Positions 1-64,000 of a stretch of 64,000 nucleotides of DNA are shown here, piece by piece (the first letter of the stretch is position 1; every line of letters begins with the position of its first letter). The translations under genes and the position numbers were made by a program. The DNA comes from Clostridiales bacterium (GTDB taxonomy: Bacteria > Bacillota > Clostridia > Christensenellales > Aristaeellaceae), in contig JAIKWZ010000022.1 of the NCBI GenBank assembly GCA_024684375.1, positions 1 to 64,000 on the forward strand, read 5' to 3'. The notes beneath the pieces are model-generated. The model did not search any database, was not told the origin of the DNA, and saw only the letters and a program-made list of their open reading frames with translations.

Positions 1-1
1 T

Positions 2-1201
2 TATGATACACTGTGGTACAACGGCCCCTACTACGTAAGCGAGTTCATCGATCGTTCCTACAAGATCCTGACCGCCAACCCCCTGTACTACAATCCCGAC
101 GACGAGCTGTTCGAGACCGTTAAGGTCCAGATGGTCGAGTCCGCTGACCAGGCCTTCCTGCTCTATGACGCCGGCGACATCGACAACGTGACCCTAAACC
201 AGGCCAACCTGGTGTCCATCTACAACAATCCGGAAGACAAGTTCCATGATTACCTCATCGAAGCCCGTCCCACCAAGTACTCCTATCAGTATCACCTGAA
301 CTATCACAAGAAGAACGCGGACGGCACTGAGGACGTGGCCTGGAACAAGGCTATCGCCAACGAGAACTTCCGTCTTGCCATGTACTACGGCATCGACCTG
401 ACCGACTGGCTGGCCAGGACCAACTTCATCAACCCCCTGTCCTGCGAGAACTACTGCTACACCGCCAACGGCGTTGCCACCATGTCTGACGGCACCGACT
501 ACACCGCCGTGGTCCGCAACCTGATCGGCCTGGACTACGATCGCGAGACCTACAACCGCTTCGACGCGGAGAAGGCCGCCGCTTACGTAGCCGCCGCCAA
601 GGAAGAGCTGACCGCCGCCGGCGTGGAGCTGCCCGTGAAGGCCGCCTACTGGATCGTGGCCGGCAACCAGACCGCCCGCGACTCCGCCGAAGTGCTTGAG
701 AAGTGCATCGAGTCCACTCTGGGCGAGATCATCGACCTCGAGATCAACACCTACATCTCCTCCCTCGCGCAGGAAGTCCGCAATCCCAGCCTCTACAGCT
801 TCGTGATCAACGGCTGGGGCGCCGACTTCGGTGATCCCGTCAACTTCCTGGGCCAGGAGACCTACGGCGACGACAACGCCTACTATGCTCAGTATTACTC
901 CAAGATCAACGAGGCGTCCGACGAGAAGCTGATCGCCACCTACAAGGAGTTCACCGAGCTGGTGAACAAGGCCAAGGCCGAGAACGCCGACCTCGATGCC
1001 CGTTACTCCATGTTCGCTGAAGCTGAAGCTTACATGATCCAGCACGCACTGGTCATCCCCTGCTACTACAACGTAGGCTGGATGCTCAGCAAGGTCGATC
1101 CGTACTCCCAGATCTACTGCGCGTACGGCATGATGACCTACCGCTACGTGAACTACAAGACCAACGACGCCGGCTTCACCACCGCCGAACTGGCCAAGTA
1201 A
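2..1201 (+). CDS. ABC transporter substrate-binding protein, oligopeptide family (SBP_bac_5-like), 5' truncated by window
   Basis: Open frame from base 2 (YDTLWYNGPYYVSEF...) through the 131..1201 ORF; followed by OppB/OppC/OppDF-like genes. Confidence 0.88.
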   Translation, partial: YDTLWYNGPYYVSEFIDRSYKILTANPLYYNPDDELFETVKVQMVESADQAFLLYDAGDIDNVTLNQANLVSIYNNPEDKFHDYLIEARPTKYSYQYHLNYHKKNADGTEDVAWNKAIANENFRLAMYYGIDLTDWLARTNFINPLSCENYCYTANGVATMSDGTDYTAVVRNLIGLDYDRETYNRFDAEKAAAYVAAAKEELTAAGVELPVKAAYWIVAGNQTARDSAEVLEKCIESTLGEIIDLEINTYISSLAQEVRNPSLYSFVINGWGADFGDPVNFLGQETYGDDNAYYAQYYSKINEASDEKLIATYKEFTELVNKAKAENADLDARYSMFAEAEAYMIQHALVIPCYYNVGWMLSKVDPYSQIYCAYGMMTYRYVNYKTNDAGFTTAELAK

Positions 1202-1241
1202 GTTCATTATCCGCGATCGATGAAGGCTCCGGCCTTCACCG

Positions 1242-1279
1242 TGTGCCCGGCAGCCCATTTCCTGGGCTGCCGGAGCACA
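1242..1279. other. Strong intergenic hairpin between substrate-binding protein and permease genes
   Basis: CCGGCAGCCCA-tttcc-TGGGCTGCCGG with flanking TGTGC/GCACA; no U-run follows. Confidence 0.7.
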
Positions 1280-1439
1280 TAACGATTTGACACCGCGCAC
1301 TATCGTTCGGGGAAGCACGCCGTGCGGCAGTGTGCGGTGACAGAAAGACCCAGACAGTTTCGGATGACGGAGTGATCCGAAAGGAAGCGCCGCCGTTCTT
1401 TTTTATTACATGAATCACTGAAACACAGGAGGCGAAAAG

Positions 1440-2507
1440 ATGCTCAAATACTGCGTGAAGCGTCTGCTGCAATCGCTGATAACGGTGCTTTTGATCGTGT
1501 CGATCGTGTTCCTGCTCATGAGGCTGCTGCCCACGGACTACTATTTCCGTGAGGACGAGCTGATGAAGTTCACCGACGAGCAGAAGAACGAGCGCCTGGA
1601 GGCCGAGGGCCTGCTGGATCCCCCGCTGGTACAGCTGGCCAATTTCTACCGCAACATGATCCAGTTCCAGGTCACCAAGGGCAAGAGCGTGGTGAAGGCC
1701 TACGCTCTGGACCAGTACATCGGCATGAAATTAAGGGGCGAGGAGATAGAGCTCGCCAAGGGTCAAAAGACCCAGTGGGCCTTTAACCTGGGCATGTCCC
1801 GCCGCGTGGCCGCCGGCCAGCCGGTCCAGAAGGTAATAGCTGAAAAAATGTCCGTATCCATGCAGATCGGTCTTACTTCTCTGGCCATATCGCTGGTTAT
1901 AGGCGTGACGCTTGGTGTGCTGCAAGCCCGCAAGAAGGATGGCATACTGGATCGGGTCGGCATAGGATACACCGTGTTCGTGAACGCGGTGCCCCATCTG
2001 GTGAGCTACTCACTGCTGCTCATACTGGGCAACAAAGTGCTGGGGCTGCCCGCCGTGTACAAGGCGCGCGAGCCCGTGAACTCCCTGATTCTGCCCGTAA
2101 CATGCCTGGCGCTGGGCAATACGGCAGGCTACATGCTCTGGATGCGCCGCTACATGGTGGATGAGCTGAACAAGGACTACATACGCCTGGCAAAGCTGAA
2201 GGGCCTGAGCAGCACCAGCGTTATGTTCCGCCACGTGCTCAGGAACGCTTTCGTGCCGCTGGCCCAGTACCTGCCCTACTCCATAGTGTTCACAGTGGGC
2301 GGCAGTCTGCTGGTAGAGAGCTTCTTCTCCATCCCCGGCATGGGCCCCATGCTTTCGACCGCCATACCCAGGTACGACCTTAACCTGGTGCAGGCGATAG
2401 TCATGTTCTACGCCATTCTGGGCGTGATAGGCGTGTTCCTGGGAGACCTGCTCATGTGCCTGATCGACCCGCGTATCAGTCTTATACGGAAAGGAGATGC
2501 ACGCTGA
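1440..2507 (+). CDS. ABC transporter permease, OppB/DppB-like
   Basis: ORF 355 aa, hydrophobic, conserved permease motif region; RBS aggaggcgaaaag upstream. Confidence 0.88.
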   Translation: MLKYCVKRLLQSLITVLLIVSIVFLLMRLLPTDYYFREDELMKFTDEQKNERLEAEGLLDPPLVQLANFYRNMIQFQVTKGKSVVKAYALDQYIGMKLRGEEIELAKGQKTQWAFNLGMSRRVAAGQPVQKVIAEKMSVSMQIGLTSLAISLVIGVTLGVLQARKKDGILDRVGIGYTVFVNAVPHLVSYSLLLILGNKVLGLPAVYKAREPVNSLILPVTCLALGNTAGYMLWMRRYMVDELNKDYIRLAKLKGLSSTSVMFRHVLRNAFVPLAQYLPYSIVFTVGGSLLVESFFSIPGMGPMLSTAIPRYDLNLVQAIVMFYAILGVIGVFLGDLLMCLIDPRISLIRKGDAR

Positions 2508-3559
2508 TGGCCAAGAAACAGCAAAGGCGCAAGACGGTGCAAGAGCTGGAGCAGCCGGTCGTAAAACTGGACGTGGATTACTCCGCCGTCGACAAGGAGC
2601 CCAAAAAGGAGCGTCCCTACGGGCGCGCGTACCTGGGCGCCCGCTCCGCCATGCCGGAAGAGCAGCTGTTCGAGTTCGCCGAGTACCGTCCCCAGGACGC
2701 GGAGAAGATCGGCTATTCCAACTACAGCTACTGGAAGAGCGTGTGGCAGAACTTCGTTAAGAACAAACCCGCCATAGTGATGAGCATAGTGTTCATACTT
2801 CTGTTCATATTCACCTTCGTGGCGGAGTCAATAAGCCCCTACTCCGTGGCTACCCTGGAGCAAGACAACAAGTCAATATTCCTGCTGCCCTCCTCCGAGC
2901 ACTGGTTCGGCACCACCCAGGCCGGCAAGGACTACTGGGTGATCACCTGGTACGCCACCCGCGTGTCTCTGGCTCTGGCCGCCCTCGTTGCGGTGGGCCA
3001 GATAGTCGCCGGAACGATCATCGGCCTGGTGTGGGGCTATGTAAGGAAGCTGGACCGCTTCTTTACCGAGCTGTACAACCTGATAGACAACATCCCCACC
3101 ATCATTTATATGACGCTGATAGCGCTGATGGTGGGCCAGTCCATAGGCATAATGGCAGTGACCATGATCGCTTTCGGCTGGCTGGGCACGGCCAGGAACG
3201 TCAGGAACCTGGTGTTCATGTACCGCGACAGGGAATACAACCTGGCGTCACGCTGCCTGGGCACAAGGCTGTGGAGGGTGCTGTTCAGGAACATCTTCCC
3301 CTACCTGATCTCCGTTATCATACTCCGCCTTACGCTGGCGATCCCCGGCACCATCGCATACGAGACCACGCTTTCTTACCTGGGCCTGATAAGCGAGGAG
3401 TACTCCCTGGGCATACTGCTCAAGAATGCCCGCGACAGCTTCCTGCGCTTCCCGCATATGCTGGTGTTCCCGGCGGTGATCGTGTCCATCATAACCGTCA
3501 CTTTCTACCTGGTGGGCAACGCGTTCTCAGACGCGTGCGACCCCCGCAATCACCTGTAA
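2507..3559 (+). CDS. ABC transporter permease, OppC/DppC-like
   Basis: Start ATG overlaps previous stop (TGATG); hydrophobic; OppC-type N-terminal extension. Confidence 0.87.
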   Translation: MAKKQQRRKTVQELEQPVVKLDVDYSAVDKEPKKERPYGRAYLGARSAMPEEQLFEFAEYRPQDAEKIGYSNYSYWKSVWQNFVKNKPAIVMSIVFILLFIFTFVAESISPYSVATLEQDNKSIFLLPSSEHWFGTTQAGKDYWVITWYATRVSLALAALVAVGQIVAGTIIGLVWGYVRKLDRFFTELYNLIDNIPTIIYMTLIALMVGQSIGIMAVTMIAFGWLGTARNVRNLVFMYRDREYNLASRCLGTRLWRVLFRNIFPYLISVIILRLTLAIPGTIAYETTLSYLGLISEEYSLGILLKNARDSFLRFPHMLVFPAVIVSIITVTFYLVGNAFSDACDPRNHL

Positions 3560-3573
3560 GGAGGGCATAGACA

Positions 3574-5628
3574 ATGAGTCAGACCAATGTTCAGACTGTA
3601 GATTTCGATGCCCGCGCCCGTCAGGTGCTTTCACAGGTGCCGCTGCTCTCCGCGCGGGATCTGGAAGTAACGTTCTCACTGCGCGGCCAGAAGCTGACCG
3701 CTATCCGCGGCGCCTCCCTGGATCTGTACGAGGGCGAGACCCTCGCGATAGTGGGCGAGAGCGGCAGCGGCAAGAGCGTGTTCACCAAGTGCTTCGTGGG
3801 CATGCTTGACAAAAACGGCTCCATCACCGGCGGCTCCATAACCTATCAGGGCGAGGACCTGGCCCAGTACACCGAAAAGGACTGGCTCAAGATCCGCGGC
3901 CGCAAGATCGCCATGGTCACGCAGGATCCCATGACCAGCCTGAACCCGTTAAAACCCATAGGCAAGCAGATACTGGAATCCGTTGAGCTGCACCAGGGCC
4001 TGAAGGGCAAGGCGGCGAAGCAGGAAGTCATCCGCATCCTGAACGCCGTTGGCATCCCTGAGCCCGAGAGGCGCTATAAGCAGTACCCCCACGAGTTCTC
4101 CGGCGGCATGCGCCAGAGGGTCGTTATCGCCATCGCCGTGGCCTGCCGTCCCCAGATACTCATCTGCGACGAGCCCACCACCGCCCTGGACGTGACCATA
4201 CAGGCCCAGATACTGGATCTTATCCGCCGCCTGCAGCGCGAGCAGAACATGACCATCATCTACATCACCCACGACCTGGGCGTAGTCGCCAACGTGGCGG
4301 ACCGCGTGGCGGTCATGTACGGCGGGCAGGTGATCGAGATCGGCATGGCCAACGAGGTCTTCTTCGACCCCAAGCACCCCTACACCTGGGCGCTGCTCTC
4401 CGCGCTGCCCCAGCTGGGCGTAAAGGGCGAAAAGCTCCCCGCCATCGACGGCACGCCTCCCAACCTGTTCAACAAGATCAAGGGCGACGCGTTCGCTCCC
4501 CGCAACCGCTACGCCCTGAATATCGACTATATCGAAGAACCCCCCATGTACGAGGTCACCGCCACCCACAACGTCAAGGCGTGGCTGCGCGACCCCCGCG
4601 CCCCCAAGGTGGAACAGCCCAAGGCCATCGAGCGCTTAAGCGAGCTGGTCAAGCCCGCGGGCACTGACCCCAACGCCTACCATCCGCACCTGGATCCCAA
4701 CAGGGAGACGCTGGTGCAGGTGAAGGACCTGCAGGTCACCTTCGGTTCCGGCCGTAAGAAGTTCGTGGCGGTAAACGACGTGAACTTCGAGATCTACAAG
4801 GGCGAGACTTTCGCTCTGGTGGGCGAGAGCGGCAGCGGCAAGACCACCATCGGCCGCGCCATCGTGCGCATCAACCCCATCACCAAAGGCGAGATACTCT
4901 TTAAGGGCGAGCGCATCAGCGGCAAGATATCAAAGGAAATGGACACCAAGGTCATCCGCTCCCTGCAGATGATCTTCCAGGACCCCATGGCCTCCCTTAA
5001 CGAGCGCGCCAAGGTGGACTACATCGTGTCCGAAGGCCTGATCAACTACCACCTCTACAAGAACGAGCACGAGCGCCAGGACAAGGTGCAGAACGCGCTG
5101 CAGGAAGTTGGTCTGCTGCCCGAGTTCTCCAGCCGCTTCCCCCACGAGTTCTCCGGCGGCCAGAGGCAGAGGATCGGCATCGCCCGTTCCCTGATAATGC
5201 AGCCCGAGTTCATAGTGGCGGACGAGCCTATAAGCGCGCTGGACGTGTCCATCAGGGCGCAGGTGCTCAACCTGCTCAACGAGCTCAAGAAGCAGAGGGG
5301 CCTCACCTACCTGTTCATAGCCCACGACCTGAGCGTGGTACGCTTTATCTCCGACCGCATCGCCGTCATCCACAAGGGCCAGATCGTGGAGCTGGCGGAA
5401 GCGGAGGAGCTCTTCGCTCACCCGCTGCACCCCTACACCAAGGCGCTTCTGTCCGCCGTGCCCAACCCCAATCCCTATGTGGAAAGGGTGAAGCAGCTGA
5501 TCGTGTACGACCCCTCGATGCACGATTACTCCGTGGACAAGCCCGTGTGGCGCGAGATCAAGCCCGACCACTTCGTGTACGGCAATCAGAAGGAACTGGA
5601 CGGCTACGCCGCCGAACTGGCGCTGTAA
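3574..5628 (+). CDS. Fused dipeptide/oligopeptide ABC transporter ATP-binding protein (OppD-OppF fusion)
   Basis: 684 aa with two Walker A ([16 protein letters not shown]) and two LSGG-like signatures ([16 protein letters not shown]). Confidence 0.9.
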
Positions 5629-5698
5629 GCCGCCCGGAAACGGCCGTCACCAAACGCCTTTACCTCACGCTCCGGCGGTGAGACCCGCCAGAGCCCGC

Positions 5699-5726
5699 AA
5701 AAAAACCGCCGAAAAGGCGGTTTTTT
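5699..5726 (+). terminator. Intrinsic terminator
   Basis: AAAAAACCGCC-gaaaa-GGCGGTTTTTT. Confidence 0.85.
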
Positions 5727-5754
5727 ATGTATATGATATGGTTTCCCCCTGCAC

Positions 5755-6819
5755 CTACTCGGCAGGGCTGACCAGCGAGGTCATGCCGTAGGACAGGTTG
5801 TCGGCTGTGTCGGGTTTGATCAGCACGGAGTACTTCACCGGGTCGTTTTCACTCTCCCCCGCGCTGCCGGCGCGGGACACCCTTTCCACCGTGCCAGTCA
5901 GGCTTGTCTTGCCGTCCCCGTAGTTTATCAGCAGTATGTTCACCTTGGTCCCGCTGGCAAAAAACTCCAGATCCGCTTCCGTCACGTTCGCCTGCACGCG
6001 CAGGTACTCGTCCGGGTAGATGACTGCGACCGGGTCGCCCTCGGTGAGCGCGGCGCCGCGTGTGATCTCCAAGGAATATATAACTCCCGCCGCGGGCGAG
6101 ACCAGGCTGCCAAGTGAAGATTTGCTGCCGCTGTACGTGCCTGAGAGCGTCTCAAACAGCGCGGCGCCTTTTTTGACATTCTGCCCGTCTTTCACGCTGA
6201 TCTTTGATATCACGCCTTCCGCTTTGTACGCGACAGGGTCGAGGCGCTTTATCGTTCCGCCGCCTATGCGGGTCGTGGCATCATACTTGCTGTCGCGGAA
6301 TATGTACACCGATTCCTTGTCGTTGAAGCTGCCTTTGGTCAGTTTGACTGTATAGTTGGCGCCGGACACGTTTGTGACATAGCCGGTGCCCGTATGTTTG
6401 GTGTTGTTGACACCGCGGATGTACACGGTCTCTCCCGGGTGGATTATCTTGTTTTTTACAAGGTTATACGCGTTTTTTGTGGACGCGGAAACGGTCAGCG
6501 CCTGCGAAGACTCTATATATAACACGGCTCCAAAAGTATCGCTCACCGACTCGGCGTTGTCCCCCTCCTGACCGAACAGGCGCACCACGCCGTCCTGCAG
6601 CGCGTACACCGTGGTCCCGGAGACGGAAGCGATCTTCGCCCCCTTGCTCACGTAGTCACCCTCAAAAGCGGACACGCTGTCCACCCGGCCGCTGAAGAGC
6701 GCGTTCAGCTGTATGGGGTTGGTGTTGACCACCGTGCCGGTGATCTCAACTCCGGCGGCAAGGGCCGGAAGCAGGCACACAAGCGCCAGCGCGACACATA
6801 CGCTCAGAATTTTTTTCAT
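5755..6819 (-). CDS. Efflux-type periplasmic adaptor/HlyD-like protein
   Basis: Signal peptide, biotinyl-lipoyl-like halves; downstream of MacB-like genes. Confidence 0.75.
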   Translation of the reverse strand: MKKILSVCVALALVCLLPALAAGVEITGTVVNTNPIQLNALFSGRVDSVSAFEGDYVSKGAKIASVSGTTVYALQDGVVRLFGQEGDNAESVSDTFGAVLYIESSQALTVSASTKNAYNLVKNKIIHPGETVYIRGVNNTKHTGTGYVTNVSGANYTVKLTKGSFNDKESVYIFRDSKYDATTRIGGGTIKRLDPVAYKAEGVISKISVKDGQNVKKGAALFETLSGTYSGSKSSLGSLVSPAAGVIYSLEITRGAALTEGDPVAVIYPDEYLRVQANVTEADLEFFASGTKVNILLINYGDGKTSLTGTVERVSRAGSAGESENDPVKYSVLIKPDTADNLSYGMTSLVSPAE

Positions 6820-6844
6820 AACAGTGATACCTCCGCTTGATTTA

Positions 6845-8035
6845 TCACGCTGCCCGCAGCGCGTCTATGGGGTTGAGTTTGCTGGCCTTGCGGGCGGGTA
6901 CCCAGCCGAACACAATGCCTACCGCTGCCGAGAAGCCAACGCCCAGCAATATGGCCCCGCCCGAGATTGAGAAGCTCGTTTCCATCACCTGGCACAGCGT
7001 CAGCGACAGCAGCAGGCCGGTTATAACGCCTATGATACCGCCTATCATGCTCAGCAGGAAGGATTCGATAAGGAACTGCATCTGTATCTGCCAGGGCATG
7101 GCGCCCAGCGCCTTTTTGAGTCCTATTTCCTGGGTGCGCTCGGTCACGGTGGTGAGCATCATGTTCATTATGCCTATGCCGCCCACCACCAGCGCTATGG
7201 AGGCTATGCCCGCCAAAAGCGAGCTGACCATGGAAAGCATGGTGTTCATGGTGTCCTCTATGCTGGTCATGGCCGTGACGGTGAAGCAGTCATCCTCGTA
7301 GCTGAACATGGCGTCCATCTTTTCTTCCAGCACCGCGGAAGCGGTCTCCGAGGAAGTTCCGTCGCTCAGGTACACCGTAAAGGACGTGACTTCGCTGGAA
7401 TTGTTCATCTTGAGCGCCGTGGTGTAAGGTATGATGATAGTGGCGCTGCCGTTGATCACGCCCGTTATGCTGGACTGGGCGGTGTCAGACAAAATACCTA
7501 TCACCATAAATGGTATGCCGTCTATGTACATGGTCTCGCCCACCGGGTCCACGCCGAAAAACATTTCCGTGACCAGGTCCTGGTTGATAAGGCACACGAA
7601 GGTCATGTTTTCCTCGTCCGTGGGATGTATGGGCCTGCCCCGGGTCACCGCGCCGTCGGTGCGGTAGAAGAAGTAATAGTTTTTGCCGGAGATGGACACG
7701 TTGGTCTTGTACTTACCGCCCCGTGCCACGCGGGTGCGCAGCGACACGTTGGGCGTGATGCCGTCGACTTCCTTAAGCTCCGTGAGCTCTGTGATATCTT
7801 CCGCGCTCATGCCGGTCTTTAGGTCACTGCCCGATACGGACACCGACAGCGTGCCCGCGCCCATGCTCACAAAGGAGCTGGACAGGGTGCCCGAAAAGCT
7901 GGACACGGTGGTTATCAGGGCGATCACCGCCGACACGCCGATCAATATGCCCAGCACGGTCAGGAAGGAACGCAGCTTATTGCTTAATATGTTGCTTAAG
8001 GACATGGCCACGCATTCTTTAAGCATTACCAGCAC
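6845..8035 (-). CDS. MacB-like ABC transporter permease (FtsX domain)
   Basis: 396 aa; N-terminal 'LSNKLRSFLTVLGILIGVSAV' and C-terminal FtsX 'RTQEIGLKKALGA' motifs. Confidence 0.92.
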   Translation of the reverse strand: MLVMLKECVAMSLSNILSNKLRSFLTVLGILIGVSAVIALITTVSSFSGTLSSSFVSMGAGTLSVSVSGSDLKTGMSAEDITELTELKEVDGITPNVSLRTRVARGGKYKTNVSISGKNYYFFYRTDGAVTRGRPIHPTDEENMTFVCLINQDLVTEMFFGVDPVGETMYIDGIPFMVIGILSDTAQSSITGVINGSATIIIPYTTALKMNNSSEVTSFTVYLSDGTSSETASAVLEEKMDAMFSYEDDCFTVTAMTSIEDTMNTMLSMVSSLLAGIASIALVVGGIGIMNMMLTTVTERTQEIGLKKALGAMPWQIQMQFLIESFLLSMIGGIIGVITGLLLSLTLCQVMETSFSISGGAILLGVGFSAAVGIVFGWVPARKASKLNPIDALRAA

Positions 8036-8726
8036 TGTTTTCGCCCCCTTCCTCCGTGAGCTCGCCGTCGATTATGTGAACTACCCTGTGGGCGTAGGCG
8101 GCGATGTTCATGTCGTGGGTTATCATTATTATCGTGCGGCCCTCTGCGTTGAGCTCCCGGAACAGCTGCATGATCTGCCGTCCGGTCTTCTGGTCCAGCG
8201 CGCCTGTGGGCTCGTCCGCCAGCAGCAGCGAAGGGTTCGTGACCAGCGCGCGGGCGATCGCCACCCTTTGCTGCTGGCCGCCGGAAAGCTGGTTGGGGTA
8301 GTGATCCATCCTGTCCTCCAGCCCCACCCGCTTAAGTATGCTCTCCGCGCGCTTTCTGCGCTTTGAGGGGGACACGCCCGAGTATATCAGAGGCAGCTCC
8401 ACGTTTTTAAGCGCGGTCAGGCGCGGAAGCAGCTGGGAGTTCTGAAATATGAAGCCTATCTTGCCGGAACGGATGTGCGCAAGCTCGTCCTCCTCCAGCA
8501 GGTCGATGGCGTCCCCCTCCAGCATGTACGTGCCTGAAGATGCCACGTCCAGGCAGCCGATTATGTTCATCAGCGTGCTTTTGCCGCTGCCGGAAGGCCC
8601 CAGCACGGACAGGTACTCGCCCTTTTCGATGTCCAGGTTCACGTCCTTGAGCACGTGCACCTTTTCATCGCCCATGGGGTAGTACTTGTTTATCAGGCGC
8701 ATCCGGAAAAATGTTTTTTCCGCCAT
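8019..8726 (-). CDS. MacB/LolD-like ABC transporter ATP-binding protein
   Basis: [35 protein letters not shown]. Confidence 0.95.
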
Positions 8727-9838
8727 TATCTGCCACCGCCCGGGAAACTCCCTGACCAGTTCCCGCCGCCGCTGAAGCCTCCGGAACTGCGCTGACCGGA
8801 TTGGGACGAACGCGAGGAGCCCTGTCCCTGCCTGCTGCCGCCCATTATGTTGGTACCGCCGAACAGGGATGACAACAGCCCGCCGCTTGAAGACTCCGTC
8901 GCCGCGACCTCGGCGTATACCGTGTCGCCGCTGACCAGACCCTGTTTTATCTCCACGTAATTGCCGTTGCTCACGCCTGTTTTCACATACACTGGCTGCA
9001 GACTGCCGTCCTCCCCCAGCATGTAAACGAAAGCCTGGTTGGTCCTGTCGAAGCTCAGCGCGTCCTCTTTGAGTATGACCACGTTGCTGGCCTCATCCTG
9101 CGGTATGGTGACCGTGACCTGCATGCCGGGGTACACGCCGCCCTTCACGTCCACGTAGGCCGTGGCGGTGTAGTACGCGACTGAGCCGCTTGATGAGGAA
9201 GTGTAATTGATGTCGGCTATGGTCGAGGTGAACGTGTCTTCGGTGGCGGTAGCGGTGATGCGGCATTCGTCGCCGATCTTCACATCCGAAATGTCGTACT
9301 CGTCCACGCGTATGGACACCTTCATGTGTTCAAAGTCTACCAGCTGGATGAGCTCGTCGCCCTCCTTGACTTCGACGCCCTCCGATATCAGAAGCTGGTT
9401 AACCGTGCCGTCGAAATCGGCGGTGACGGTCTTGCCGGTGGAGTAGCGCAGCAGCATGTCACCCTGTTTGACCTCATCGCCCTTCTTTACGTACAGCATG
9501 CGCACCGTTGCGTCGGAGGCAGCGCTGTAAGTGGTGTTGTTTATCGCCTGCAGCGTGCCGTTGAATGAGAGCGAATTGGATATGGTGCCCGTGGTGACGG
9601 TGTAGGCCTGATAGTTCACCGTGTACTGACTTTTGAGCTTCTGGATAATGAAGTAGCCCGCCGTGGCCAGTACGGCGAGGATCAGCAGGAAGATGATAAG
9701 GCGCCTTATACGCCTGCGCCTGCGCCGGGCCTTTTTTTCTTTTTCCTGCTTTGCCGCCAGAACCTTCGCGGCCTTCGCTTCCCGGGCTTTTTCCCTGTCC
9801 GCTTTGGAAGCCTTTGAGGGCTTAACGTCTTCCTTCAT
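8726..9838 (-). CDS. Efflux RND/ABC periplasmic adaptor subunit (MacA/HlyD-like) with Gly/Ser/Arg-rich C-terminal tail
   Basis: N-terminal TM helix, barrel-sandwich hybrid; C-terminal low complexity; overlaps ATPase start. Confidence 0.87.
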   Translation of the reverse strand: MKEDVKPSKASKADREKAREAKAAKVLAAKQEKEKKARRRRRRIRRLIIFLLILAVLATAGYFIIQKLKSQYTVNYQAYTVTTGTISNSLSFNGTLQAINNTTYSAASDATVRMLYVKKGDEVKQGDMLLRYSTGKTVTADFDGTVNQLLISEGVEVKEGDELIQLVDFEHMKVSIRVDEYDISDVKIGDECRITATATEDTFTSTIADINYTSSSSGSVAYYTATAYVDVKGGVYPGMQVTVTIPQDEASNVVILKEDALSFDRTNQAFVYMLGEDGSLQPVYVKTGVSNGNYVEIKQGLVSGDTVYAEVAATESSSGGLLSSLFGGTNIMGGSRQGQGSSRSSQSGQRSSGGFSGGGNWSGSFPGGGR

Positions 9839-9960
9839 TTATGGATCTCCTTCGCTGTACGCCGGATGCGTCTTCCGAGAAAACGCAAACTCCACATATT
9901 ATAATATGATTGTAATCCGTCAACCTAAAATGTACTTAAAACGAAGCGTATTTTGTTGAT

Positions 9961-9998
9961 AAAACAACACCGGCGGCACATGCCGCCGGTGTTGTTTT
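9961..9998. terminator. Perfect-palindrome bidirectional terminator
   Basis: AAAACAACACCGGCGGCA-CA-TGCCGCCGGTGTTGTTTT. Confidence 0.85.
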
Positions 9999-10758
9999 AT
10001 TTTGCTTTCAGCTTTTGCTGTCTCATCCACACGTTCATGACCAGCCGGTGCGGCAGCAGCTTGACCAGCAGCCTTTGCCCTCTGGCGGTAAAGCCGTACA
10101 CGCTCACTTCTTTGCGCTTTTTCGCGTCCTTCCATGCCTGCGCGACTATGTCTTCAGGCTTATACATCACAGCGTATTTCTTTACCACATTGTTTTCGCT
10201 CACCGCCCGGTCAAAAAACGCGGTCTTCGTCCAGTAGGGGCATACCGCCATCACGTCTGCGTCCTTAAGTTCCCGTCTGAGGGCGCGGCTGTAGCTCAGC
10301 ACGAACGCCTTGGTGGCGCCGTACACGGCGATGTAAGGTATGGGCTGGAAAGCCGCCATGGAGGCGATGTTGATGACCAGTCCGCCCTTTTCCATGTAAG
10401 GCACGGTGAGCTGGGTGAGAGCGATTAGCGCCCGGCAGTTAAGGTCCACCATGCCCAGGTTGTCACCGAGCGGTACGTCCATGACCGCGTCGAACTTGCC
10501 GTAGCCCGCCGCGTTTATGAGCAGGCCCACCCGGGGCTTTTCGCTTTCCAGCAGGCGCGCGAATTCATCCGTAGCCTCCGGTTTTGACAGGTCCAGCGCC
10601 ACGGGCTTTACGGGATAGGGGCAGGACAGGTTTTCCAGCGCTTCCCTGCGGCGCGCCACCGCCCACACCTCGTCGAAACTTCCGTACTCGTCCAGCGTCT
10701 CGACGAACCTTTTGCCCATGCCGGATGACGCGCCGGTGATTATCGCTATCTTTTTCAT
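9997..10758 (-). CDS. SDR family NAD(P)-dependent oxidoreductase
   Basis: TGASSGMG, NAAG, YGATKAF motifs. Confidence 0.92.
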   Translation of the reverse strand: MKKIAIITGASSGMGKRFVETLDEYGSFDEVWAVARRREALENLSCPYPVKPVALDLSKPEATDEFARLLESEKPRVGLLINAAGYGKFDAVMDVPLGDNLGMVDLNCRALIALTQLTVPYMEKGGLVINIASMAAFQPIPYIAVYGATKAFVLSYSRALRRELKDADVMAVCPYWTKTAFFDRAVSENNVVKKYAVMYKPEDIVAQAWKDAKKRKEVSVYGFTARGQRLLVKLLPHRLVMNVWMRQQKLKAK

Positions 10759-10820
10759 ACTTTTTCCTCAAAAAACACCCGCCCGCGCTGTTTCCCGCGG
10801 ACGGGCATGTGATCTGCGTT

Positions 10821-12803
10821 TTAGCCTTCGATTACGGCCTTGATGCGGCGAACGCCTGCGGAGGAGGATTCCTCTTTCAGGATCTTAAAGCTCTTGAGCT
10901 CGGAGGTGTTGCCCGCGTGGGGGCCGGAGCAGATCTCCTTGGAGTAGCTGCCCATGGTGTACACCCGGACACGCTCACCGTACTTGCTCTCGAACAAGCC
11001 TATGGCGCCCTGGGCCTTGGCCTCGGGCACGGTCATCTCCTCGCAGGAGATGGGCGCGGCGGCCTGTATCCACTCGTTTACCAAGTTTTCGACCTCTTTT
11101 ACCTCTTCGGGGGTCATCTTCCTGCCGAATGAGAAGTCGAACCTCAGGCGCTCTGTGGTGATGTTGGAGCCCTTCTGCGCCACTTCTTCGCCCAGCACCT
11201 TGCGGAGCGCCGCGTGGAGCAGGTGGGTGGCGGTGTGGAGCTTCACGGTCTTGTCCTGATGGTCGGCCATGCCGGAAGCGAACTTCTGCTCCGCGCCCGC
11301 GTGGGAGGCCTGCTGGTGCTGTTTGAAGCGCTCGTTAAAGCCTTCCTCGTCCACCTTAAGACCCTTTTCCGCCGCCAGTTCAACTGTGATCTCGATGGGG
11401 AAGCCGTAGGTGTCGTAAAGCTTGAAGGCGCTGCGGCCGTCGATCATCTCAAGCCCCGCCAGGAACCTTTCGCACTCGGCTTTGAGCCCCTCGGAGGCCT
11501 GGCCCAGCTTGAGCTGCTCTATAAGCGGCAAAAACTCGGGACGGGGCGGCAGCGCCTTGAGCGCGGAAGCGATGGCTTCGGAAGCGTCCTCTTTTGCGTT
11601 CAGCTTTTCCAGCACGGGAGCCACCGCGCCCTTCTGGCGGGCGATGTTGCCTATAAGCTTGTCGAATTCTTTCATGCCCTGCTTAAGGGTCTTCTGGAAG
11701 CGCTCCTCCTCAAGCAGCAGCTGGGTCTTGATAAACTCCTCGTTGCGCTTGAGCTCGGGATAGACGTCCTTGTACTGCTCGACGATCACCTCGGCAAGCC
11801 TGGCGGTGAAGCCCTCGGGCATATCCAGCTTCATGCCGTGGCGCACGCTGCGGCGGATAAGGCGCCTTAACACGTAGCCCTGGTCCACGTTGGAAGGCGT
11901 GATGCCCCTGTCGTCACCTATTATCATGGTGGCGGTGCGCATGTGGTCGGCGATTATGCGGAAGGAGCGGGTGAACTCGTCGTTATCCGCGTACTTTTTG
12001 CCGCTTAACTCCTCGATCTTCGCGATTATGCCGCTGAACAGGTCGGTCTCGTACACGGTCTTCGCGCCCAGCAGCACGCCGATGGTGCGCTCAAGGCCCA
12101 TGCCGGTATCCACGTTCTTCTGCTCCAGGGGCGGGAAAGTACCGTCAGCCTGCTTATTGTACTGCATGAACACGTCGTTCCAGATCTCCAGGTATCTGCC
12201 GCATGAGCACGCGGGAGAGCACTCGGGGGAGCAGGGCGGCACGTCCTTGATTATGAACATCTCCGTGTCCGGTCCGCAGGGGCCGGTGGTGCCGGCGGGG
12301 CCCCACCAGTTGTGCTTGGCAGAGAGGTAGAAGATATGGTCTTCCTTTACGCCGCAGGCCTTCCAGTATGAAGCGGCTTCTTCGTCGCGGGGCGCCTTGT
12401 CGTCGCCTTCGAACACGGTGAAGGCCAGCTTGTCTTTGTCAAGGCCCAGATACTCGGGGCTGGTCAGGAATTCCCAGCTCCAGGAAATGGCTTCCTTCTT
12501 GAAGTAGTCACCCAGCGACCAGTTGCCCAGCATCTCGAAGAAGGTGCAGTGGCTGGCGTCGCCCACTTCGTCTATGTCGGCGGTGCGGATGCATTTCTGT
12601 ACGTCCGTAAGCCGGGTACCCATGGGGTGCTTCATGCCCAGCAGGTAGGGCACCAGAGGATGCATGCCTGCGGTGGTGAACAGCACGGTGGGATCGTTCT
12701 CCGGTATGACGGAGGCGGAGGGGATCACCTTATGCCCCTTGCTTTCAAAGAATTTCAGGTACATGCGGCGCAGGTCGGCCGCGGACTTGATGTTGGAATT
12801 CAT
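10821..12803 (-). CDS. alaS: Alanine--tRNA ligase, short form lacking the C-terminal (C-Ala/DHHA1) domain
   Basis: 660 aa; catalytic core, editing motifs HLLHA and CSGPH; ends shortly after the editing domain. Confidence 0.92.
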   Translation of the reverse strand: MNSNIKSAADLRRMYLKFFESKGHKVIPSASVIPENDPTVLFTTAGMHPLVPYLLGMKHPMGTRLTDVQKCIRTADIDEVGDASHCTFFEMLGNWSLGDYFKKEAISWSWEFLTSPEYLGLDKDKLAFTVFEGDDKAPRDEEAASYWKACGVKEDHIFYLSAKHNWWGPAGTTGPCGPDTEMFIIKDVPPCSPECSPACSCGRYLEIWNDVFMQYNKQADGTFPPLEQKNVDTGMGLERTIGVLLGAKTVYETDLFSGIIAKIEELSGKKYADNDEFTRSFRIIADHMRTATMIIGDDRGITPSNVDQGYVLRRLIRRSVRHGMKLDMPEGFTARLAEVIVEQYKDVYPELKRNEEFIKTQLLLEEERFQKTLKQGMKEFDKLIGNIARQKGAVAPVLEKLNAKEDASEAIASALKALPPRPEFLPLIEQLKLGQASEGLKAECERFLAGLEMIDGRSAFKLYDTYGFPIEITVELAAEKGLKVDEEGFNERFKQHQQASHAGAEQKFASGMADHQDKTVKLHTATHLLHAALRKVLGEEVAQKGSNITTERLRFDFSFGRKMTPEEVKEVENLVNEWIQAAAPISCEEMTVPEAKAQGAIGLFESKYGERVRVYTMGSYSKEICSGPHAGNTSELKSFKILKEESSSAGVRRIKAVIEG

Positions 12804-12844
12804 GTATTATCGTCCTTTCGGAGAATTTATGCGGTTTGGACGCG

Positions 12845-13441
12845 TCACACTTCCCTGCGCCCTTCGAAAGCGCGCATAAGCGTGATCTCATCCGTGTACT
12901 CAAGCTCTCCCCCCACCGGCACGCCGTGGGCGATGCGGGTCACCTTGATGCCCATGGGCTTTATGAGCCGGCTTAAGTAGGAAGCGGTCGCCTCGCCTTC
13001 CACGTCCGGGTTGGTGGCCAGGACCACCTCTTTGACCTCGCCCGAGGCCAGGCGGCTGAGCAGCTCGCGGATGCGGATATCATCGGGGCCTACGCCGTCC
13101 ATGGGGGAAATGACCCCTCCCAGCACGTGGTACAGGCCGTTGTAGTCCCTCACCCGCTCCAGCGCGTTCACGTCGCGGGCATCCTTGACCACGCAGATGA
13201 CGCTTTTGTCCCTCGCGTCGTCCCCGCACACGGAGCACACGTCCTTGTCGGTCAGGTTATAGCAGACCGGGCACAGATGCACGTTCTTTTTGCCGTTGTA
13301 GATCGCCACGGCCAGTTCCCGCACCTGCTCCTCCGGCAGCCCCACGATATGGAACGCCAGCCTCTGCGCCGTTTTTTTGCCTATGCCCGGCAGGCGGCTC
13401 AGCTCGTTTGAGAGCTTGTCAATGGCTTCTATGCCCGCCAT
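12845..13441 (-). CDS. recR: Recombination protein RecR
   Basis: [18 protein letters not shown], zinc finger [16 protein letters not shown], Toprim. Confidence 0.96.
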
Positions 13442-13788
13442 TAAAACAGCCCCGGCATGTTAAGCCCGCCGGTCAGGCGGCCCATTTCCTTTTCCACCGC
13501 CTCGTCGGCAGCCTTGATAGCCTCGTTCACCGCGGCCAGGATCATGTCCTGCAGCATATCCACGTCGTCGGGATCCACCGCTTCGGGCTTGATCGTAAGC
13601 GATACCAGCTGTTTTTTGCCGGTGACCTTCGCAGTGACCATGCCGCCGCCCGAAGTCGCCTCGAACTCCCTCGCTTCCAGCTCCTGCTGCTTTTCGGTCA
13701 TCTGCTGCTGCAGCTTCTGGGCCTGACGCGCCAGATTCTGAAGATTGCCTCCCATGCCCATGCCGGGAAAACCGCCGTGCTTCGCCAT
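13441..13788 (-). CDS. YbaB/EbfC family nucleoid-associated protein
   Basis: 115 aa; [26 protein letters not shown]; adjacent to recR. Confidence 0.93.
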
Positions 13789-13805
13789 TGTTTTTTCCTC
13801 CGTTT

Positions 13806-15116
13806 TTATGCTCTGATGGTCTGGTATATCGTCTTTATCGCTTTTTCGTAGTCGTCGTCGTGCACGCCCAGGATCAGGTTCAGCCTGCCCGCGCCCTGGT
13901 TGATAGTGGAAATGGTTATCCCCTGCGCGCCCACAGCCGCCAGCAGTTTCACGGTCATGTTCTCGCTCTCTGGCACATTCTCGCCCACCACGGTGATCAT
14001 GCTGAGGCCATCGGTGACGTTAAGGATGTCGGGAGACAGCACCCGGCGTATATCGCCCAGTATCTCCTTTTTGCAGGGCTTCAGCAGGTCGCTCCTGATG
14101 ACGATGGAGATGGTGTCTATGCCGTTTAAGCACTGCTCGAAAGGCAGACGCCGCGCCTTGAACAGCTCAAGCAGGGTAGCCATGAAGCCCGCTCCGTCGG
14201 ACACGAACTGCTTTTCCACCTGCAAAACGCTTAAGCCCTTCCTGCCCGCCACGCCTGTGACCGCCTGCCTGCCCGCGCTGAGGCGCGACACGGGCACTAT
14301 CAGCGTGCCCTCGTCCTGCGGGTAATTGGTGTTGAGTATCCTGATGGGGATGCCGGCTTCCCTTACGGGCCGCGCCGCATCCGCGTGCATCACGCTGGCG
14401 CCCATGTATGAAAGTATGCGCAGTTCCCTGTAGCTCAGGTTCCTTACGGTCTCGGGTCTGTCCACCACCCGGGGATCGGCGGCCAGCAGCCCGTTCACGT
14501 CCGTCCAGTTCTCGTACAGTTCCGCGCCTACCGCGGCAGCTACCAGCGCGCCGGTAATGTCGCTGCCGCCCCGGGAGAAGGTCTTGATGCCTCCCGTTGG
14601 AGTAGCGCCGTAAAAGCCGGGTATGACCGCCCCGTCCAGGCCGCTGAGCGCCTTGTTCAGGGACTTCAGAGTCTTCGGGCTGTCCAGAACGCCCTCCCGG
14701 TCAAAAAACACGTGCCTGGCGGGATCCACGAATGGGCGCCCCAGGTACAGGCTCATCAGCTTGCCGCTCAGATACTCGCCGCGGCTCATGCAGTAGTCCC
14801 TGTCGGGGCACGCGCTCAGGGCGGAAACGATCTTTTCCGCCTCTTCTTCCGCGTCGAACTCCAGCCCCAGCTCACCGGCGATCGCGGCGTAGCGCTGGGT
14901 CACGGGCTTCATTGCCTTGTCCGCCCGGCCGCCGTTCAGCGCCCGCTTCCACACCTCTTCCAGCATGTCGGTGATCTTGATGTCGCCGCCAAAGCGCTTT
15001 CCGGGCGCGGACACCACCACGAACTTCCTGCGGGGGTCGCTCTCGATTATTTCCCTGACTTTTCTGAACTGGGACGCGTCCGCCAGTGAGGTGCCCCCGA
15101 ATTTCACGCAAATCAT
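13806..15116 (-). CDS. Aspartate kinase
   Basis: [21 protein letters not shown]-terminus and C-terminal ACT region; start at internal Met of the longer ORF. Confidence 0.93.
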
Positions 15117-15259
15117 ATATCGATCCTCTGTGGATAGTATTAGAATCCCGTATTTGCCGCTTCCGCCGTTTTTCACGCCGTTTTGGCAACAGTAAACATC
15201 TTATAATTATATCATCTCTGTTTTGCCTTTTCAAGCAAAACCCCTTCCGTAATACAAGT

Positions 15260-15619
15260 TTAACCCCTCCACAGCGTCTGTTTATGCATTCTCATCCACT
15301 TCAGCGCCGTTTTCAGCTGAAAAGCGATCTCCGGAGGCAGCTGCCCCAGGCGGCTCTGGGCTGCCCGGCACGCCCGCAGTTCCTCGCAGGCGTGCTTAAG
15401 CGTCACGTACACGTACTTGACCTCCCCGTCTTCGTACTGGTACGCGGCGTAATATCTGTCTATCCACAGCGTACGCCCGCGCTCCCTCAGCATTATGGGC
15501 AGGGGTATTTTCGCAAAATAATTGCGATACAGTTCCCAGGCGGGAACCTCGCTCACTCCAAGCAGACCGCACATTTTCGCGCAAAGAGATCTGATCTCCC
15601 TAAAGCTCAGACTTCCCAT
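15260..15619 (-). CDS. Hypothetical protein (119 aa)
   Basis: ORF overlapping 3' end of the upstream gene. Confidence 0.55.
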   Translation of the reverse strand: MGSLSFREIRSLCAKMCGLLGVSEVPAWELYRNYFAKIPLPIMLRERGRTLWIDRYYAAYQYEDGEVKYVYVTLKHACEELRACRAAQSRLGQLPPEIAFQLKTALKWMRMHKQTLWRG

Positions 15620-16046
15620 ATCCCTTTGCCTCCATCAGTTCCTCGAGTTCCCTTAACGCCATGTTTGCCCGGTAATATACTCCCTGTTTGCTCATTCCCA
15701 GCGTGTGCCTCAATACCTTCATTCCGTCTCCCTCAAGCAGCTCCCCTTTCAGCAGGGTCTCGTTCACCGGGTCGCCGATCTCATCCAACAGCCCTCTGAG
15801 CCGGGCTTTTTCGCGCCTCAGAGCCTCCGTCGCCGCGTCCATTTCCGTTTTACAGTCAGTCAGGGCCGCCAAAACCAGTTCTTTGTCCCCTTTGGCCGCA
15901 GGCGTGAGACTCAGACGCCTCACTCCACCTTCCGCTTTCGCCTTAAGCGCGCAGTACCTTGCGCGGGCCGCCGCCAGGGAAAGGCGCTTTCTTTCCAGAT
16001 CACGCTTGAGCCTGCAGACCCGGGGATAATCATTGCATATCTTCAT
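15600..16046 (-). CDS. Phage-type small regulator with sigma-70 region 4-like HTH (DUF1492-like)
   Basis: Coiled N-terminus, C-terminal 'MKVLRHTLGMSKQGVYYRANMALREL'. Confidence 0.5.
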   Translation of the reverse strand: MKICNDYPRVCRLKRDLERKRLSLAAARARYCALKAKAEGGVRRLSLTPAAKGDKELVLAALTDCKTEMDAATEALRREKARLRGLLDEIGDPVNETLLKGELLEGDGMKVLRHTLGMSKQGVYYRANMALRELEELMEAKGYGKSEL

Positions 16047-16111
16047 CTCACCACCTCCGACCGCGTACACATATAAGCTGTTTTGCTTACATCTCTTTCA
16101 TAAAATAACAG

Positions 16112-16140
16112 TTGACTTGCATATCAGGCAACTGTATAAT
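16112..16140 (+). promoter_or_regulatory. Sigma-A-type promoter for the XRE-uvrB-uvrA operon
   Basis: TTGACT-17 nt-TATAAT. Confidence 0.8.
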
Positions 16141-16145
16141 ACATA

Positions 16146-16191
16146 TCGCAGGTTTTTTGCGACTTGTGAATTATATCGCAAATAAATTGCG
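16146..16191. promoter_or_regulatory. Two TTGCG-type inverted repeats, probable operator
   Basis: TCGCA-n7-TGCGA (16146-16162) and CGCAA-n5-TTGCG (16177-16191), at and just after the predicted TSS. Confidence 0.65.
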
Positions 16192-16283
16192 TTATTCAAG
16201 CCGTCATTATCGAAAATCTTATGTGATATTCTTGTAGGATATGCACAACTCCGGGGCACCGCCCCCTATCTGGAGGAGCTTGT

Positions 16284-16655
16284 ATGAAATTCGGCGAAAA
16301 ACTGCGCTGCCAGCGCCTGCGTATGGGTTACACGCAGGAACAGTTGAGCGGGATGCTCTCCCTGAGCAAGCGCACGGTGGAAGGCTACGAGGCGGGCCAG
16401 TTCTACCCAAAGAAGCGTGAGGTGTACGACCGCCTGAGCGAGATCTTCGGTTTGGAACGCAATTATTTCCTCACCGAGGACGAGGACGCGCTGCCCGACG
16501 CCGCCACGGAAGTCCAGCGGGTGCTCAGGCAGGTCAGAGCGCTGTACTCGGGCGGCAGCCTCTCCCCCCGGGACGAGGACGAATTGGCCAGCGCGCTCAT
16601 GGACGCGTATTTTATCGCCCGCAGGCGGAGAGAAGGAGGCAAGACCGGTGTTTGA
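16284..16655 (+). CDS. XRE-family helix-turn-helix transcriptional regulator
   Basis: [45 protein letters not shown]. Confidence 0.88.
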
Positions 16656-18645
16656 GCTCAAAAGCCGCTTCTCTCCCCGGGGCGACCAGCCCGAGGCCAT
16701 AGAAAAACTGGTCAGCGGCATTCAAAGCGGCATGAAAAACCAGGTGCTTTTGGGTGTTACGGGCTCAGGCAAGACCTTCACCATGGCCAACGTCATAGCC
16801 CGCCTGCAGCGTCCCGCGCTGGTCATCGCCCACAACAAAACGCTGGCCGCGCAGCTGGCGGCTGAATTCAAGGAGTTCTTCCCCGATTCCGCCGTAGGCT
16901 ATTTCGTGAGCTATTACGACTACTACCAGCCCGAAGCGTATATCCCCGCCACGGACACCTACATAGAAAAGGACTCCTCCATAAACGACGAGATCGACCG
17001 CATGCGCCACTCCGCGACCTCCTGGCTCTCCGAAAGGCGTGACGTGATAATCGTGGCCTCCGTGTCCTGCATATACGGCATGGGCGACCCTGAGGAGTAC
17101 CGTTCCCAGTCCATCAGCCTCAGGGAAGGCCAGAGGATCGACCGGGACGAGCTGATCCGCCGGCTGGTTGACATACAGTACGAACGCAACGACTTTGAGC
17201 CCAAGCGCGGCAGTTTCCGCGTGAAGGGCGAGACGGTCGAGATCGTGCCCGCCTCCCAGTTCGACAAGACGGTCAGGATTGAGTTTTTCGGGGACGAGAT
17301 AGAGCGCATCAGCCACGCCGACGCGCTCACGGGCAAGACGGTGACGCTGTTAAACCACGTGATCCTCTACCCCGCCACCAACTACGTGACCTCTTCTGAA
17401 AAACTGCGCCTGGGGCTTGAGATGATAGAAAACGACCTGCCCGTGGAGGCGGGCGAGCTGGAGGACAACGGCCGCCTGCTGGAAGCGCAGCGCCTTAAGC
17501 AGCGCACCACTTACGACCTTGAGATGCTGCGGGAGATCGGCTTCGTGAACGGGATAGAAAACTACTCCCGCTACTTTGACGGCCGGCAGCCCGGAGAGCC
17601 GCCCTTTACGCTGCTTGACTACTTCCCACGTGACTACATAGTGTTCATAGACGAGAGCCACGTGACCATCCCCCAGATACGCGCCATGTACAACGGCGAC
17701 TTCGCGCGCAAAAGCACGCTTGTGGAGTTCGGTTTCCGCATGAAGAGCGCCTTCGACAACCGTCCCCTCAAGTTCTACGAGTTCGAGCAGCGCATCGGCC
17801 AGACCATATACGTGTCCGCCACACCCGGCCCTTACGAAAAAGAGCGCGCGGATCAGGTGGTGGAACAGCTGATACGCCCCACCGGGCTCATCGATCCCGA
17901 GATAATCGTGCGCCCCGCCACCTATCAGGTGGACGACCTGCTGGGCGAACTGCGCCTGGTGGCGGAAAAAGGCGGCAGGGCGCTTGTGACCACGCTCACC
18001 AAGCGCACCGCAGAGAGCCTCACCGAATACCTGCGTGATATGGGCGTAAAAGTGGAGTACATGCACTCCGATGTGGAAACACTGGACAGGATCGAACTGA
18101 TAAAGAACCTCCGTCAGGGCGTTTTTGACGTGCTGGTGGGAATAAACCTGTTAAGAGAGGGTCTGGACCTGCCCGAAGTGGAACTGGTGGCCATCCTGGA
18201 CGCGGACAAGGAGGGCTTCCTGCGCAGCGAGACCAGCCTGGTGCAGACCATAGGCCGCGCTGCCCGCAACGTGGACGGGCGGGTCATAATGTACGCGGAC
18301 AGCGTCACCCCCTCCATGCAGTACGCCATAGACGAGACCAACCGCCGCCGTGAGGTGCAGTCCCGCTTCAACGAGGAGCACGGCATAAAACCCGAAAGCG
18401 TGAAGGCCGCGATAAAAGAGGCGCTGAGCGTCTCCCGCAAGGCGGACACCTCCGCCGCCGCGCCCATGAACGAAGAGGAAAAGCAGGTGGCCATAGAGCG
18501 GCTCAGCGAAATGATGCTGGAAGCCGCCAGTCAGCTGGACTTCGAGAAGGCCGCCCGCCTGCGCGACCAGATGCTGGAACTGCAGGGCGCCGCGCCCATG
18601 GCGACCAACGAGAAGAGCCGCCGCGCCCGCCGCAAGCGGAGATAG
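16648..18645 (+). CDS. uvrB: Excinuclease ABC subunit UvrB
   Basis: 665 aa; [26 protein letters not shown]-terminal UVR motif; GTG start overlaps XRE stop. Confidence 0.98.
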
Positions 18646-18797
18646 CTGTCAGCTGCGCGCGCTTTCCGTCATCGCGAGCCGCATAGCGGCGCAGCGATCC
18701 GCTCCTGACTTTGTCCGCCAACGGCGGACGGCCACTGACCATCGACCGCTCACCGGTACGCAAGCAACAGCAAATTCAAATAAAGGAAACTGACACC

Positions 18798-21623
18798 ATG
18801 GATAAATTCATCACCTGCCGCGGGGTAAGGGTCAACAACCTAAAAAACATAGACGTGAAGATCCCCCGCGACAAGTTCACGGTCATAACCGGGCTTTCAG
18901 GCTCAGGCAAAAGCTCCCTTGCGTTCGACACGATATTCGCAGAGGGGCAGCGCAGGTACGTGGAGAGCCTGTCCTCCTACGCGCGCCAGTTCCTGGGCCA
19001 GATGGACAAGCCGGACGTGGACGCGATAGACGGCCTCTCCCCCGCCATATCCATCGACCAGAAGACCACCGCCCGCTCCCCCCGTTCCACCGTGGGCACG
19101 GTCACGGAGATACACGACTACCTGCGCCTGCTGTTTTCCCGGGCGGGCACGCCACACTGCCCCAAGTGCGGGCGGGTGATAAAGCGGGTGAGCGTGGACG
19201 AGATCACCTCCCGCATACTGGAACAGCCGGAAGGCAGCCGCCTGGTGCTGCTGGCGCCTGTGGTCAGGGGGCGCAAGGGCGAATACACCAAGCTTCTGGA
19301 GGACTGCCAGAAAAAGGGCTTCGTGCGCTGCCGCATCGACGGGATAATGTACGAGCTGAGCGAAACGCCGCCCCTGGACAAGAACAAAAAGCACGACATA
19401 GAGATAGTGGTGGACCGTCTCATCCTTCGGGAAGGCGTGCTCTCCCGCCTGAGCGACAGCGTGGAGACCGCGCTCAAGCTTGGCGGCGGGCTGTGCCTGG
19501 CGGCGTTCGTGGACGGGGATGAGATACTTTTCTCAATGAACTACGCCTGCCCCGACTGCGGCATCTCGATAGAGGAGCTCTCCCCCCGCATGTTCTCATT
19601 CAACAACCCCTACGGGGCGTGCCCCGTGTGCGGCGGGCTGGGCTACCTGACCACGGTGGACATAAACAGCGTGATCCCCGACCCGGAAAAGTCCCTGAAC
19701 GAGGGCGCGATCCGCGTCAGCGGCTGGGACAGTGGCGAGGGCGGCGGGCAGATGGCGCGCATGTATCTTGAAGGGCTGGCCAGGCACTACGGTTTCTCCA
19801 TGGACGCGCCCGTCAGGACACTCGATAAATCCCAGCTGGACAAGATACTCTACGGCACCAAGGGCGAAAAGATCCACTGCGAGTACGAGCGCGAAGGCAG
19901 GAAGGGCAGCTTCAATGTACCTTTCGAGGGCATCGTCACCAACCTGGAGCGCCGCTTCCGCGAGACGGACAGCGAATACAGCCGCGAGGGAATAAGCGAG
20001 TTCATGAGCGAGACCCCCTGCCCCGAGTGCGGCGGCCGCCGCTTAAAGCCCGAGGCGCTGGCGGTCACGGTGGGCGACAAGTCCATTTCCGACGTGAGTG
20101 ACCTGTCCATACGTGAGAGCCTGAGCTTTTTTGAGAGCCTGTCCCTGCCCCAGCGGGAAAGCTTTATCGCCCGCCCCATATTGAGGGAAGTCACCTCCCG
20201 CCTGAGCTTTTTGAGGGACGTGGGGCTGGAGTACCTGACCCTCTCCCGCGGCGCGGCGACCCTGTCCGGCGGCGAGGCGCAGCGCATCCGCCTGGCGACC
20301 CAGATAGGCAGCGGGCTGGTGGGCGTGGTGTACATCCTCGACGAGCCGTCCATAGGCCTGCACATGCGGGACAGCGAAAAGCTGCTCAAGACCTTAAGAA
20401 AGCTGCAGGCGCTGGGCAACACGCTGATAGTTGTGGAGCACGACACCGCCACCATGCGCGAGGCGGACTACCTGCTGGACATCGGCCCCGGCGCGGGCAG
20501 CCTGGGCGGCTATCTGGTGGCTTCTGGCACTCCCGAAGAGGTGATGCAGGTGCCCGAGTCGATCACGGGACAGTTTCTGTCCGGAAAGCGCTCAGTGCCC
20601 ATTCCGCTTCAAAGGCGCGCGCCCAGGGGCTTCATAACCGTCAAAAACCCCCGCGCCCACAACCTTAAGGGCATGGACGTGAGCTTCCCCCTGGGCGTGT
20701 TCACCTGCGTCACGGGCGTGAGCGGTTCCGGCAAAAGCAGCCTGGTGAACGACATACTCTTTAAGGCCCTCTCCCGGGACCTTAACCGCTCCCACGAGCG
20801 CCCCGGCAAATATGACGGCATAGAGGGCTTAAACCAGCTGGACAAGGTGATCTCCATCGACCAGAGCCCCATCGGCCGCTCCCCCCGCAGCAATCCCGCC
20901 ACTTATACGGGGCTGTTCGACCTGATAAGGGAGCTTTACGCCTCCACCGCCGACGCGAAATCACGGGGCTTCAGGGCCAACCGCTTCTCCTTCAACGTCA
21001 AGGGCGGCCGCTGCGAAAGCTGCTCCGGCGACGGCGTGATCAAGATAGAGATGCACTTCATGCCGGACCTGTACGTGCCCTGCGAGGTGTGCGGCGGCAG
21101 GCGCTACAACCGCGAGACGCTGGAAGTCAGATACAAGGGCAAAAGCATCCACGATGTGCTGGAAATGACCTGCGACGAGGCGCTCGGCTTTTTTGACGCC
21201 CTGCCCAAACTCAGGAGCAAACTCCAGACCATGGTGGACGTGGGGCTGGGCTACGTGAAGCTCGGCCAGCCCGCCACGCAGCTCTCAGGCGGCGAGGCGC
21301 AAAGGGTCAAGCTCGCCACCGAGCTCTCCCGCAGGGCCACAGGCCGCACGCTGTACGTGCTGGACGAGCCCACCACCGGCCTGCATCCCGCGGACGTGGA
21401 ACGCCTGAACGAGGTGCTGTTCCGCCTGGTGGACGCGGGCAACACGCTGGTCATAATAGAGCACAACCCCGACGTCATCAAGTGCGCGGACTGGATAATC
21501 GACATGGGCCCCGAGGGCGGCGACATGGGCGGCAATGTGGTCGCCTGCGGCACTCCCGAGCAGGTCGCTCAGAACGAGGCCAGCTACACCGGGCAGTTTT
21601 TGAAAGAGATACTTAAGAGATAG
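18798..21623 (+). CDS. uvrA: Excinuclease ABC subunit UvrA
   Basis: [35 protein letters not shown], zinc fingers; ATG at 18798 is the likely start. Confidence 0.98.
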
Positions 21624-21809
21624 GATGACGCGCCGTCCCTTTCCCGCGGCGATCCTTGCTATCTATACGCATTGCTGTTAAACCGCCCTTAGTACACCTT
21701 AATACACGATTGAACCATGATATGCAATTATATATAATTAAATCAAGGTATTTACCAAAGAAAGCCACAAAGAAAACGATAGTCATTCATCAAATCATTG
21801 GAGGCTCTT

Positions 21810-23417
21810 ATGAAAAAAGTAATAACAATAATTCTGCTTATAGTGGTTTTATGCTTAGCAGTCAATTACATCGGTTTCCCGTGGTATCAAATTGAGCAAG
21901 CAGATAAGTATATGTATCAAGGTGAACATTCAAAGACGGAAGACGTGCTAATAACATACATAAATCATTTCTTCTGGGGAAAAAAAGCAAGAGCACGGCT
22001 AATGGACCTTTATACCTTGGAAGCTGCTAAATCAATGGAGGCAAAAGATTACGAAGCAGCAGCAATAGCTTATCAAAAGCTGAATGATGAAAACAACGCA
22101 AAAAAAGCCTGGTTGGCTTTAGGGGATACCAGCATGTCACAGTCAGACTTTGAGAAAGCTGTTAAAGGTTATTCAAATGCCGGCGCACAGTCTCTGCTAA
22201 GCGAAGCTTACTCAAAATGGGGCGATCAAATGCTTTCATTGCAAAATTACAAAGATGCAGTGAGATACTATCAATTAGCTGACGATACATCCAAGATAAG
22301 GACTGCCAAACTTGATGAAGCATATTATTTAATTAACAACAACAAACCATCCGAAGTTATACGTATAGTCAAGGGATATAATGGTAAAGATATTGCAGAA
22401 ATAGTGTTTAATGCTTTCCAATGTGAAGCTCAATTAATGCAAGAAAACAGCGAGGCAGATGATACTCCACAGGAACTCCATACTAAGATAATCGCCCTTG
22501 CTGCTAAATATGGTGAATCAATTAAAGACATTGACACTCAGCTTGCTTTTTGTAACTTATTGAAGGATAATGGACATTCGTTAAAAGAAGTATATCCCGA
22601 TGGCGTTGAAGTTGATTATTCCATTTCCAATTATCAGGTATATGAACCGGAAGAAATTGATTATAGCGCCGCTTATGGTATTACTACTTCTAAGGTCGCA
22701 AAGAGCTTATTAGACATGCTAAAAAAAACTAATACTGACAATTCATCATCAAATAAAATATTGTGTTTTTCGAGAATTGAAAACAAACCAATTATTTCTG
22801 ACAATGGAATAGAATATGGAAAATATAAAAACTCAACAACCGGTGAGCTGGAAAATCCCCTTGCCTATGTTGATTCTGATCGTTGGGTCGCCACTGATTA
22901 TTATACTGTAAAGCTTCTGCCCGGAATAATGGAAAGTTTAAATCCATCTCTACGTGCAAAGAGTCTTAGCGAGTGCGGCAAGTTTTTAATCATCGATAAA
23001 GGTTATATGCCAATGGGACATGTTACAATCACTAATACAAAAACATATAATAGCAATTATTCTTCTTCGAATAAAGGAATAACAAGCACGTCATATAAAG
23101 CATATATCTACTACAGTGCATATGAGTCAATAGCATTATATAACAAAAATAATCCCAAAGATCGGTTTATTTTTGATGGATATGAAAATGCTGCTAAACT
23201 TGCAGATAGTACGATTAATAATGGAGATGGGAGGTCAATCATAACCGCACAAAGTATCATAGTAAATGATAAAAATGGAAAGAGTTATTTTGGAGGAATT
23301 GAACCGATAAGCGGCTGGTATAATGAATACTACGCATTAGGAATACATAATGAAGGATGGCTTACGAATAGCCGAATTAATAAAGCGATCAGCTCAATTA
23401 ATTCAAAATTCAAATAA
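21810..23417 (+). CDS. Membrane-anchored tetratricopeptide-repeat-type protein of unknown function
   Basis: N-terminal TM helix, TPR-like repeats; GGAGG RBS; markedly AT-rich relative to neighbours. Confidence 0.7.
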   Translation: MKKVITIILLIVVLCLAVNYIGFPWYQIEQADKYMYQGEHSKTEDVLITYINHFFWGKKARARLMDLYTLEAAKSMEAKDYEAAAIAYQKLNDENNAKKAWLALGDTSMSQSDFEKAVKGYSNAGAQSLLSEAYSKWGDQMLSLQNYKDAVRYYQLADDTSKIRTAKLDEAYYLINNNKPSEVIRIVKGYNGKDIAEIVFNAFQCEAQLMQENSEADDTPQELHTKIIALAAKYGESIKDIDTQLAFCNLLKDNGHSLKEVYPDGVEVDYSISNYQVYEPEEIDYSAAYGITTSKVAKSLLDMLKKTNTDNSSSNKILCFSRIENKPIISDNGIEYGKYKNSTTGELENPLAYVDSDRWVATDYYTVKLLPGIMESLNPSLRAKSLSECGKFLIIDKGYMPMGHVTITNTKTYNSNYSSSNKGITSTSYKAYIYYSAYESIALYNKNNPKDRFIFDGYENAAKLADSTINNGDGRSIITAQSIIVNDKNGKSYFGGIEPISGWYNEYYALGIHNEGWLTNSRINKAISSINSKFK

Positions 23418-23427
23418 ATCCAATTGA

Positions 23428-23514
23428 TGCAAGGCGTGGGACATCTCCAGCGAGAGCGAGTGCGTGGCGTACCTGATGAAGCTGTATCAGAAACTGACGG
23501 GAAAAACGAACTGA
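23428..23514 (+). pseudogene. Decapitated 3' remnant of a GC-rich gene
   Basis: Frame opens just after a TGA and reads CKAWDISSESECVAYLMKLYQKLTGKTN* with no start. Confidence 0.55.
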
Positions 23515-23580
23515 CACCTCGCCGCGGCCTTCGGCCCGGTATTGCAAACAGATCAGGAATACCAAAAGGAGATAGATATC

Positions 23581-24657
23581 ATGAAAAGAGCGATTTGTCT
23601 GGCTTTGTGCGCGCTTGCGTTCGCGCTGTTTTTGAACGCCTGCGCGGAGGGCGAAGGCACGGGCAAGGTGCTGGTCGCGCTGGGCGATTCCTACACCGCG
23701 GGGGAAGGCATCGAGCCTTTCTACGGTCAGGACGCGCCCATGTCCGTCAAATGCAAGGACCCGGACTGGCTGACGCACAGGTCCGAACGGGCGTGGCCCG
23801 GAATGCTCACGCTGCCCGGAGTGGAAGGGACGCTGGCGCAGCACCGCGGCGAAAACTACTTTACCGTCGCGGCGTCGGGGGCGCGCACGAACCACCTTTT
23901 CCTACTGACGGACGAGGATAAAGCCGCCGGATATACAGCGGACATGGAGAAGAAGTACGACCGCGAGGGCATCACCGGCATGACGGTGATCGCTCCCCAG
24001 CTGGATATATTTGACGAACTGGACGCCAAAGGCCTGAAAGCGGATTACGTGGTGCTGAGCATAGGCGGCAACGACGTGGACTTCAAAAGCATAATGACGA
24101 TGTCCGTGCTGGGAAAGACCGTGTCTACGCCCGGCGAGACGAACGTGGACAAGGGCGTGAACCTGATGGAAAAGCAGTACACGGACGGCAATGTCAGAAG
24201 CAAGCTCAAGCGCGCGTTTCACGACGTGGCCGCCCGCGCGGGCAGTCAGGCGGCGATCCTTGTGGTCGGCTACCCGTATCCCATGATCGATGAGACCGTC
24301 GGCGGCGCGTTCTCAAAAGACAGCGCGGCAATACTGAACGAAGCGACTTACTTTTTCTGCACGGAACTCATCAATGTCGTGGACGAGTGCAGGAACGAGG
24401 GCCTGAACATCTGCTATGTGGACGTGAGCACTGCGTTTGAGGGCCACAGCGCTTACGCGGAAGAAACGTACTTCAACAACATCATATTCCTGGCGGGAAA
24501 GCAGGACCTGGATTCCTCGGCGATAGTCAGTTCCTCCTCCATGCACCCGAACCTAAAAGGCGCCGAGGCGATCGCGCGCTGCGTACAGTACGTCATCGAC
24601 CATCTGGAGGCCGGCAGCGAGCGCTACATCTTCGACTATTTCCCTGAGGACGACTGA
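23581..24657 (+). CDS. SGNH/GDSL hydrolase family secreted protein
   Basis: Signal peptide; ALGDSYTAGEG (block I), SIGGNDVDF (block III). Confidence 0.85.
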   Translation: MKRAICLALCALAFALFLNACAEGEGTGKVLVALGDSYTAGEGIEPFYGQDAPMSVKCKDPDWLTHRSERAWPGMLTLPGVEGTLAQHRGENYFTVAASGARTNHLFLLTDEDKAAGYTADMEKKYDREGITGMTVIAPQLDIFDELDAKGLKADYVVLSIGGNDVDFKSIMTMSVLGKTVSTPGETNVDKGVNLMEKQYTDGNVRSKLKRAFHDVAARAGSQAAILVVGYPYPMIDETVGGAFSKDSAAILNEATYFFCTELINVVDECRNEGLNICYVDVSTAFEGHSAYAEETYFNNIIFLAGKQDLDSSAIVSSSSMHPNLKGAEAIARCVQYVIDHLEAGSERYIFDYFPEDD

Positions 24658-24688
24658 TAAATCGCGGCCGCTCAGAAAAATAAAACAA

Positions 24689-24715
24689 GGCAGAGGGCGT
24701 TAAACGCTCTCTGCC
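24689..24715. terminator. Hairpin terminator between convergent genes
   Basis: GGCAGAGGGCGTT-a-AACGCTCTCTGCC. Confidence 0.6.
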
Positions 24716-24755
24716 AAACTTGTGCCTGCTCAAGCGCCGACGCGGGTGCTTATGG

Positions 24756-25442
24756 TCACTCCTTCGCCGGCTCCGGCTCGTTCTCTTTCTCCGGCTGCTT
24801 CTCTTTTTCCGGCTCGTTTTCTTGCTCCGGCTCGTTCTTTTTCTCCGGTTCCTGCTCTTTCTCAGGTTCCTTCTCTTTCTCAGGTTCCTTCTCTTTTTCC
24901 GGTACCTTCTTTTTCTTCATGAAACAGTATACGCAGTCAAGTATGGCTATGAGTATCATGGCCACTCCCGTAAATATCCAGACGGCGCCTTCCGCGGTAA
25001 ACGGCTGTATGAACAGCAGCACCGCCAGCGCTGCGCACAGTATGAAGCTTACCCCCATCAGGTACCACATATTGCGCTTTAAGCGCCAGGCGTCCGCCGC
25101 CATTTGTAGCTTCATGAAAGCGGAGGCCAGCAGCAGCGCGCCGTACAGGGTGGTAAGCGTGCCCAGCAGCGTCAGCAGCCAGGACCGGTTCGCGATCCCC
25201 AGGATACCGACGGTGACCAGGCCCAGCCCGGCGGCCAGTTTCCAGGTCTTTACCGCGTCCTGAAGCGGCAGGCGCGCGTACCTGAACAGCTCTATCCCGC
25301 CCGTCACTATCAGGCAGGCGCCCAGAAGGATTATCACCGCGCCGATCAGCCAGTTCGGATTTATCAGCAGCAGTATGCCCAGTATCAGTTCGCACACGGC
25401 CATGACCAGCGATACGCTGATCGTTTTCTTCTTTTCGTTCAT
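24756..25442 (-). CDS. DUF308/HdeD-like membrane protein with charged repeat tail
   Basis: Six hydrophobic helices; C-terminal (EPEKEK)n-like tail. Confidence 0.75.
   Translation of the reverse strand: MNEKKKTISVSLVMAVCELILGILLLINPNWLIGAVIILLGACLIVTGGIELFRYARLPLQDAVKTWKLAAGLGLVTVGILGIANRSWLLTLLGTLTTLYGALLLASAFMKLQMAADAWRLKRNMWYLMGVSFILCAALAVLLFIQPFTAEGAVWIFTGVAMILIAILDCVYCFMKKKKVPEKEKEPEKEKEPEKEQEPEKKNEPEQENEPEKEKQPEKENEPEPAKE
24760..24905. repeat. About eight imperfect 18-bp repeats encoding the EKEPEK-type tail
   Basis: Repeated (c/t)tccgg-(c/t)t-c(g/c)ttctttt-type units. Confidence 0.8.
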
Positions 25443-25717
25443 GTCCCTTCCCCTTCCTTCGCTTTCTGATGCCCGATGCCGCGAAAGTCTGTCTCTGCCC
25501 CTTATTCTACCATATAACGCCTGAACGGGCAATAAGCGCTTTTTCGAAACTCAGCCCCTCGGAGTTCCTCACGCGGGCAGGATGACAGCGGACGCGGGTG
25601 CCGTAACCGCAAGTTAACATTCCGGCTGTACAATCTGTGGTCGGGAGCCGCCTGAGGGCTCGCTTTCCCCGCCGCGCGGAAACACGGCTGATCTTCTCTT
25701 CAGGGAGCTTAGCGCAT

Positions 25718-26287
25718 ATGGAGTACCTGGACATAGTGGACGAAACGGGTCTGCCCACCGGCAAGACCGTATCCCGGGAAGAAGCCCATAAAAAGGGCAT
25801 CCTCCACCGCACCGCCCATGTGTGGGTAGTGAAAAAGCACGCGCGCGGCTACGACATTCTGCTCCAGAAACGCAGCGAGGAAAAGGAGTCGTTCCCCGGC
25901 ATGTACGACACCTCCTCCGCCGGCCATATCCCCGCCGGTGATAAGCCCCTTGAGTCCGCGCTGCGGGAGCTGAACGAGGAGCTGGGCATCCCGGCTGCTC
26001 CCTGTCAGCTTGAGTACGCGGGCTCCTTCCGCATAAAGTATGAAAAGGAGTTTCACGGCTGGCCGTTCCGGGACAACGAATTCACCAGCGTGTACGTTTA
26101 TGAGCAGCCGGTGGATATCGGCGCGCTCAGGCTGCAGGCTTCAGAGGTATCGGAGGTAAAATGGTTCGGCCTGGAGGCCGTGTGGCAGGAGATCCACCGT
26201 TCCCGGGAACGCTTCTGCGTACCCACCGACGGGCTCAAAGTGTTAAGGGAGCACCTGAAGCGCCGGCAGGACGACGGACGGGATTGA
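25718..26287 (+). CDS. NUDIX hydrolase (isopentenyl-diphosphate isomerase-like/YfcD type)
   Basis: EYLDIVDETGLPTGKTVSREEAHKKGILHRTAHVWV; NUDIX box 'GHIPAGDKPLESALRELNEELG'. Confidence 0.85.
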   Translation: MEYLDIVDETGLPTGKTVSREEAHKKGILHRTAHVWVVKKHARGYDILLQKRSEEKESFPGMYDTSSAGHIPAGDKPLESALRELNEELGIPAAPCQLEYAGSFRIKYEKEFHGWPFRDNEFTSVYVYEQPVDIGALRLQASEVSEVKWFGLEAVWQEIHRSRERFCVPTDGLKVLREHLKRRQDDGRD

Positions 26288-26414
26288 TAACCCCGGCAGC
26301 TTCTGGTATAATCGACGTATGTACACAGGCGGGGCAGTCGATGCGTCCGCGCGTTCGTTCGCGTTCCCCTGACCCGTCCTTTGACCCCACGAGCCCACCG
26401 AAAGGAGACGCTCC

Positions 26415-27863
26415 ATGAAGCAGGCGACCCGGCAGATCGCGGCGCTGGCGGCGGCGCTGATAGCGCTGTTCATACTGTGCCGCCTGACTTTCAGCCGCGA
26501 GTATACCGCCAACGTAAGGCTTTATCCCTACGGCCAAAGCTCGTTTTCGCCGGACGGCGCCCGCGTGGAGCTGGACAACCCGCAGGCGGCGCGGCTGGAC
26601 AGGGTGAGATTCGGCCAAGACAGGGTGAGCTTTTCCCTGCATCCCATAAAGCGGGGCGAGACCAGCGCGCAGATCTTTGACTCCGAAGGCAACGAGGTCG
26701 CGTTCCTGATGTTCCGTGTGGGCGCCCTGGGCACGGTGTACGACCTCCAGACAGGCGGCTTTACCGGGGACAACGTGATGCTCGCCGGCACGACGCTGTT
26801 CTGGCTGCTTTTGAGCGCGATAATGCTGTGGCACTATTTCCGGGCGAAGGGGAGCGCGTTCTATTCCCTGGCTTCCGTTTATTATTCGGGCTTTTCCCTG
26901 TTTTCCCTTATCACGGGCGGGCTGATGCTGCGGGTCACGTTCAGGCACCTGTTTGACCCCGCCGGATTCAGCCTATACTCCGCCCTTGACGCCATCACCC
27001 GCGCCAGCATCAGGTTCATGACGCTGACCATGCCCGTGATGCTGGTTTTCGCTGTCGCTCTGGCGATAAGCAACCTGGTGCTGCTCAGGCACGAGGGCTA
27101 CGCCCTTCAAAACGTGCTGGGGCTGGCGGTAAGCGCGCTGCTTATCGCGGGCGAGGCGGCGGGGCTGTACATCTTCACCCGTGATTTCATGGGTTCCGAA
27201 TTCGCCGGACTGGTAAGGAGCACGCTCGAAAACAGCTACGCCACAGTGTTCGTGTACTTTGAGTGCATGCTGGCAGGCGCGGTTATCTGCGCCGTCACGG
27301 CGGCCAGGTACCGTCCCAAACCTGACAAGGACGCCATAATCATACTGGGCTGCCGCTTCAGGAAGGACGGCACGCTGCCTCCCCTGCTGAGGGGCAGGGT
27401 GGACCGCGCGCTTAAGTTCTTCAGTGAGCAGAAACAGGCGGCGGGCAAACAGGCCGTGTTCATCCCCTCCGGGGGGCAGGGCTCGGACGAGCCCATGGCC
27501 GAGGCTGAGGCAATGCGCAGGTACCTTATCGACAATGGCATCCCTTCCGAAAGCATTTTCCCCGAAGCCGGCTCAAAAAACACGGATCAGAACATGGCGT
27601 TTTCCAAACGGATCGTGGACGAAGTCGCCCCCAACGGCAACGTGCTGTTCGTGACCACCAATTACCACGTGTTCCGCAGCGGCATCTGCGCCGCCCGCGC
27701 GGGGCTGGACGCGGTGGGCATAGGCGGCAAGACCGCGTGGTGGTACTGGCCCAACGCCTTCATGCGGGAGGCGGCAGGCCTGCTGGTAAGGTACTGGAAG
27801 CAGGATACGGCGCTGCTGATACTGCTGATAGTGTTTTTCGCGCTCATGTCCATGCTGCTGTAA
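26415..27863 (+). CDS. YdcF/ElyC/SanA (DUF218) family membrane protein
   Basis: DAIIILGCRFRKDGTLPPLLRGRVDRAL, ESIFPEAGSKNTDQNMAFS, NYHVFRSG. Confidence 0.87.
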   Translation: MKQATRQIAALAAALIALFILCRLTFSREYTANVRLYPYGQSSFSPDGARVELDNPQAARLDRVRFGQDRVSFSLHPIKRGETSAQIFDSEGNEVAFLMFRVGALGTVYDLQTGGFTGDNVMLAGTTLFWLLLSAIMLWHYFRAKGSAFYSLASVYYSGFSLFSLITGGLMLRVTFRHLFDPAGFSLYSALDAITRASIRFMTLTMPVMLVFAVALAISNLVLLRHEGYALQNVLGLAVSALLIAGEAAGLYIFTRDFMGSEFAGLVRSTLENSYATVFVYFECMLAGAVICAVTAARYRPKPDKDAIIILGCRFRKDGTLPPLLRGRVDRALKFFSEQKQAAGKQAVFIPSGGQGSDEPMAEAEAMRRYLIDNGIPSESIFPEAGSKNTDQNMAFSKRIVDEVAPNGNVLFVTTNYHVFRSGICAARAGLDAVGIGGKTAWWYWPNAFMREAAGLLVRYWKQDTALLILLIVFFALMSMLL

Positions 27864-27893
27864 GGCTCGCGGTCTCCCCAATCCCATAAAAAC

Positions 27894-27921
27894 CGGGCGG
27901 CTCCGATAACGGAGCCGCCCG
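27894..27921. terminator. Hairpin terminator between convergent genes
   Basis: CGGGCGGCTCCG-ataa-CGGAGCCGCCCG. Confidence 0.75.
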
Positions 27922-27960
27922 TTCGTATGGCTTTCGGGCGCCGCCGCCCGAAAAGGCGTT

Positions 27961-30042
27961 TTACTTGGTGATGTAATAGTCCGCGCCTTTCAGGTAATAA
28001 TCCTCGCTGCTCTTATCCACGATATGCAGGTTGGAGTTGGCGTACTCTCCCCTGTGCAGGTCGTAACTGTCGTAAAAGCCCGTCTCGGCCAGATACACCT
28101 CGCCGGTAGCGCTGTCATACAGGCGGTCATAACCCATAAAGCCGTCGCTCCACTTCTGGAAGCTGATATCGTGGGATTTTTCGCGGGCGTACCAGGCGTC
28201 CACCATGGCGTCGTGGGCCGCCTGCATGGTCCTGGCCTGCTCAAGCAGCGCCTGCGTCTCGGCGTTGGAAAGATCTATGGCCTGCCTCACATAGCTCTGG
28301 GTGAACCCGAAAGAGCCCAGGCACTCGGTGAGCACAGGCTCCAGCTCGCTCAGTTCGCCCAGCGGCGCGGTCACGCCCATGAAGATATACACCGTATACG
28401 GCCAGCCGTCAACGCCGAAGAAATCCACATACGGAGTGTTTATCGGCTGCGCGGTCACCAGCCCTTCGCACTTCTGGCCCAGGTAATCCTCAAATGTGAT
28501 CCGGCCGATCACGTTCTCGCCGCAGTCCGCCGGGGCGGGCAGCGAGCTCTTCGTCTTTTCGATGATCTGGGGATTGCTTATCTGCGGAAGCACGGACGGG
28601 TCAAGCGTAAGCTTGGCGTCATAAAACCTTTCGCAGAAGTCGTATACCTGGGGAATGCTGTCCAGCACGCCCTTAAGCGTGCAGCTTTCCATTACGGGCG
28701 CGTATGCGCTTATCATGTAAATGGAATTGCCGCCCAGGCTGTCGTTCACCTGCTTATACTTCTGCCGGGCCGCCTCGCTCTTTAAGAAGGGTTCCATCTT
28801 CATCAGGAAGAATATGGTGCGGTCGGGGTTCGCGGGATCCCACACCTTGAAGCTGAAGGTCATGAACTCGCCTTCGGTCATAATCTTCCAGCCCTTGGGT
28901 ATCTTCATGCTGAAGCGGCTGTCGGAGACCTCCTCGGTGCCGGACACGATGGGCTGCGCCGCCACGGCGTTAAGCTGTTTCGTGCCGCTGTTCACAGCGG
29001 GCGTCGGCTGGGCAGAGGTGGGCGTCTGCGCGGACACGGCGCCGTCCGGCGTATAGTAGCGCACCGCGGCTTCAAGTATCTCAAGCGTGGCTTCCCTCTC
29101 GCTGTTAAGGAAACGGGTGTTGTATTCCACGTCCCCGTCGCCGCGCACTTCCACAAGATGTATCTGGTTGATGAGCGCTCCGGAAGAGCCCCTGTATATG
29201 TAAGTCTCGCCCAGCAGCCGCTTGCCGCCGACATCATAGTATTCGTGCAGAGCGTAGCTCACCAGGTTTTCTCCGTAAGTTTCCTTCATGTAGTTGGGAT
29301 AAACTTCCTGCACGTACTTCTGCGGGTCATTCAGCTTGGTGGGCCTGCGCCAGATCAGCACGTTAGGCACGTAACCCGGTTCGTCGCCCCAGATGCGCAG
29401 GCCGTTGCCCTCCTGCCATGTGTAGGAAAGGCCGGCGGGCATCTTCGTGGAATAGCCCTGTTCGTCGCAGCGCACGTCCGCCAGGCCGTCGGCGACCGCG
29501 GGTTCGGGCGCCTCCGCGCCGTCCGGCCGGTAGGAGCGCACCACCGTGTCAAGCAGCTTAAGGGTGTCGCTCGGGTCGTTTTCAGGGTATTTGGCCAGAT
29601 ACTCCACGTCCCCGTCCTCTCTCAGCTCTATCATAAGCGATACCACCAGCTTGTTGCCGTTCACCTCGTAATGGTAGTGAGCCGCCAGCAGCGTTTTGCC
29701 TCCGATGTCATAGTCGGCGCAGGGATTGGTGCTCACCTTGTTGTCGTAGCTCTCCTCCATGAATTCCCTGTACACGTTGTTCAGGTAATTCACGGGGTTT
29801 TTGAACCTGTGCTCTCCAGTACGGCGGTACACCGTGATGTACGGAACGTATCCCTTCGAGCGCACGAATACGCGGAAGCCTACATCGTCCTCCCAGGCGC
29901 CTTCCTTCCCCGACGGGAGGCTTATGGTAAACGCCTGTTCGTCACAGCGCGCTTCCACCGTCCCGTCTGCCGCGAACGCCCTGACGCTCTCGGCGCCGCA
30001 CAGCAGCACCAGCGCCAATATCACGCAAATAATACGTCTCAT
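27961..30042 (-). CDS. Large secreted protein of unknown function with internal tandem domain duplication
   Basis: 693 aa; signal peptide MRRIICVILALVLLCGAESVRAFA; repeated DG-x-(V/A)-CDEQ... modules. Confidence 0.75.
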   Translation of the reverse strand: MRRIICVILALVLLCGAESVRAFAADGTVEARCDEQAFTISLPSGKEGAWEDDVGFRVFVRSKGYVPYITVYRRTGEHRFKNPVNYLNNVYREFMEESYDNKVSTNPCADYDIGGKTLLAAHYHYEVNGNKLVVSLMIELREDGDVEYLAKYPENDPSDTLKLLDTVVRSYRPDGAEAPEPAVADGLADVRCDEQGYSTKMPAGLSYTWQEGNGLRIWGDEPGYVPNVLIWRRPTKLNDPQKYVQEVYPNYMKETYGENLVSYALHEYYDVGGKRLLGETYIYRGSSGALINQIHLVEVRGDGDVEYNTRFLNSEREATLEILEAAVRYYTPDGAVSAQTPTSAQPTPAVNSGTKQLNAVAAQPIVSGTEEVSDSRFSMKIPKGWKIMTEGEFMTFSFKVWDPANPDRTIFFLMKMEPFLKSEAARQKYKQVNDSLGGNSIYMISAYAPVMESCTLKGVLDSIPQVYDFCERFYDAKLTLDPSVLPQISNPQIIEKTKSSLPAPADCGENVIGRITFEDYLGQKCEGLVTAQPINTPYVDFFGVDGWPYTVYIFMGVTAPLGELSELEPVLTECLGSFGFTQSYVRQAIDLSNAETQALLEQARTMQAAHDAMVDAWYAREKSHDISFQKWSDGFMGYDRLYDSATGEVYLAETGFYDSYDLHRGEYANSNLHIVDKSSEDYYLKGADYYITK

Positions 30043-30369
30043 GGTTATTTCTCCTTTAATGATCGTCTGCCGATCTCATTATACATAAGTTTACAATGCA
30101 TTACAAGCCCCCGCGCCTGCCGGGCAGACCTCAAACGTTCCTCGCGCTGCCCGGATATATATTCACAACAAAAAGAACGGCATCGTTTCATCCGTTCTTA
30201 TAAAAACGCCTCCGGAACAGGCCGCTAAGGCGCCGCAATGCAGGGCTTCAGCTTGGCAAAAAGCAGGCTGTGACTCACAGGCCTGATGGTCAAAACATAC
30301 CCTTTCGAACAAACCAACGGCTAACAAAAAAGAGCGATTCCCGCAGAAATCGCCCCAAAAACAGGTTAA

Positions 30370-30438
30370 TTACTTCCCGAAATACCTCTTCAGCAGACCC
30401 GCAAACGCCTTGCCGTGCCGGGCTTCGTCCCTGGCCAT
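30370..30438 (-). pseudogene. Displaced C-terminal tail of the rubrerythrin gene (left junction of the element)
   Basis: Reads [22 protein letters not shown]; intact gene ends [22 protein letters not shown]. Confidence 0.9.
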
Positions 30439-30457
30439 CGTGGGGCTGCGCCCCACG
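30439..30457. other. Hairpin abutting the left att core
   Basis: CGTGGGG-ctgcg-CCCCACG. Confidence 0.6.
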
Positions 30458-30530
30458 GGGTGTTTTGGAAGTAATATAGGCGGGAGATGCTCTGATGAAA
30501 TCATATGGCAAGATGGAGGTAATTGTCAAT

Positions 30531-30624
30531 CATCTTTGAGGCAATTTTGAAGCATCTTTCTAACATCTTCTGTTCATCTCACAAACATCTTGGTGACAAC
30601 TTTTGTTCTACTCTCTAACATCTT
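30531..30624. promoter_or_regulatory. Left arm-type integrase binding array (candidate)
   Basis: CATCTT at 30531, 30553, 30564, 30586, 30619 plus CATCTC at 30575. Confidence 0.6.
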
Positions 30625-30669
30625 TGAGGTTGTATAGACACCTTTTAGTACACAAAAGAAGGTGAATTT

Positions 30670-31881
30670 ATGGCAAAAAAGACTGCTGGGGTGTATCAGA
30701 ACGATAAAGGTTTCTGGGAATATCGTTTCGTTGTAAGCATCAACGGGAAAAGGATTAGTCGCAGAAAAAGCACTGATGAGTACGGAAACCACTTCAAAAC
30801 AAAGAAAGAAGCAATAGCTGCCCGTGAAGCCGATATAGTGAATACTCGGCAAGAGAGAACTATAAAACCTAAACCCGTGCGGCGAACAGTCAAAGAAGTC
30901 TTTGAAGAATATCGTTCCGATGGTAGAAAAGACAGAGCATATCAGACCAAGCGCAAGCAGAATAGCATATGGGAAAATCATCTGAAGGATAAGTTTGGAA
31001 AGAGATACGTGGATGAAATAAGCAGTGGTGAAGTCATAGACTATCTCGCACGACTGTATTATGATGATGATTATGCCTTTATGTATGTAGAAAGCTTTCT
31101 CAAAATGTTCTACCTCATCTTCGGTCAGGCATATTCCAGAAACTATCTGGATGTAGACAGTTATAACAAGCTGTGTGTGAACAAGAATACGAAAATCCAT
31201 ATGCCGAAAATCAAATCCGATGACGATACGGATATTGTGGCTTTCAGCAGAGAAGAGCTTGAAAAACTGGATGCGTACTTCAAAGGCACAAACGCTGAAA
31301 CGGCTTATCTGCTGGGCAGGTATTGTGGGTTGCGTATCAATGAGACATTCGGGCTGAAATGGGACAAGGTTGACTTTGAAGCGGGAACCATTACCATTGA
31401 CAGGCAGATGACATACCAAGACAGCCTTGTCAAACTTATCGGCCCGAAAACAATCAACTCAAACCGCACGATAATAATGTGTGATTATTTGAAACAATTT
31501 CTCTGGGAGCGAAAGCTCCAACGCGATAAGGATATGGTGGAACTGAAAGCTGTGCGCATTCAAAACCGCCGCCTGATAGACGATATTGACGGGAGCCAAA
31601 TATATTCTACTGAACTTGTCAACTGTCTGCCAAACGGCAAAATACAGACGGTCAACAGTATGAAATATCCAACACGTGAGATAAAAGAGAAACTTGGGAT
31701 TGATTTCAAGTATCATTATCTGCGGCATACCTTCGGCACAATGATGGCAGAAATGAATACACCCACTCACTTGCTCTGTAATCAGATGGGACACGGCAAC
31801 ATCAATGTGACACAACGCTATTATATCGCGATTTCCAAAGACGGTATGCAAATACTCCAGAACAACATCAATCAGCTATAA
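30670..31881 (+). CDS. Site-specific tyrosine recombinase/integrase
   Basis: R..H.LRHTFGT...Y catalytic region: 'GRYCGLRINE', 'HYLRHTFGTMMAE', 'NVTQRYY'. Confidence 0.95.
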   Translation: MAKKTAGVYQNDKGFWEYRFVVSINGKRISRRKSTDEYGNHFKTKKEAIAAREADIVNTRQERTIKPKPVRRTVKEVFEEYRSDGRKDRAYQTKRKQNSIWENHLKDKFGKRYVDEISSGEVIDYLARLYYDDDYAFMYVESFLKMFYLIFGQAYSRNYLDVDSYNKLCVNKNTKIHMPKIKSDDDTDIVAFSREELEKLDAYFKGTNAETAYLLGRYCGLRINETFGLKWDKVDFEAGTITIDRQMTYQDSLVKLIGPKTINSNRTIIMCDYLKQFLWERKLQRDKDMVELKAVRIQNRRLIDDIDGSQIYSTELVNCLPNGKIQTVNSMKYPTREIKEKLGIDFKYHYLRHTFGTMMAEMNTPTHLLCNQMGHGNINVTQRYYIAISKDGMQILQNNINQL

Positions 31882-31887
31882 AAAAGG

Positions 31888-31920
31888 AACCCGCAGACAG
31901 TCATTTGTCTGCGGGTTTTT
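31888..31920. terminator. Intrinsic terminator between integrase and WYL gene
   Basis: AACCCGCAGACA-gtcatt-TGTCTGCGGGTTTTT. Confidence 0.85.
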
Positions 31921-33091
31921 CAATGGTCTGCGCTGCGGTTTTATCCACTGATTTATCGGTTGGTACAGTGCTGTAAACGGCTTTTACCATATCCAGATAA
32001 TCAATGAACTGTTGTTTGACGGTATCAGGAGACAGGATTTGCACGCGCTTTCCAAACCGCAGGAGCCAAGCAAAAAACTGCTGGCTTACATCCACGGTAG
32101 CGGTCATTTTGAAATGATGGTCGTCCAGTGCCCTGTACATTACATCTTTTGTACCGAACTGCTCAATGAACGTATCAAGCAAAGACATAATGGAACGTAC
32201 ACTGACCTGTACCTGTTCCCCACTATACATAGAAATGGTGCGCTGCGCAAATGTGCGGATATCTATCTTTTTGAACTCATCGTCACCTTCGCGCGGCTCT
32301 CCGGTCAAGCGCACATCTTTCATACGGTCAACGCGATAAGTCCATATTTTCTGTTCATCACGGTTGAAGGCCAGCAGATAATAGTTTCCGTTATCAATAA
32401 TCAAATGGAATGGGCTAATGACATTCGGCTTTCCCGGCCTACGTTCAACCTGTTCGTTCAGACTGTCTATGGAGTATTTCATATAGCTGAACTTTATCTT
32501 TTCGGGCACGTGGGGTTTTCCCTCAATCCGCGTGCTCATTGCTTCAGTAATCTTGGAGATATTATTGAATACGTGACGGTTGTTTGTTTTTACACGGTCT
32601 GTCAGAAAAGCATCGTGCCTGATTTTCTCGGCCTGATGAATGCTGACAAAATCGCCTATTACGTGGTCAACAAGCCGTTTTGCCTGTCCCTCGGCAATAT
32701 ACTTGGATGAATAGACACATTCCGCCAATAGACGTATATCGTTGAAATCATACTGGCGGAAAGCACTACTCACATAGAAGCCTTTACGCTTTTTATCATA
32801 TACCACAAGCCGGATGGAAGTATCTTCTTTGTTAGCTTCTAACTCTGCTTTGGCTTCATCAATCGTACAACCATTCTGTAGCATCAGGGCTACTTCATTG
32901 ATTGCATCAATATCTTTATAAATGGAACGGCGCTCGGCTTCAATTCCACAGTCTACTTCAAGAAATGCAATGATTTCAGATGCGGTTTTGAGATGGTCTT
33001 CATCCGTCTCTTTCACCAGATATTGTAAAACCACATATGGCTTGATTTTCTGGTTTTCTCTTTTTCCGCGTGCTGCTTCCTTTTCCGGCAT
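31901..33091 (-). CDS. WYL-domain transcriptional regulator
   Basis: N-terminal HTH region; 'PFHLIIDNGNYYLLAFNRDEQKIWTYRVDRMKDVRL' WYL-like core. Confidence 0.88.
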   Translation of the reverse strand: MPEKEAARGKRENQKIKPYVVLQYLVKETDEDHLKTASEIIAFLEVDCGIEAERRSIYKDIDAINEVALMLQNGCTIDEAKAELEANKEDTSIRLVVYDKKRKGFYVSSAFRQYDFNDIRLLAECVYSSKYIAEGQAKRLVDHVIGDFVSIHQAEKIRHDAFLTDRVKTNNRHVFNNISKITEAMSTRIEGKPHVPEKIKFSYMKYSIDSLNEQVERRPGKPNVISPFHLIIDNGNYYLLAFNRDEQKIWTYRVDRMKDVRLTGEPREGDDEFKKIDIRTFAQRTISMYSGEQVQVSVRSIMSLLDTFIEQFGTKDVMYRALDDHHFKMTATVDVSQQFFAWLLRFGKRVQILSPDTVKQQFIDYLDMVKAVYSTVPTDKSVDKTAAQTIEKPADK

Positions 33092-33168
33092 ATCAGCATC
33101 CCCATTTATCACTTACTAATATAATTATATCATACCTGATTTAGACAATAAAGCAACTTCGGGTTAGA

Positions 33169-33459
33169 TTAGCGTTTGAAAGCACGTTTTAGTGCATCAA
33201 ACAAACTGGATTTGACCTGTTCTGCAGAGAAAACCACTTTTGCTTCCTGCTGTTTTGGCTGCTCCGCTTCTTTGGCCTGTTGGCGCAATTCACGTAAACA
33301 TTCTTCTTTCACCCGCGCTGTAATCACCGGTATTGCTTCCTCTATCATTTTTGCGCACATCGCACGAAAGTCTAAAATGTGTTGGTCGTGCGCTGTCTCT
33401 ACTCTTATTCTGTCCAACTGGTCAACGTAACTTTTGAAATAGTTGTAATCATTTGCCAT
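33169..33459 (-). CDS. Hypothetical protein (96 aa)
   Basis: ORF with GGAGG-type RBS upstream. Confidence 0.6.
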   Translation of the reverse strand: MANDYNYFKSYVDQLDRIRVETAHDQHILDFRAMCAKMIEEAIPVITARVKEECLRELRQQAKEAEQPKQQEAKVVFSAEQVKSSLFDALKRAFKR

Positions 33460-33520
33460 AAATTATCCTCCTTTGAAATACATCTCCTATACACGATGAG
33501 ACAAGAGATGAATTATATAA

Positions 33521-33778
33521 TTATTGATTTATATTGGCCGAATTGATTAACTCCGCCATTTTCAGGCGGTATGGCTCGTTTTGAATAAAGTAAATCAAAA
33601 GCCTGTCTACTTTTTCGGGCGACAAATGGACATTGGTGTTTTTCCACTTATACAAGGTATCGGCCTTTATGCCCGTAGCATCGGCTATGTGCTTGATACT
33701 GCCACCGTCAAGTCCAATTGCAGTCAATAGCAGGGCTTCGGTTTCGGCATATGTTTTATAGTGAAAATCGAAAGTCAT
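33521..33778 (-). CDS. Small HTH-type protein
   Basis: MTFDFHYKTYAETEALLL...GSIKHIADATGIKADTLYKWKN; start at internal Met preceded by AGGAGGTGAG. Confidence 0.65.
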   Translation of the reverse strand: MTFDFHYKTYAETEALLLTAIGLDGGSIKHIADATGIKADTLYKWKNTNVHLSPEKVDRLLIYFIQNEPYRLKMAELINSANINQ

Positions 33779-33945
33779 CGGTATTCTCACCTCCTCGGAA
33801 TAAAGGTATGAAGTCGAGAGTATATTTCCTGCTTTTTCTGTCACATTCTAAAAAATAGCATTATCTTGATTGAATAAGTATGTTATATTTGATAGAATAC
33901 TCATAACAATATCTGACACTGAAACGATTTTAGGGGGACAATACT

Positions 33946-35508
33946 ATGCCCGATATAAAAAAAGAACAAGAGCGCGACGAACTGCACCGCGCTATCTGGG
34001 CGATTGCCGATGAACTGCGCGGCAGCGTGGACGGCTGGGATTTCAAGAATTACGTACTGGGCACGATGTTTTACCGTTATATCAGTGAAAACCTGACCAC
34101 CTACATCAATGACGGCGAACACGAATTCGGCGATGCTGATTTTGACTATGCGAAAATGTCTGACGCCGACGCCGAGGAAGCCCGCGACGGTCTGATTGAG
34201 GAAAAAGGTTTCTTCATCCTTCCGAGCGAATTGTTCTGCAATGTGTGCACGAATGCGGCGCAGGATGAAAACCTGAACGAAACCCTGGAAACCGTATTCC
34301 GTCACATTGAAGACAGCGCGAAAGGCAGCACTTCTGAGAGTAGTTTTGCTGGTTTGTTTGACGATTTCGACGTGAACAGCAATAAGCTGGGTGCGACGGT
34401 TGCCAAGCGGAACGAACGGCTCTGCAAACTCTTGTGGGGCGTGCGTGACATGGCGTTGGGCGAAGTGAAGAATCACGACATTGACGCCTTCGGTGACGCT
34501 TACGAATACCTGATGACCATGTACGCCAGCAACGCGGGCAAGAGCGGCGGCGAGTTCTTCACGCCTGCCGACGTTTCCGAACTGCTGACCCGTCTGGGCA
34601 CGGTGGGCAAAACCGAAATCAATAAGGTGTATGACCCCGCCTGCGGCTCTGGTTCCCTGCTGTTGAAGGCTGAAAAAGTGCTGGGGCACGATGCTGTGCG
34701 CAACGGCTTCTTCGGGCAAGAAATTAACATCACTACCTACAACCTGTGCCGCATCAACATGTTCCTGCATGACGTGGGCTTTGATAAGTTCAACATCGCC
34801 TGCGAGGACACACTAACCGCGCCGCAGCATTGGGACGATGAACCGTTTGAACTGATTGTTTCCAATCCACCCTATTCCATCAAGTGGGCAGGCGACGCGA
34901 ATCCCATTCTTATTAATGACCCGCGCTATTCGCCTGCTGGCGTGCTGGCACCTAAGAGTGCCGCAGACTTCGCCTTCATCATGCACTCTCTTTCGTGGCT
35001 GGCGGCAAACGGCACGGCGGCAATTGTATGCTTCCCTGGTATTATGTACCGCGGCGGTGCGGAGCAAAAAATCCGCAAATATCTGATTGACAATAACTTC
35101 GTGGATTGCGTAATTCAGCTACCAAGTAACTTGTTCTTTGGCACTGGAATTGCTACCTGCATCATGGTGCTGAAAAAGAACAAGACCGACAACAAAACCC
35201 TGTTCATCGACGCCACCAAAGAGTGCATCAAGGTAACGAAAAACAACAGGCTAACGGCAGAAAACACCGAAACCATTGTCAGCACTTTTGCAAGCCGCGA
35301 AGAAAAGCCTCACTTCTCCCATCTTGCCGCGTATGATGAAATCGTGGGGAACGACTATAACCTGTCCGTCAGCACTTACGTGGAAGCAGAAGACACGCGG
35401 GAACAGGTGGACATCGAGAAGCTGAACGCGGAGATTGAGGAAATCGTGAAGCGGGAAGATGAACTGCGGGCAGCCATCCGACAGATTATCGAGGAAATTG
35501 AGGGTTAA
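33946..35508 (+). CDS. hsdM: Type I restriction-modification system methyltransferase subunit
   Basis: N-12 class: '[14 protein letters not shown]', '[12 protein letters not shown]', 'SNPPYS'. Confidence 0.97.
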
Positions 35509-35512
35509 TCCA

Positions 35513-36376
35513 ATGGGAAATAAGCAGCACACCGTTCCTGTCTGCTATTTAGCTAATTTTGGAATCAACGGAAATGAGCAGCGTCTCTCTTGGATTTACT
35601 ATTATTCTATACTGGATGATAAAGGCGGTATGTGCAGAGTAGACAACATTGCGTATGAAAATGGCTTTTATAACATCGACGAATTAGGCAAACAAAAAGA
35701 AATCATCGAAAATATGTATGCCAACATGGTTGAACCAGAGTTGACGGAAATCTTGAAAAGACTTTATTCATTAATCAAAATAAATCCGTCAGAAAGAGAA
35801 AGCAGCATTATAAGACTATCAAATGACGAGAAAGAACATATGGCAGCAATAATCGCTATGTTATTGACAAGAACAAGGAGTTATCGAAATCGGTACAAGA
35901 ACATTTTCGGCCAATTAGAACAATCTTTTCCAGATGGAGTGATACCACATTATAAGAAAGAAGACTATCAGAGAATCCACACACAAGCTATCATTGGTTT
36001 TCAAGACAGTAATTTTTTTGCTAACCTTTTGAACGACAGGAACTGGGTTTTTCTCATTAACCATACTGAGATTCCTTTCCTGACTTCAGATAATCCAGTG
36101 GTTCAGATTAATCATAGCGAGGAGGAGCACCTATCACCAGTTGACCCAAGAATATCCTTCTATTATCCCTTGTCACCTAATATTGGCTTGGAAATCTATC
36201 ATAAGGATACTCTAAAAACTGACATGGGATATTTTGATGTATATTTGGATAAACATGTGGAATGGTACAACACAAATATATCTTGTTACTGTTCAAGACA
36301 TGTATTCTCAAATAAGGATATTTCTGAATTCGGTTATCAAAATCTGTTTGATGGTATAAGGAAGTTGGTGAAATAG
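35513..36376 (+). CDS. DUF4238-like protein inserted between hsdM and hsdS
   Basis: MGNKQHTVPVCYLANFGINGNEQRL...; 'FLTSDNPVV'. Confidence 0.82.
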   Translation: MGNKQHTVPVCYLANFGINGNEQRLSWIYYYSILDDKGGMCRVDNIAYENGFYNIDELGKQKEIIENMYANMVEPELTEILKRLYSLIKINPSERESSIIRLSNDEKEHMAAIIAMLLTRTRSYRNRYKNIFGQLEQSFPDGVIPHYKKEDYQRIHTQAIIGFQDSNFFANLLNDRNWVFLINHTEIPFLTSDNPVVQINHSEEEHLSPVDPRISFYYPLSPNIGLEIYHKDTLKTDMGYFDVYLDKHVEWYNTNISCYCSRHVFSNKDISEFGYQNLFDGIRKLVK

Positions 36377-36378
36377 GC

Positions 36379-37563
36379 ATGAGCAAGCTGGATGAATTGA
36401 TTGCAGAACTGTGCCCTGATGGGGTGTTCTATACGACAGTTGGGTCTGTATCAAGGACGCTGTCACCTTCCAAAAAAATAAAATCAAATGACTATCTTGA
36501 CGTCGGTAAATACCCTGTTATAGACCAAGGGCAAAAGTATATTGGTGGTTTCACAAATGAAGATGGTGCATTCAAAAAAGGAGAATATGTAATATTTGGC
36601 GACCATACGTGTGTGGTGAAATATGTAGATTTCTCTTTTGTCCAAGGTGCTGATGGTGTAAAAGTAATCGAGGCAACGAATGAAATAATCCCCAAATTCT
36701 TATACTATTGTATGTGCAGCATACGGATTGATGCTGGGTACGCGAGGCATTGGGCAAAGATGAGGGAAAGTGTCATTCCTGTCCCACCGCTGCCAGTGCA
36801 GCGTGAAATTGTCAGGATACTTGACAATTTCACGGAGCTTACAGCGGAGCTTACAGCGGAGCTTACAGCGGAGCTTACAGCCCGCCAAAAGCAGTATGAG
36901 TATTATGCAGGTGAGCAGTTTCCGAGTCTAAAAGAAAGAGGCATTGAATGGGTCGAATTGGGAAGCGTTGCAACAGTTACTAAATTGGCTGGTTTTGAGT
37001 TTACTAAATATGTTACATATTCTGATTCAGGTGAGATTATTGCACTCAGAGGCTTGAACGTAAAAGACGGGCATTTAGTTTTGGATGATGTAAAGTATAT
37101 TGACAATAGTAATCTATCGATGCTAACACGAAGTAAACTGAAAATAGGTGATATGCTTTTTACTTATGTTGGTACAATCGGGCAAGTAGCTCTTATTGAT
37201 AGAAATGATAAGTATTATCTTGCGCCAAATGTAGCCTTAATAAGAGTTGATGATAGAATGTTTCTGCCCAAGTACATGATGTACTATTTTCTAACGGATA
37301 AGTTCGAAAGTGAACAAATAGTAAAGCTTCTGCAATCATCTTCCATGCAAAACATTCCAATGGAAAAGATACGGAAGTTCAGGCTACCCAGCGTTCCATT
37401 AGAGGAACAACAACGTGTAATAACAATTCTTGACCGCTTTGACGTACTCTGTAACAGTATCACCAACGGTCTTCCTGCCGAAATCGCCACACGGCAAAAG
37501 CAGTATGAATATTACCGTGACAAGCTGCTGACCTTCAAACAAAAAGAAGAGGTGCCTGCATGA
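36379..37563 (+). CDS. hsdS: Type I restriction-modification specificity subunit
   Basis: Two TRD-like halves with conserved 'QREIVRILDNFTELTAELTA...ARQKQYEYY' spacer. Confidence 0.95.
   Translation: MSKLDELIAELCPDGVFYTTVGSVSRTLSPSKKIKSNDYLDVGKYPVIDQGQKYIGGFTNEDGAFKKGEYVIFGDHTCVVKYVDFSFVQGADGVKVIEATNEIIPKFLYYCMCSIRIDAGYARHWAKMRESVIPVPPLPVQREIVRILDNFTELTAELTAELTAELTARQKQYEYYAGEQFPSLKERGIEWVELGSVATVTKLAGFEFTKYVTYSDSGEIIALRGLNVKDGHLVLDDVKYIDNSNLSMLTRSKLKIGDMLFTYVGTIGQVALIDRNDKYYLAPNVALIRVDDRMFLPKYMMYYFLTDKFESEQIVKLLQSSSMQNIPMEKIRKFRLPSVPLEEQQRVITILDRFDVLCNSITNGLPAEIATRQKQYEYYRDKLLTFKQKEEVPA
36835..36882 (+). repeat. Four tandem 12-bp repeats (gagcttacagcg) in the hsdS central spacer
   Basis: Units 36835-46, 47-58, 59-70, 71-82 (last base differs) encoding ELTA x4. 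Confidence 0.97.
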
Positions 37564-38483
37564 AACTTGGAAAGCTGAAAGAAATCGACATCCGCAAGGT
37601 TTGGGCGCATGAGCAGTTTGATTTTTCCAAATGGCTTGCCAGTGAGAGCAACATTCAAGAATTGGGCGATGTTCTCAATCTGTCCCTGACGAATGTTGAA
37701 ACAGAAAAATTCGTCGGCAATTACCGTTGCGACATTCTCTGTCAGGATGAATTGACAGGAAAAACGGTATTGATTGAAAACCAGTTGGAGCCAACAAATC
37801 ACGACCACCTGGGAAAAATCATTACCTATGCTTCTGGACTGGACGCAGCCGTTGTTGTCTGGATTGTCGCCGAGGCGCGTGATGAACACGCAAGCGCCAT
37901 CGAATGGCTGAACAAGCATACAGATGAAGAAGTATCATTCTTCCTGTTGGAGATTCACGCCTACACGATAGGTGATTCTGTGCCAGCACCACAGTTCCAC
38001 ATCGTGCAGCAGCCGAATGATTTTGCAAAGACTGCCAAAAGCCTGTCGCAAAAGGGTGAACTGAATGATACGCAAACATGCCGACTTGAATTCTGGACGA
38101 AGCTGAATGATGTTATAGACCAAAAAGGGAAACCGTTCAACAAACGCAAACCATCAACAGACCATTGGTATTCTGTTGCTGTGGGTACTTCACAGTGCCA
38201 TATTTCTATCGAGCTTGTGAACAAAGACCATAAAATCAGGATTGGTCTTTGGATTCCTGACAATAAGGAACTGTTCGATACATTCATGGAACACAAAACA
38301 GAAATCGAACAAACCGTTGGTATGGATTTGGATTGGGACAGGTTAGATGGAAAGAAAGCATCAGTTGTCAGTATTGACATTCCTGGGTTGAACTTTGGCA
38401 AGCAGGACAATTATCCAGAACTCATGGATGAAATCATCGAGAAAGTGCTGTTGTTCAAAAAGGCTTTTACACCCTACATCTAA
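37560..38483 (+). CDS. DUF4268-like protein with PD-(D/E)XK-type nuclease signature
   Basis: 'YRCDILCQDELTGKTVLIENQLEPTNHDHLGKIITYASG'. Confidence 0.78.
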   Translation: MKLGKLKEIDIRKVWAHEQFDFSKWLASESNIQELGDVLNLSLTNVETEKFVGNYRCDILCQDELTGKTVLIENQLEPTNHDHLGKIITYASGLDAAVVVWIVAEARDEHASAIEWLNKHTDEEVSFFLLEIHAYTIGDSVPAPQFHIVQQPNDFAKTAKSLSQKGELNDTQTCRLEFWTKLNDVIDQKGKPFNKRKPSTDHWYSVAVGTSQCHISIELVNKDHKIRIGLWIPDNKELFDTFMEHKTEIEQTVGMDLDWDRLDGKKASVVSIDIPGLNFGKQDNYPELMDEIIEKVLLFKKAFTPYI

Positions 38484-38504
38484 TACTTGAACGAGGAATG
38501 AATC

Positions 38505-41500
38505 ATGCCTTACTTCAACATCGTTGCCGAGACAAATGAAAACACCGTTGTCACCACCTACGAACCACTTCCCAAGCGCCCCGAAGCCTACCAGAGCGAA
38601 GCGGCGCTGGAACAGGAATTCATTCGGATGCTGGGTGAACAGGGCTACACCTACCTGCCCATCCACACCGAAGCGGATTTGGTGAACAACTTGCGGCAAA
38701 GGCTGGAAGCACTGAACAACTACCATTTTTCAAATGAAGAATGGCAGCGGTTCTTCACGTCCGCGATTGCCAACGCCAATGAAGGTATTGTGGAAAAGAC
38801 CCGCAAAATACAGGAAGACAACGTGCAGGTGTTGACCCGCGACGATGGAACCAGCAAGAATATCACGCTGATTGACAAAAAGAACATCCATAACAACAGC
38901 TTGCAGGTCATCAATCAGTATGTTGTTGGCACGGCTGACGGCGCGAAGCACGATAACCGCTACGACGTGACTATCCTTGTGAACGGTTTCCCGCTGGTGC
39001 ATGTGGAACTGAAACGGCGTGGTGTGGCTATCCGCGAAGCGTTCAATCAAATCAACCGCTACCAGAGGGATAGCTTCTGGGCAGGCAGCGGCTTGTTTGA
39101 GTACGCGCAGATTTTCGTCATTTCCAACGGCACCAACACGAAATACTATTCCAACAGTACGCGCTGGGGAGCCATCAAGGAAGCGGCGAACGGCACTCAA
39201 AAGAAGCAAAAGACCAGCAACAGCTTTGAATTCACTTGCTTCTGGGCTGACGCGAACAACCGTGTGATTCCTGATTTGGTGGACTTCACACGCACATTTT
39301 TCGCCAAGCATACCCTGCTGAACATTCTGACGAAATACTGCATTTTCACATCTGAAAACCTGCTGATGGTGATGCGCCCCTACCAAATCACCGCGACGGA
39401 ACGAATCATAAACCGAATTGAAATTTCGACCAATTATAAAAAATACGGAACCGTGGCAGCGGGCGGTTACATTTGGCATACGACGGGCAGCGGCAAAACG
39501 CTGACTTCATTCAAGACGGCGCGGACAGCAAGCCAACTCCCTTTCATCGACAAGGTGTTGTTCGTGGTGGACAGGAAAGACCTGGACTACCAGACCATGA
39601 AAGAGTATGACCGTTTTGAAAAGGGTTGCGCCAACAGCAATACCAGCACTGCGGTTCTGAAAAAGCAATTGGAAGACCCCAATGCCAGAATCATCATCAC
39701 CACCATTCAAAAGCTGTCCAATTTCGTAAATCGAAACAAGACGCATGACGTGTATAACCAGCATGTGGTGCTGATTTTCGATGAATGTCACCGCAGCCAG
39801 TTTGGTGATATGCGGAACGACATCGTAAAATCATTCAAAAAATACCACATTTTCGGATTCACAGGCACGCCAATCTTTGCACAGAATGCAGGCGCAATCC
39901 GTGCGGGACAGGTATTCACCACCGAGCAGGCGTTTGGCGACCAGCTTCACACCTACACTATCGTTGACGCCATCAACGATAAGAACGTGCTGCCCTTCCG
40001 TGTGGACTACATCAAGACAATGGATATGGATGAATCCATTGACGACGAACAGGTTTACGATATTCTGCGCGAAAAAGCCTTTATGGCTCCAGAACGTATA
40101 AAAAAAGTGACGGAATACATACTGGAACACTTTGAGCAGAAGACATACCGAACCAGCGGACCGAGCTATGCGTTCAATCGCCTTTTGAACATTGCGGAAG
40201 TGGCAAGCGCCGCACGTGGCGCAGTGAAGGAAACCAAAGACCCTTCCCACATCAAGGGGTTCAATTCCATCCTGGCTGTTGCATCGGTGCCAATGGCGAA
40301 GCTGTACTATAATGAATTCAAAAAACAAATGGCTTTAGACCCGTCAAAGAAACTGAAAATCGCAACGATATTCAGCTACGGCGCGAATGAAGCGGAAGCG
40401 GACGGCATACTGGACGAGGAAAACCCCGAAGATACCAGCGCTCTTGACCAGACCAGCCGTGATTTTCTGGACGCGGCGATTGCCGATTATAACGAAATGT
40501 TCCATACGAACTATGATACGTCCAGCGACAAATTCCAGAATTACTATAAAGACGTATCACTGCGCATGAAGAATAAGGAACTGGATTTGCTGATTGTGGT
40601 GAACATGTTCCTGACAGGCTTCGATGCAACGACGCTGAACACGCTTTGGGTGGACAAGAACCTGCGGATGCACGGACTGATTCAGGCTTTCAGCCGTACA
40701 AACCGTATTTTGAATTCCATCAAGACTTTCGGAAATATCGTATGTTTCCGCAACCTGCAAAAGCGTGTGGACGCTGCCATTTCACTTTTCGGCGATAAAA
40801 ATGCGTCTGGCATCGTACTCTTGCAGCCGTTCAAGGATTATTATGAAGGCTACATCGGTGTGGACGGCAAGCGGCACGACGGCTATGTGGACATGGTGAA
40901 CCATCTGCAAGCAGATTTTCCGCTGTCAGAGCCGCAAATCATCGGCGAACAAAAGCAAAAAGAGTTTATCGCCCTGTTCGGTGCTATCCTGCGGATGAGG
41001 AACCTCTTGTCATCGTTCGACGAATTCCAGGGGAACGAACTGCTTACAGACCGCGACATTCAGGATTATCTTGGCAGGTATCAGGATTTGCGCGATGAAT
41101 GGCGCAACAGGGAAAAGCATGAAGGCACCGACATCACCGACGATATTGTTTTTGAAGTGGAACTGATTCGCCAAATCGAAATCAATATCGATTACATTCT
41201 GATGTTGGTAAAGAAGTATCATGATACGCACTGCCAGGACAAGAGCGTGCTGATTGATATTCGGAAGGCTGTGGACGCTTCACCTGAACTGCGCAGCAAG
41301 AAAGACCTGATTGAAACCTTCATTGCAGGCGTGAACAACGTTGAAGACGTCATGGCTGAATGGCATGATTTTGTTGCGGAAGAGCGCGAAAAGGAATTGA
41401 TTGCCATTATCCAGAGCGAAAAGCTGAAAGAAGCCGAGACCCGCAGGTTCATTGAAAACGCTTTCCGCGATGGTGAGATAAAGACAACGGGCACCGACAT

Positions 41501-41615
41501 TGACAGCATCATGCCGCCCACAACACGCTTTGGCGGCGGTAACCGTGCGGCGAAGAAGCAGTCGATAATTGAGAAACTTAAACGGTTCTTTGAACGGTTC
41601 TTTGAGATTGGGTAA
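38505..41615 (+). CDS. hsdR: Type I restriction endonuclease subunit R
   Basis: 1036 aa; 'HTTGSGKTLTSF', 'FDECHRSQFG', 'FGFTGTPI', nuclease 'YDVTILVNGFPLVHVELKRRG'. Confidence 0.97.
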   Translation: MPYFNIVAETNENTVVTTYEPLPKRPEAYQSEAALEQEFIRMLGEQGYTYLPIHTEADLVNNLRQRLEALNNYHFSNEEWQRFFTSAIANANEGIVEKTRKIQEDNVQVLTRDDGTSKNITLIDKKNIHNNSLQVINQYVVGTADGAKHDNRYDVTILVNGFPLVHVELKRRGVAIREAFNQINRYQRDSFWAGSGLFEYAQIFVISNGTNTKYYSNSTRWGAIKEAANGTQKKQKTSNSFEFTCFWADANNRVIPDLVDFTRTFFAKHTLLNILTKYCIFTSENLLMVMRPYQITATERIINRIEISTNYKKYGTVAAGGYIWHTTGSGKTLTSFKTARTASQLPFIDKVLFVVDRKDLDYQTMKEYDRFEKGCANSNTSTAVLKKQLEDPNARIIITTIQKLSNFVNRNKTHDVYNQHVVLIFDECHRSQFGDMRNDIVKSFKKYHIFGFTGTPIFAQNAGAIRAGQVFTTEQAFGDQLHTYTIVDAINDKNVLPFRVDYIKTMDMDESIDDEQVYDILREKAFMAPERIKKVTEYILEHFEQKTYRTSGPSYAFNRLLNIAEVASAARGAVKETKDPSHIKGFNSILAVASVPMAKLYYNEFKKQMALDPSKKLKIATIFSYGANEAEADGILDEENPEDTSALDQTSRDFLDAAIADYNEMFHTNYDTSSDKFQNYYKDVSLRMKNKELDLLIVVNMFLTGFDATTLNTLWVDKNLRMHGLIQAFSRTNRILNSIKTFGNIVCFRNLQKRVDAAISLFGDKNASGIVLLQPFKDYYEGYIGVDGKRHDGYVDMVNHLQADFPLSEPQIIGEQKQKEFIALFGAILRMRNLLSSFDEFQGNELLTDRDIQDYLGRYQDLRDEWRNREKHEGTDITDDIVFEVELIRQIEINIDYILMLVKKYHDTHCQDKSVLIDIRKAVDASPELRSKKDLIETFIAGVNNVEDVMAEWHDFVAEEREKELIAIIQSEKLKEAETRRFIENAFRDGEIKTTGTDIDSIMPPTTRFGGGNRAAKKQSIIEKLKRFFERFFEIG

Positions 41616-41652
41616 AAGACTAACCGCAAGAAATCCTTCTTTTTTTGAATAA

Positions 41653-41691
41653 AGACAAAGCAACCAAATAGTTTATTCGGTTGCTTTGTCT
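41653..41691. terminator. Hairpin terminator after hsdR
   Basis: AGACAAAGCAACC...GGTTGCTTTGTCT. Confidence 0.7.
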
Positions 41692-41956
41692 ATATTATCT
41701 GTGGTATAACAGCAAAGACAGAGCAAGAAGAACAAATATATACAAGACAAAGATTCAGCAATTACGATGCAAATAGCACGCATTATGACTGCAAATATGT
41801 TGCAGCAATCTACACAAGCTATTCAACACTCCATTATGCAATATTAAACATAATATCTGTTAGAAATTCGCAGTTATAAAACACACCAATAACCTATTTG
41901 ACGTTGACAAACAATTGCCCTTTATGTATAATCAATCAGGAAAGGAAGTGACGGGA

Positions 41957-42346
41957 ATGTCTGAACTCGACGGGTTTATGCCATTTGATTTTGACGTAGG
42001 TGTTGCAAGTGCATCGATAACACCCAACGGCATTACTTTCAATCGTTCTGTTGCAACGAAACTGAATTATCCCGAGAATGTAGTGTTACTCATCAATGCA
42101 AACACAAAGCAAATCGCCATCAAAGTCTGCAAACCCGATTCACCAAAAGCCGCCACATTCTATAAGCCAAAGGTGGAAGATGAAGCAGCACGCTCTGTGC
42201 GTTGGAATAATCGCGACCTATTGAATAATCTGTCAGAAATGATGGGATGGGACTTGAAACAAATGTCTCATCGCGTTGAAGGACGGTTGCTACCGCAGGA
42301 GAACGCAATGCTGTTTGACTTAAACAAGGCAACCGATATGAAGTAA
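41957..42346 (+). CDS. Hypothetical protein
   Basis: MSELDGFMPFDFDVGVAS...; RBS aggaag upstream. Confidence 0.65.
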   Translation: MSELDGFMPFDFDVGVASASITPNGITFNRSVATKLNYPENVVLLINANTKQIAIKVCKPDSPKAATFYKPKVEDEAARSVRWNNRDLLNNLSEMMGWDLKQMSHRVEGRLLPQENAMLFDLNKATDMK

Positions 42347-42424
42347 GTTGTCTGACGGCGAAAGCTGTTTGACATAAAAAAAGTTTCGCCCATGTTGGCG
42401 CATGGACGAAGCTGATGCAAAAGT

Positions 42425-42480
42425 CAGTGCGAGAACCGCCCTATACTTATACTGCATTGATAGTATAGCCTATCGCACTG
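42425..42480. repeat. Nested inverted repeats (cruciform-like)
   Basis: CAGTGCGA...CTATACT...AGTATAG...TCGCACTG. Confidence 0.7.
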
Positions 42481-42566
42481 CTCTTTTGCAAGCAAATCCG
42501 AAAAACGCCTGAAAAAAATCCTGTGCTTGTTTCGGACTTGACTTTATGCAAAGGAGGTGTGCATTC

Positions 42567-42704
42567 ATGGAGAAGGAAAAATCTTCGGATTACATTTATA
42601 TCTTCCGTGCGTTTATTACGCTCAAAGATGGAACTCGCCTGTATGCACGTCAGCACGGTAAAAAAGCGTTTCGCATCGCCGTGCCTGTTGAGCATCAGGA
42701 CTAA
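42567..42704 (+). CDS. Small protein (45 aa), not in the supplied ORF track
   Basis: AAAGGAGGTGTGCATTC-ATG; MEKEKSSDYIYIFRAFITLKDGTRLYARQHGKKAFRIAVPVEHQD. Confidence 0.7.
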   Translation: MEKEKSSDYIYIFRAFITLKDGTRLYARQHGKKAFRIAVPVEHQD

Positions 42705-42787
42705 TTAACGACATCAAGAAGGGCTTGGCGGTTCTCCCTTCTCTTCACAGTGTTACCCGACTACTCGAAGAGAAAGGATTGATTATA

Positions 42788-43018
42788 ATGGCAAAGGCTA
42801 CGAATCAACACATTACTCCCCATAAAGGCGGCGGTTGGCAGGTCATTGGCGCTGGTGGAAAGAAAGCGACAAGGGTGACAACAACCAAACAGGAAGCAAT
42901 TAATATCGGACGCAAGATATCACAGAACAAGCATTCCGAACTCGTTATTCACGGTAAGAATGGGCAAATCCAAGAGAAAGATTCTCATGGTCATGACCCC
43001 TTCCCGCCGCATGGATAA
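42788..43018 (+). CDS. DUF2188-like small protein
   Basis: MAKATNQHITPHKGGGWQVIGAGGKKATRVTTTKQEAINIGR. Confidence 0.82.
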   Translation: MAKATNQHITPHKGGGWQVIGAGGKKATRVTTTKQEAINIGRKISQNKHSELVIHGKNGQIQEKDSHGHDPFPPHG

Positions 43019-43026
43019 GGATTAGG

Positions 43027-43062
43027 ATGGTTCCCGCCGTTTGGCGGGAACCATTTTTTTTT
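43027..43062 (+). terminator. Intrinsic terminator
   Basis: ATGGTTCCCGCC-gtt-TGGCGGGAACCATTTTTTTTT. Confidence 0.92.
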
Positions 43063-43070
43063 AGAAGCAA

Positions 43071-43250
43071 TTAATCATTTGCTTGTAATGCTTTCAGTGC
43101 CCAATAGGTCTTTACCAGCCTTGTGCGGTGCTTGCTGTATTGCGTAGGCTTAAAGCGCCAATCGGGATTATACTCTTCTTCGCGCCGGGACAGCCATTCC
43201 AGTTCATAGCGGATATTGCGTAGTTCGCGCCGTATAGCGGTTTTATTCAT
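43071..43250 (-). CDS. Small protein (59 aa), not in the supplied ORF track
   Basis: [59 protein letters not shown]; overlaps end of resolvase gene. Confidence 0.65.
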
Positions 43251-43821
43251 TCTGCCAGCCCTCCCGCTTTGCCCGTAACAATGTGCTTTTGCTGATACCT
43301 GTCATTTTGCAGACCTGTCCGTAGCTTTTTCCTGCTGAAAGCAAATCCAGCGCCAGCGTAATTTGCTGGGCGGAAAACTTTTTCGGTCTGCCGTCTTTGA
43401 AGGCAGGATTTAGCCGCGCCACACTTTTTCCAGTCTGTGTGCGCTCAACTATCATTCCGTGCTCATATTCTGCGAAAGCCAGCATAACGGTCAATATGAG
43501 GTTTCCCGTGAGTGTGTTTTCAATCAATCCCATATTGAGGATATGGACGCGGATGCCGCGCTCAAACAGATTACGCACAGTCTGAACACCTTCTATCGCT
43601 GTGCGGGCGAAACGGTCAAGTTTGGTGATTACCAGCGTATCGCCAGCAGACAGCCGCGCCAGAAGAGATTGAAAAGCGGGTCGCTCCATCGTTTTGCCTG
43701 TAAAGGCTTCCTGTATGATTTCCTGACAGCCGTAGGCATTGAGCGCGGCGACCTGTTCTTCCAGACTGTTGCCGTCCCTGCCCTGTGTGGCGGTAGATAC
43801 TCTTGCATAGCCGTAAATCAT
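43243..43821 (-). CDS. Serine recombinase (resolvase/invertase family)
   Basis: [23 protein letters not shown]...[12 protein letters not shown]-terminal HTH_7. Confidence 0.95.
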
Positions 43822-43920
43822 AGCTTTTCCCCTTCCTGTTTTGAACATAGGTTTTGAAACGATTTGACCATAAGTTATGGCGCGATTTTCGCGCCGCACC
43901 ATAACTCAAAAGTTTTGACG

Positions 43921-44745
43921 CTATTCAGCGCCAAGGATGTAGCTGACGGCTTTATCCGCTTTGCCCGCAGCGCTGACGATGAAGCGCTTATCATTTTTCA
44001 GGGCGGTCAGCCAGTTCTGAATGTAGGCGGCATTATTGCGGAAGCTGCCAGCCGTTTCAATCCCTATGCGGTGGAGCAGCGCGGCGGAGCCGATTTCAGC
44101 GCACAACTCTTCGCGGGAATAACTTTCACTGCCAAAGTTCGCCGTAGCGTCCAGCCGATTGAGCCGCTTTGCGTGGCCTGTTGAATGTATGCACTCGTGG
44201 AAGGCGGTGGAATAGTATTCAGCGGCGGCGGAAAACTGCTTTTGAAGCGGCAGCACGATACGGTCAGCCAGCGGGTTATAATAGGCACTGTCCCCGGCGA
44301 TGTGTTCCAGCGTTATGCCTTCCCGCGCCACATAATCCGTGATGACCTGTTCGGCTTGCGCGTCTGGCTCCATTGTTCCCGTGGGTTGTGCAGCGTATTT
44401 TTCACGCAGCCCTTCGCATTGGGACAGGTGGAAAACGCTGTAATATTTCAGGAACGGGATTTTCTCAATTTCGCCCGTGTCCTTGTTTTCTTTTTCCAAC
44501 CAAGTCCAGAAAACGACCATCCGGGCCTTTTCACCTTTGCGCACATAGCCGCCTTCATCGTGGCACTGTTTGAAAGTCAGCCATTCGCCAGCCTTCCCAA
44601 GCAGCATTTGATTGAGCAGGGAATACGGCTTGCCCGTGGTGTGACTTATCGCGCAGCCCGCAGCCATCCACGGCTTTTGCCACGGGATGGAGCCTTGCTC
44701 CATTTCAGCGATAATCCGGTTGGTGATTTCGGCGTAAATATCCAT
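43921..44745 (-). CDS. ArdC-like antirestriction protein (ssDNA-binding N-domain plus zincin HEC.H metallopeptidase)
   Basis: 'IPWQKPW...GKPYSLLNQMLL' and 'AEYYSTAFHECIHSTGHAKRL'. Confidence 0.9.
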   Translation of the reverse strand: MDIYAEITNRIIAEMEQGSIPWQKPWMAAGCAISHTTGKPYSLLNQMLLGKAGEWLTFKQCHDEGGYVRKGEKARMVVFWTWLEKENKDTGEIEKIPFLKYYSVFHLSQCEGLREKYAAQPTGTMEPDAQAEQVITDYVAREGITLEHIAGDSAYYNPLADRIVLPLQKQFSAAAEYYSTAFHECIHSTGHAKRLNRLDATANFGSESYSREELCAEIGSAALLHRIGIETAGSFRNNAAYIQNWLTALKNDKRFIVSAAGKADKAVSYILGAE

Positions 44746-44865
44746 TATCTTTGCTCCCTTCTCTTGTAGATGGGAGCCAGCCGTGTTATAATGTAACTGG
44801 CTCCCCGTTTCGTGACTGTTCGGTGTGGGCTTGCCTTGAATGTTTTGCAGAACGTTCAGGGCTTT

Positions 44866-45141
44866 TTAGTTGAGCGTGAAGCGCTTGGCAGTGGTTGCCT
44901 TGGTGTATTCGGCGGCAAGCTCCGGTTGAGCTTTTTTGAAGGCGGAAGCGTCAAAGCGCATTGCGGTATACTCGGCGTATTTTGCGGTATGCCCCGCGCC
45001 TTCCAGTTCGTCAACGCCGCGCTCGGCCATTTCAGCCTTTACCTTGTCTTCCAGTGCGGTAATCTCGTCTTCCAGTTCAGTGCGCATTGCGCGGAGTTCG
45101 TAGAGTTCCTTCAGGGTCTTGCTGATTTCGTTGTTGCTCAT
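44866..45141 (-). CDS. Hypothetical coiled-coil protein (91 aa)
   Basis: MSNNEISKTLKELYELRAMRTELEDEITALEDKVKAEM. Confidence 0.7.
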   Translation of the reverse strand: MSNNEISKTLKELYELRAMRTELEDEITALEDKVKAEMAERGVDELEGAGHTAKYAEYTAMRFDASAFKKAQPELAAEYTKATTAKRFTLN

Positions 45142-45201
45142 TGTGGTACCTTCCTTTCATTGTGGGGACTTTCCCGTCCCTCTTACAGTTATTATTATAC
45201 C

Positions 45202-45267
45202 ATAGTGTGGGCTATGTGTCAATAGTGTGGGCTATAGTTGATATGTTAAGTTTTTAGTGTGGGCTAT
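45202..45267. promoter_or_regulatory. Three direct repeats (a)tagtgtgggctat between divergent genes
   Basis: 45202-45215, 45222-45235, 45255-45267; each unit has ATAG...CTAT or TAG...CTAT ends. Confidence 0.8.
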
Positions 45268-45318
45268 TGATATTTTCAAAGGTCGGTGATATAATCCACA
45301 ATGCGGGAAGGTGATGAA

Positions 45319-45534
45319 ATGGCAAAGCAGAATATTCAAAAAATCAATGAATGGAAAGCCGCAAATGTGACGCGCATAAACCTTGAGTTCCGCAATGATA
45401 CGCACATTGCGGAGCGCATAAGCAAAGCCGTAGAAATGGGCAAAGCAAAAAGCCGCCAAGCCTATATACTGGATGCGATAAAAAAAGCGCTGGACGCTGA
45501 CGGCATTCCAACGCTTGAAGACGGCAACGAATAA
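45319..45534 (+). CDS. Small ribbon-helix-helix-like protein
   Basis: MAKQNIQKINEWKAANVTRINLEFRNDTHIAERISKAVEMGKAKSRQAYILDAIKKAL. Confidence 0.65.
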   Translation: MAKQNIQKINEWKAANVTRINLEFRNDTHIAERISKAVEMGKAKSRQAYILDAIKKALDADGIPTLEDGNE

Positions 45535-45645
45535 AGCAAGGCAGGCGGGCTATGTTTCAGATGAAAACGCGCCGACGCGCGAAAACGCCGCCGGAACACC
45601 CCAAATCACACCAACTTTTTCTGTGAGAAAACAACAGGCAGGATA

Positions 45646-45906
45646 TCATCCATCCTGCCTGTTTGCATATCGCCGCGCGACAATTTTTACTTCAGGATAG
45701 TGTTTTTCCCAAGGCAGCCAAGCTGCCATATACTGGCATATTGCACGACGCATATCAGAGCTTGAACGGATAACAGCATCAATATCTGGTTCCTGTAGGT
45801 CTGGATAGTAGTAGGATAAAAGGAAGCGGTACAGTTCATCATCCTCATAGATTTCTTCAGCCGTGTATGTGTTCTCATTATAGCATATCGTTTTCGCGCA
45901 ACTCAT
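45646..45906 (-). CDS. Hypothetical protein (86 aa)
   Basis: ORF within minus-strand gene run. Confidence 0.6.
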   Translation of the reverse strand: MSCAKTICYNENTYTAEEIYEDDELYRFLLSYYYPDLQEPDIDAVIRSSSDMRRAICQYMAAWLPWEKHYPEVKIVARRYANRQDG

Positions 45907-46057
45907 CTGTCAATCCATACTCCTGCCCAAGACGGGTAAACTGTTGTTTCATATCGTAGAGGGTTTCTGGGTCATAAGTGTGGCGGCGGAGATAGCTTTT
46001 CAATTTGATAGCTTCTTCGCGCAGGGTTTCTTTTATTGACCGATAATCGTTATTCAT
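45878..46057 (-). CDS. Small protein (59 aa), not in the supplied ORF track
   Basis: MNNDYRSIKETLREEAIKLKSYLRRHTYDPETLYDMKQQFTRLGQEYGLTDELRENDML; overlaps start of next gene. Confidence 0.6.
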   Translation of the reverse strand: MNNDYRSIKETLREEAIKLKSYLRRHTYDPETLYDMKQQFTRLGQEYGLTDELRENDML

Positions 46058-46127
46058 AAATACCTCATAATCTGTTGTGTAAGTTTTGTTTCTATGAGCT
46101 TATATCCCTTTTCCCAAATAACCTTTT

Positions 46128-46369
46128 TCATTTTCACCCGCAGGGTGAAAATGAAGTAACATTTTTTTGAAGCGGAGTGCGCAGCACGGAGCTTCACAAA
46201 AATGTTACCCCCTTTCCCCTGGGGAGACGTTTTTTTCTGCCGCGCAGCGGCAAAAAAAACGTCGGGGACACTGGTTTTGAGATAAGGGAGAAAGGGAACC
46301 CCGCGCGCAAGTGCGTAGGGTTCCAAGAGCTTTCTTTTTTTGTGGGGTTCTTATATAAGACCCCACAAA
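46128..46369. other. Array of five consecutive hairpins
   Basis: 46128-46154, 46156-46208, 46226-46263, 46296-46325, 46339-46369; the first three have GCA apical loops, the fourth GCAA. Confidence 0.8.
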
Positions 46370-46380
46370 TCCGGCAAGCG

Positions 46381-47550
46381 TCAAGGCTCGCGGATGAGCA
46401 GATACTGACGGTTGTGCTCGCGTCCTTCAGCGATACAATAGCCGCTGGCTTTGAAAAGCTGATAGAGCTTTTCCCAAGTAATGAGCCGTCCATTATTATC
46501 CTTTATGTTGAGCGCCTCGCGCAGCGCCTTTTTGTCTTCTTTGAATAGCGGACGGTTTAGAAAGGTTTGCGGCAAATGGATTATACCGTTTTCCTTATCA
46601 AGCACATACAAAGTATCAAGGTTGCCGCGATAGCGTCCACGAGCTTGTGTAATGTGGGTAGGATTGGTGTTATGGACAATGAAGTAATCCATATGGGAAC
46701 GAATGTTGATTGCAGTTTCACAACTGGCGTTCATCATAAAAAGGTCATACTCTGGAGGGACTTCTTCTTTTTCAATCAGGTAGGACAGTGCTTCCAACTG
46801 TTCGTTGCTCATTGGCTCCTTATATGAATAGCTCCATATACAAAGTGGATTATGACCGCATTCCCGCGCTATTGCGGCAAGCTCCTTCATTTGCTGCACA
46901 CTTGCCACATAGAGTGCACCGCGCTGGTCGGTAGGCAGTTGCCGCAAAAGCTGATGTATACTGGCGTAATTGATATGTCTGTCTTCTGTATAGTGTTTCA
47001 AGTTTGAAGTATCAACTTGAACCAAGGTAATTGGGCACAGAAGGTGTTTCAGAAAATCACTGGTTGCTGTAATACCGACAACAAGGGCTTTCCCGCGCCA
47101 GACAGCCGCACAGATGTTGTCTCGCGCAGTAGCGGTAAAATTTACTGTTTCTCCGAAATATGAGAATTGAACGATGTTATGGGCTTCATCGCAAATGATG
47201 ACTTCAAAGTTGTCTGCAAAATGAGGTTCCCGCGCACACCAAGCGCCAAACTGCGCGTATGTGGTGACAACTACTTTTGTCTCGTCAAAGTCTTTGTATG
47301 GGAAGCTGCTATTCAGGGTGCTTTCATAGAATAGGCAGGGCAGCGCCATACCTTTTTCATTGGCTATTCGGCGGCACCCGTTTTTGGTATCAATCAGATA
47401 AAGGGCTTTAGATGGAGAGGACGCCAGTGGCGCAATTATGTTTATCGCGGCTTGACTTTTGCCGCAGCCGCACGGCGCAACGATAAGATTGAACGTTCCG
47501 GTTCTGAAATAATCGGTAGTCAAAACATCGGAAAGATGGATTTCATTCAC
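46381..47550 (-). CDS. DEAD/DEAH-box helicase-like ATPase
   Basis: Walker A 'APCGCGKSQ', DEAH 'ICDEAHNIV'. Confidence 0.78.
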   Translation of the reverse strand: MNEIHLSDVLTTDYFRTGTFNLIVAPCGCGKSQAAINIIAPLASSPSKALYLIDTKNGCRRIANEKGMALPCLFYESTLNSSFPYKDFDETKVVVTTYAQFGAWCAREPHFADNFEVIICDEAHNIVQFSYFGETVNFTATARDNICAAVWRGKALVVGITATSDFLKHLLCPITLVQVDTSNLKHYTEDRHINYASIHQLLRQLPTDQRGALYVASVQQMKELAAIARECGHNPLCIWSYSYKEPMSNEQLEALSYLIEKEEVPPEYDLFMMNASCETAINIRSHMDYFIVHNTNPTHITQARGRYRGNLDTLYVLDKENGIIHLPQTFLNRPLFKEDKKALREALNIKDNNGRLITWEKLYQLFKASGYCIAEGREHNRQYLLIREP

Positions 47551-47777
47551 ATTTCATATCACCCCATTTGCTTTATTGGAAAGGTTTATTTTTTATTTCC
47601 TTTTCTAAAAAAATTATACCATAAATTCAATTCAGCCTCAAATGAGAAAAAGAGTTTAGTATTTGGCTTTTCAAAATTCAGGATATAAAAAAGCGACTTG
47701 ATGTATTCAAGTCGCTGATGGGAATATGGTATCAAACAATGACTGTTCACCTCCCATTTCATATTTTCAGGCTCTAT

Positions 47778-48230
47778 TTAGCCTTCTATCGTTAAGGGTC
47801 CTTGCGTGGCGTTTTGTATCTGGGAATGCCCCTGCTCAAAAACATTAAGCTGTTCATCTGTGCCAAAAGTTGCGACTTCAGGGAACATATTCAGAAACCA
47901 ACTCTTGATGTAGGGATATTTGAAGGGCTGACTGTGACATTCTGACAGAAGACGCATTTCATTGTACTTGTTCCAGTTCGCAAGCCTTCTGTCATTGTCC
48001 CCATGAGTCAGTATGTAGTCTTCCATCCAATCATAGGTCAGGCCTCTGTAGGTCTTCTTACTGGGATTTGTTTTGATATGACGCTGTGTTACTGTATAAT
48101 TGGGATAGTCTTGCCTTACTCGCTGAAGAAGCTCGTATTCTTCACTTCTGGCATTTATGGCTTTTCTTGCGAACGTCCTGTCCATAACGATGGCTTTGTT
48201 ATTATGGTTCACAAACAGAGTATTCTTCAT
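47778..48230 (-). CDS. Hypothetical protein, paralogue of the adjacent gene
   Basis: 'EEYELLQRVRQDYPNYTVTQRHIKTNPSKKTYRGLTYDWMEDYI'. Confidence 0.72.
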   Translation of the reverse strand: MKNTLFVNHNNKAIVMDRTFARKAINARSEEYELLQRVRQDYPNYTVTQRHIKTNPSKKTYRGLTYDWMEDYILTHGDNDRRLANWNKYNEMRLLSECHSQPFKYPYIKSWFLNMFPEVATFGTDEQLNVFEQGHSQIQNATQGPLTIEG

Positions 48231-48272
48231 CTTCCTTCTTACTCCCTTCATCACTCAAATGCTAGTATCTGG

Positions 48273-48743
48273 TTAGGCGACAAGAGCAAGTCTCTGGGCC
48301 CTCTTTTCGTCTTCCTTATCCTGCTTGGCCTTGGCTTTCTTGTCAGCAATATTCTTCAAAAGCTTTTCTCTGTTCGTGTAAAACTCACCAAAGGCTTTGA
48401 AAGCATCAAGGAACCATTCTTTGATTTCAGCATAACTTTTCGCTTTTGCTCCAACAGCCATTGCCTCTTCACTTTCACCACGAAGATTTAAATACTCTTT
48501 CATCTTGGACTTGTTCTCGTCATCGTGTGCCTTGATGTACTTTTCCATAAACTCATAGGTCAAGCCTTTGAACTCGCCCTTTTCAGGTTTGCGATTTACA
48601 ACCACGACGCTGTAAGTGGGGTAGGCAATGCGTACTTCCTGAAGGGCCTTGTACTCATCAGTTCCATACTGGCTGGCGCTCTTGGCAGTGGTCTTATCCA
48701 TCTCGATGGTCTGCTTCTTGGTGTTGATGGTGATGTTAGTCAT
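48273..48743 (-). CDS. Hypothetical protein, paralogue of the adjacent gene
   Basis: 'DEYKALQEVRIAYPTYSVVVVNRKPEKGEFKGLTYEFMEKYI'. Confidence 0.75.
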   Translation of the reverse strand: MTNITINTKKQTIEMDKTTAKSASQYGTDEYKALQEVRIAYPTYSVVVVNRKPEKGEFKGLTYEFMEKYIKAHDDENKSKMKEYLNLRGESEEAMAVGAKAKSYAEIKEWFLDAFKAFGEFYTNREKLLKNIADKKAKAKQDKEDEKRAQRLALVA

Positions 48744-48898
48744 TTTCTTGTTCCTTTCTGGTTTGTAAGTGTTTTCCTTCACTTATTATCATTAGCGGGT
48801 GGTTTCGGTTCCTATTTGCTTCCCTCAACCTTGTAATTGAATTATACTACTGAACCAGAAAGCATCGGTCATTATAACGTGACACATCAAAAGAAATA

Positions 48899-48919
48899 CG
48901 GAATAATTTGATTATTCCG
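48899..48919. other. Perfect short hairpin near right end of element
   Basis: CGGAATAAT-ttg-ATTATTCCG. Confidence 0.6.
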
Positions 48920-48953
48920 TTGAACGTATTCTTTTGTATTTTTGAACCTCAAA

Positions 48954-49119
48954 AAGATGATTGAAAGTTGTATCAAAGATTATCCGTTTTTGAACCGAAA
49001 ACGCATAAAAGTGGCATAAAAGATGTTGAAAAGATGGTAGTTTAGTGGTAAAATCGGCATTACAAAAGGTGACAACATCTCAAGGTGACAATTTGCCTGA
49101 TTTTTGGGCATGTGAGATG
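48954..49119. promoter_or_regulatory. Right arm-type integrase binding array (candidate)
   Basis: AAGATG at 48954, 49020, 49031; CATCTC at 49076; GAGATG at 49114. Confidence 0.55.
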
Positions 49120-49221
49120 AGTGTAGGACAACTTTTGTGACAACGGTGAAATGAGAGAATTGAAGAAAAAACGGAGCGATTTCCTCAGAAATCACCCCGA
49201 AAATGCTTCAAAAACGCTGAT

Positions 49222-49770
49222 TTACTTCCCGAAGTACCTCTCCAGCAGGCCCTTGAAGGCTTTGCCGTGACGGGCTTCGTCCCTGGCCATTTCATGCACG
49301 GTGTCATGGATGGCGTCGAGGTTCAGGGCCTTGGCCTTCTTGGCCAGCTCGGTCTTGCCGGCGGTGGCGCCGTTCTCGGCGGCTACGCGCACCTTAAGGT
49401 TCTCCTCGGTGCTGGGTGACACGCACTCGCCCAGCAGCTCCGCGAACTTGGCGGCGTGCTCGGCTTCCTCGAACGCGGCGGTCTTCCAGTACTCGGCGAT
49501 CTCGGGATAGCCTTCCCTGGCGGCGGCGCGGCTCATGGCAAGGTACATGCCCACTTCGGAGCACTCGCCCTCAAAGTTGGCCCTGAGGCCGTCCTTTATC
49601 TCTGCGGGAACGTCCTTGGCGATGCCGATCACGTGCTCGGCGGCCCAGTCCAGCTGGTCTTCAACTACCTCGACGAATTTCTCGCCCGGAACCTTGCAGC
49701 GGGGGCATCTCTCGGGACGCTCTTCGCTCTCTACGATCTCACCGCAAACTGTACATCTCCACTTTTTCAT
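49222..49770 (-). CDS. Rubrerythrin family protein (N-terminal rubredoxin-like domain); C-terminus supplied by the inserted element
   Basis: [27 protein letters not shown]; ferritin-like E..E..H motifs. Confidence 0.93.
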
Positions 49771-49947
49771 AGCACACCTCTTATAATAGTATTGGGTCTA
49801 CCCGTGAGCTATTGTATATGCGCGCGGGGACTTTGTCAAGTGCCCCGAAAGTTACCGTGCCTCATGACGGGAGGGAGCGCCGCGCGCTGCCCGCAGAGCT
49901 CGAACTGTACCCTCAGCAACCCTCATCCGCAGCCCTGCGTGCGGCAA

Positions 49948-50000
49948 AAATCGAACTTTAACAAATACTCTTCAAAAAATGTTCGTATTTTTACCGAATT
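49948..50000. promoter_or_regulatory. PurBox-like inverted CGAA sites upstream of nucleoside transporter operon
   Basis: AAAATCGAACTTT (+) and AAATACGAACATT (-) with CGAA-26 nt-TTCG spacing; further TTTACCGAATTTT. Confidence 0.45.
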
Positions 50001-50015
50001 TTTGCGCGATTAACA

Positions 50016-50043
50016 TTTACAGCATTTAGGTTTCTGGTATAAT
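50016..50043 (+). promoter_or_regulatory. Promoter with extended -10 upstream of BMP-family gene
   Basis: TTTACA-16 nt-TATAAT, TG at extended -10. Confidence 0.65.
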
Positions 50044-50086
50044 AGCATCATTCCCCGGTACAAATCATATTTGGAGGGTATCTTTA

Positions 50087-51268
50087 ATGAAGAAGCTGCT
50101 TAGTCTGGTCCTGGCCGCCGTTATGGCCATTGCCTGCATGGGCTTTGCTTTCGCCGAAGGCGAGACCATAAAGCTGGGCGTTATCCTGCTGCACGACGAA
50201 GATTCCACTTACGACAACAACTTCATCAACGCCGCCAAGGCAGTCGAAGCGGAACTGGGCATCGAGCTGGTGCTGCGCCGCAACATTGACGAATCCAATG
50301 CCTGCTACGAAGTAGCGTGCGAGCTCGCCGAAGAAGGCTGCAACATCGTGTTCGCCGACTCTTTCGGCCATGAGACCTACATGATCGAGGCCGCCAAAGA
50401 GTATCCCGAAGTGGAGTTCTGCCACGCCACCGGCACCATGGCCCACACCGAGAAGCTCGACAATTACCACAACGCCTTCGCTTCCATATATGAAGGCCGC
50501 TTCCTGGCGGGCATCGCCGCCGGCATGAAGATCAACGAGATCAAGGCCGCCGGCCAGCTCAAGGGCGAAACTCCCCTGATCGGCTACGTCGGCGCGTTCA
50601 CCTACGCCGAAGTTATTTCCGGCTACACCAGCTTCTTCCTGGGCGCCAGGAGCGTTTGCCCCGACGTTACCATGAAGGTGCAGTTCACCGGTTCCTGGTA
50701 CGACGAGACCGAAGAAGCCAACGCCGCCAAGGCGCTGATCGCCGCCGGCTGTGACCTGATCTCCCAGCACGCCGACTCCATGGGCGCTCCTTCCGTGTGC
50801 GAGGACGCCAATATCCCCAACATCTCCTACAACGGCTCCACCGTGGAAGCCTGCCCCAACACCTTCATCGTGGCCAGCCGCATCGACTGGGCTCCCTACC
50901 TGAAGTTCGTGTGCGAGAAGGTCGCCGCGGGCGAGAAGTTCGACTATGACTACACCGGCACCATCCTGACCGGTTCCGTCAAGCTCACCGACGTCAACAC
51001 CGCTGCCGCAGCTGCCGGCACCGTGGAAGCCATTGAAGCCGCTACTGCCGCTCTGAACGAGGGCAGCCTCAAGGTGTTCGCCACCGATACCTTCACCGTA
51101 AAGGGCGAAGCTCTGACCAGCTATCAGGCCGACGTCGACACCGACGACGCCTACACTCCCGACACCGAAGTTATCAACGACGGCGAGTTCTCCGAGAGCT
51201 TCTTCCGTTCCGCTCCTTACTTCGACATCACCATCGACGGCATCGAGCTGCTCAACACCGCGTTCTAA
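50087..51268 (+). CDS. BMP family ABC transporter substrate-binding protein (PnrA-like)
   Basis: Signal peptide; 'IKLGVILLHDEDSTYDNNFINAAKAVEAELG'; followed by matching ATPase and permeases. Confidence 0.92.
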   Translation: MKKLLSLVLAAVMAIACMGFAFAEGETIKLGVILLHDEDSTYDNNFINAAKAVEAELGIELVLRRNIDESNACYEVACELAEEGCNIVFADSFGHETYMIEAAKEYPEVEFCHATGTMAHTEKLDNYHNAFASIYEGRFLAGIAAGMKINEIKAAGQLKGETPLIGYVGAFTYAEVISGYTSFFLGARSVCPDVTMKVQFTGSWYDETEEANAAKALIAAGCDLISQHADSMGAPSVCEDANIPNISYNGSTVEACPNTFIVASRIDWAPYLKFVCEKVAAGEKFDYDYTGTILTGSVKLTDVNTAAAAAGTVEAIEAATAALNEGSLKVFATDTFTVKGEALTSYQADVDTDDAYTPDTEVINDGEFSESFFRSAPYFDITIDGIELLNTAF

Positions 51269-51322
51269 ACCATAAACGCTTTGCATGAAGGGGGAAACAC
51301 TTTCCCCCTTCATTGCGTCTTT

Positions 51323-51350
51323 TCAGCGATCAGTGGTCAGCGATCAATGG
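51323..51350. repeat. Tandem 14-bp direct repeat in intergenic spacer
   Basis: TCAGCGATCAGTGG TCAGCGATCAATGG. Confidence 0.8.
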
Positions 51351-51409
51351 CGTTCAAAGTCGCCTCTGACCGCTCACCACTAACCACTAACCGCTCTTCG
51401 GAGGTATTT

Positions 51410-53098
51410 ATGCAGCCTGTACTCGAGCTAAAGCACATTACCAAGCGCTTCGGAAAGGACGTGCTGGCCAACGATGACGTGTCCATGGAGGTCTATCCCG
51501 GCGAAGTGCTGGCGATCCTGGGCGAGAACGGCTGCGGCAAGACCACGCTCATGAACATGGTGTCGGGCATTTACTATCCCGACGCCGGGCATATTTACAT
51601 AAAAGGGGAGGAAGCGCTGATCCGCTCCCCCCGCGACGCGTATAAGTACAACATCGGCATGATACACCAGCATTTCAAGCTGGTGGACGTGTTTTCCGCC
51701 GCCGAGAACATCGCGCTGGGGCTTGACAAAACAAGCGGCAGCCTTAAGCAGGTGACGGACAAAGTCAGCGAGATCTCTGCCAAATACGGCTTCAATATAG
51801 ATCCCAACAAGAAAATATACGATATGTCCGTGTCCGAAAAGCAGACCGTGGAGATAATCAAGGTGCTGTTCCGGGGCGCGGAGATACTTATACTCGACGA
51901 GCCCACCGCCGTGCTCACCCTGTCTGAAATAAAGCGCCTGTTCGAGATACTGCGCAACATGGTGGCCGACGGCAAGTCCGTGATAATCATCACCCATAAA
52001 CTGAACGAGGTGATGGAAGTGTCTGACCGGGTAGCGGTCATGCGCAAGGGCAAACACATCGCTACGGTCAACACGAGCGAGACCACCGAAAGCGAGCTTA
52101 CCGACATGATGGTCGGGCGCAAGGTGGACCTCAATATCGCCCGCACCGAGCCCGTGGACCCGCGTCCCCGCATAGAGATCAGAAACCTGTCCCTTAAGGA
52201 CGAGGAAGGCGGCTGGGCGCTCAAAGAAGTGAACCTTACCGCCTGCGGCGGAGAGATACTGGGCATCGCGGGCATCGCGGGCAGCGGCCAGAGGCAGCTG
52301 CTGGAAGCCGTCGCGGGCCTGAACAGACCCGAGACCGGCGAGATAATCTTCACCAATCCCAAGAAAAACAAGCCTGTAACGCTGTTCCACAAAAAACTGC
52401 CCCAGATCCGCCGCCTGGCCGCGGAAAACAAGCTGCACTATCCCGACGGCAAGCGGGTTAACCTAAGCGGCGTAAGCGATAAGCAGCTAAGGGCGCTCAT
52501 AGCTGAAGAAAAACTTCTTTTTGACGATGACGAGATAATGTCCTTAAGGGACAAGACCCCCCTCGAGATACGGGAACTTGGCGTAAAGCTCTCCTTCGTG
52601 CCCGAGGACCGGCTGGGCATGGGTCTGGTGGGCGACATGGGCATCAGCGGCAACATGATGCTCAGAAGCTACCGCAAGGGCAAGAGCATGTTCCTGAACT
52701 TCAAAAAGCCTAAAGCGCTGGGTGAGGAGATAATAAAAGAACTCGAGGTCGTGACCCCTTCCGTCAGGACGCCCGTAAGGCGCTTGAGCGGCGGCAACCT
52801 TCAGAAGGTGCTGGTGGGCAGAGAGATATCTTCCTCTCCCAAAGTGCTGATGGCGGCCTACCCCGTGAGGGGTCTGGACATCAACTCCTCCTACACCATA
52901 TACAACCTGCTGGCCAAACAGAAATCGCTGGGCACGGCGGTGATATATGTGGGCGAGGATCTTGACGTGCTCATGGAACTGTGCGACCGTATAGTGGTTA
53001 TGAATTCCGGCCGCGTCAGCGAGCCGCTGGACGCCAGAAGCGTCAAAAAAGAAGAACTGGGACGGCTTATGACCGTGTCCCACAGGGAGGGAGAATAA
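51410..53098 (+). CDS. BMP/nucleoside ABC transporter ATP-binding protein (two ABC domains)
   Basis: GENGCGKTTLMN, LDEPTAVL; second degenerate ABC domain 'LSGGNLQKVLVGREI'. Confidence 0.93.
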   Translation: MQPVLELKHITKRFGKDVLANDDVSMEVYPGEVLAILGENGCGKTTLMNMVSGIYYPDAGHIYIKGEEALIRSPRDAYKYNIGMIHQHFKLVDVFSAAENIALGLDKTSGSLKQVTDKVSEISAKYGFNIDPNKKIYDMSVSEKQTVEIIKVLFRGAEILILDEPTAVLTLSEIKRLFEILRNMVADGKSVIIITHKLNEVMEVSDRVAVMRKGKHIATVNTSETTESELTDMMVGRKVDLNIARTEPVDPRPRIEIRNLSLKDEEGGWALKEVNLTACGGEILGIAGIAGSGQRQLLEAVAGLNRPETGEIIFTNPKKNKPVTLFHKKLPQIRRLAAENKLHYPDGKRVNLSGVSDKQLRALIAEEKLLFDDDEIMSLRDKTPLEIRELGVKLSFVPEDRLGMGLVGDMGISGNMMLRSYRKGKSMFLNFKKPKALGEEIIKELEVVTPSVRTPVRRLSGGNLQKVLVGREISSSPKVLMAAYPVRGLDINSSYTIYNLLAKQKSLGTAVIYVGEDLDVLMELCDRIVVMNSGRVSEPLDARSVKKEELGRLMTVSHREGE

Positions 53099-53099
53099 T

Positions 53100-54254
53100 A
53101 TGCAGACGAACCGTGTCAAAGCTCCCCTCGTACATTTAAGCCGGCGTGACACGCTGCCCCTGTGGCATAAGGCGGTCATCCGCCTGGCCGCGTTCATACT
53201 GGGCATGGCGGTGTGCGGGCTTGTGGCGCTGCTGCTGATAGAAAAACTGAGGCTCGATCCCTCCCGCATGGGTGAGTTTTACCAGAGTTTCATAAAGGGC
53301 TCCTTCTCTACCCTGGCCAGGCGCTGGAAGTTCTTTAAAAACGTGGCCGTGCTGCTGTGCATAGCTCTGGCGCTCACCCCCGCCTTCCGCATGCGCTTCT
53401 GGAACACCGGCGCGGAAGGTCAGACACTTATGGGCGTGCTGGCCGCGGTGGCTGTCAATTTCTACCTGGGCGGCAAGTACACCAACGGCCGCGTCGCCTG
53501 GCCGGACTGGTCGCTGTTGGTGCTCATGTTCGCCGCTTCGCTGATCGCCGGCGCGGTATGGGGCGTCATTCCCGCGCTGTTCAAGGCCCGGTGGAACACC
53601 AACGAGACCCTGTTCACCCTTATGATGAACTACGTAGCCACCTTTTTCGTGAGCTACTGCCTGATAAAGTGGGTGCCCAGCGGCTCGTCCTCACTGGGCA
53701 AGCTTTCCAGCGGCAAACTTCCCACCGTGTTCACGGGCCTGGGCAAGAGCCAGTATTCCGATTACCTGCTCATAATCATACTTGTGGGTCTTGTCACCGC
53801 GCTGGTGTACGTGTATCTTAACTACTCCAAGCACGGTTACGAGATAAGCGTCGTCGGCGAAAGCGAGCGCACCGCCCGGTATGTGGGTATAAACGTGAAC
53901 AAGGTCATCGTGCGCACGATGCTGTTAAGCGGCATGCTGTGCGGCCTGGCAGGCTGGATAATCGGAGCGGGTCTTGACAGATCCGTCACCACCGAGAGCG
54001 TGGGCGGCCAGGGCTTTACGGCCATAATGGTATGCTGGCTGGCCAAGTTCGACCCCATAATGATGATACTCACCAGCGGGCTCATCATTTTCCTCAATCT
54101 GGGCGCGGACCAGATCTCGACCACCTTCGACGTGTCCGGTGCGTTCCCGAACGTGATAATCGGCATAGTGCTGTTCTTCATAATCGGCAGCGAATTCTTT
54201 ATAAACTACAAGATCAATTTCCGAAAAAAGGAAACACCCTCCGTTACAAAATAA
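53100..54254 (+). CDS. ABC transporter permease (BMP/nucleoside type)
   Basis: Hydrophobic; BPD_transp_2-like 'GESERTARYVGINVNKVIVRTMLLSGMLCGLAG'. Confidence 0.9.
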   Translation: MQTNRVKAPLVHLSRRDTLPLWHKAVIRLAAFILGMAVCGLVALLLIEKLRLDPSRMGEFYQSFIKGSFSTLARRWKFFKNVAVLLCIALALTPAFRMRFWNTGAEGQTLMGVLAAVAVNFYLGGKYTNGRVAWPDWSLLVLMFAASLIAGAVWGVIPALFKARWNTNETLFTLMMNYVATFFVSYCLIKWVPSGSSSLGKLSSGKLPTVFTGLGKSQYSDYLLIIILVGLVTALVYVYLNYSKHGYEISVVGESERTARYVGINVNKVIVRTMLLSGMLCGLAGWIIGAGLDRSVTTESVGGQGFTAIMVCWLAKFDPIMMILTSGLIIFLNLGADQISTTFDVSGAFPNVIIGIVLFFIIGSEFFINYKINFRKKETPSVTK

Positions 54255-54348
54255 GCTTTCTCCTCCCCCGTCGCCGCCGACGCGGAGCGCGCCGGGATAC
54301 GCTTGCGCGTTCCCCTGTCCCAAACCTGCTTACGAAAGGAAATACCGT

Positions 54349-55314
54349 ATGGGTCCGTTTATTGACTTTCTTGTAGATTCCCTGGGTTTCGGAGCCACAT
54401 TCATGTACGGCTCCACCGGCGAGATAATCACCGAAAAGGCGGGTCACCTGAACCTGGGCATCCCGGGCGTGATGTGCATGGGAGGCGCGGGCGGCTGCCT
54501 TATGATAAACCTGTGCGTGAAAGCAGGCTTTCCCCCGTTCCTGATAGTGCTGCTGGGCATACTCGGCTCGTTCATAATGGGCGTGCTGATGGGGCTTATC
54601 TACTCCTTCCTCACCGTGACCCTGAGGGCGAACCAGAACGTTACCGGCCTCGCGCTCACCACCTTCGGTGTCGGCCTTATGAAAGTGCTCATGAGCGACA
54701 AGAAGCTGGTGCAGGCCACCACTTACCTGGTAAATCCCAAAAATTACTTCCGCTTCCCCTTCGCTTCCCGCACGGACAACCTGCACACGCTGGGCGTCAT
54801 GTTCTTTATCGCGGTCATTATCGCCATCGGCGCGGGCTGGCTGCTGTATCATACCCGCACCGGGCTGAACCTCAGGAGCATAGGCGAAAATCCCGCCACG
54901 GCGGACGCGGCGGGCATAAACGTTATCCGCTACAAGTACCTGGCCACCTGCATCGGCAGCGGCATAAGCGCGCTGGGCGGGCTGTACTACATCATCGACT
55001 ACATGTGCTCGCAGGAGGCGTATCTGAGCCTGGAGGCCTTCGGCTGGCTGTCCATAGCGCTGGTCATATTCGTGCTGTGGAAGCCCCACATCACCATCCC
55101 CGGCGCGTTCATATTCGGCGTGCTGTTCTCCTGCTCCAGCCATATTCCCAACCTGCTGCCGTTCATTAAGGTGACCATGGCGGCCAAGCCCCTGTTCAAA
55201 ATGCTGCCCTACGTGTTCACCATAGTGGTGCTCATCATTTCCTCGGTGCGCAGCCGCAGGGAGAACCGTCCCCCCAAATCGCTGGGTATCTCATATTTCC
55301 GCGAAGAACGCTAA
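54349..55314 (+). CDS. ABC transporter permease (BMP/nucleoside type)
   Basis: 'STGEIITEKAGHLNLGIPGVMCMGG', 'SIGENPATADAAGINVIRYKYLA'. Confidence 0.9.
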   Translation: MGPFIDFLVDSLGFGATFMYGSTGEIITEKAGHLNLGIPGVMCMGGAGGCLMINLCVKAGFPPFLIVLLGILGSFIMGVLMGLIYSFLTVTLRANQNVTGLALTTFGVGLMKVLMSDKKLVQATTYLVNPKNYFRFPFASRTDNLHTLGVMFFIAVIIAIGAGWLLYHTRTGLNLRSIGENPATADAAGINVIRYKYLATCIGSGISALGGLYYIIDYMCSQEAYLSLEAFGWLSIALVIFVLWKPHITIPGAFIFGVLFSCSSHIPNLLPFIKVTMAAKPLFKMLPYVFTIVVLIISSVRSRRENRPPKSLGISYFREER

Positions 55315-55326
55315 ACGCTAACTGAT

Positions 55327-55366
55327 CGCTCAAAATGAAACAGCATTTCATTTTGAGCGTTTTTTT
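55327..55366 (+). terminator. Intrinsic terminator
   Basis: CGCTCAAAATGAAA-...-TTTCATTTTGAGCGTTTTTTT. Confidence 0.92.
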
Positions 55367-55444
55367 CACCTTTGGCTGAGACCCTGCGGAGTTTCCGGGC
55401 GCGAAAGGCGCAAGGGCTGCGGATCGCATTACGGAGGAGGATAA

Positions 55445-55954
55445 ATGGAAAAAGGACATATCATCTATCTGAATGGAGTGACAAGTTCCGGGAAGACATC
55501 AATTGTCGAAGCGCTGCAGGCGCGCAGAGACGTTTTTTTCTATGTCATGGCCAACGATCTGTTTCAGGAAATGATCGGGGAAGACTACCTGAAGGAAGAC
55601 TACTGGAAATACCTCGGTGAAGTTATCATCATGATGTACCATACAGCAAAACTGTTTTCCGATATGGGAAAAAACGTGATCATTGACGGCATTCTGGTGG
55701 AACGGGACGGTGTTTCTCCGCATTACGAGCGAATGAAAGAGATCCTGCGGGATAATCCCCTGGATATCGTGGAAGTGTCCTGCCCGCTGGATATCTGCAG
55801 GCAGCGCAATATTGAGCGCGGAGACAGGTATGAAACTCAGTCAGAGGAACAGGCAAAGCTGATGGCGGCAGGTATTCAGTATGACCTGCATTTAGATACG
55901 AGCAGGCTTTCTCCGGATGAATGCGCTGACGCAATCCTCAAAACCCTGTTTTGA
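55445..55954 (+). CDS. Chloramphenicol phosphotransferase-like (CPT family) P-loop kinase
   Basis: 'IIYLNGVTSSGKTSIVEALQ' Walker A; 'DGILVERDGVSPHYERMKEIL'. Confidence 0.75.
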   Translation: MEKGHIIYLNGVTSSGKTSIVEALQARRDVFFYVMANDLFQEMIGEDYLKEDYWKYLGEVIIMMYHTAKLFSDMGKNVIIDGILVERDGVSPHYERMKEILRDNPLDIVEVSCPLDICRQRNIERGDRYETQSEEQAKLMAAGIQYDLHLDTSRLSPDECADAILKTLF

Positions 55955-56055
55955 TAAACAGCGGGTTTGCTCTTCCTCTATTTGACGTATCGTTATCGGA
56001 TTGCGATCGTCAATGTGTTTATGATATAATCTAATATGACCAGAAGGTCATCTCG

Positions 56056-56083
56056 TTGCGAGTGTCATTTTTGACACTCGCAA
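56056..56083. other. Perfect 12-bp hairpin upstream of GNAT gene
   Basis: TTGCGAGTGTCA-tttt-TGACACTCGCAA. Confidence 0.75.
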
Positions 56084-56102
56084 TGTCACGAAAAGGACAT
56101 GG

Positions 56103-56600
56103 ATGATGCAGACCAAACGGCTTATAATCGACCCCGTCACTGAAGACGACAGGCAGGATTATTTTACCAATATCTCCCACGACAGAAAGGTGCTCGAGAC
56201 CTTCGTCTGCCGCTACGCCGAGACGCCAGAAGAGGTGGACCTTTCCAAGATCATCGGAAATCCCGACGTGTTCGCGATACGCCTTAAGCAGACGGGGCGG
56301 CTTATTGGGCTCATACTGTATTTTGACTCGGACGGCGGATCCTGCGAGCTCGGTTACGGCATAGGCTCTGAATACTGGAACAACGGCTACACCACCGAGG
56401 CGGTAATGCGCTTCCTCGAATACCTGTTTAACGAAAAGGGCTTTGAGAGCGTGCGCGCCTCCTTCTTTATCGGGAACGAGGCTTCGCGCCGCGTGATGGA
56501 GAAGTGCGGCATGACCTACGATCACTTCTCGGAAAAAGAGCTTACCTACCTGGATGTCCCCCGCGACCTGACGTATTACTCTATATCCAAAACAGAATAA
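56103..56600 (+). CDS. GNAT family N-acetyltransferase
   Basis: RimJ/RimL-like 'ELGYGIGSEYWNNGYTTEAVMRFLEYLF'. Confidence 0.9.
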   Translation: MMQTKRLIIDPVTEDDRQDYFTNISHDRKVLETFVCRYAETPEEVDLSKIIGNPDVFAIRLKQTGRLIGLILYFDSDGGSCELGYGIGSEYWNNGYTTEAVMRFLEYLFNEKGFESVRASFFIGNEASRRVMEKCGMTYDHFSEKELTYLDVPRDLTYYSISKTE

Positions 56601-56614
56601 GAAGGTATGCAAAA

Positions 56615-57298
56615 ATGAAAATTCTGGTTCTGAACGGCAGCCCCAAACGGGACAAAAGCGATACGCTGCGCATGACCAACGCGTTTCTGGACGGCATGAA
56701 AGACGCAGGCAGCCAGGACGTGCACGTGATCCACACCGTGGACAGCCATATCGAGTACTGTACGGGCTGCTTTTCCTGCATGCGGAACGGCGGCACATGC
56801 GTGCACGACGACGATATGAAAGCGATACTGGATGAGATCCTCGCCAGCGACCTGCTCATCTGGAGCTTCCCCCTTTACTGCTACGGCATGCCCGCGTCGC
56901 TCAAGGCGCTGCTTGACCGCACGCTGCCGCTGTCCTCCATGGCGATGCGCAAGGTGGGCGAGCGCTACGAGCATGTGGAGCAGGCGGATTTCTCAAAGCT
57001 CAGATACCTAATGATCTGCGGCTGCGGCTTCCCCAACAGCAGGCACAACTTCGAGCCCGCCGTACGCCAGTTCGAAATGTGCTTCCCATCAAGCCGCACG
57101 GTGATCACCGTACCCGAAAGCCCCATGTTCAATGCCCCCGAGGCGGAGAGCGTGACCGCGCCAAGGCTTGGCAAGCTGCGTGAGGCGGGCAGGCAGTACG
57201 CCGAAAGCGGAAGCATCTCCCCCGAGCTTTTGAGCGAGATCACCTCCCCGATGATCCCCGAGGAAGTGTACGCCCAGATAGTGAATCAAAGCGTATGA
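56615..57298 (+). CDS. Flavodoxin-fold NAD(P)H-dependent oxidoreductase
   Basis: MKILVLNGSPKRDKSDTLRMTNAFL; CTGCFSCMRNGGTC. Confidence 0.92.
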   Translation: MKILVLNGSPKRDKSDTLRMTNAFLDGMKDAGSQDVHVIHTVDSHIEYCTGCFSCMRNGGTCVHDDDMKAILDEILASDLLIWSFPLYCYGMPASLKALLDRTLPLSSMAMRKVGERYEHVEQADFSKLRYLMICGCGFPNSRHNFEPAVRQFEMCFPSSRTVITVPESPMFNAPEAESVTAPRLGKLREAGRQYAESGSISPELLSEITSPMIPEEVYAQIVNQSV

Positions 57299-57750
57299 CG
57301 GCCGGATTCGTTTATGTCAGCTTACGGCAGCGGCCGGGGCTTGTTTCCGCGGCGGCCGAATGGTTCCACGAAAAGTGGGGCGTCCCGGCAGAGGCCTATC
57401 TTGACTGCATGCGCGCTTATCTTGAAGGAAAGACCGACTACGGCTGGTATCTGTGCCTGCATGAAGGACAGATAGTCGGCGGACTGGGCGTCATAGACAA
57501 CGACTTTCACGACCGGAAGGATCTGTCTCCCAACGTGTGCGCGGTATACACGGAGGAAGCGTTCCGCGGGCGCGGCGTCGCGGGAAGGCTGCTTGACCTG
57601 GCAGTCGCCGATATGCGGCAAAAGGGTGTCAGCCCCCTGTACCTGGTCACCGACCACACGGGCTTTTACGAGCGTTACGGCTGGGAATACCTGTGTGAGG
57701 CGCTGAGCGACGGGGAAGATCATATGTCGAGAGTGTACATACACAGGTAA
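57295..57750 (+). CDS. GNAT family N-acetyltransferase
   Basis: 'VCAVYTEEAFRGRGVAGRLLDLAVADMRQKG'. Confidence 0.9.
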   Translation: MTAGFVYVSLRQRPGLVSAAAEWFHEKWGVPAEAYLDCMRAYLEGKTDYGWYLCLHEGQIVGGLGVIDNDFHDRKDLSPNVCAVYTEEAFRGRGVAGRLLDLAVADMRQKGVSPLYLVTDHTGFYERYGWEYLCEALSDGEDHMSRVYIHR

Positions 57751-57835
57751 GCCTGACAAAATCGGGCAGTAAATGACAGGACAGGCGGGCGCGGGTCTGT
57801 TATACTGTTCTCATCAGGGAAAGGGAGTACGGGCG

Positions 57836-58729
57836 ATGGAATGGTCAAGCAGCATACGCGGGGCGATCGAGTACATGGAAAACCACCTTACTGACGCCAT
57901 AAGCGTAAAGGACGTGGCAGATAAGGTCTACCTGTCCCCTTTCTTTCTCCAGCGCGGTTTTTCGCTTATGACAGGCTTCGGTATCGGCGAGTACATCAGG
58001 AACCGCAGGCTGTACCAGGCGGCGCTTGATATCAGGGACACGGACGCGAAGATACTCGACATCGCCCTGAAATACGGCTATGAGACGCCCGAAAGCTTCA
58101 CCAAGGCGTTCACCCGCTTTCACGGCGTCACTCCCTCCCAGGCGCGGGAGGGCAGCCCGATCGTCGCTTTTCTTCCCCTGACGATCAATATCACCATACA
58201 GGGAGGCAGTCAGATGGACTACAGGATAACGCCCATGTTCCCGTTTAAGCTCATAGGTTTTCAGAAAGTGTTTTCCTACGAGAATTCTTACGAAGAGATC
58301 CCCAAATTCTGGGACGAGATCTGCGAAAAGTACGCCAACAGCGTGTACGCGGGCAATCCTCCCGCCAACCCATACGAGCAGGCGCTGGTGGACAACTGCA
58401 TAGGCGAGTACGGCGTATGCATAGACGACCTGGAAGGAGAGCGCTTCCGCTATCTCATTGCGGGCAAATACACCGGCGGACCGATGCCCGAAGGCATGGT
58501 GCTCTATGAATTCCCCCGCGGTGAATGGGCAGTATTCGACTGCGTGGGGCCAAACCCCCGCACGATCCAGAGCGTGAACACGCGCATCTTCCGCGAATGG
58601 CTGCCCGGCAACCCGGATTTTGAGCTGCGCGGCAACGCCAACGTGGAGTGGTACGATTGCGTAAACGGAGAAATGACCGACCCCGATTACCACAGTGCCG
58701 TCTGGGTGCCGGTAAAGAGAAAAAAATGA
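57836..58729 (+). CDS. AraC-family regulator with GyrI-like effector-binding domain
   Basis: Two HTHs 'ISVKDVADKVYLSPFFLQRGF', 'KILDIALKYGYETPESFTKAFTRFHGVTPSQAR'. Confidence 0.92.
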   Translation: MEWSSSIRGAIEYMENHLTDAISVKDVADKVYLSPFFLQRGFSLMTGFGIGEYIRNRRLYQAALDIRDTDAKILDIALKYGYETPESFTKAFTRFHGVTPSQAREGSPIVAFLPLTINITIQGGSQMDYRITPMFPFKLIGFQKVFSYENSYEEIPKFWDEICEKYANSVYAGNPPANPYEQALVDNCIGEYGVCIDDLEGERFRYLIAGKYTGGPMPEGMVLYEFPRGEWAVFDCVGPNPRTIQSVNTRIFREWLPGNPDFELRGNANVEWYDCVNGEMTDPDYHSAVWVPVKRKK

Positions 58730-58877
58730 TATACGCTCAAACCGCCGGCAGCGTTTGGCTGCCGGCTTTTTTATGCCCCGCCTGCCGCCCCTGTCTTACA
58801 GGCGGGATTGATTCCGATGGCCCAAATATGGTACAATAACGCGGGTCTGCTCAAAAACCGAAATCGGAGAATAGACA

Positions 58878-59504
58878 ATGAGTACAAACTGTATCATCCG
58901 TCCCGAAATGCCCGCTGACTACGCCGCGGTCGAAAATCTGATAAGAGAGTCTTTCTGGAACGTGTACCGCCCGGGCTGCTCTGAGCACTACGTTATGCAC
59001 GTGCTCCGGGATGACCCCGCCTTCGTGCCCGAACTTGACTTCGTTATGGAACAGGACGGGACGCTCATCGGCCAGAACATGTTCATGCGCACTGTAATAA
59101 ACGCGGACGACGGCAAAGACGTGCCCGTGCTCACCATGGGCCCCATCTGCATCACGCCTGAGCTCAAACGCAAGGGCTACGGCAAGCGGCTGCTGGACTA
59201 TTCCCTTGAAAAGGCCGCCCAAATGGGCTTCGGCGCGGTGCTGTTCGAGGGCAATATACTGTTTTACGGCAAAAGCGGCTTTACCTACGCGCGCGAGTTC
59301 TCCATCCGCTACCACGACCTGCCCGAAGGCGCGGACGACTCATTCTTCCTGTGCAGGGAGCTGAGACCGGGTTACTTAAGCGGCGTCACGGGCGTATACC
59401 AGACGCCCCGGGCTTACTACGTGGATGATGCTGAAGTGGAGGAATTTGACAAACGCTTCCCTCCCAAACAGAAACTCAAACTGCCGGGCCAGATTTTCGG
59501 ATAG
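58878..59504 (+). CDS. GNAT family N-acetyltransferase
   Basis: 'GPICITPELKRKGYGKRLLDYSLEKAAQMG'. Confidence 0.9.
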   Translation: MSTNCIIRPEMPADYAAVENLIRESFWNVYRPGCSEHYVMHVLRDDPAFVPELDFVMEQDGTLIGQNMFMRTVINADDGKDVPVLTMGPICITPELKRKGYGKRLLDYSLEKAAQMGFGAVLFEGNILFYGKSGFTYAREFSIRYHDLPEGADDSFFLCRELRPGYLSGVTGVYQTPRAYYVDDAEVEEFDKRFPPKQKLKLPGQIFG

Positions 59505-59562
59505 ACCCAGCGATCCGCCTATACTTGAACACCGCGGACAAACATCATTACAGGAGAGATAA

Positions 59563-60042
59563 ATGGATCCGGACATGACCGTCCCCTGCGGCAGCGGCCT
59601 CATAAACATACGTGTCGGGGCAATCATCCTCAAAAACGGCAAGTTCCTGATGGTTGGCAACGACAGAAACAATTACCTGTACTCTGTGGGCGGACGCCTC
59701 AAATTCGGCGAGACCGCCAAAGAGGCCGTAAAGCGGGAAGTCTTCGAGGAAACGGGCGTATGTATGGAAGCGGAGCGCCTGGGCTTCGTGCACGAAAACT
59801 ATTTTTACACCGACTCCCCGAAATACCCGGGCAAGCTGATATACGAGGTATCCTTCTTTTTCTACATGAAAGTGCCCGAGGATTTCGAGCCCGTATGCTC
59901 CTCCCATACCGAAGACGGCCGGGAAGAATTCCTGAAATGGGTCTCCCCCGACGAGGCGACCGTCATCTATCCGGCGTTTTTCAGGACGGAACTTGCCCAT
60001 CCCGGACCCACGGTAAAGCATTTTGTGACAGACGAAAGGTGA
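59563..60042 (+). CDS. NUDIX hydrolase
   Basis: 'GGRLKFGETAKEAVKREVFEETG'. Confidence 0.92.
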   Translation: MDPDMTVPCGSGLINIRVGAIILKNGKFLMVGNDRNNYLYSVGGRLKFGETAKEAVKREVFEETGVCMEAERLGFVHENYFYTDSPKYPGKLIYEVSFFFYMKVPEDFEPVCSSHTEDGREEFLKWVSPDEATVIYPAFFRTELAHPGPTVKHFVTDER

Positions 60043-60046
60043 TAAA

Positions 60047-60715
60047 ATGAAGATCGGCGTTATATCCGACACCCATGACCTGATGCGTCCACAGGTGCTG
60101 GAACAGCTCAAGGGCTGTGAGCTCATCCTCCACGCGGGGGATATAAGCAGCCCCGTGATACTCGACAGCCTCAGGAACATCGCCCCGGTCAGGGCAGTCA
60201 GGGGCAACAACGACCGGGAGTGGGCTGACGGCCTTCCGCTTACGCTGGAGTTTGAGCTTGGCGGCCTTAAAGTCCTGATGACCCACAAGAAGCGGGACCT
60301 GCCCCGGGACCTGACCCCCTACGACCTGGTAGTGTTCGGCCATTCACATACGTATTACTGCGAATGGGAGGACACGGGGGGCGGCAGGCAGACGCTGCTG
60401 CTCAATCCCGGCAGCTGCGGCCCGCGCAGGTTTTACCAGCCAATCACCATGGCGCTGCTCACGCTTGACGAAAACGGCTTGCACGCAAACAAAATCGACA
60501 TAGGCAGCGTCAAAGAACCGACCCCTCCTCAAACCGAAGCCGACCTCGCAAGCCTGGTCGAGACGGTAGTCAAGGAGACCGCGAAAGGACGCAGCGTGGA
60601 GCAGATCGCGCAGAAGCATGGCATCGATGCCGTCCTGGCAGAGAAGATTGCCCGCCTGTACCTGACCCACCCCGGCGTAACGGTGGAAGGCATACTTAAA
60701 AAGATGGGAGTGTGA
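60047..60715 (+). CDS. YfcE/MJ0936-type metallophosphoesterase with C-terminal helical extension
   Basis: 'MKIGVISDTHD', 'LHAGD', 'VRGNNDRE', 'VFGHSHTYY'. Confidence 0.9.
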   Translation: MKIGVISDTHDLMRPQVLEQLKGCELILHAGDISSPVILDSLRNIAPVRAVRGNNDREWADGLPLTLEFELGGLKVLMTHKKRDLPRDLTPYDLVVFGHSHTYYCEWEDTGGGRQTLLLNPGSCGPRRFYQPITMALLTLDENGLHANKIDIGSVKEPTPPQTEADLASLVETVVKETAKGRSVEQIAQKHGIDAVLAEKIARLYLTHPGVTVEGILKKMGV

Positions 60716-61836
60716 GAATGATGAAAAGCTTTTTTGCCGCCCTGCTGGCCCTGCTTTTGGGCACAAGCCCCATCGCAGAAGCGGGGCTCGTCGTTGGTAC
60801 GGATGTGAGCGCCGCCGACATAACCGACTTTTACTACACCGTGGACGCTTCCACATATCCCCCGCATTACCAGCGCTACCGTTTCTGGGCTGAGGACGGA
60901 AAAAAGTGGTTCTTCCACGAGTCACGCCAGGGAGATTCCTGGCCCCAGACGGAAGAAAACACAGTGTTATCCGGCACGCTGGAGTTGACGGACGAGGAAT
61001 GGAGCAGGTTCATAGACTGCGTCGCGGGCGGCAAGGTGAAGGCCCGCGAGGAAAAACCTGAGGACGGAGACTCCGGCCCCTTCATGTACCTGTACTGGAC
61101 GGGAGACGAGGGCAAGAATCAGCAGTTCAGCTTCGCCTCTTACGAAAAACGGCTGGAATTCGAGGCGCTGTGCGAGAAGCTCGCGGGCAACCATGTGCTT
61201 ACGGCTTTCTTTTTCCGCAGGGGTGGATATATGGTGCCTGTTTCCCGTGAAGTCGCGTTCCGCGAAGGCAAGTATTATCTTATGGATGACGAGACGCCGC
61301 TGCGCGAGCTTGATGCCGCGTTCATCTCCGAACTTGATGATATCATATCCGATCACAAGCTGGAAACCTGGAACGGTTTTCGCGGCAGCAATCCCTATGT
61401 GCTGGACGGCGAAGGCTTTAGCCTTGAATTAGAATACGCGAACGGAAAAAGGGTGTACGCCTCCGGGGAAAACAATTTCCCCGATGGCTACCATTCCGCA
61501 GTAAACGTGATCGAAGAGCTTTTTACTCGGGAAGAGATGGCGCTTATCGCGGGCACGTACAAATACGAAAAAGAGGGCTTCGGGGGAGACTTTACCATCA
61601 CCCTCAACGCGGATGGCACCTACACCTTTTACGAAGGCCCCCTGAGCAGCTACATGGGAAGCGGCACCTGGGAGACATACTACGGCGCTGTGTATATGTA
61701 CGAGGACAAGCAAGCGGGCTTCGACCTCCGTTTCACGTTTGGCCTGCACGACGGAACGCTCTCCTACTCAGGCTCGAATTCCGATGGATTCCCGTACGTG
61801 AAAGTGACGGACGGTGAAAAGTTCATAAAGCAGTAA
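60712..61836 (+). CDS. Secreted hypothetical protein
   Basis: Signal peptide; 374 aa; translationally coupled to preceding gene. Confidence 0.7.
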   Translation: MRMMKSFFAALLALLLGTSPIAEAGLVVGTDVSAADITDFYYTVDASTYPPHYQRYRFWAEDGKKWFFHESRQGDSWPQTEENTVLSGTLELTDEEWSRFIDCVAGGKVKAREEKPEDGDSGPFMYLYWTGDEGKNQQFSFASYEKRLEFEALCEKLAGNHVLTAFFFRRGGYMVPVSREVAFREGKYYLMDDETPLRELDAAFISELDDIISDHKLETWNGFRGSNPYVLDGEGFSLELEYANGKRVYASGENNFPDGYHSAVNVIEELFTREEMALIAGTYKYEKEGFGGDFTITLNADGTYTFYEGPLSSYMGSGTWETYYGAVYMYEDKQAGFDLRFTFGLHDGTLSYSGSNSDGFPYVKVTDGEKFIKQ

Positions 61837-61891
61837 AAAACCGCGTCAGGTCCCGTTAGCAAGATCTGACGCACAAAAGCTGTGTGCACTG

Positions 61892-61920
61892 TTGACAAAT
61901 GCACAGTTGTATGCTATTAT
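61892..61920 (+). promoter_or_regulatory. Near-consensus sigma-A promoter with no ORF downstream
   Basis: TTGACA-17 nt-TATTAT. Confidence 0.75.
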
Positions 61921-61926
61921 GTCGCC

Positions 61927-61988
61927 GTTAGCGAAAGCTAATAAAGTTACCGCAGCCTCCCTCCCAATCGGCTGCGGTAATGCTTTTA
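61927..61988 (+). ncRNA. Candidate small RNA: GAAA-tetraloop hairpin plus terminator hairpin with CCUCCCUCCC loop
   Basis: TTAGC-GAAA-GCTAA; TTACCGCAGCC-tccctcccaatc-GGCTGCGGTAA followed by TGCTTTTATTT. Confidence 0.5.
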
Positions 61989-62531
61989 TTTGGTCAGCAG
62001 CTCGTCGGGCAGGCGGTACACCGCCTGATAGAGTATCGTGCCGACCAGGAACACCGATAACGCCTCGCCGATGCCCACTGTGAGCATGGTCAGGGGCAGG
62101 TAACCTAAGCCGTGCGCTTCTTCCGCGCCAAAGCCGCTGAAACCGTAGCACGCCCATACCACCGTGCCCACGATGAGCGCATTGAGTATAACCGGGAAGC
62201 TTACGGCCAGCCAGTAGCGTGAAGTCTTCACCTTGGGCTTATTGTAACCCACTTTGTAGGTGAGATACGCCGCCGCAAGAGTAGTCAGTGAGCCGAAAAT
62301 AACGTCCCAGATCACGCCGCCGCCGATCAGGTTGGCGATCAGACAGCCTATGAACAGGCCGGGTATCGCTTCCGGCATGAACAGGGGCAGTACGCACAGC
62401 GCTTCCGACAGTCTTAACTGTATCGCGTATTTGTCCAGTCCCATCAGATGGGTTATGTAAGTCAGGATCACGTAGATCGCCGCGATCGCGGCGCCGCGGG
62501 TAATGTAAGAAACCGAAAACTCTTTCTTCAT
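61986..62531 (-). CDS. queT: QueT family queuosine-precursor transporter
   Basis: 'AIYVILTYITHLMGLDKYAIQLRLSEALCVLPLFMPEAIPGLFIGCLIANL'; preQ1 riboswitch upstream. Confidence 0.9.
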   Translation of the reverse strand: MKKEFSVSYITRGAAIAAIYVILTYITHLMGLDKYAIQLRLSEALCVLPLFMPEAIPGLFIGCLIANLIGGGVIWDVIFGSLTTLAAAYLTYKVGYNKPKVKTSRYWLAVSFPVILNALIVGTVVWACYGFSGFGAEEAHGLGYLPLTMLTVGIGEALSVFLVGTILYQAVYRLPDELLTK

Positions 62532-62543
62532 GGTTCAAAATAC

Positions 62544-62564
62544 GGGCCTGCTCACGGCAGGCCC
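62544..62564 (-). promoter_or_regulatory. Hairpin between aptamer and queT start, candidate expression platform
   Basis: GGGCCTGC-cgtga-GCAGGCCC-GTATTTT. Confidence 0.55.
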
Positions 62565-62572
62565 ATCTCCTT

Positions 62573-62615
62573 TTCCTGGTTTTGTTTAAGGACAGGATGG
62601 ACCTCGAACTGTCCG
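62573..62615 (-). promoter_or_regulatory. preQ1-I riboswitch aptamer
   Basis: Minus strand: GGACAG-TTCGAGGTCCATC-CTGTCC-TTAAACAAAACCAGGA. Confidence 0.85.
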
Positions 62616-62700
62616 TTATATTCCGCCCCCGGGAAGGAGGGGGAGAAACTGCATTCATGCCGGGCGGCATTCCGGCCCGAGCCCGTGGCAGGGCACGAGC

Positions 62701-63999
62701 TTATTTCTTTTTGTAAACCTTATCCAGCGCGTACCTGCGGTTTTTTATGTAGCTTTTCAAAAACGTGATGTTTTCTGTGAATGTCTTGCCTGTTTTGTAG
62801 TTCAATGCCGCTATCGCATCGTTCCTTTTTACTATCGGATAAAGGATGAAATCGGCCAGGGCAGATGCGCGCACCTGGTTGGCGTACTGGTCAATGGACT
62901 TAAGTATGCCTTTGCTGTCCTTTTCATTCCCGATAAAGATGTTCATCGCCTTGGAATAGGTTTTGGAGTAGGCCGATTTGGCCGCCTTTACAAAGTCATC
63001 GTGCTTCATGCCCCGTGTCAGCCAGGTCCAGGTTTTGGTATTGCTGTCGGGCATGAGCAGCCGCGCGGACCTTGAGTCTGATTCCCTGACGCCCCACACG
63101 TTGTCCTGGTCCCATACGGGGCTGAAATATACTTTGCCGTCCACTTTGTCCGAGTCTTTGTACATGTAAAACAATTTGTCATCAAAATCATTGGTTGTCT
63201 CCGCCTGAAGGTACCTGTGCACGAAGGAATTCAGGTCCACCAGCTCGGTGTAGTGCTTGCCTGTCTTGGGATCCCTGCCGTCGGAAGAAAACAGCGCGTC
63301 CTCTATGGACTGGAACAGCGAGGAAATATAGTCGATCTGGGCCTTGCTGGCGTATTTGGGCTCCTGCAGGGTAAAGCAATATCCCCGGGAGGTTACAAAG
63401 CCGCTCTCCTCGCTCAGGAAACGCGAGGGATGGTTGGCTTGGATCAGATAGCCGCCCGTTATGTCATCCGGCACGATGGGTATGATATGGTACTTCTTTG
63501 CCCCGGGCTCTGTTCCGCCCACCGAGACCGCTTCCGTTTTGGCCAGGTCGATGTTCGGGTTCAGCTTTTCCAGCTTTTCTTCCTGATTGGTGATGTTGAG
63601 CCTGTTTTTACCGATCTCAGCCTTTTCCGTCAGCAGGTACAGCCCCTTGTATTCATTGTTCACAAAAACGTCCACGGCCTGAGTCCCCGGCACATAGGAG
63701 TATGCCCCGCTGTAACGTGCCAGCGCCAGCGCCATGGTATTGTGTATTTGCGTTTTGTCTATGTAGTTGGCCAGCAGTATCCATGTCTTGTCCGCTGTCA
63801 TTCCGCACAGTGACGCCTTTTTGTCCAGCTTTATCTGGTACGGTTTTTTGTCGTAAGCCGCTGTGGAATTGCCGCGTATGCGGATATATTTGAGCTGGCC
63901 GTTGTATTCCGCCTTTCCATTCGCGTTCACCATGTACATGACGCCGGCTTCTTTGTTTTCCTTGCTTTTGTCGATAAAACTCGTGCTGCCGCTCTTGGT
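62701..63999 (-). CDS. CotH kinase family protein, 5' end beyond window
   Basis: 'YIRIRGNSTAAYDKKPYQIKLDKKASLCGM', 'FVNNEYKGLYLLTEKAEIGKNRL'; frame open to window edge. Confidence 0.88.
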   Translation of the reverse strand, partial: TKSGSTSFIDKSKENKEAGVMYMVNANGKAEYNGQLKYIRIRGNSTAAYDKKPYQIKLDKKASLCGMTADKTWILLANYIDKTQIHNTMALALARYSGAYSYVPGTQAVDVFVNNEYKGLYLLTEKAEIGKNRLNITNQEEKLEKLNPNIDLAKTEAVSVGGTEPGAKKYHIIPIVPDDITGGYLIQANHPSRFLSEESGFVTSRGYCFTLQEPKYASKAQIDYISSLFQSIEDALFSSDGRDPKTGKHYTELVDLNSFVHRYLQAETTNDFDDKLFYMYKDSDKVDGKVYFSPVWDQDNVWGVRESDSRSARLLMPDSNTKTWTWLTRGMKHDDFVKAAKSAYSKTYSKAMNIFIGNEKDSKGILKSIDQYANQVRASALADFILYPIVKRNDAIAALNYKTGKTFTENITFLKSYIKNRRYALDKVYKKK

Positions 64000-64000
64000 G

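Follow-up and report, generated by a model that had tools for sequence, protein, structure and literature searches.

LhrC, from Listeria, has UCCC loops, the terminator loop included, that were shown to pair with the Shine-Dalgarno region, and it does not need Hfq (PMC4132741). Among the C-rich sRNAs of the Firmicutes, RsaE, FsrA, and SprD have an exposed UCCC that binds G-rich ribosome-binding sites (PMC4132741). ErsA pairs with amrZ via an unstructured U-rich region (nucleotides 26–56), which it also uses for algC, and not via its terminator loop (PMC5819304). Finally, bidirectional terminators between convergent genes are a common arrangement (PMC7566282).

We examined a locus from an uncultured Clostridia-type bacterium whose genome is 77% complete. 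The window is the whole stretch of DNA that was analyzed (64 kb). For statistics we used 15% of the genome, which is a 433-kb sample comprising the window and further stretches, with genes called by a codon-usage script. An earlier note on this DNA had inferred a trans-acting sRNA of roughly 60–65 nt that converges on the queT 3' end and targets Shine-Dalgarno sequences with its terminator loop. The features of the locus are listed in Table 1. The upstream neighbor, a 374-aa ORF, has no match in Pfam. It has relatives in 19/100 genomes from the family, and many of the relatives' matches span residues 1–160 or 160–374 alone, which suggests two domains.

Table 1. Features in and around the convergent gap, with positions in the window.
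Feature	Position	Strand	Basis or details
374-aa ORF, upstream neighbor on the element's strand	60712..61836	+	
Convergent intergenic gap	61837-61985		between the 374-aa ORF (+) and queT (-)
Distal (second) queT terminator	61835..61872	-	GCGTCAG...CTGACGC, then GG and TTTTTT
TGTGCA-N11-TGCACA dyad spanning the -35	61883..61905	+	TGTGCA 61883-61888, TGCACA 61900-61905
Sigma-70/A-type promoter TTGACA-17-TATTAT with TGn extension	61892..61920	+	sequence and enrichment statistics
Predicted small RNA, ~65 nt	61927..61991	+	predicted start 7 nt past the -10; predicted end from the U tract
5' hairpin GUUAGC-GAAA-GCUAAU, GNRA tetraloop	61927..61942	+	fold, -6.0 kcal/mol
Terminator hairpin TTACCGCAGCC/GGCTGCGGTAA with tail TGCTTTTATTT	61947..61991	+	sequence, fold
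12-nt loop UCCCUCCCAAUC (DNA TCCCTCCCAATC)	61958..61969	+	unpaired, predicted probability ~1
queT, preQ1 transporter component, convergent neighbor	61986..62531	-	Pfam PF06177, E 1.8e-40

The predicted RNA shares its architecture with LhrC: one hairpin, then a terminator hairpin whose CU-rich loop contains UCCC. However, LhrC exists in several copies that each bear three CU-rich sites, whereas this element is single-copy in the genome, has one CU-rich site, and has no Rfam match or demonstrated sequence relation to LhrC. By analogy, LhrC seems to be the best functional parallel. UCCC is exposed here as it is in RsaE, FsrA, and SprD, but in the terminator loop, and there is no sequence match to these RNAs in Rfam. 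In fact, no Rfam family reaches its gathering threshold for the predicted RNA, which agrees with the earlier note, where no family name was recognized. The best match below threshold is Pseudomon-1/ErsA (RF01719; 21 bits, as compared to a gathering threshold of 50), which aligns on CCCUCCC. ErsA also has a terminator hairpin with a CCCUCCC loop, but it is from a different phylum, and going by the alignment, we consider this to be a resemblance of one loop and not membership in the family. As for bidirectional intrinsic terminators, the element is like them in having A/T-rich tails on both sides and in lying directly behind queT. It is unlike them in that a promoter of its own lies upstream, another hairpin is present at the 5' end, and the CU-rich loop is unusually long.

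The promoter (TTGACA at 61892–61897 and TATTAT at 61915–61920, with a spacer of 17 nt and TGn before the -10) matches 11/12 consensus bases. Sites of this quality are strongly enriched in this genome: the 64-kb window contains 11 of them, while 0.45 are expected from a first-order model, and the 433-kb sample contains 51, as compared to 4 in the reversed sequence. Of these 51 sites, 37 immediately precede a gene; the remaining 14 are orphans. The sample's 54.8 kb of intergenic DNA has 42 such sites, versus 1.15 in dinucleotide shuffles, and 20 that bear TGn, versus 0.1 in the shuffles. These ratios correspond to intergenic false-positive rates of ~3% for this class of promoter and ~0.5% for those with TGn. 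The promoter at 61892–61920 is very probably a real polymerase site. It serves no ORF, and we found none in the expected transcript, so the earlier note was right about both the promoter and the lack of an ORF behind it. Two of the other orphan sites lie ahead of tRNA pairs, and a third lies ahead of a skipping-rope RNA. Orphan promoters can therefore be a sign of RNA genes in this genome. Just one of 29 convergent gaps contains such a promoter, and it is the gap studied here.

The predicted RNA also has a stable fold. The fold of 61925–61993 has an energy of -26.9 kcal/mol (z = -5.2), and most of this is from the terminator hairpin (-19.2 kcal/mol on its own). Its stem has 11 base pairs (61947–61957 with 61970–61980) and is followed by a U-rich tail (UGCUUUUAUUU, 61984–61991). 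The 5' hairpin begins at the predicted first base, G61927, and when the first 20 nt are shuffled, just 0.02% of the shuffles fold as stably. Both TTAGC-GAAA-GCTAA and the hairpin with the loop are located where the earlier note had placed them. There is a rho-independent terminator at the 3' end of the predicted RNA, with a moderate U tract: the tail on the + strand scores 1.46, which is among the weaker U tracts of convergent terminators. The promoter enrichment, the fold, and the statistics for the 5' hairpin all support the prediction of a promoter-driven RNA of ~65 nt that converges on queT, and a short RNA is probably made from the site at 61927.

The hairpin at 61947–61991 has other roles as well. 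On the - strand (tail CTTTATTAG), it is the hairpin that queT transcription meets first, 5 nt past the stop codon; on the + strand, it is the nearest, and the only, U-tailed hairpin downstream of the 374-aa gene. Since the hairpin serves as the terminator for both genes, it has a sufficient reason to exist without an sRNA. It might be, then, that there is no separate transcript, with a fortuitous match to the promoter consensus next to a hairpin that serves just to terminate the two convergent genes. Given the low false-positive rates for such promoters, and especially those with TGn, we consider this to be quite unlikely.

The dyad had been proposed as a possible operator. The inverted repeat is indeed present around the -35, but we rejected the operator role: the genome contains no second exact copy of the dyad, and allowing one mismatch gave no clear excess over the control. 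Read on the strand of queT, the dyad forms a weak hairpin with the tail CAGCUUUUGU. Another repeat in the gap is CCGTTAGC, which is present twice (61854–61861 and 61925–61932, 71 nt apart). One copy is in the distal queT terminator hairpin and the other is at the start of the RNA's 5' hairpin. From the sequences, this pair is possibly the trace of a duplication, or it could have arisen by chance.

The distal queT terminator, which the earlier note had missed, is the reverse complement of 61843–61872 with TTTTTT at 61840–61835, and it adjoins the stop codon of the 374-aa gene. On the queT side, the tails score 1.99 (proximal) and 2.63 (distal), which are both above the + strand's score. Because the distal terminator exists, any queT mRNA that reads past the first hairpin would be antisense to the whole element. 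The terminator hairpin is shared with the queT transcript, and the overlap would be complete if queT is transcribed as far as the distal terminator. Also, the 12-mer TTGGGAGGGAGG, which is the complement of the loop and its flank, has its sole exact copy in the genome in the queT 3' UTR. With one mismatch allowed, there were 6 matches in the genome and 12 in the reversed control, so extended targets are not overrepresented across the genome.

These observations raise the idea that the promoter or the RNA is a cis element for queT, which would lower its output or set its 3' end by polymerase collision or by antisense pairing. The RNA would be perfectly complementary to queT mRNA over its whole length if transcription continues to the distal U6 terminator, and within the genome the loop finds a perfect 12-nt partner in the queT 3' UTR alone. 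On the other hand, most queT mRNA may stop at the proximal hairpin and so never span the RNA, a preQ1 riboswitch is probably present ahead of queT itself, and ~45 other queT loci lack a similar combination of convergent promoter and CU-rich loop. Overall, we view regulation of queT in cis as unlikely.

The candidate PreQ1-I riboswitch is in the queT leader (62570–62617, - strand) and scores 20.2 bits, which is below the gathering threshold of 39. It has a GGACAG/CUGUCC stem, with UC before the 3' strand of P1 and an A-rich tail. These features match the description of class I type I preQ1 riboswitches (PMC11625349). Between the candidate and the start of queT, there is another hairpin (GGGCCTGCCGTGAGCAGGCCC and GTATTTTG).

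If an RNA is made from 61927, could it act in trans? According to the predicted fold, it has an unpaired UCCC motif in the UCCCUCCC loop. TCCC is present in the loop of just 1/80 first terminators in the 433-kb sample. To quantify pairing, we compared the loop to 339 predicted start regions, with a cutoff of below -12 kcal/mol, and we repeated the comparison with 60 permuted loops. The real loop pairs this well with 28% of translation starts, as compared to 7% of gene interiors. However, the permuted loops pair with 19 ± 5% of starts, and 4 of the 60 permutations do as well as the real loop, so C-richness alone explains most of the affinity for Shine-Dalgarno sequences. For Hfq (PF17209), there was no match in seven genomes from the genus, which are incomplete, while the controls from E. 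coli and B. subtilis were positive.

In the mechanism that we propose, a vegetative-type promoter in the convergent gap would start the RNA at about 61927. Its first bases would fold into the GNRA hairpin, which would shield the 5' end, and transcription would end after ~65 nt at a bidirectional terminator co-opted from the genes on either side. Within this terminator, the UCCCUCCC loop would do the work by binding G-rich RNA. Its main partners would be Shine-Dalgarno regions, bound in trans and without Hfq, and it might possibly also pair with the GGGAGGGA loop, its complement in the 3' UTR of queT. From the sequence, it is plausible that the element is a lineage-specific, Hfq-independent sRNA or a queT antisense RNA. 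That the RNA acts through its CU-rich loop is our tentative model, to which we give somewhat less than an even chance.

We also searched for relatives of the element. Using blastn, we found none in seven genomes from the genus or in ~300 genomes from the family. Where we inspected weak blastn matches in relatives, they turned out to be coding DNA, unrelated terminators, or look-alike promoters that belong to other genes. The earlier note had looked to a covariance search in related genomes, but a model built from the single sequence identified no homolog in 150 genomes from the family and 297 from the order. Two order-level hits (E ~0.01 per genome across 297 genomes) were judged by E-value alone, and the best other matches that we inspected were coding DNA or plain terminators, about as frequent as chance would predict. 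Collections of plasmids and phages gave no match, and the exact loop-hairpin pattern is absent from viral contigs. Along with its being single-copy, this led us to reject a mobile-element origin.

In the genomes compared, neither neighboring gene has a counterpart of the element beside it. The queT loci from the same genus have unrelated downstream DNA without the promoter or the loop, and none of the ~45 queT loci had a comparable convergent promoter plus a CU-rich loop. The earlier note had named, as evidence against an sRNA, homologous loci that keep just the terminator hairpin; the queT loci of the genus lean in that direction, but these species are distant, at only 56–67% identity in QueT, and allow no close comparison. 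We also considered whether the element is linked to the 374-aa gene instead of queT and rejected this, as the orthologs have other DNA downstream, without the element. With no homolog in the genomes searched, we see neither covariation nor any direct sign of selection. Judging from these comparisons, either the element is young or it evolves too quickly to trace at these distances.

Transcription without function is a serious rival. In this scenario, a real promoter yields a short RNA that has no selected function: the promoter is recent or drifting, and the hairpin is nothing more than a shared terminator. The lack of conservation at any distance fits with this. Also, a role in bidirectional termination is enough to explain the hairpin, as such terminators are common between convergent genes (PMC7566282; 29 local gaps). 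Such a terminator would not, however, account for the 12-nt CU-rich loop or for a GNRA hairpin that begins at +1, and the expectation of just 0.1 such promoters (11/12 with TGn) in the 55 kb of intergenic sequence suggests that selection maintains this one. We give a functionless RNA nearly as much weight as our tentative model. A more specific form of the proposed mechanism is that a bidirectional terminator gave rise to a young, species-level sRNA: a promoter would have arisen upstream of a loop that was by chance anti-Shine-Dalgarno, yielding a minimal, 65-nt, Hfq-independent translational repressor. This full scenario seems improbable to us. If the sRNA is confirmed, it would be a minimal one from a lineage of Clostridia where Hfq was not found, and it would illustrate how new regulatory RNAs can grow out of terminators between convergent genes. 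If the transcription is noise, then a strong orphan promoter and a terminator are not sufficient to call an sRNA.

The skipping-rope RNA mentioned above (RF02924, 53 bits) is at L132:1939-2024 (G000 C37:81939-82024, + strand), directly behind an 11/12 promoter. The L132 region has four strong promoter sites without an associated gene. A second orphan promoter (G000 C37 ~82622-82550, - strand) lies about 0.6 kb away from this RNA. Within 70 nt, it is followed by GTGGGG...CCCCCAC and then by a strong terminator (GCGCCCGGCATCGGGCGTTTTT). This segment has no match in Rfam, and from its sequence, it is a possible unnamed RNA of ~70 nt.
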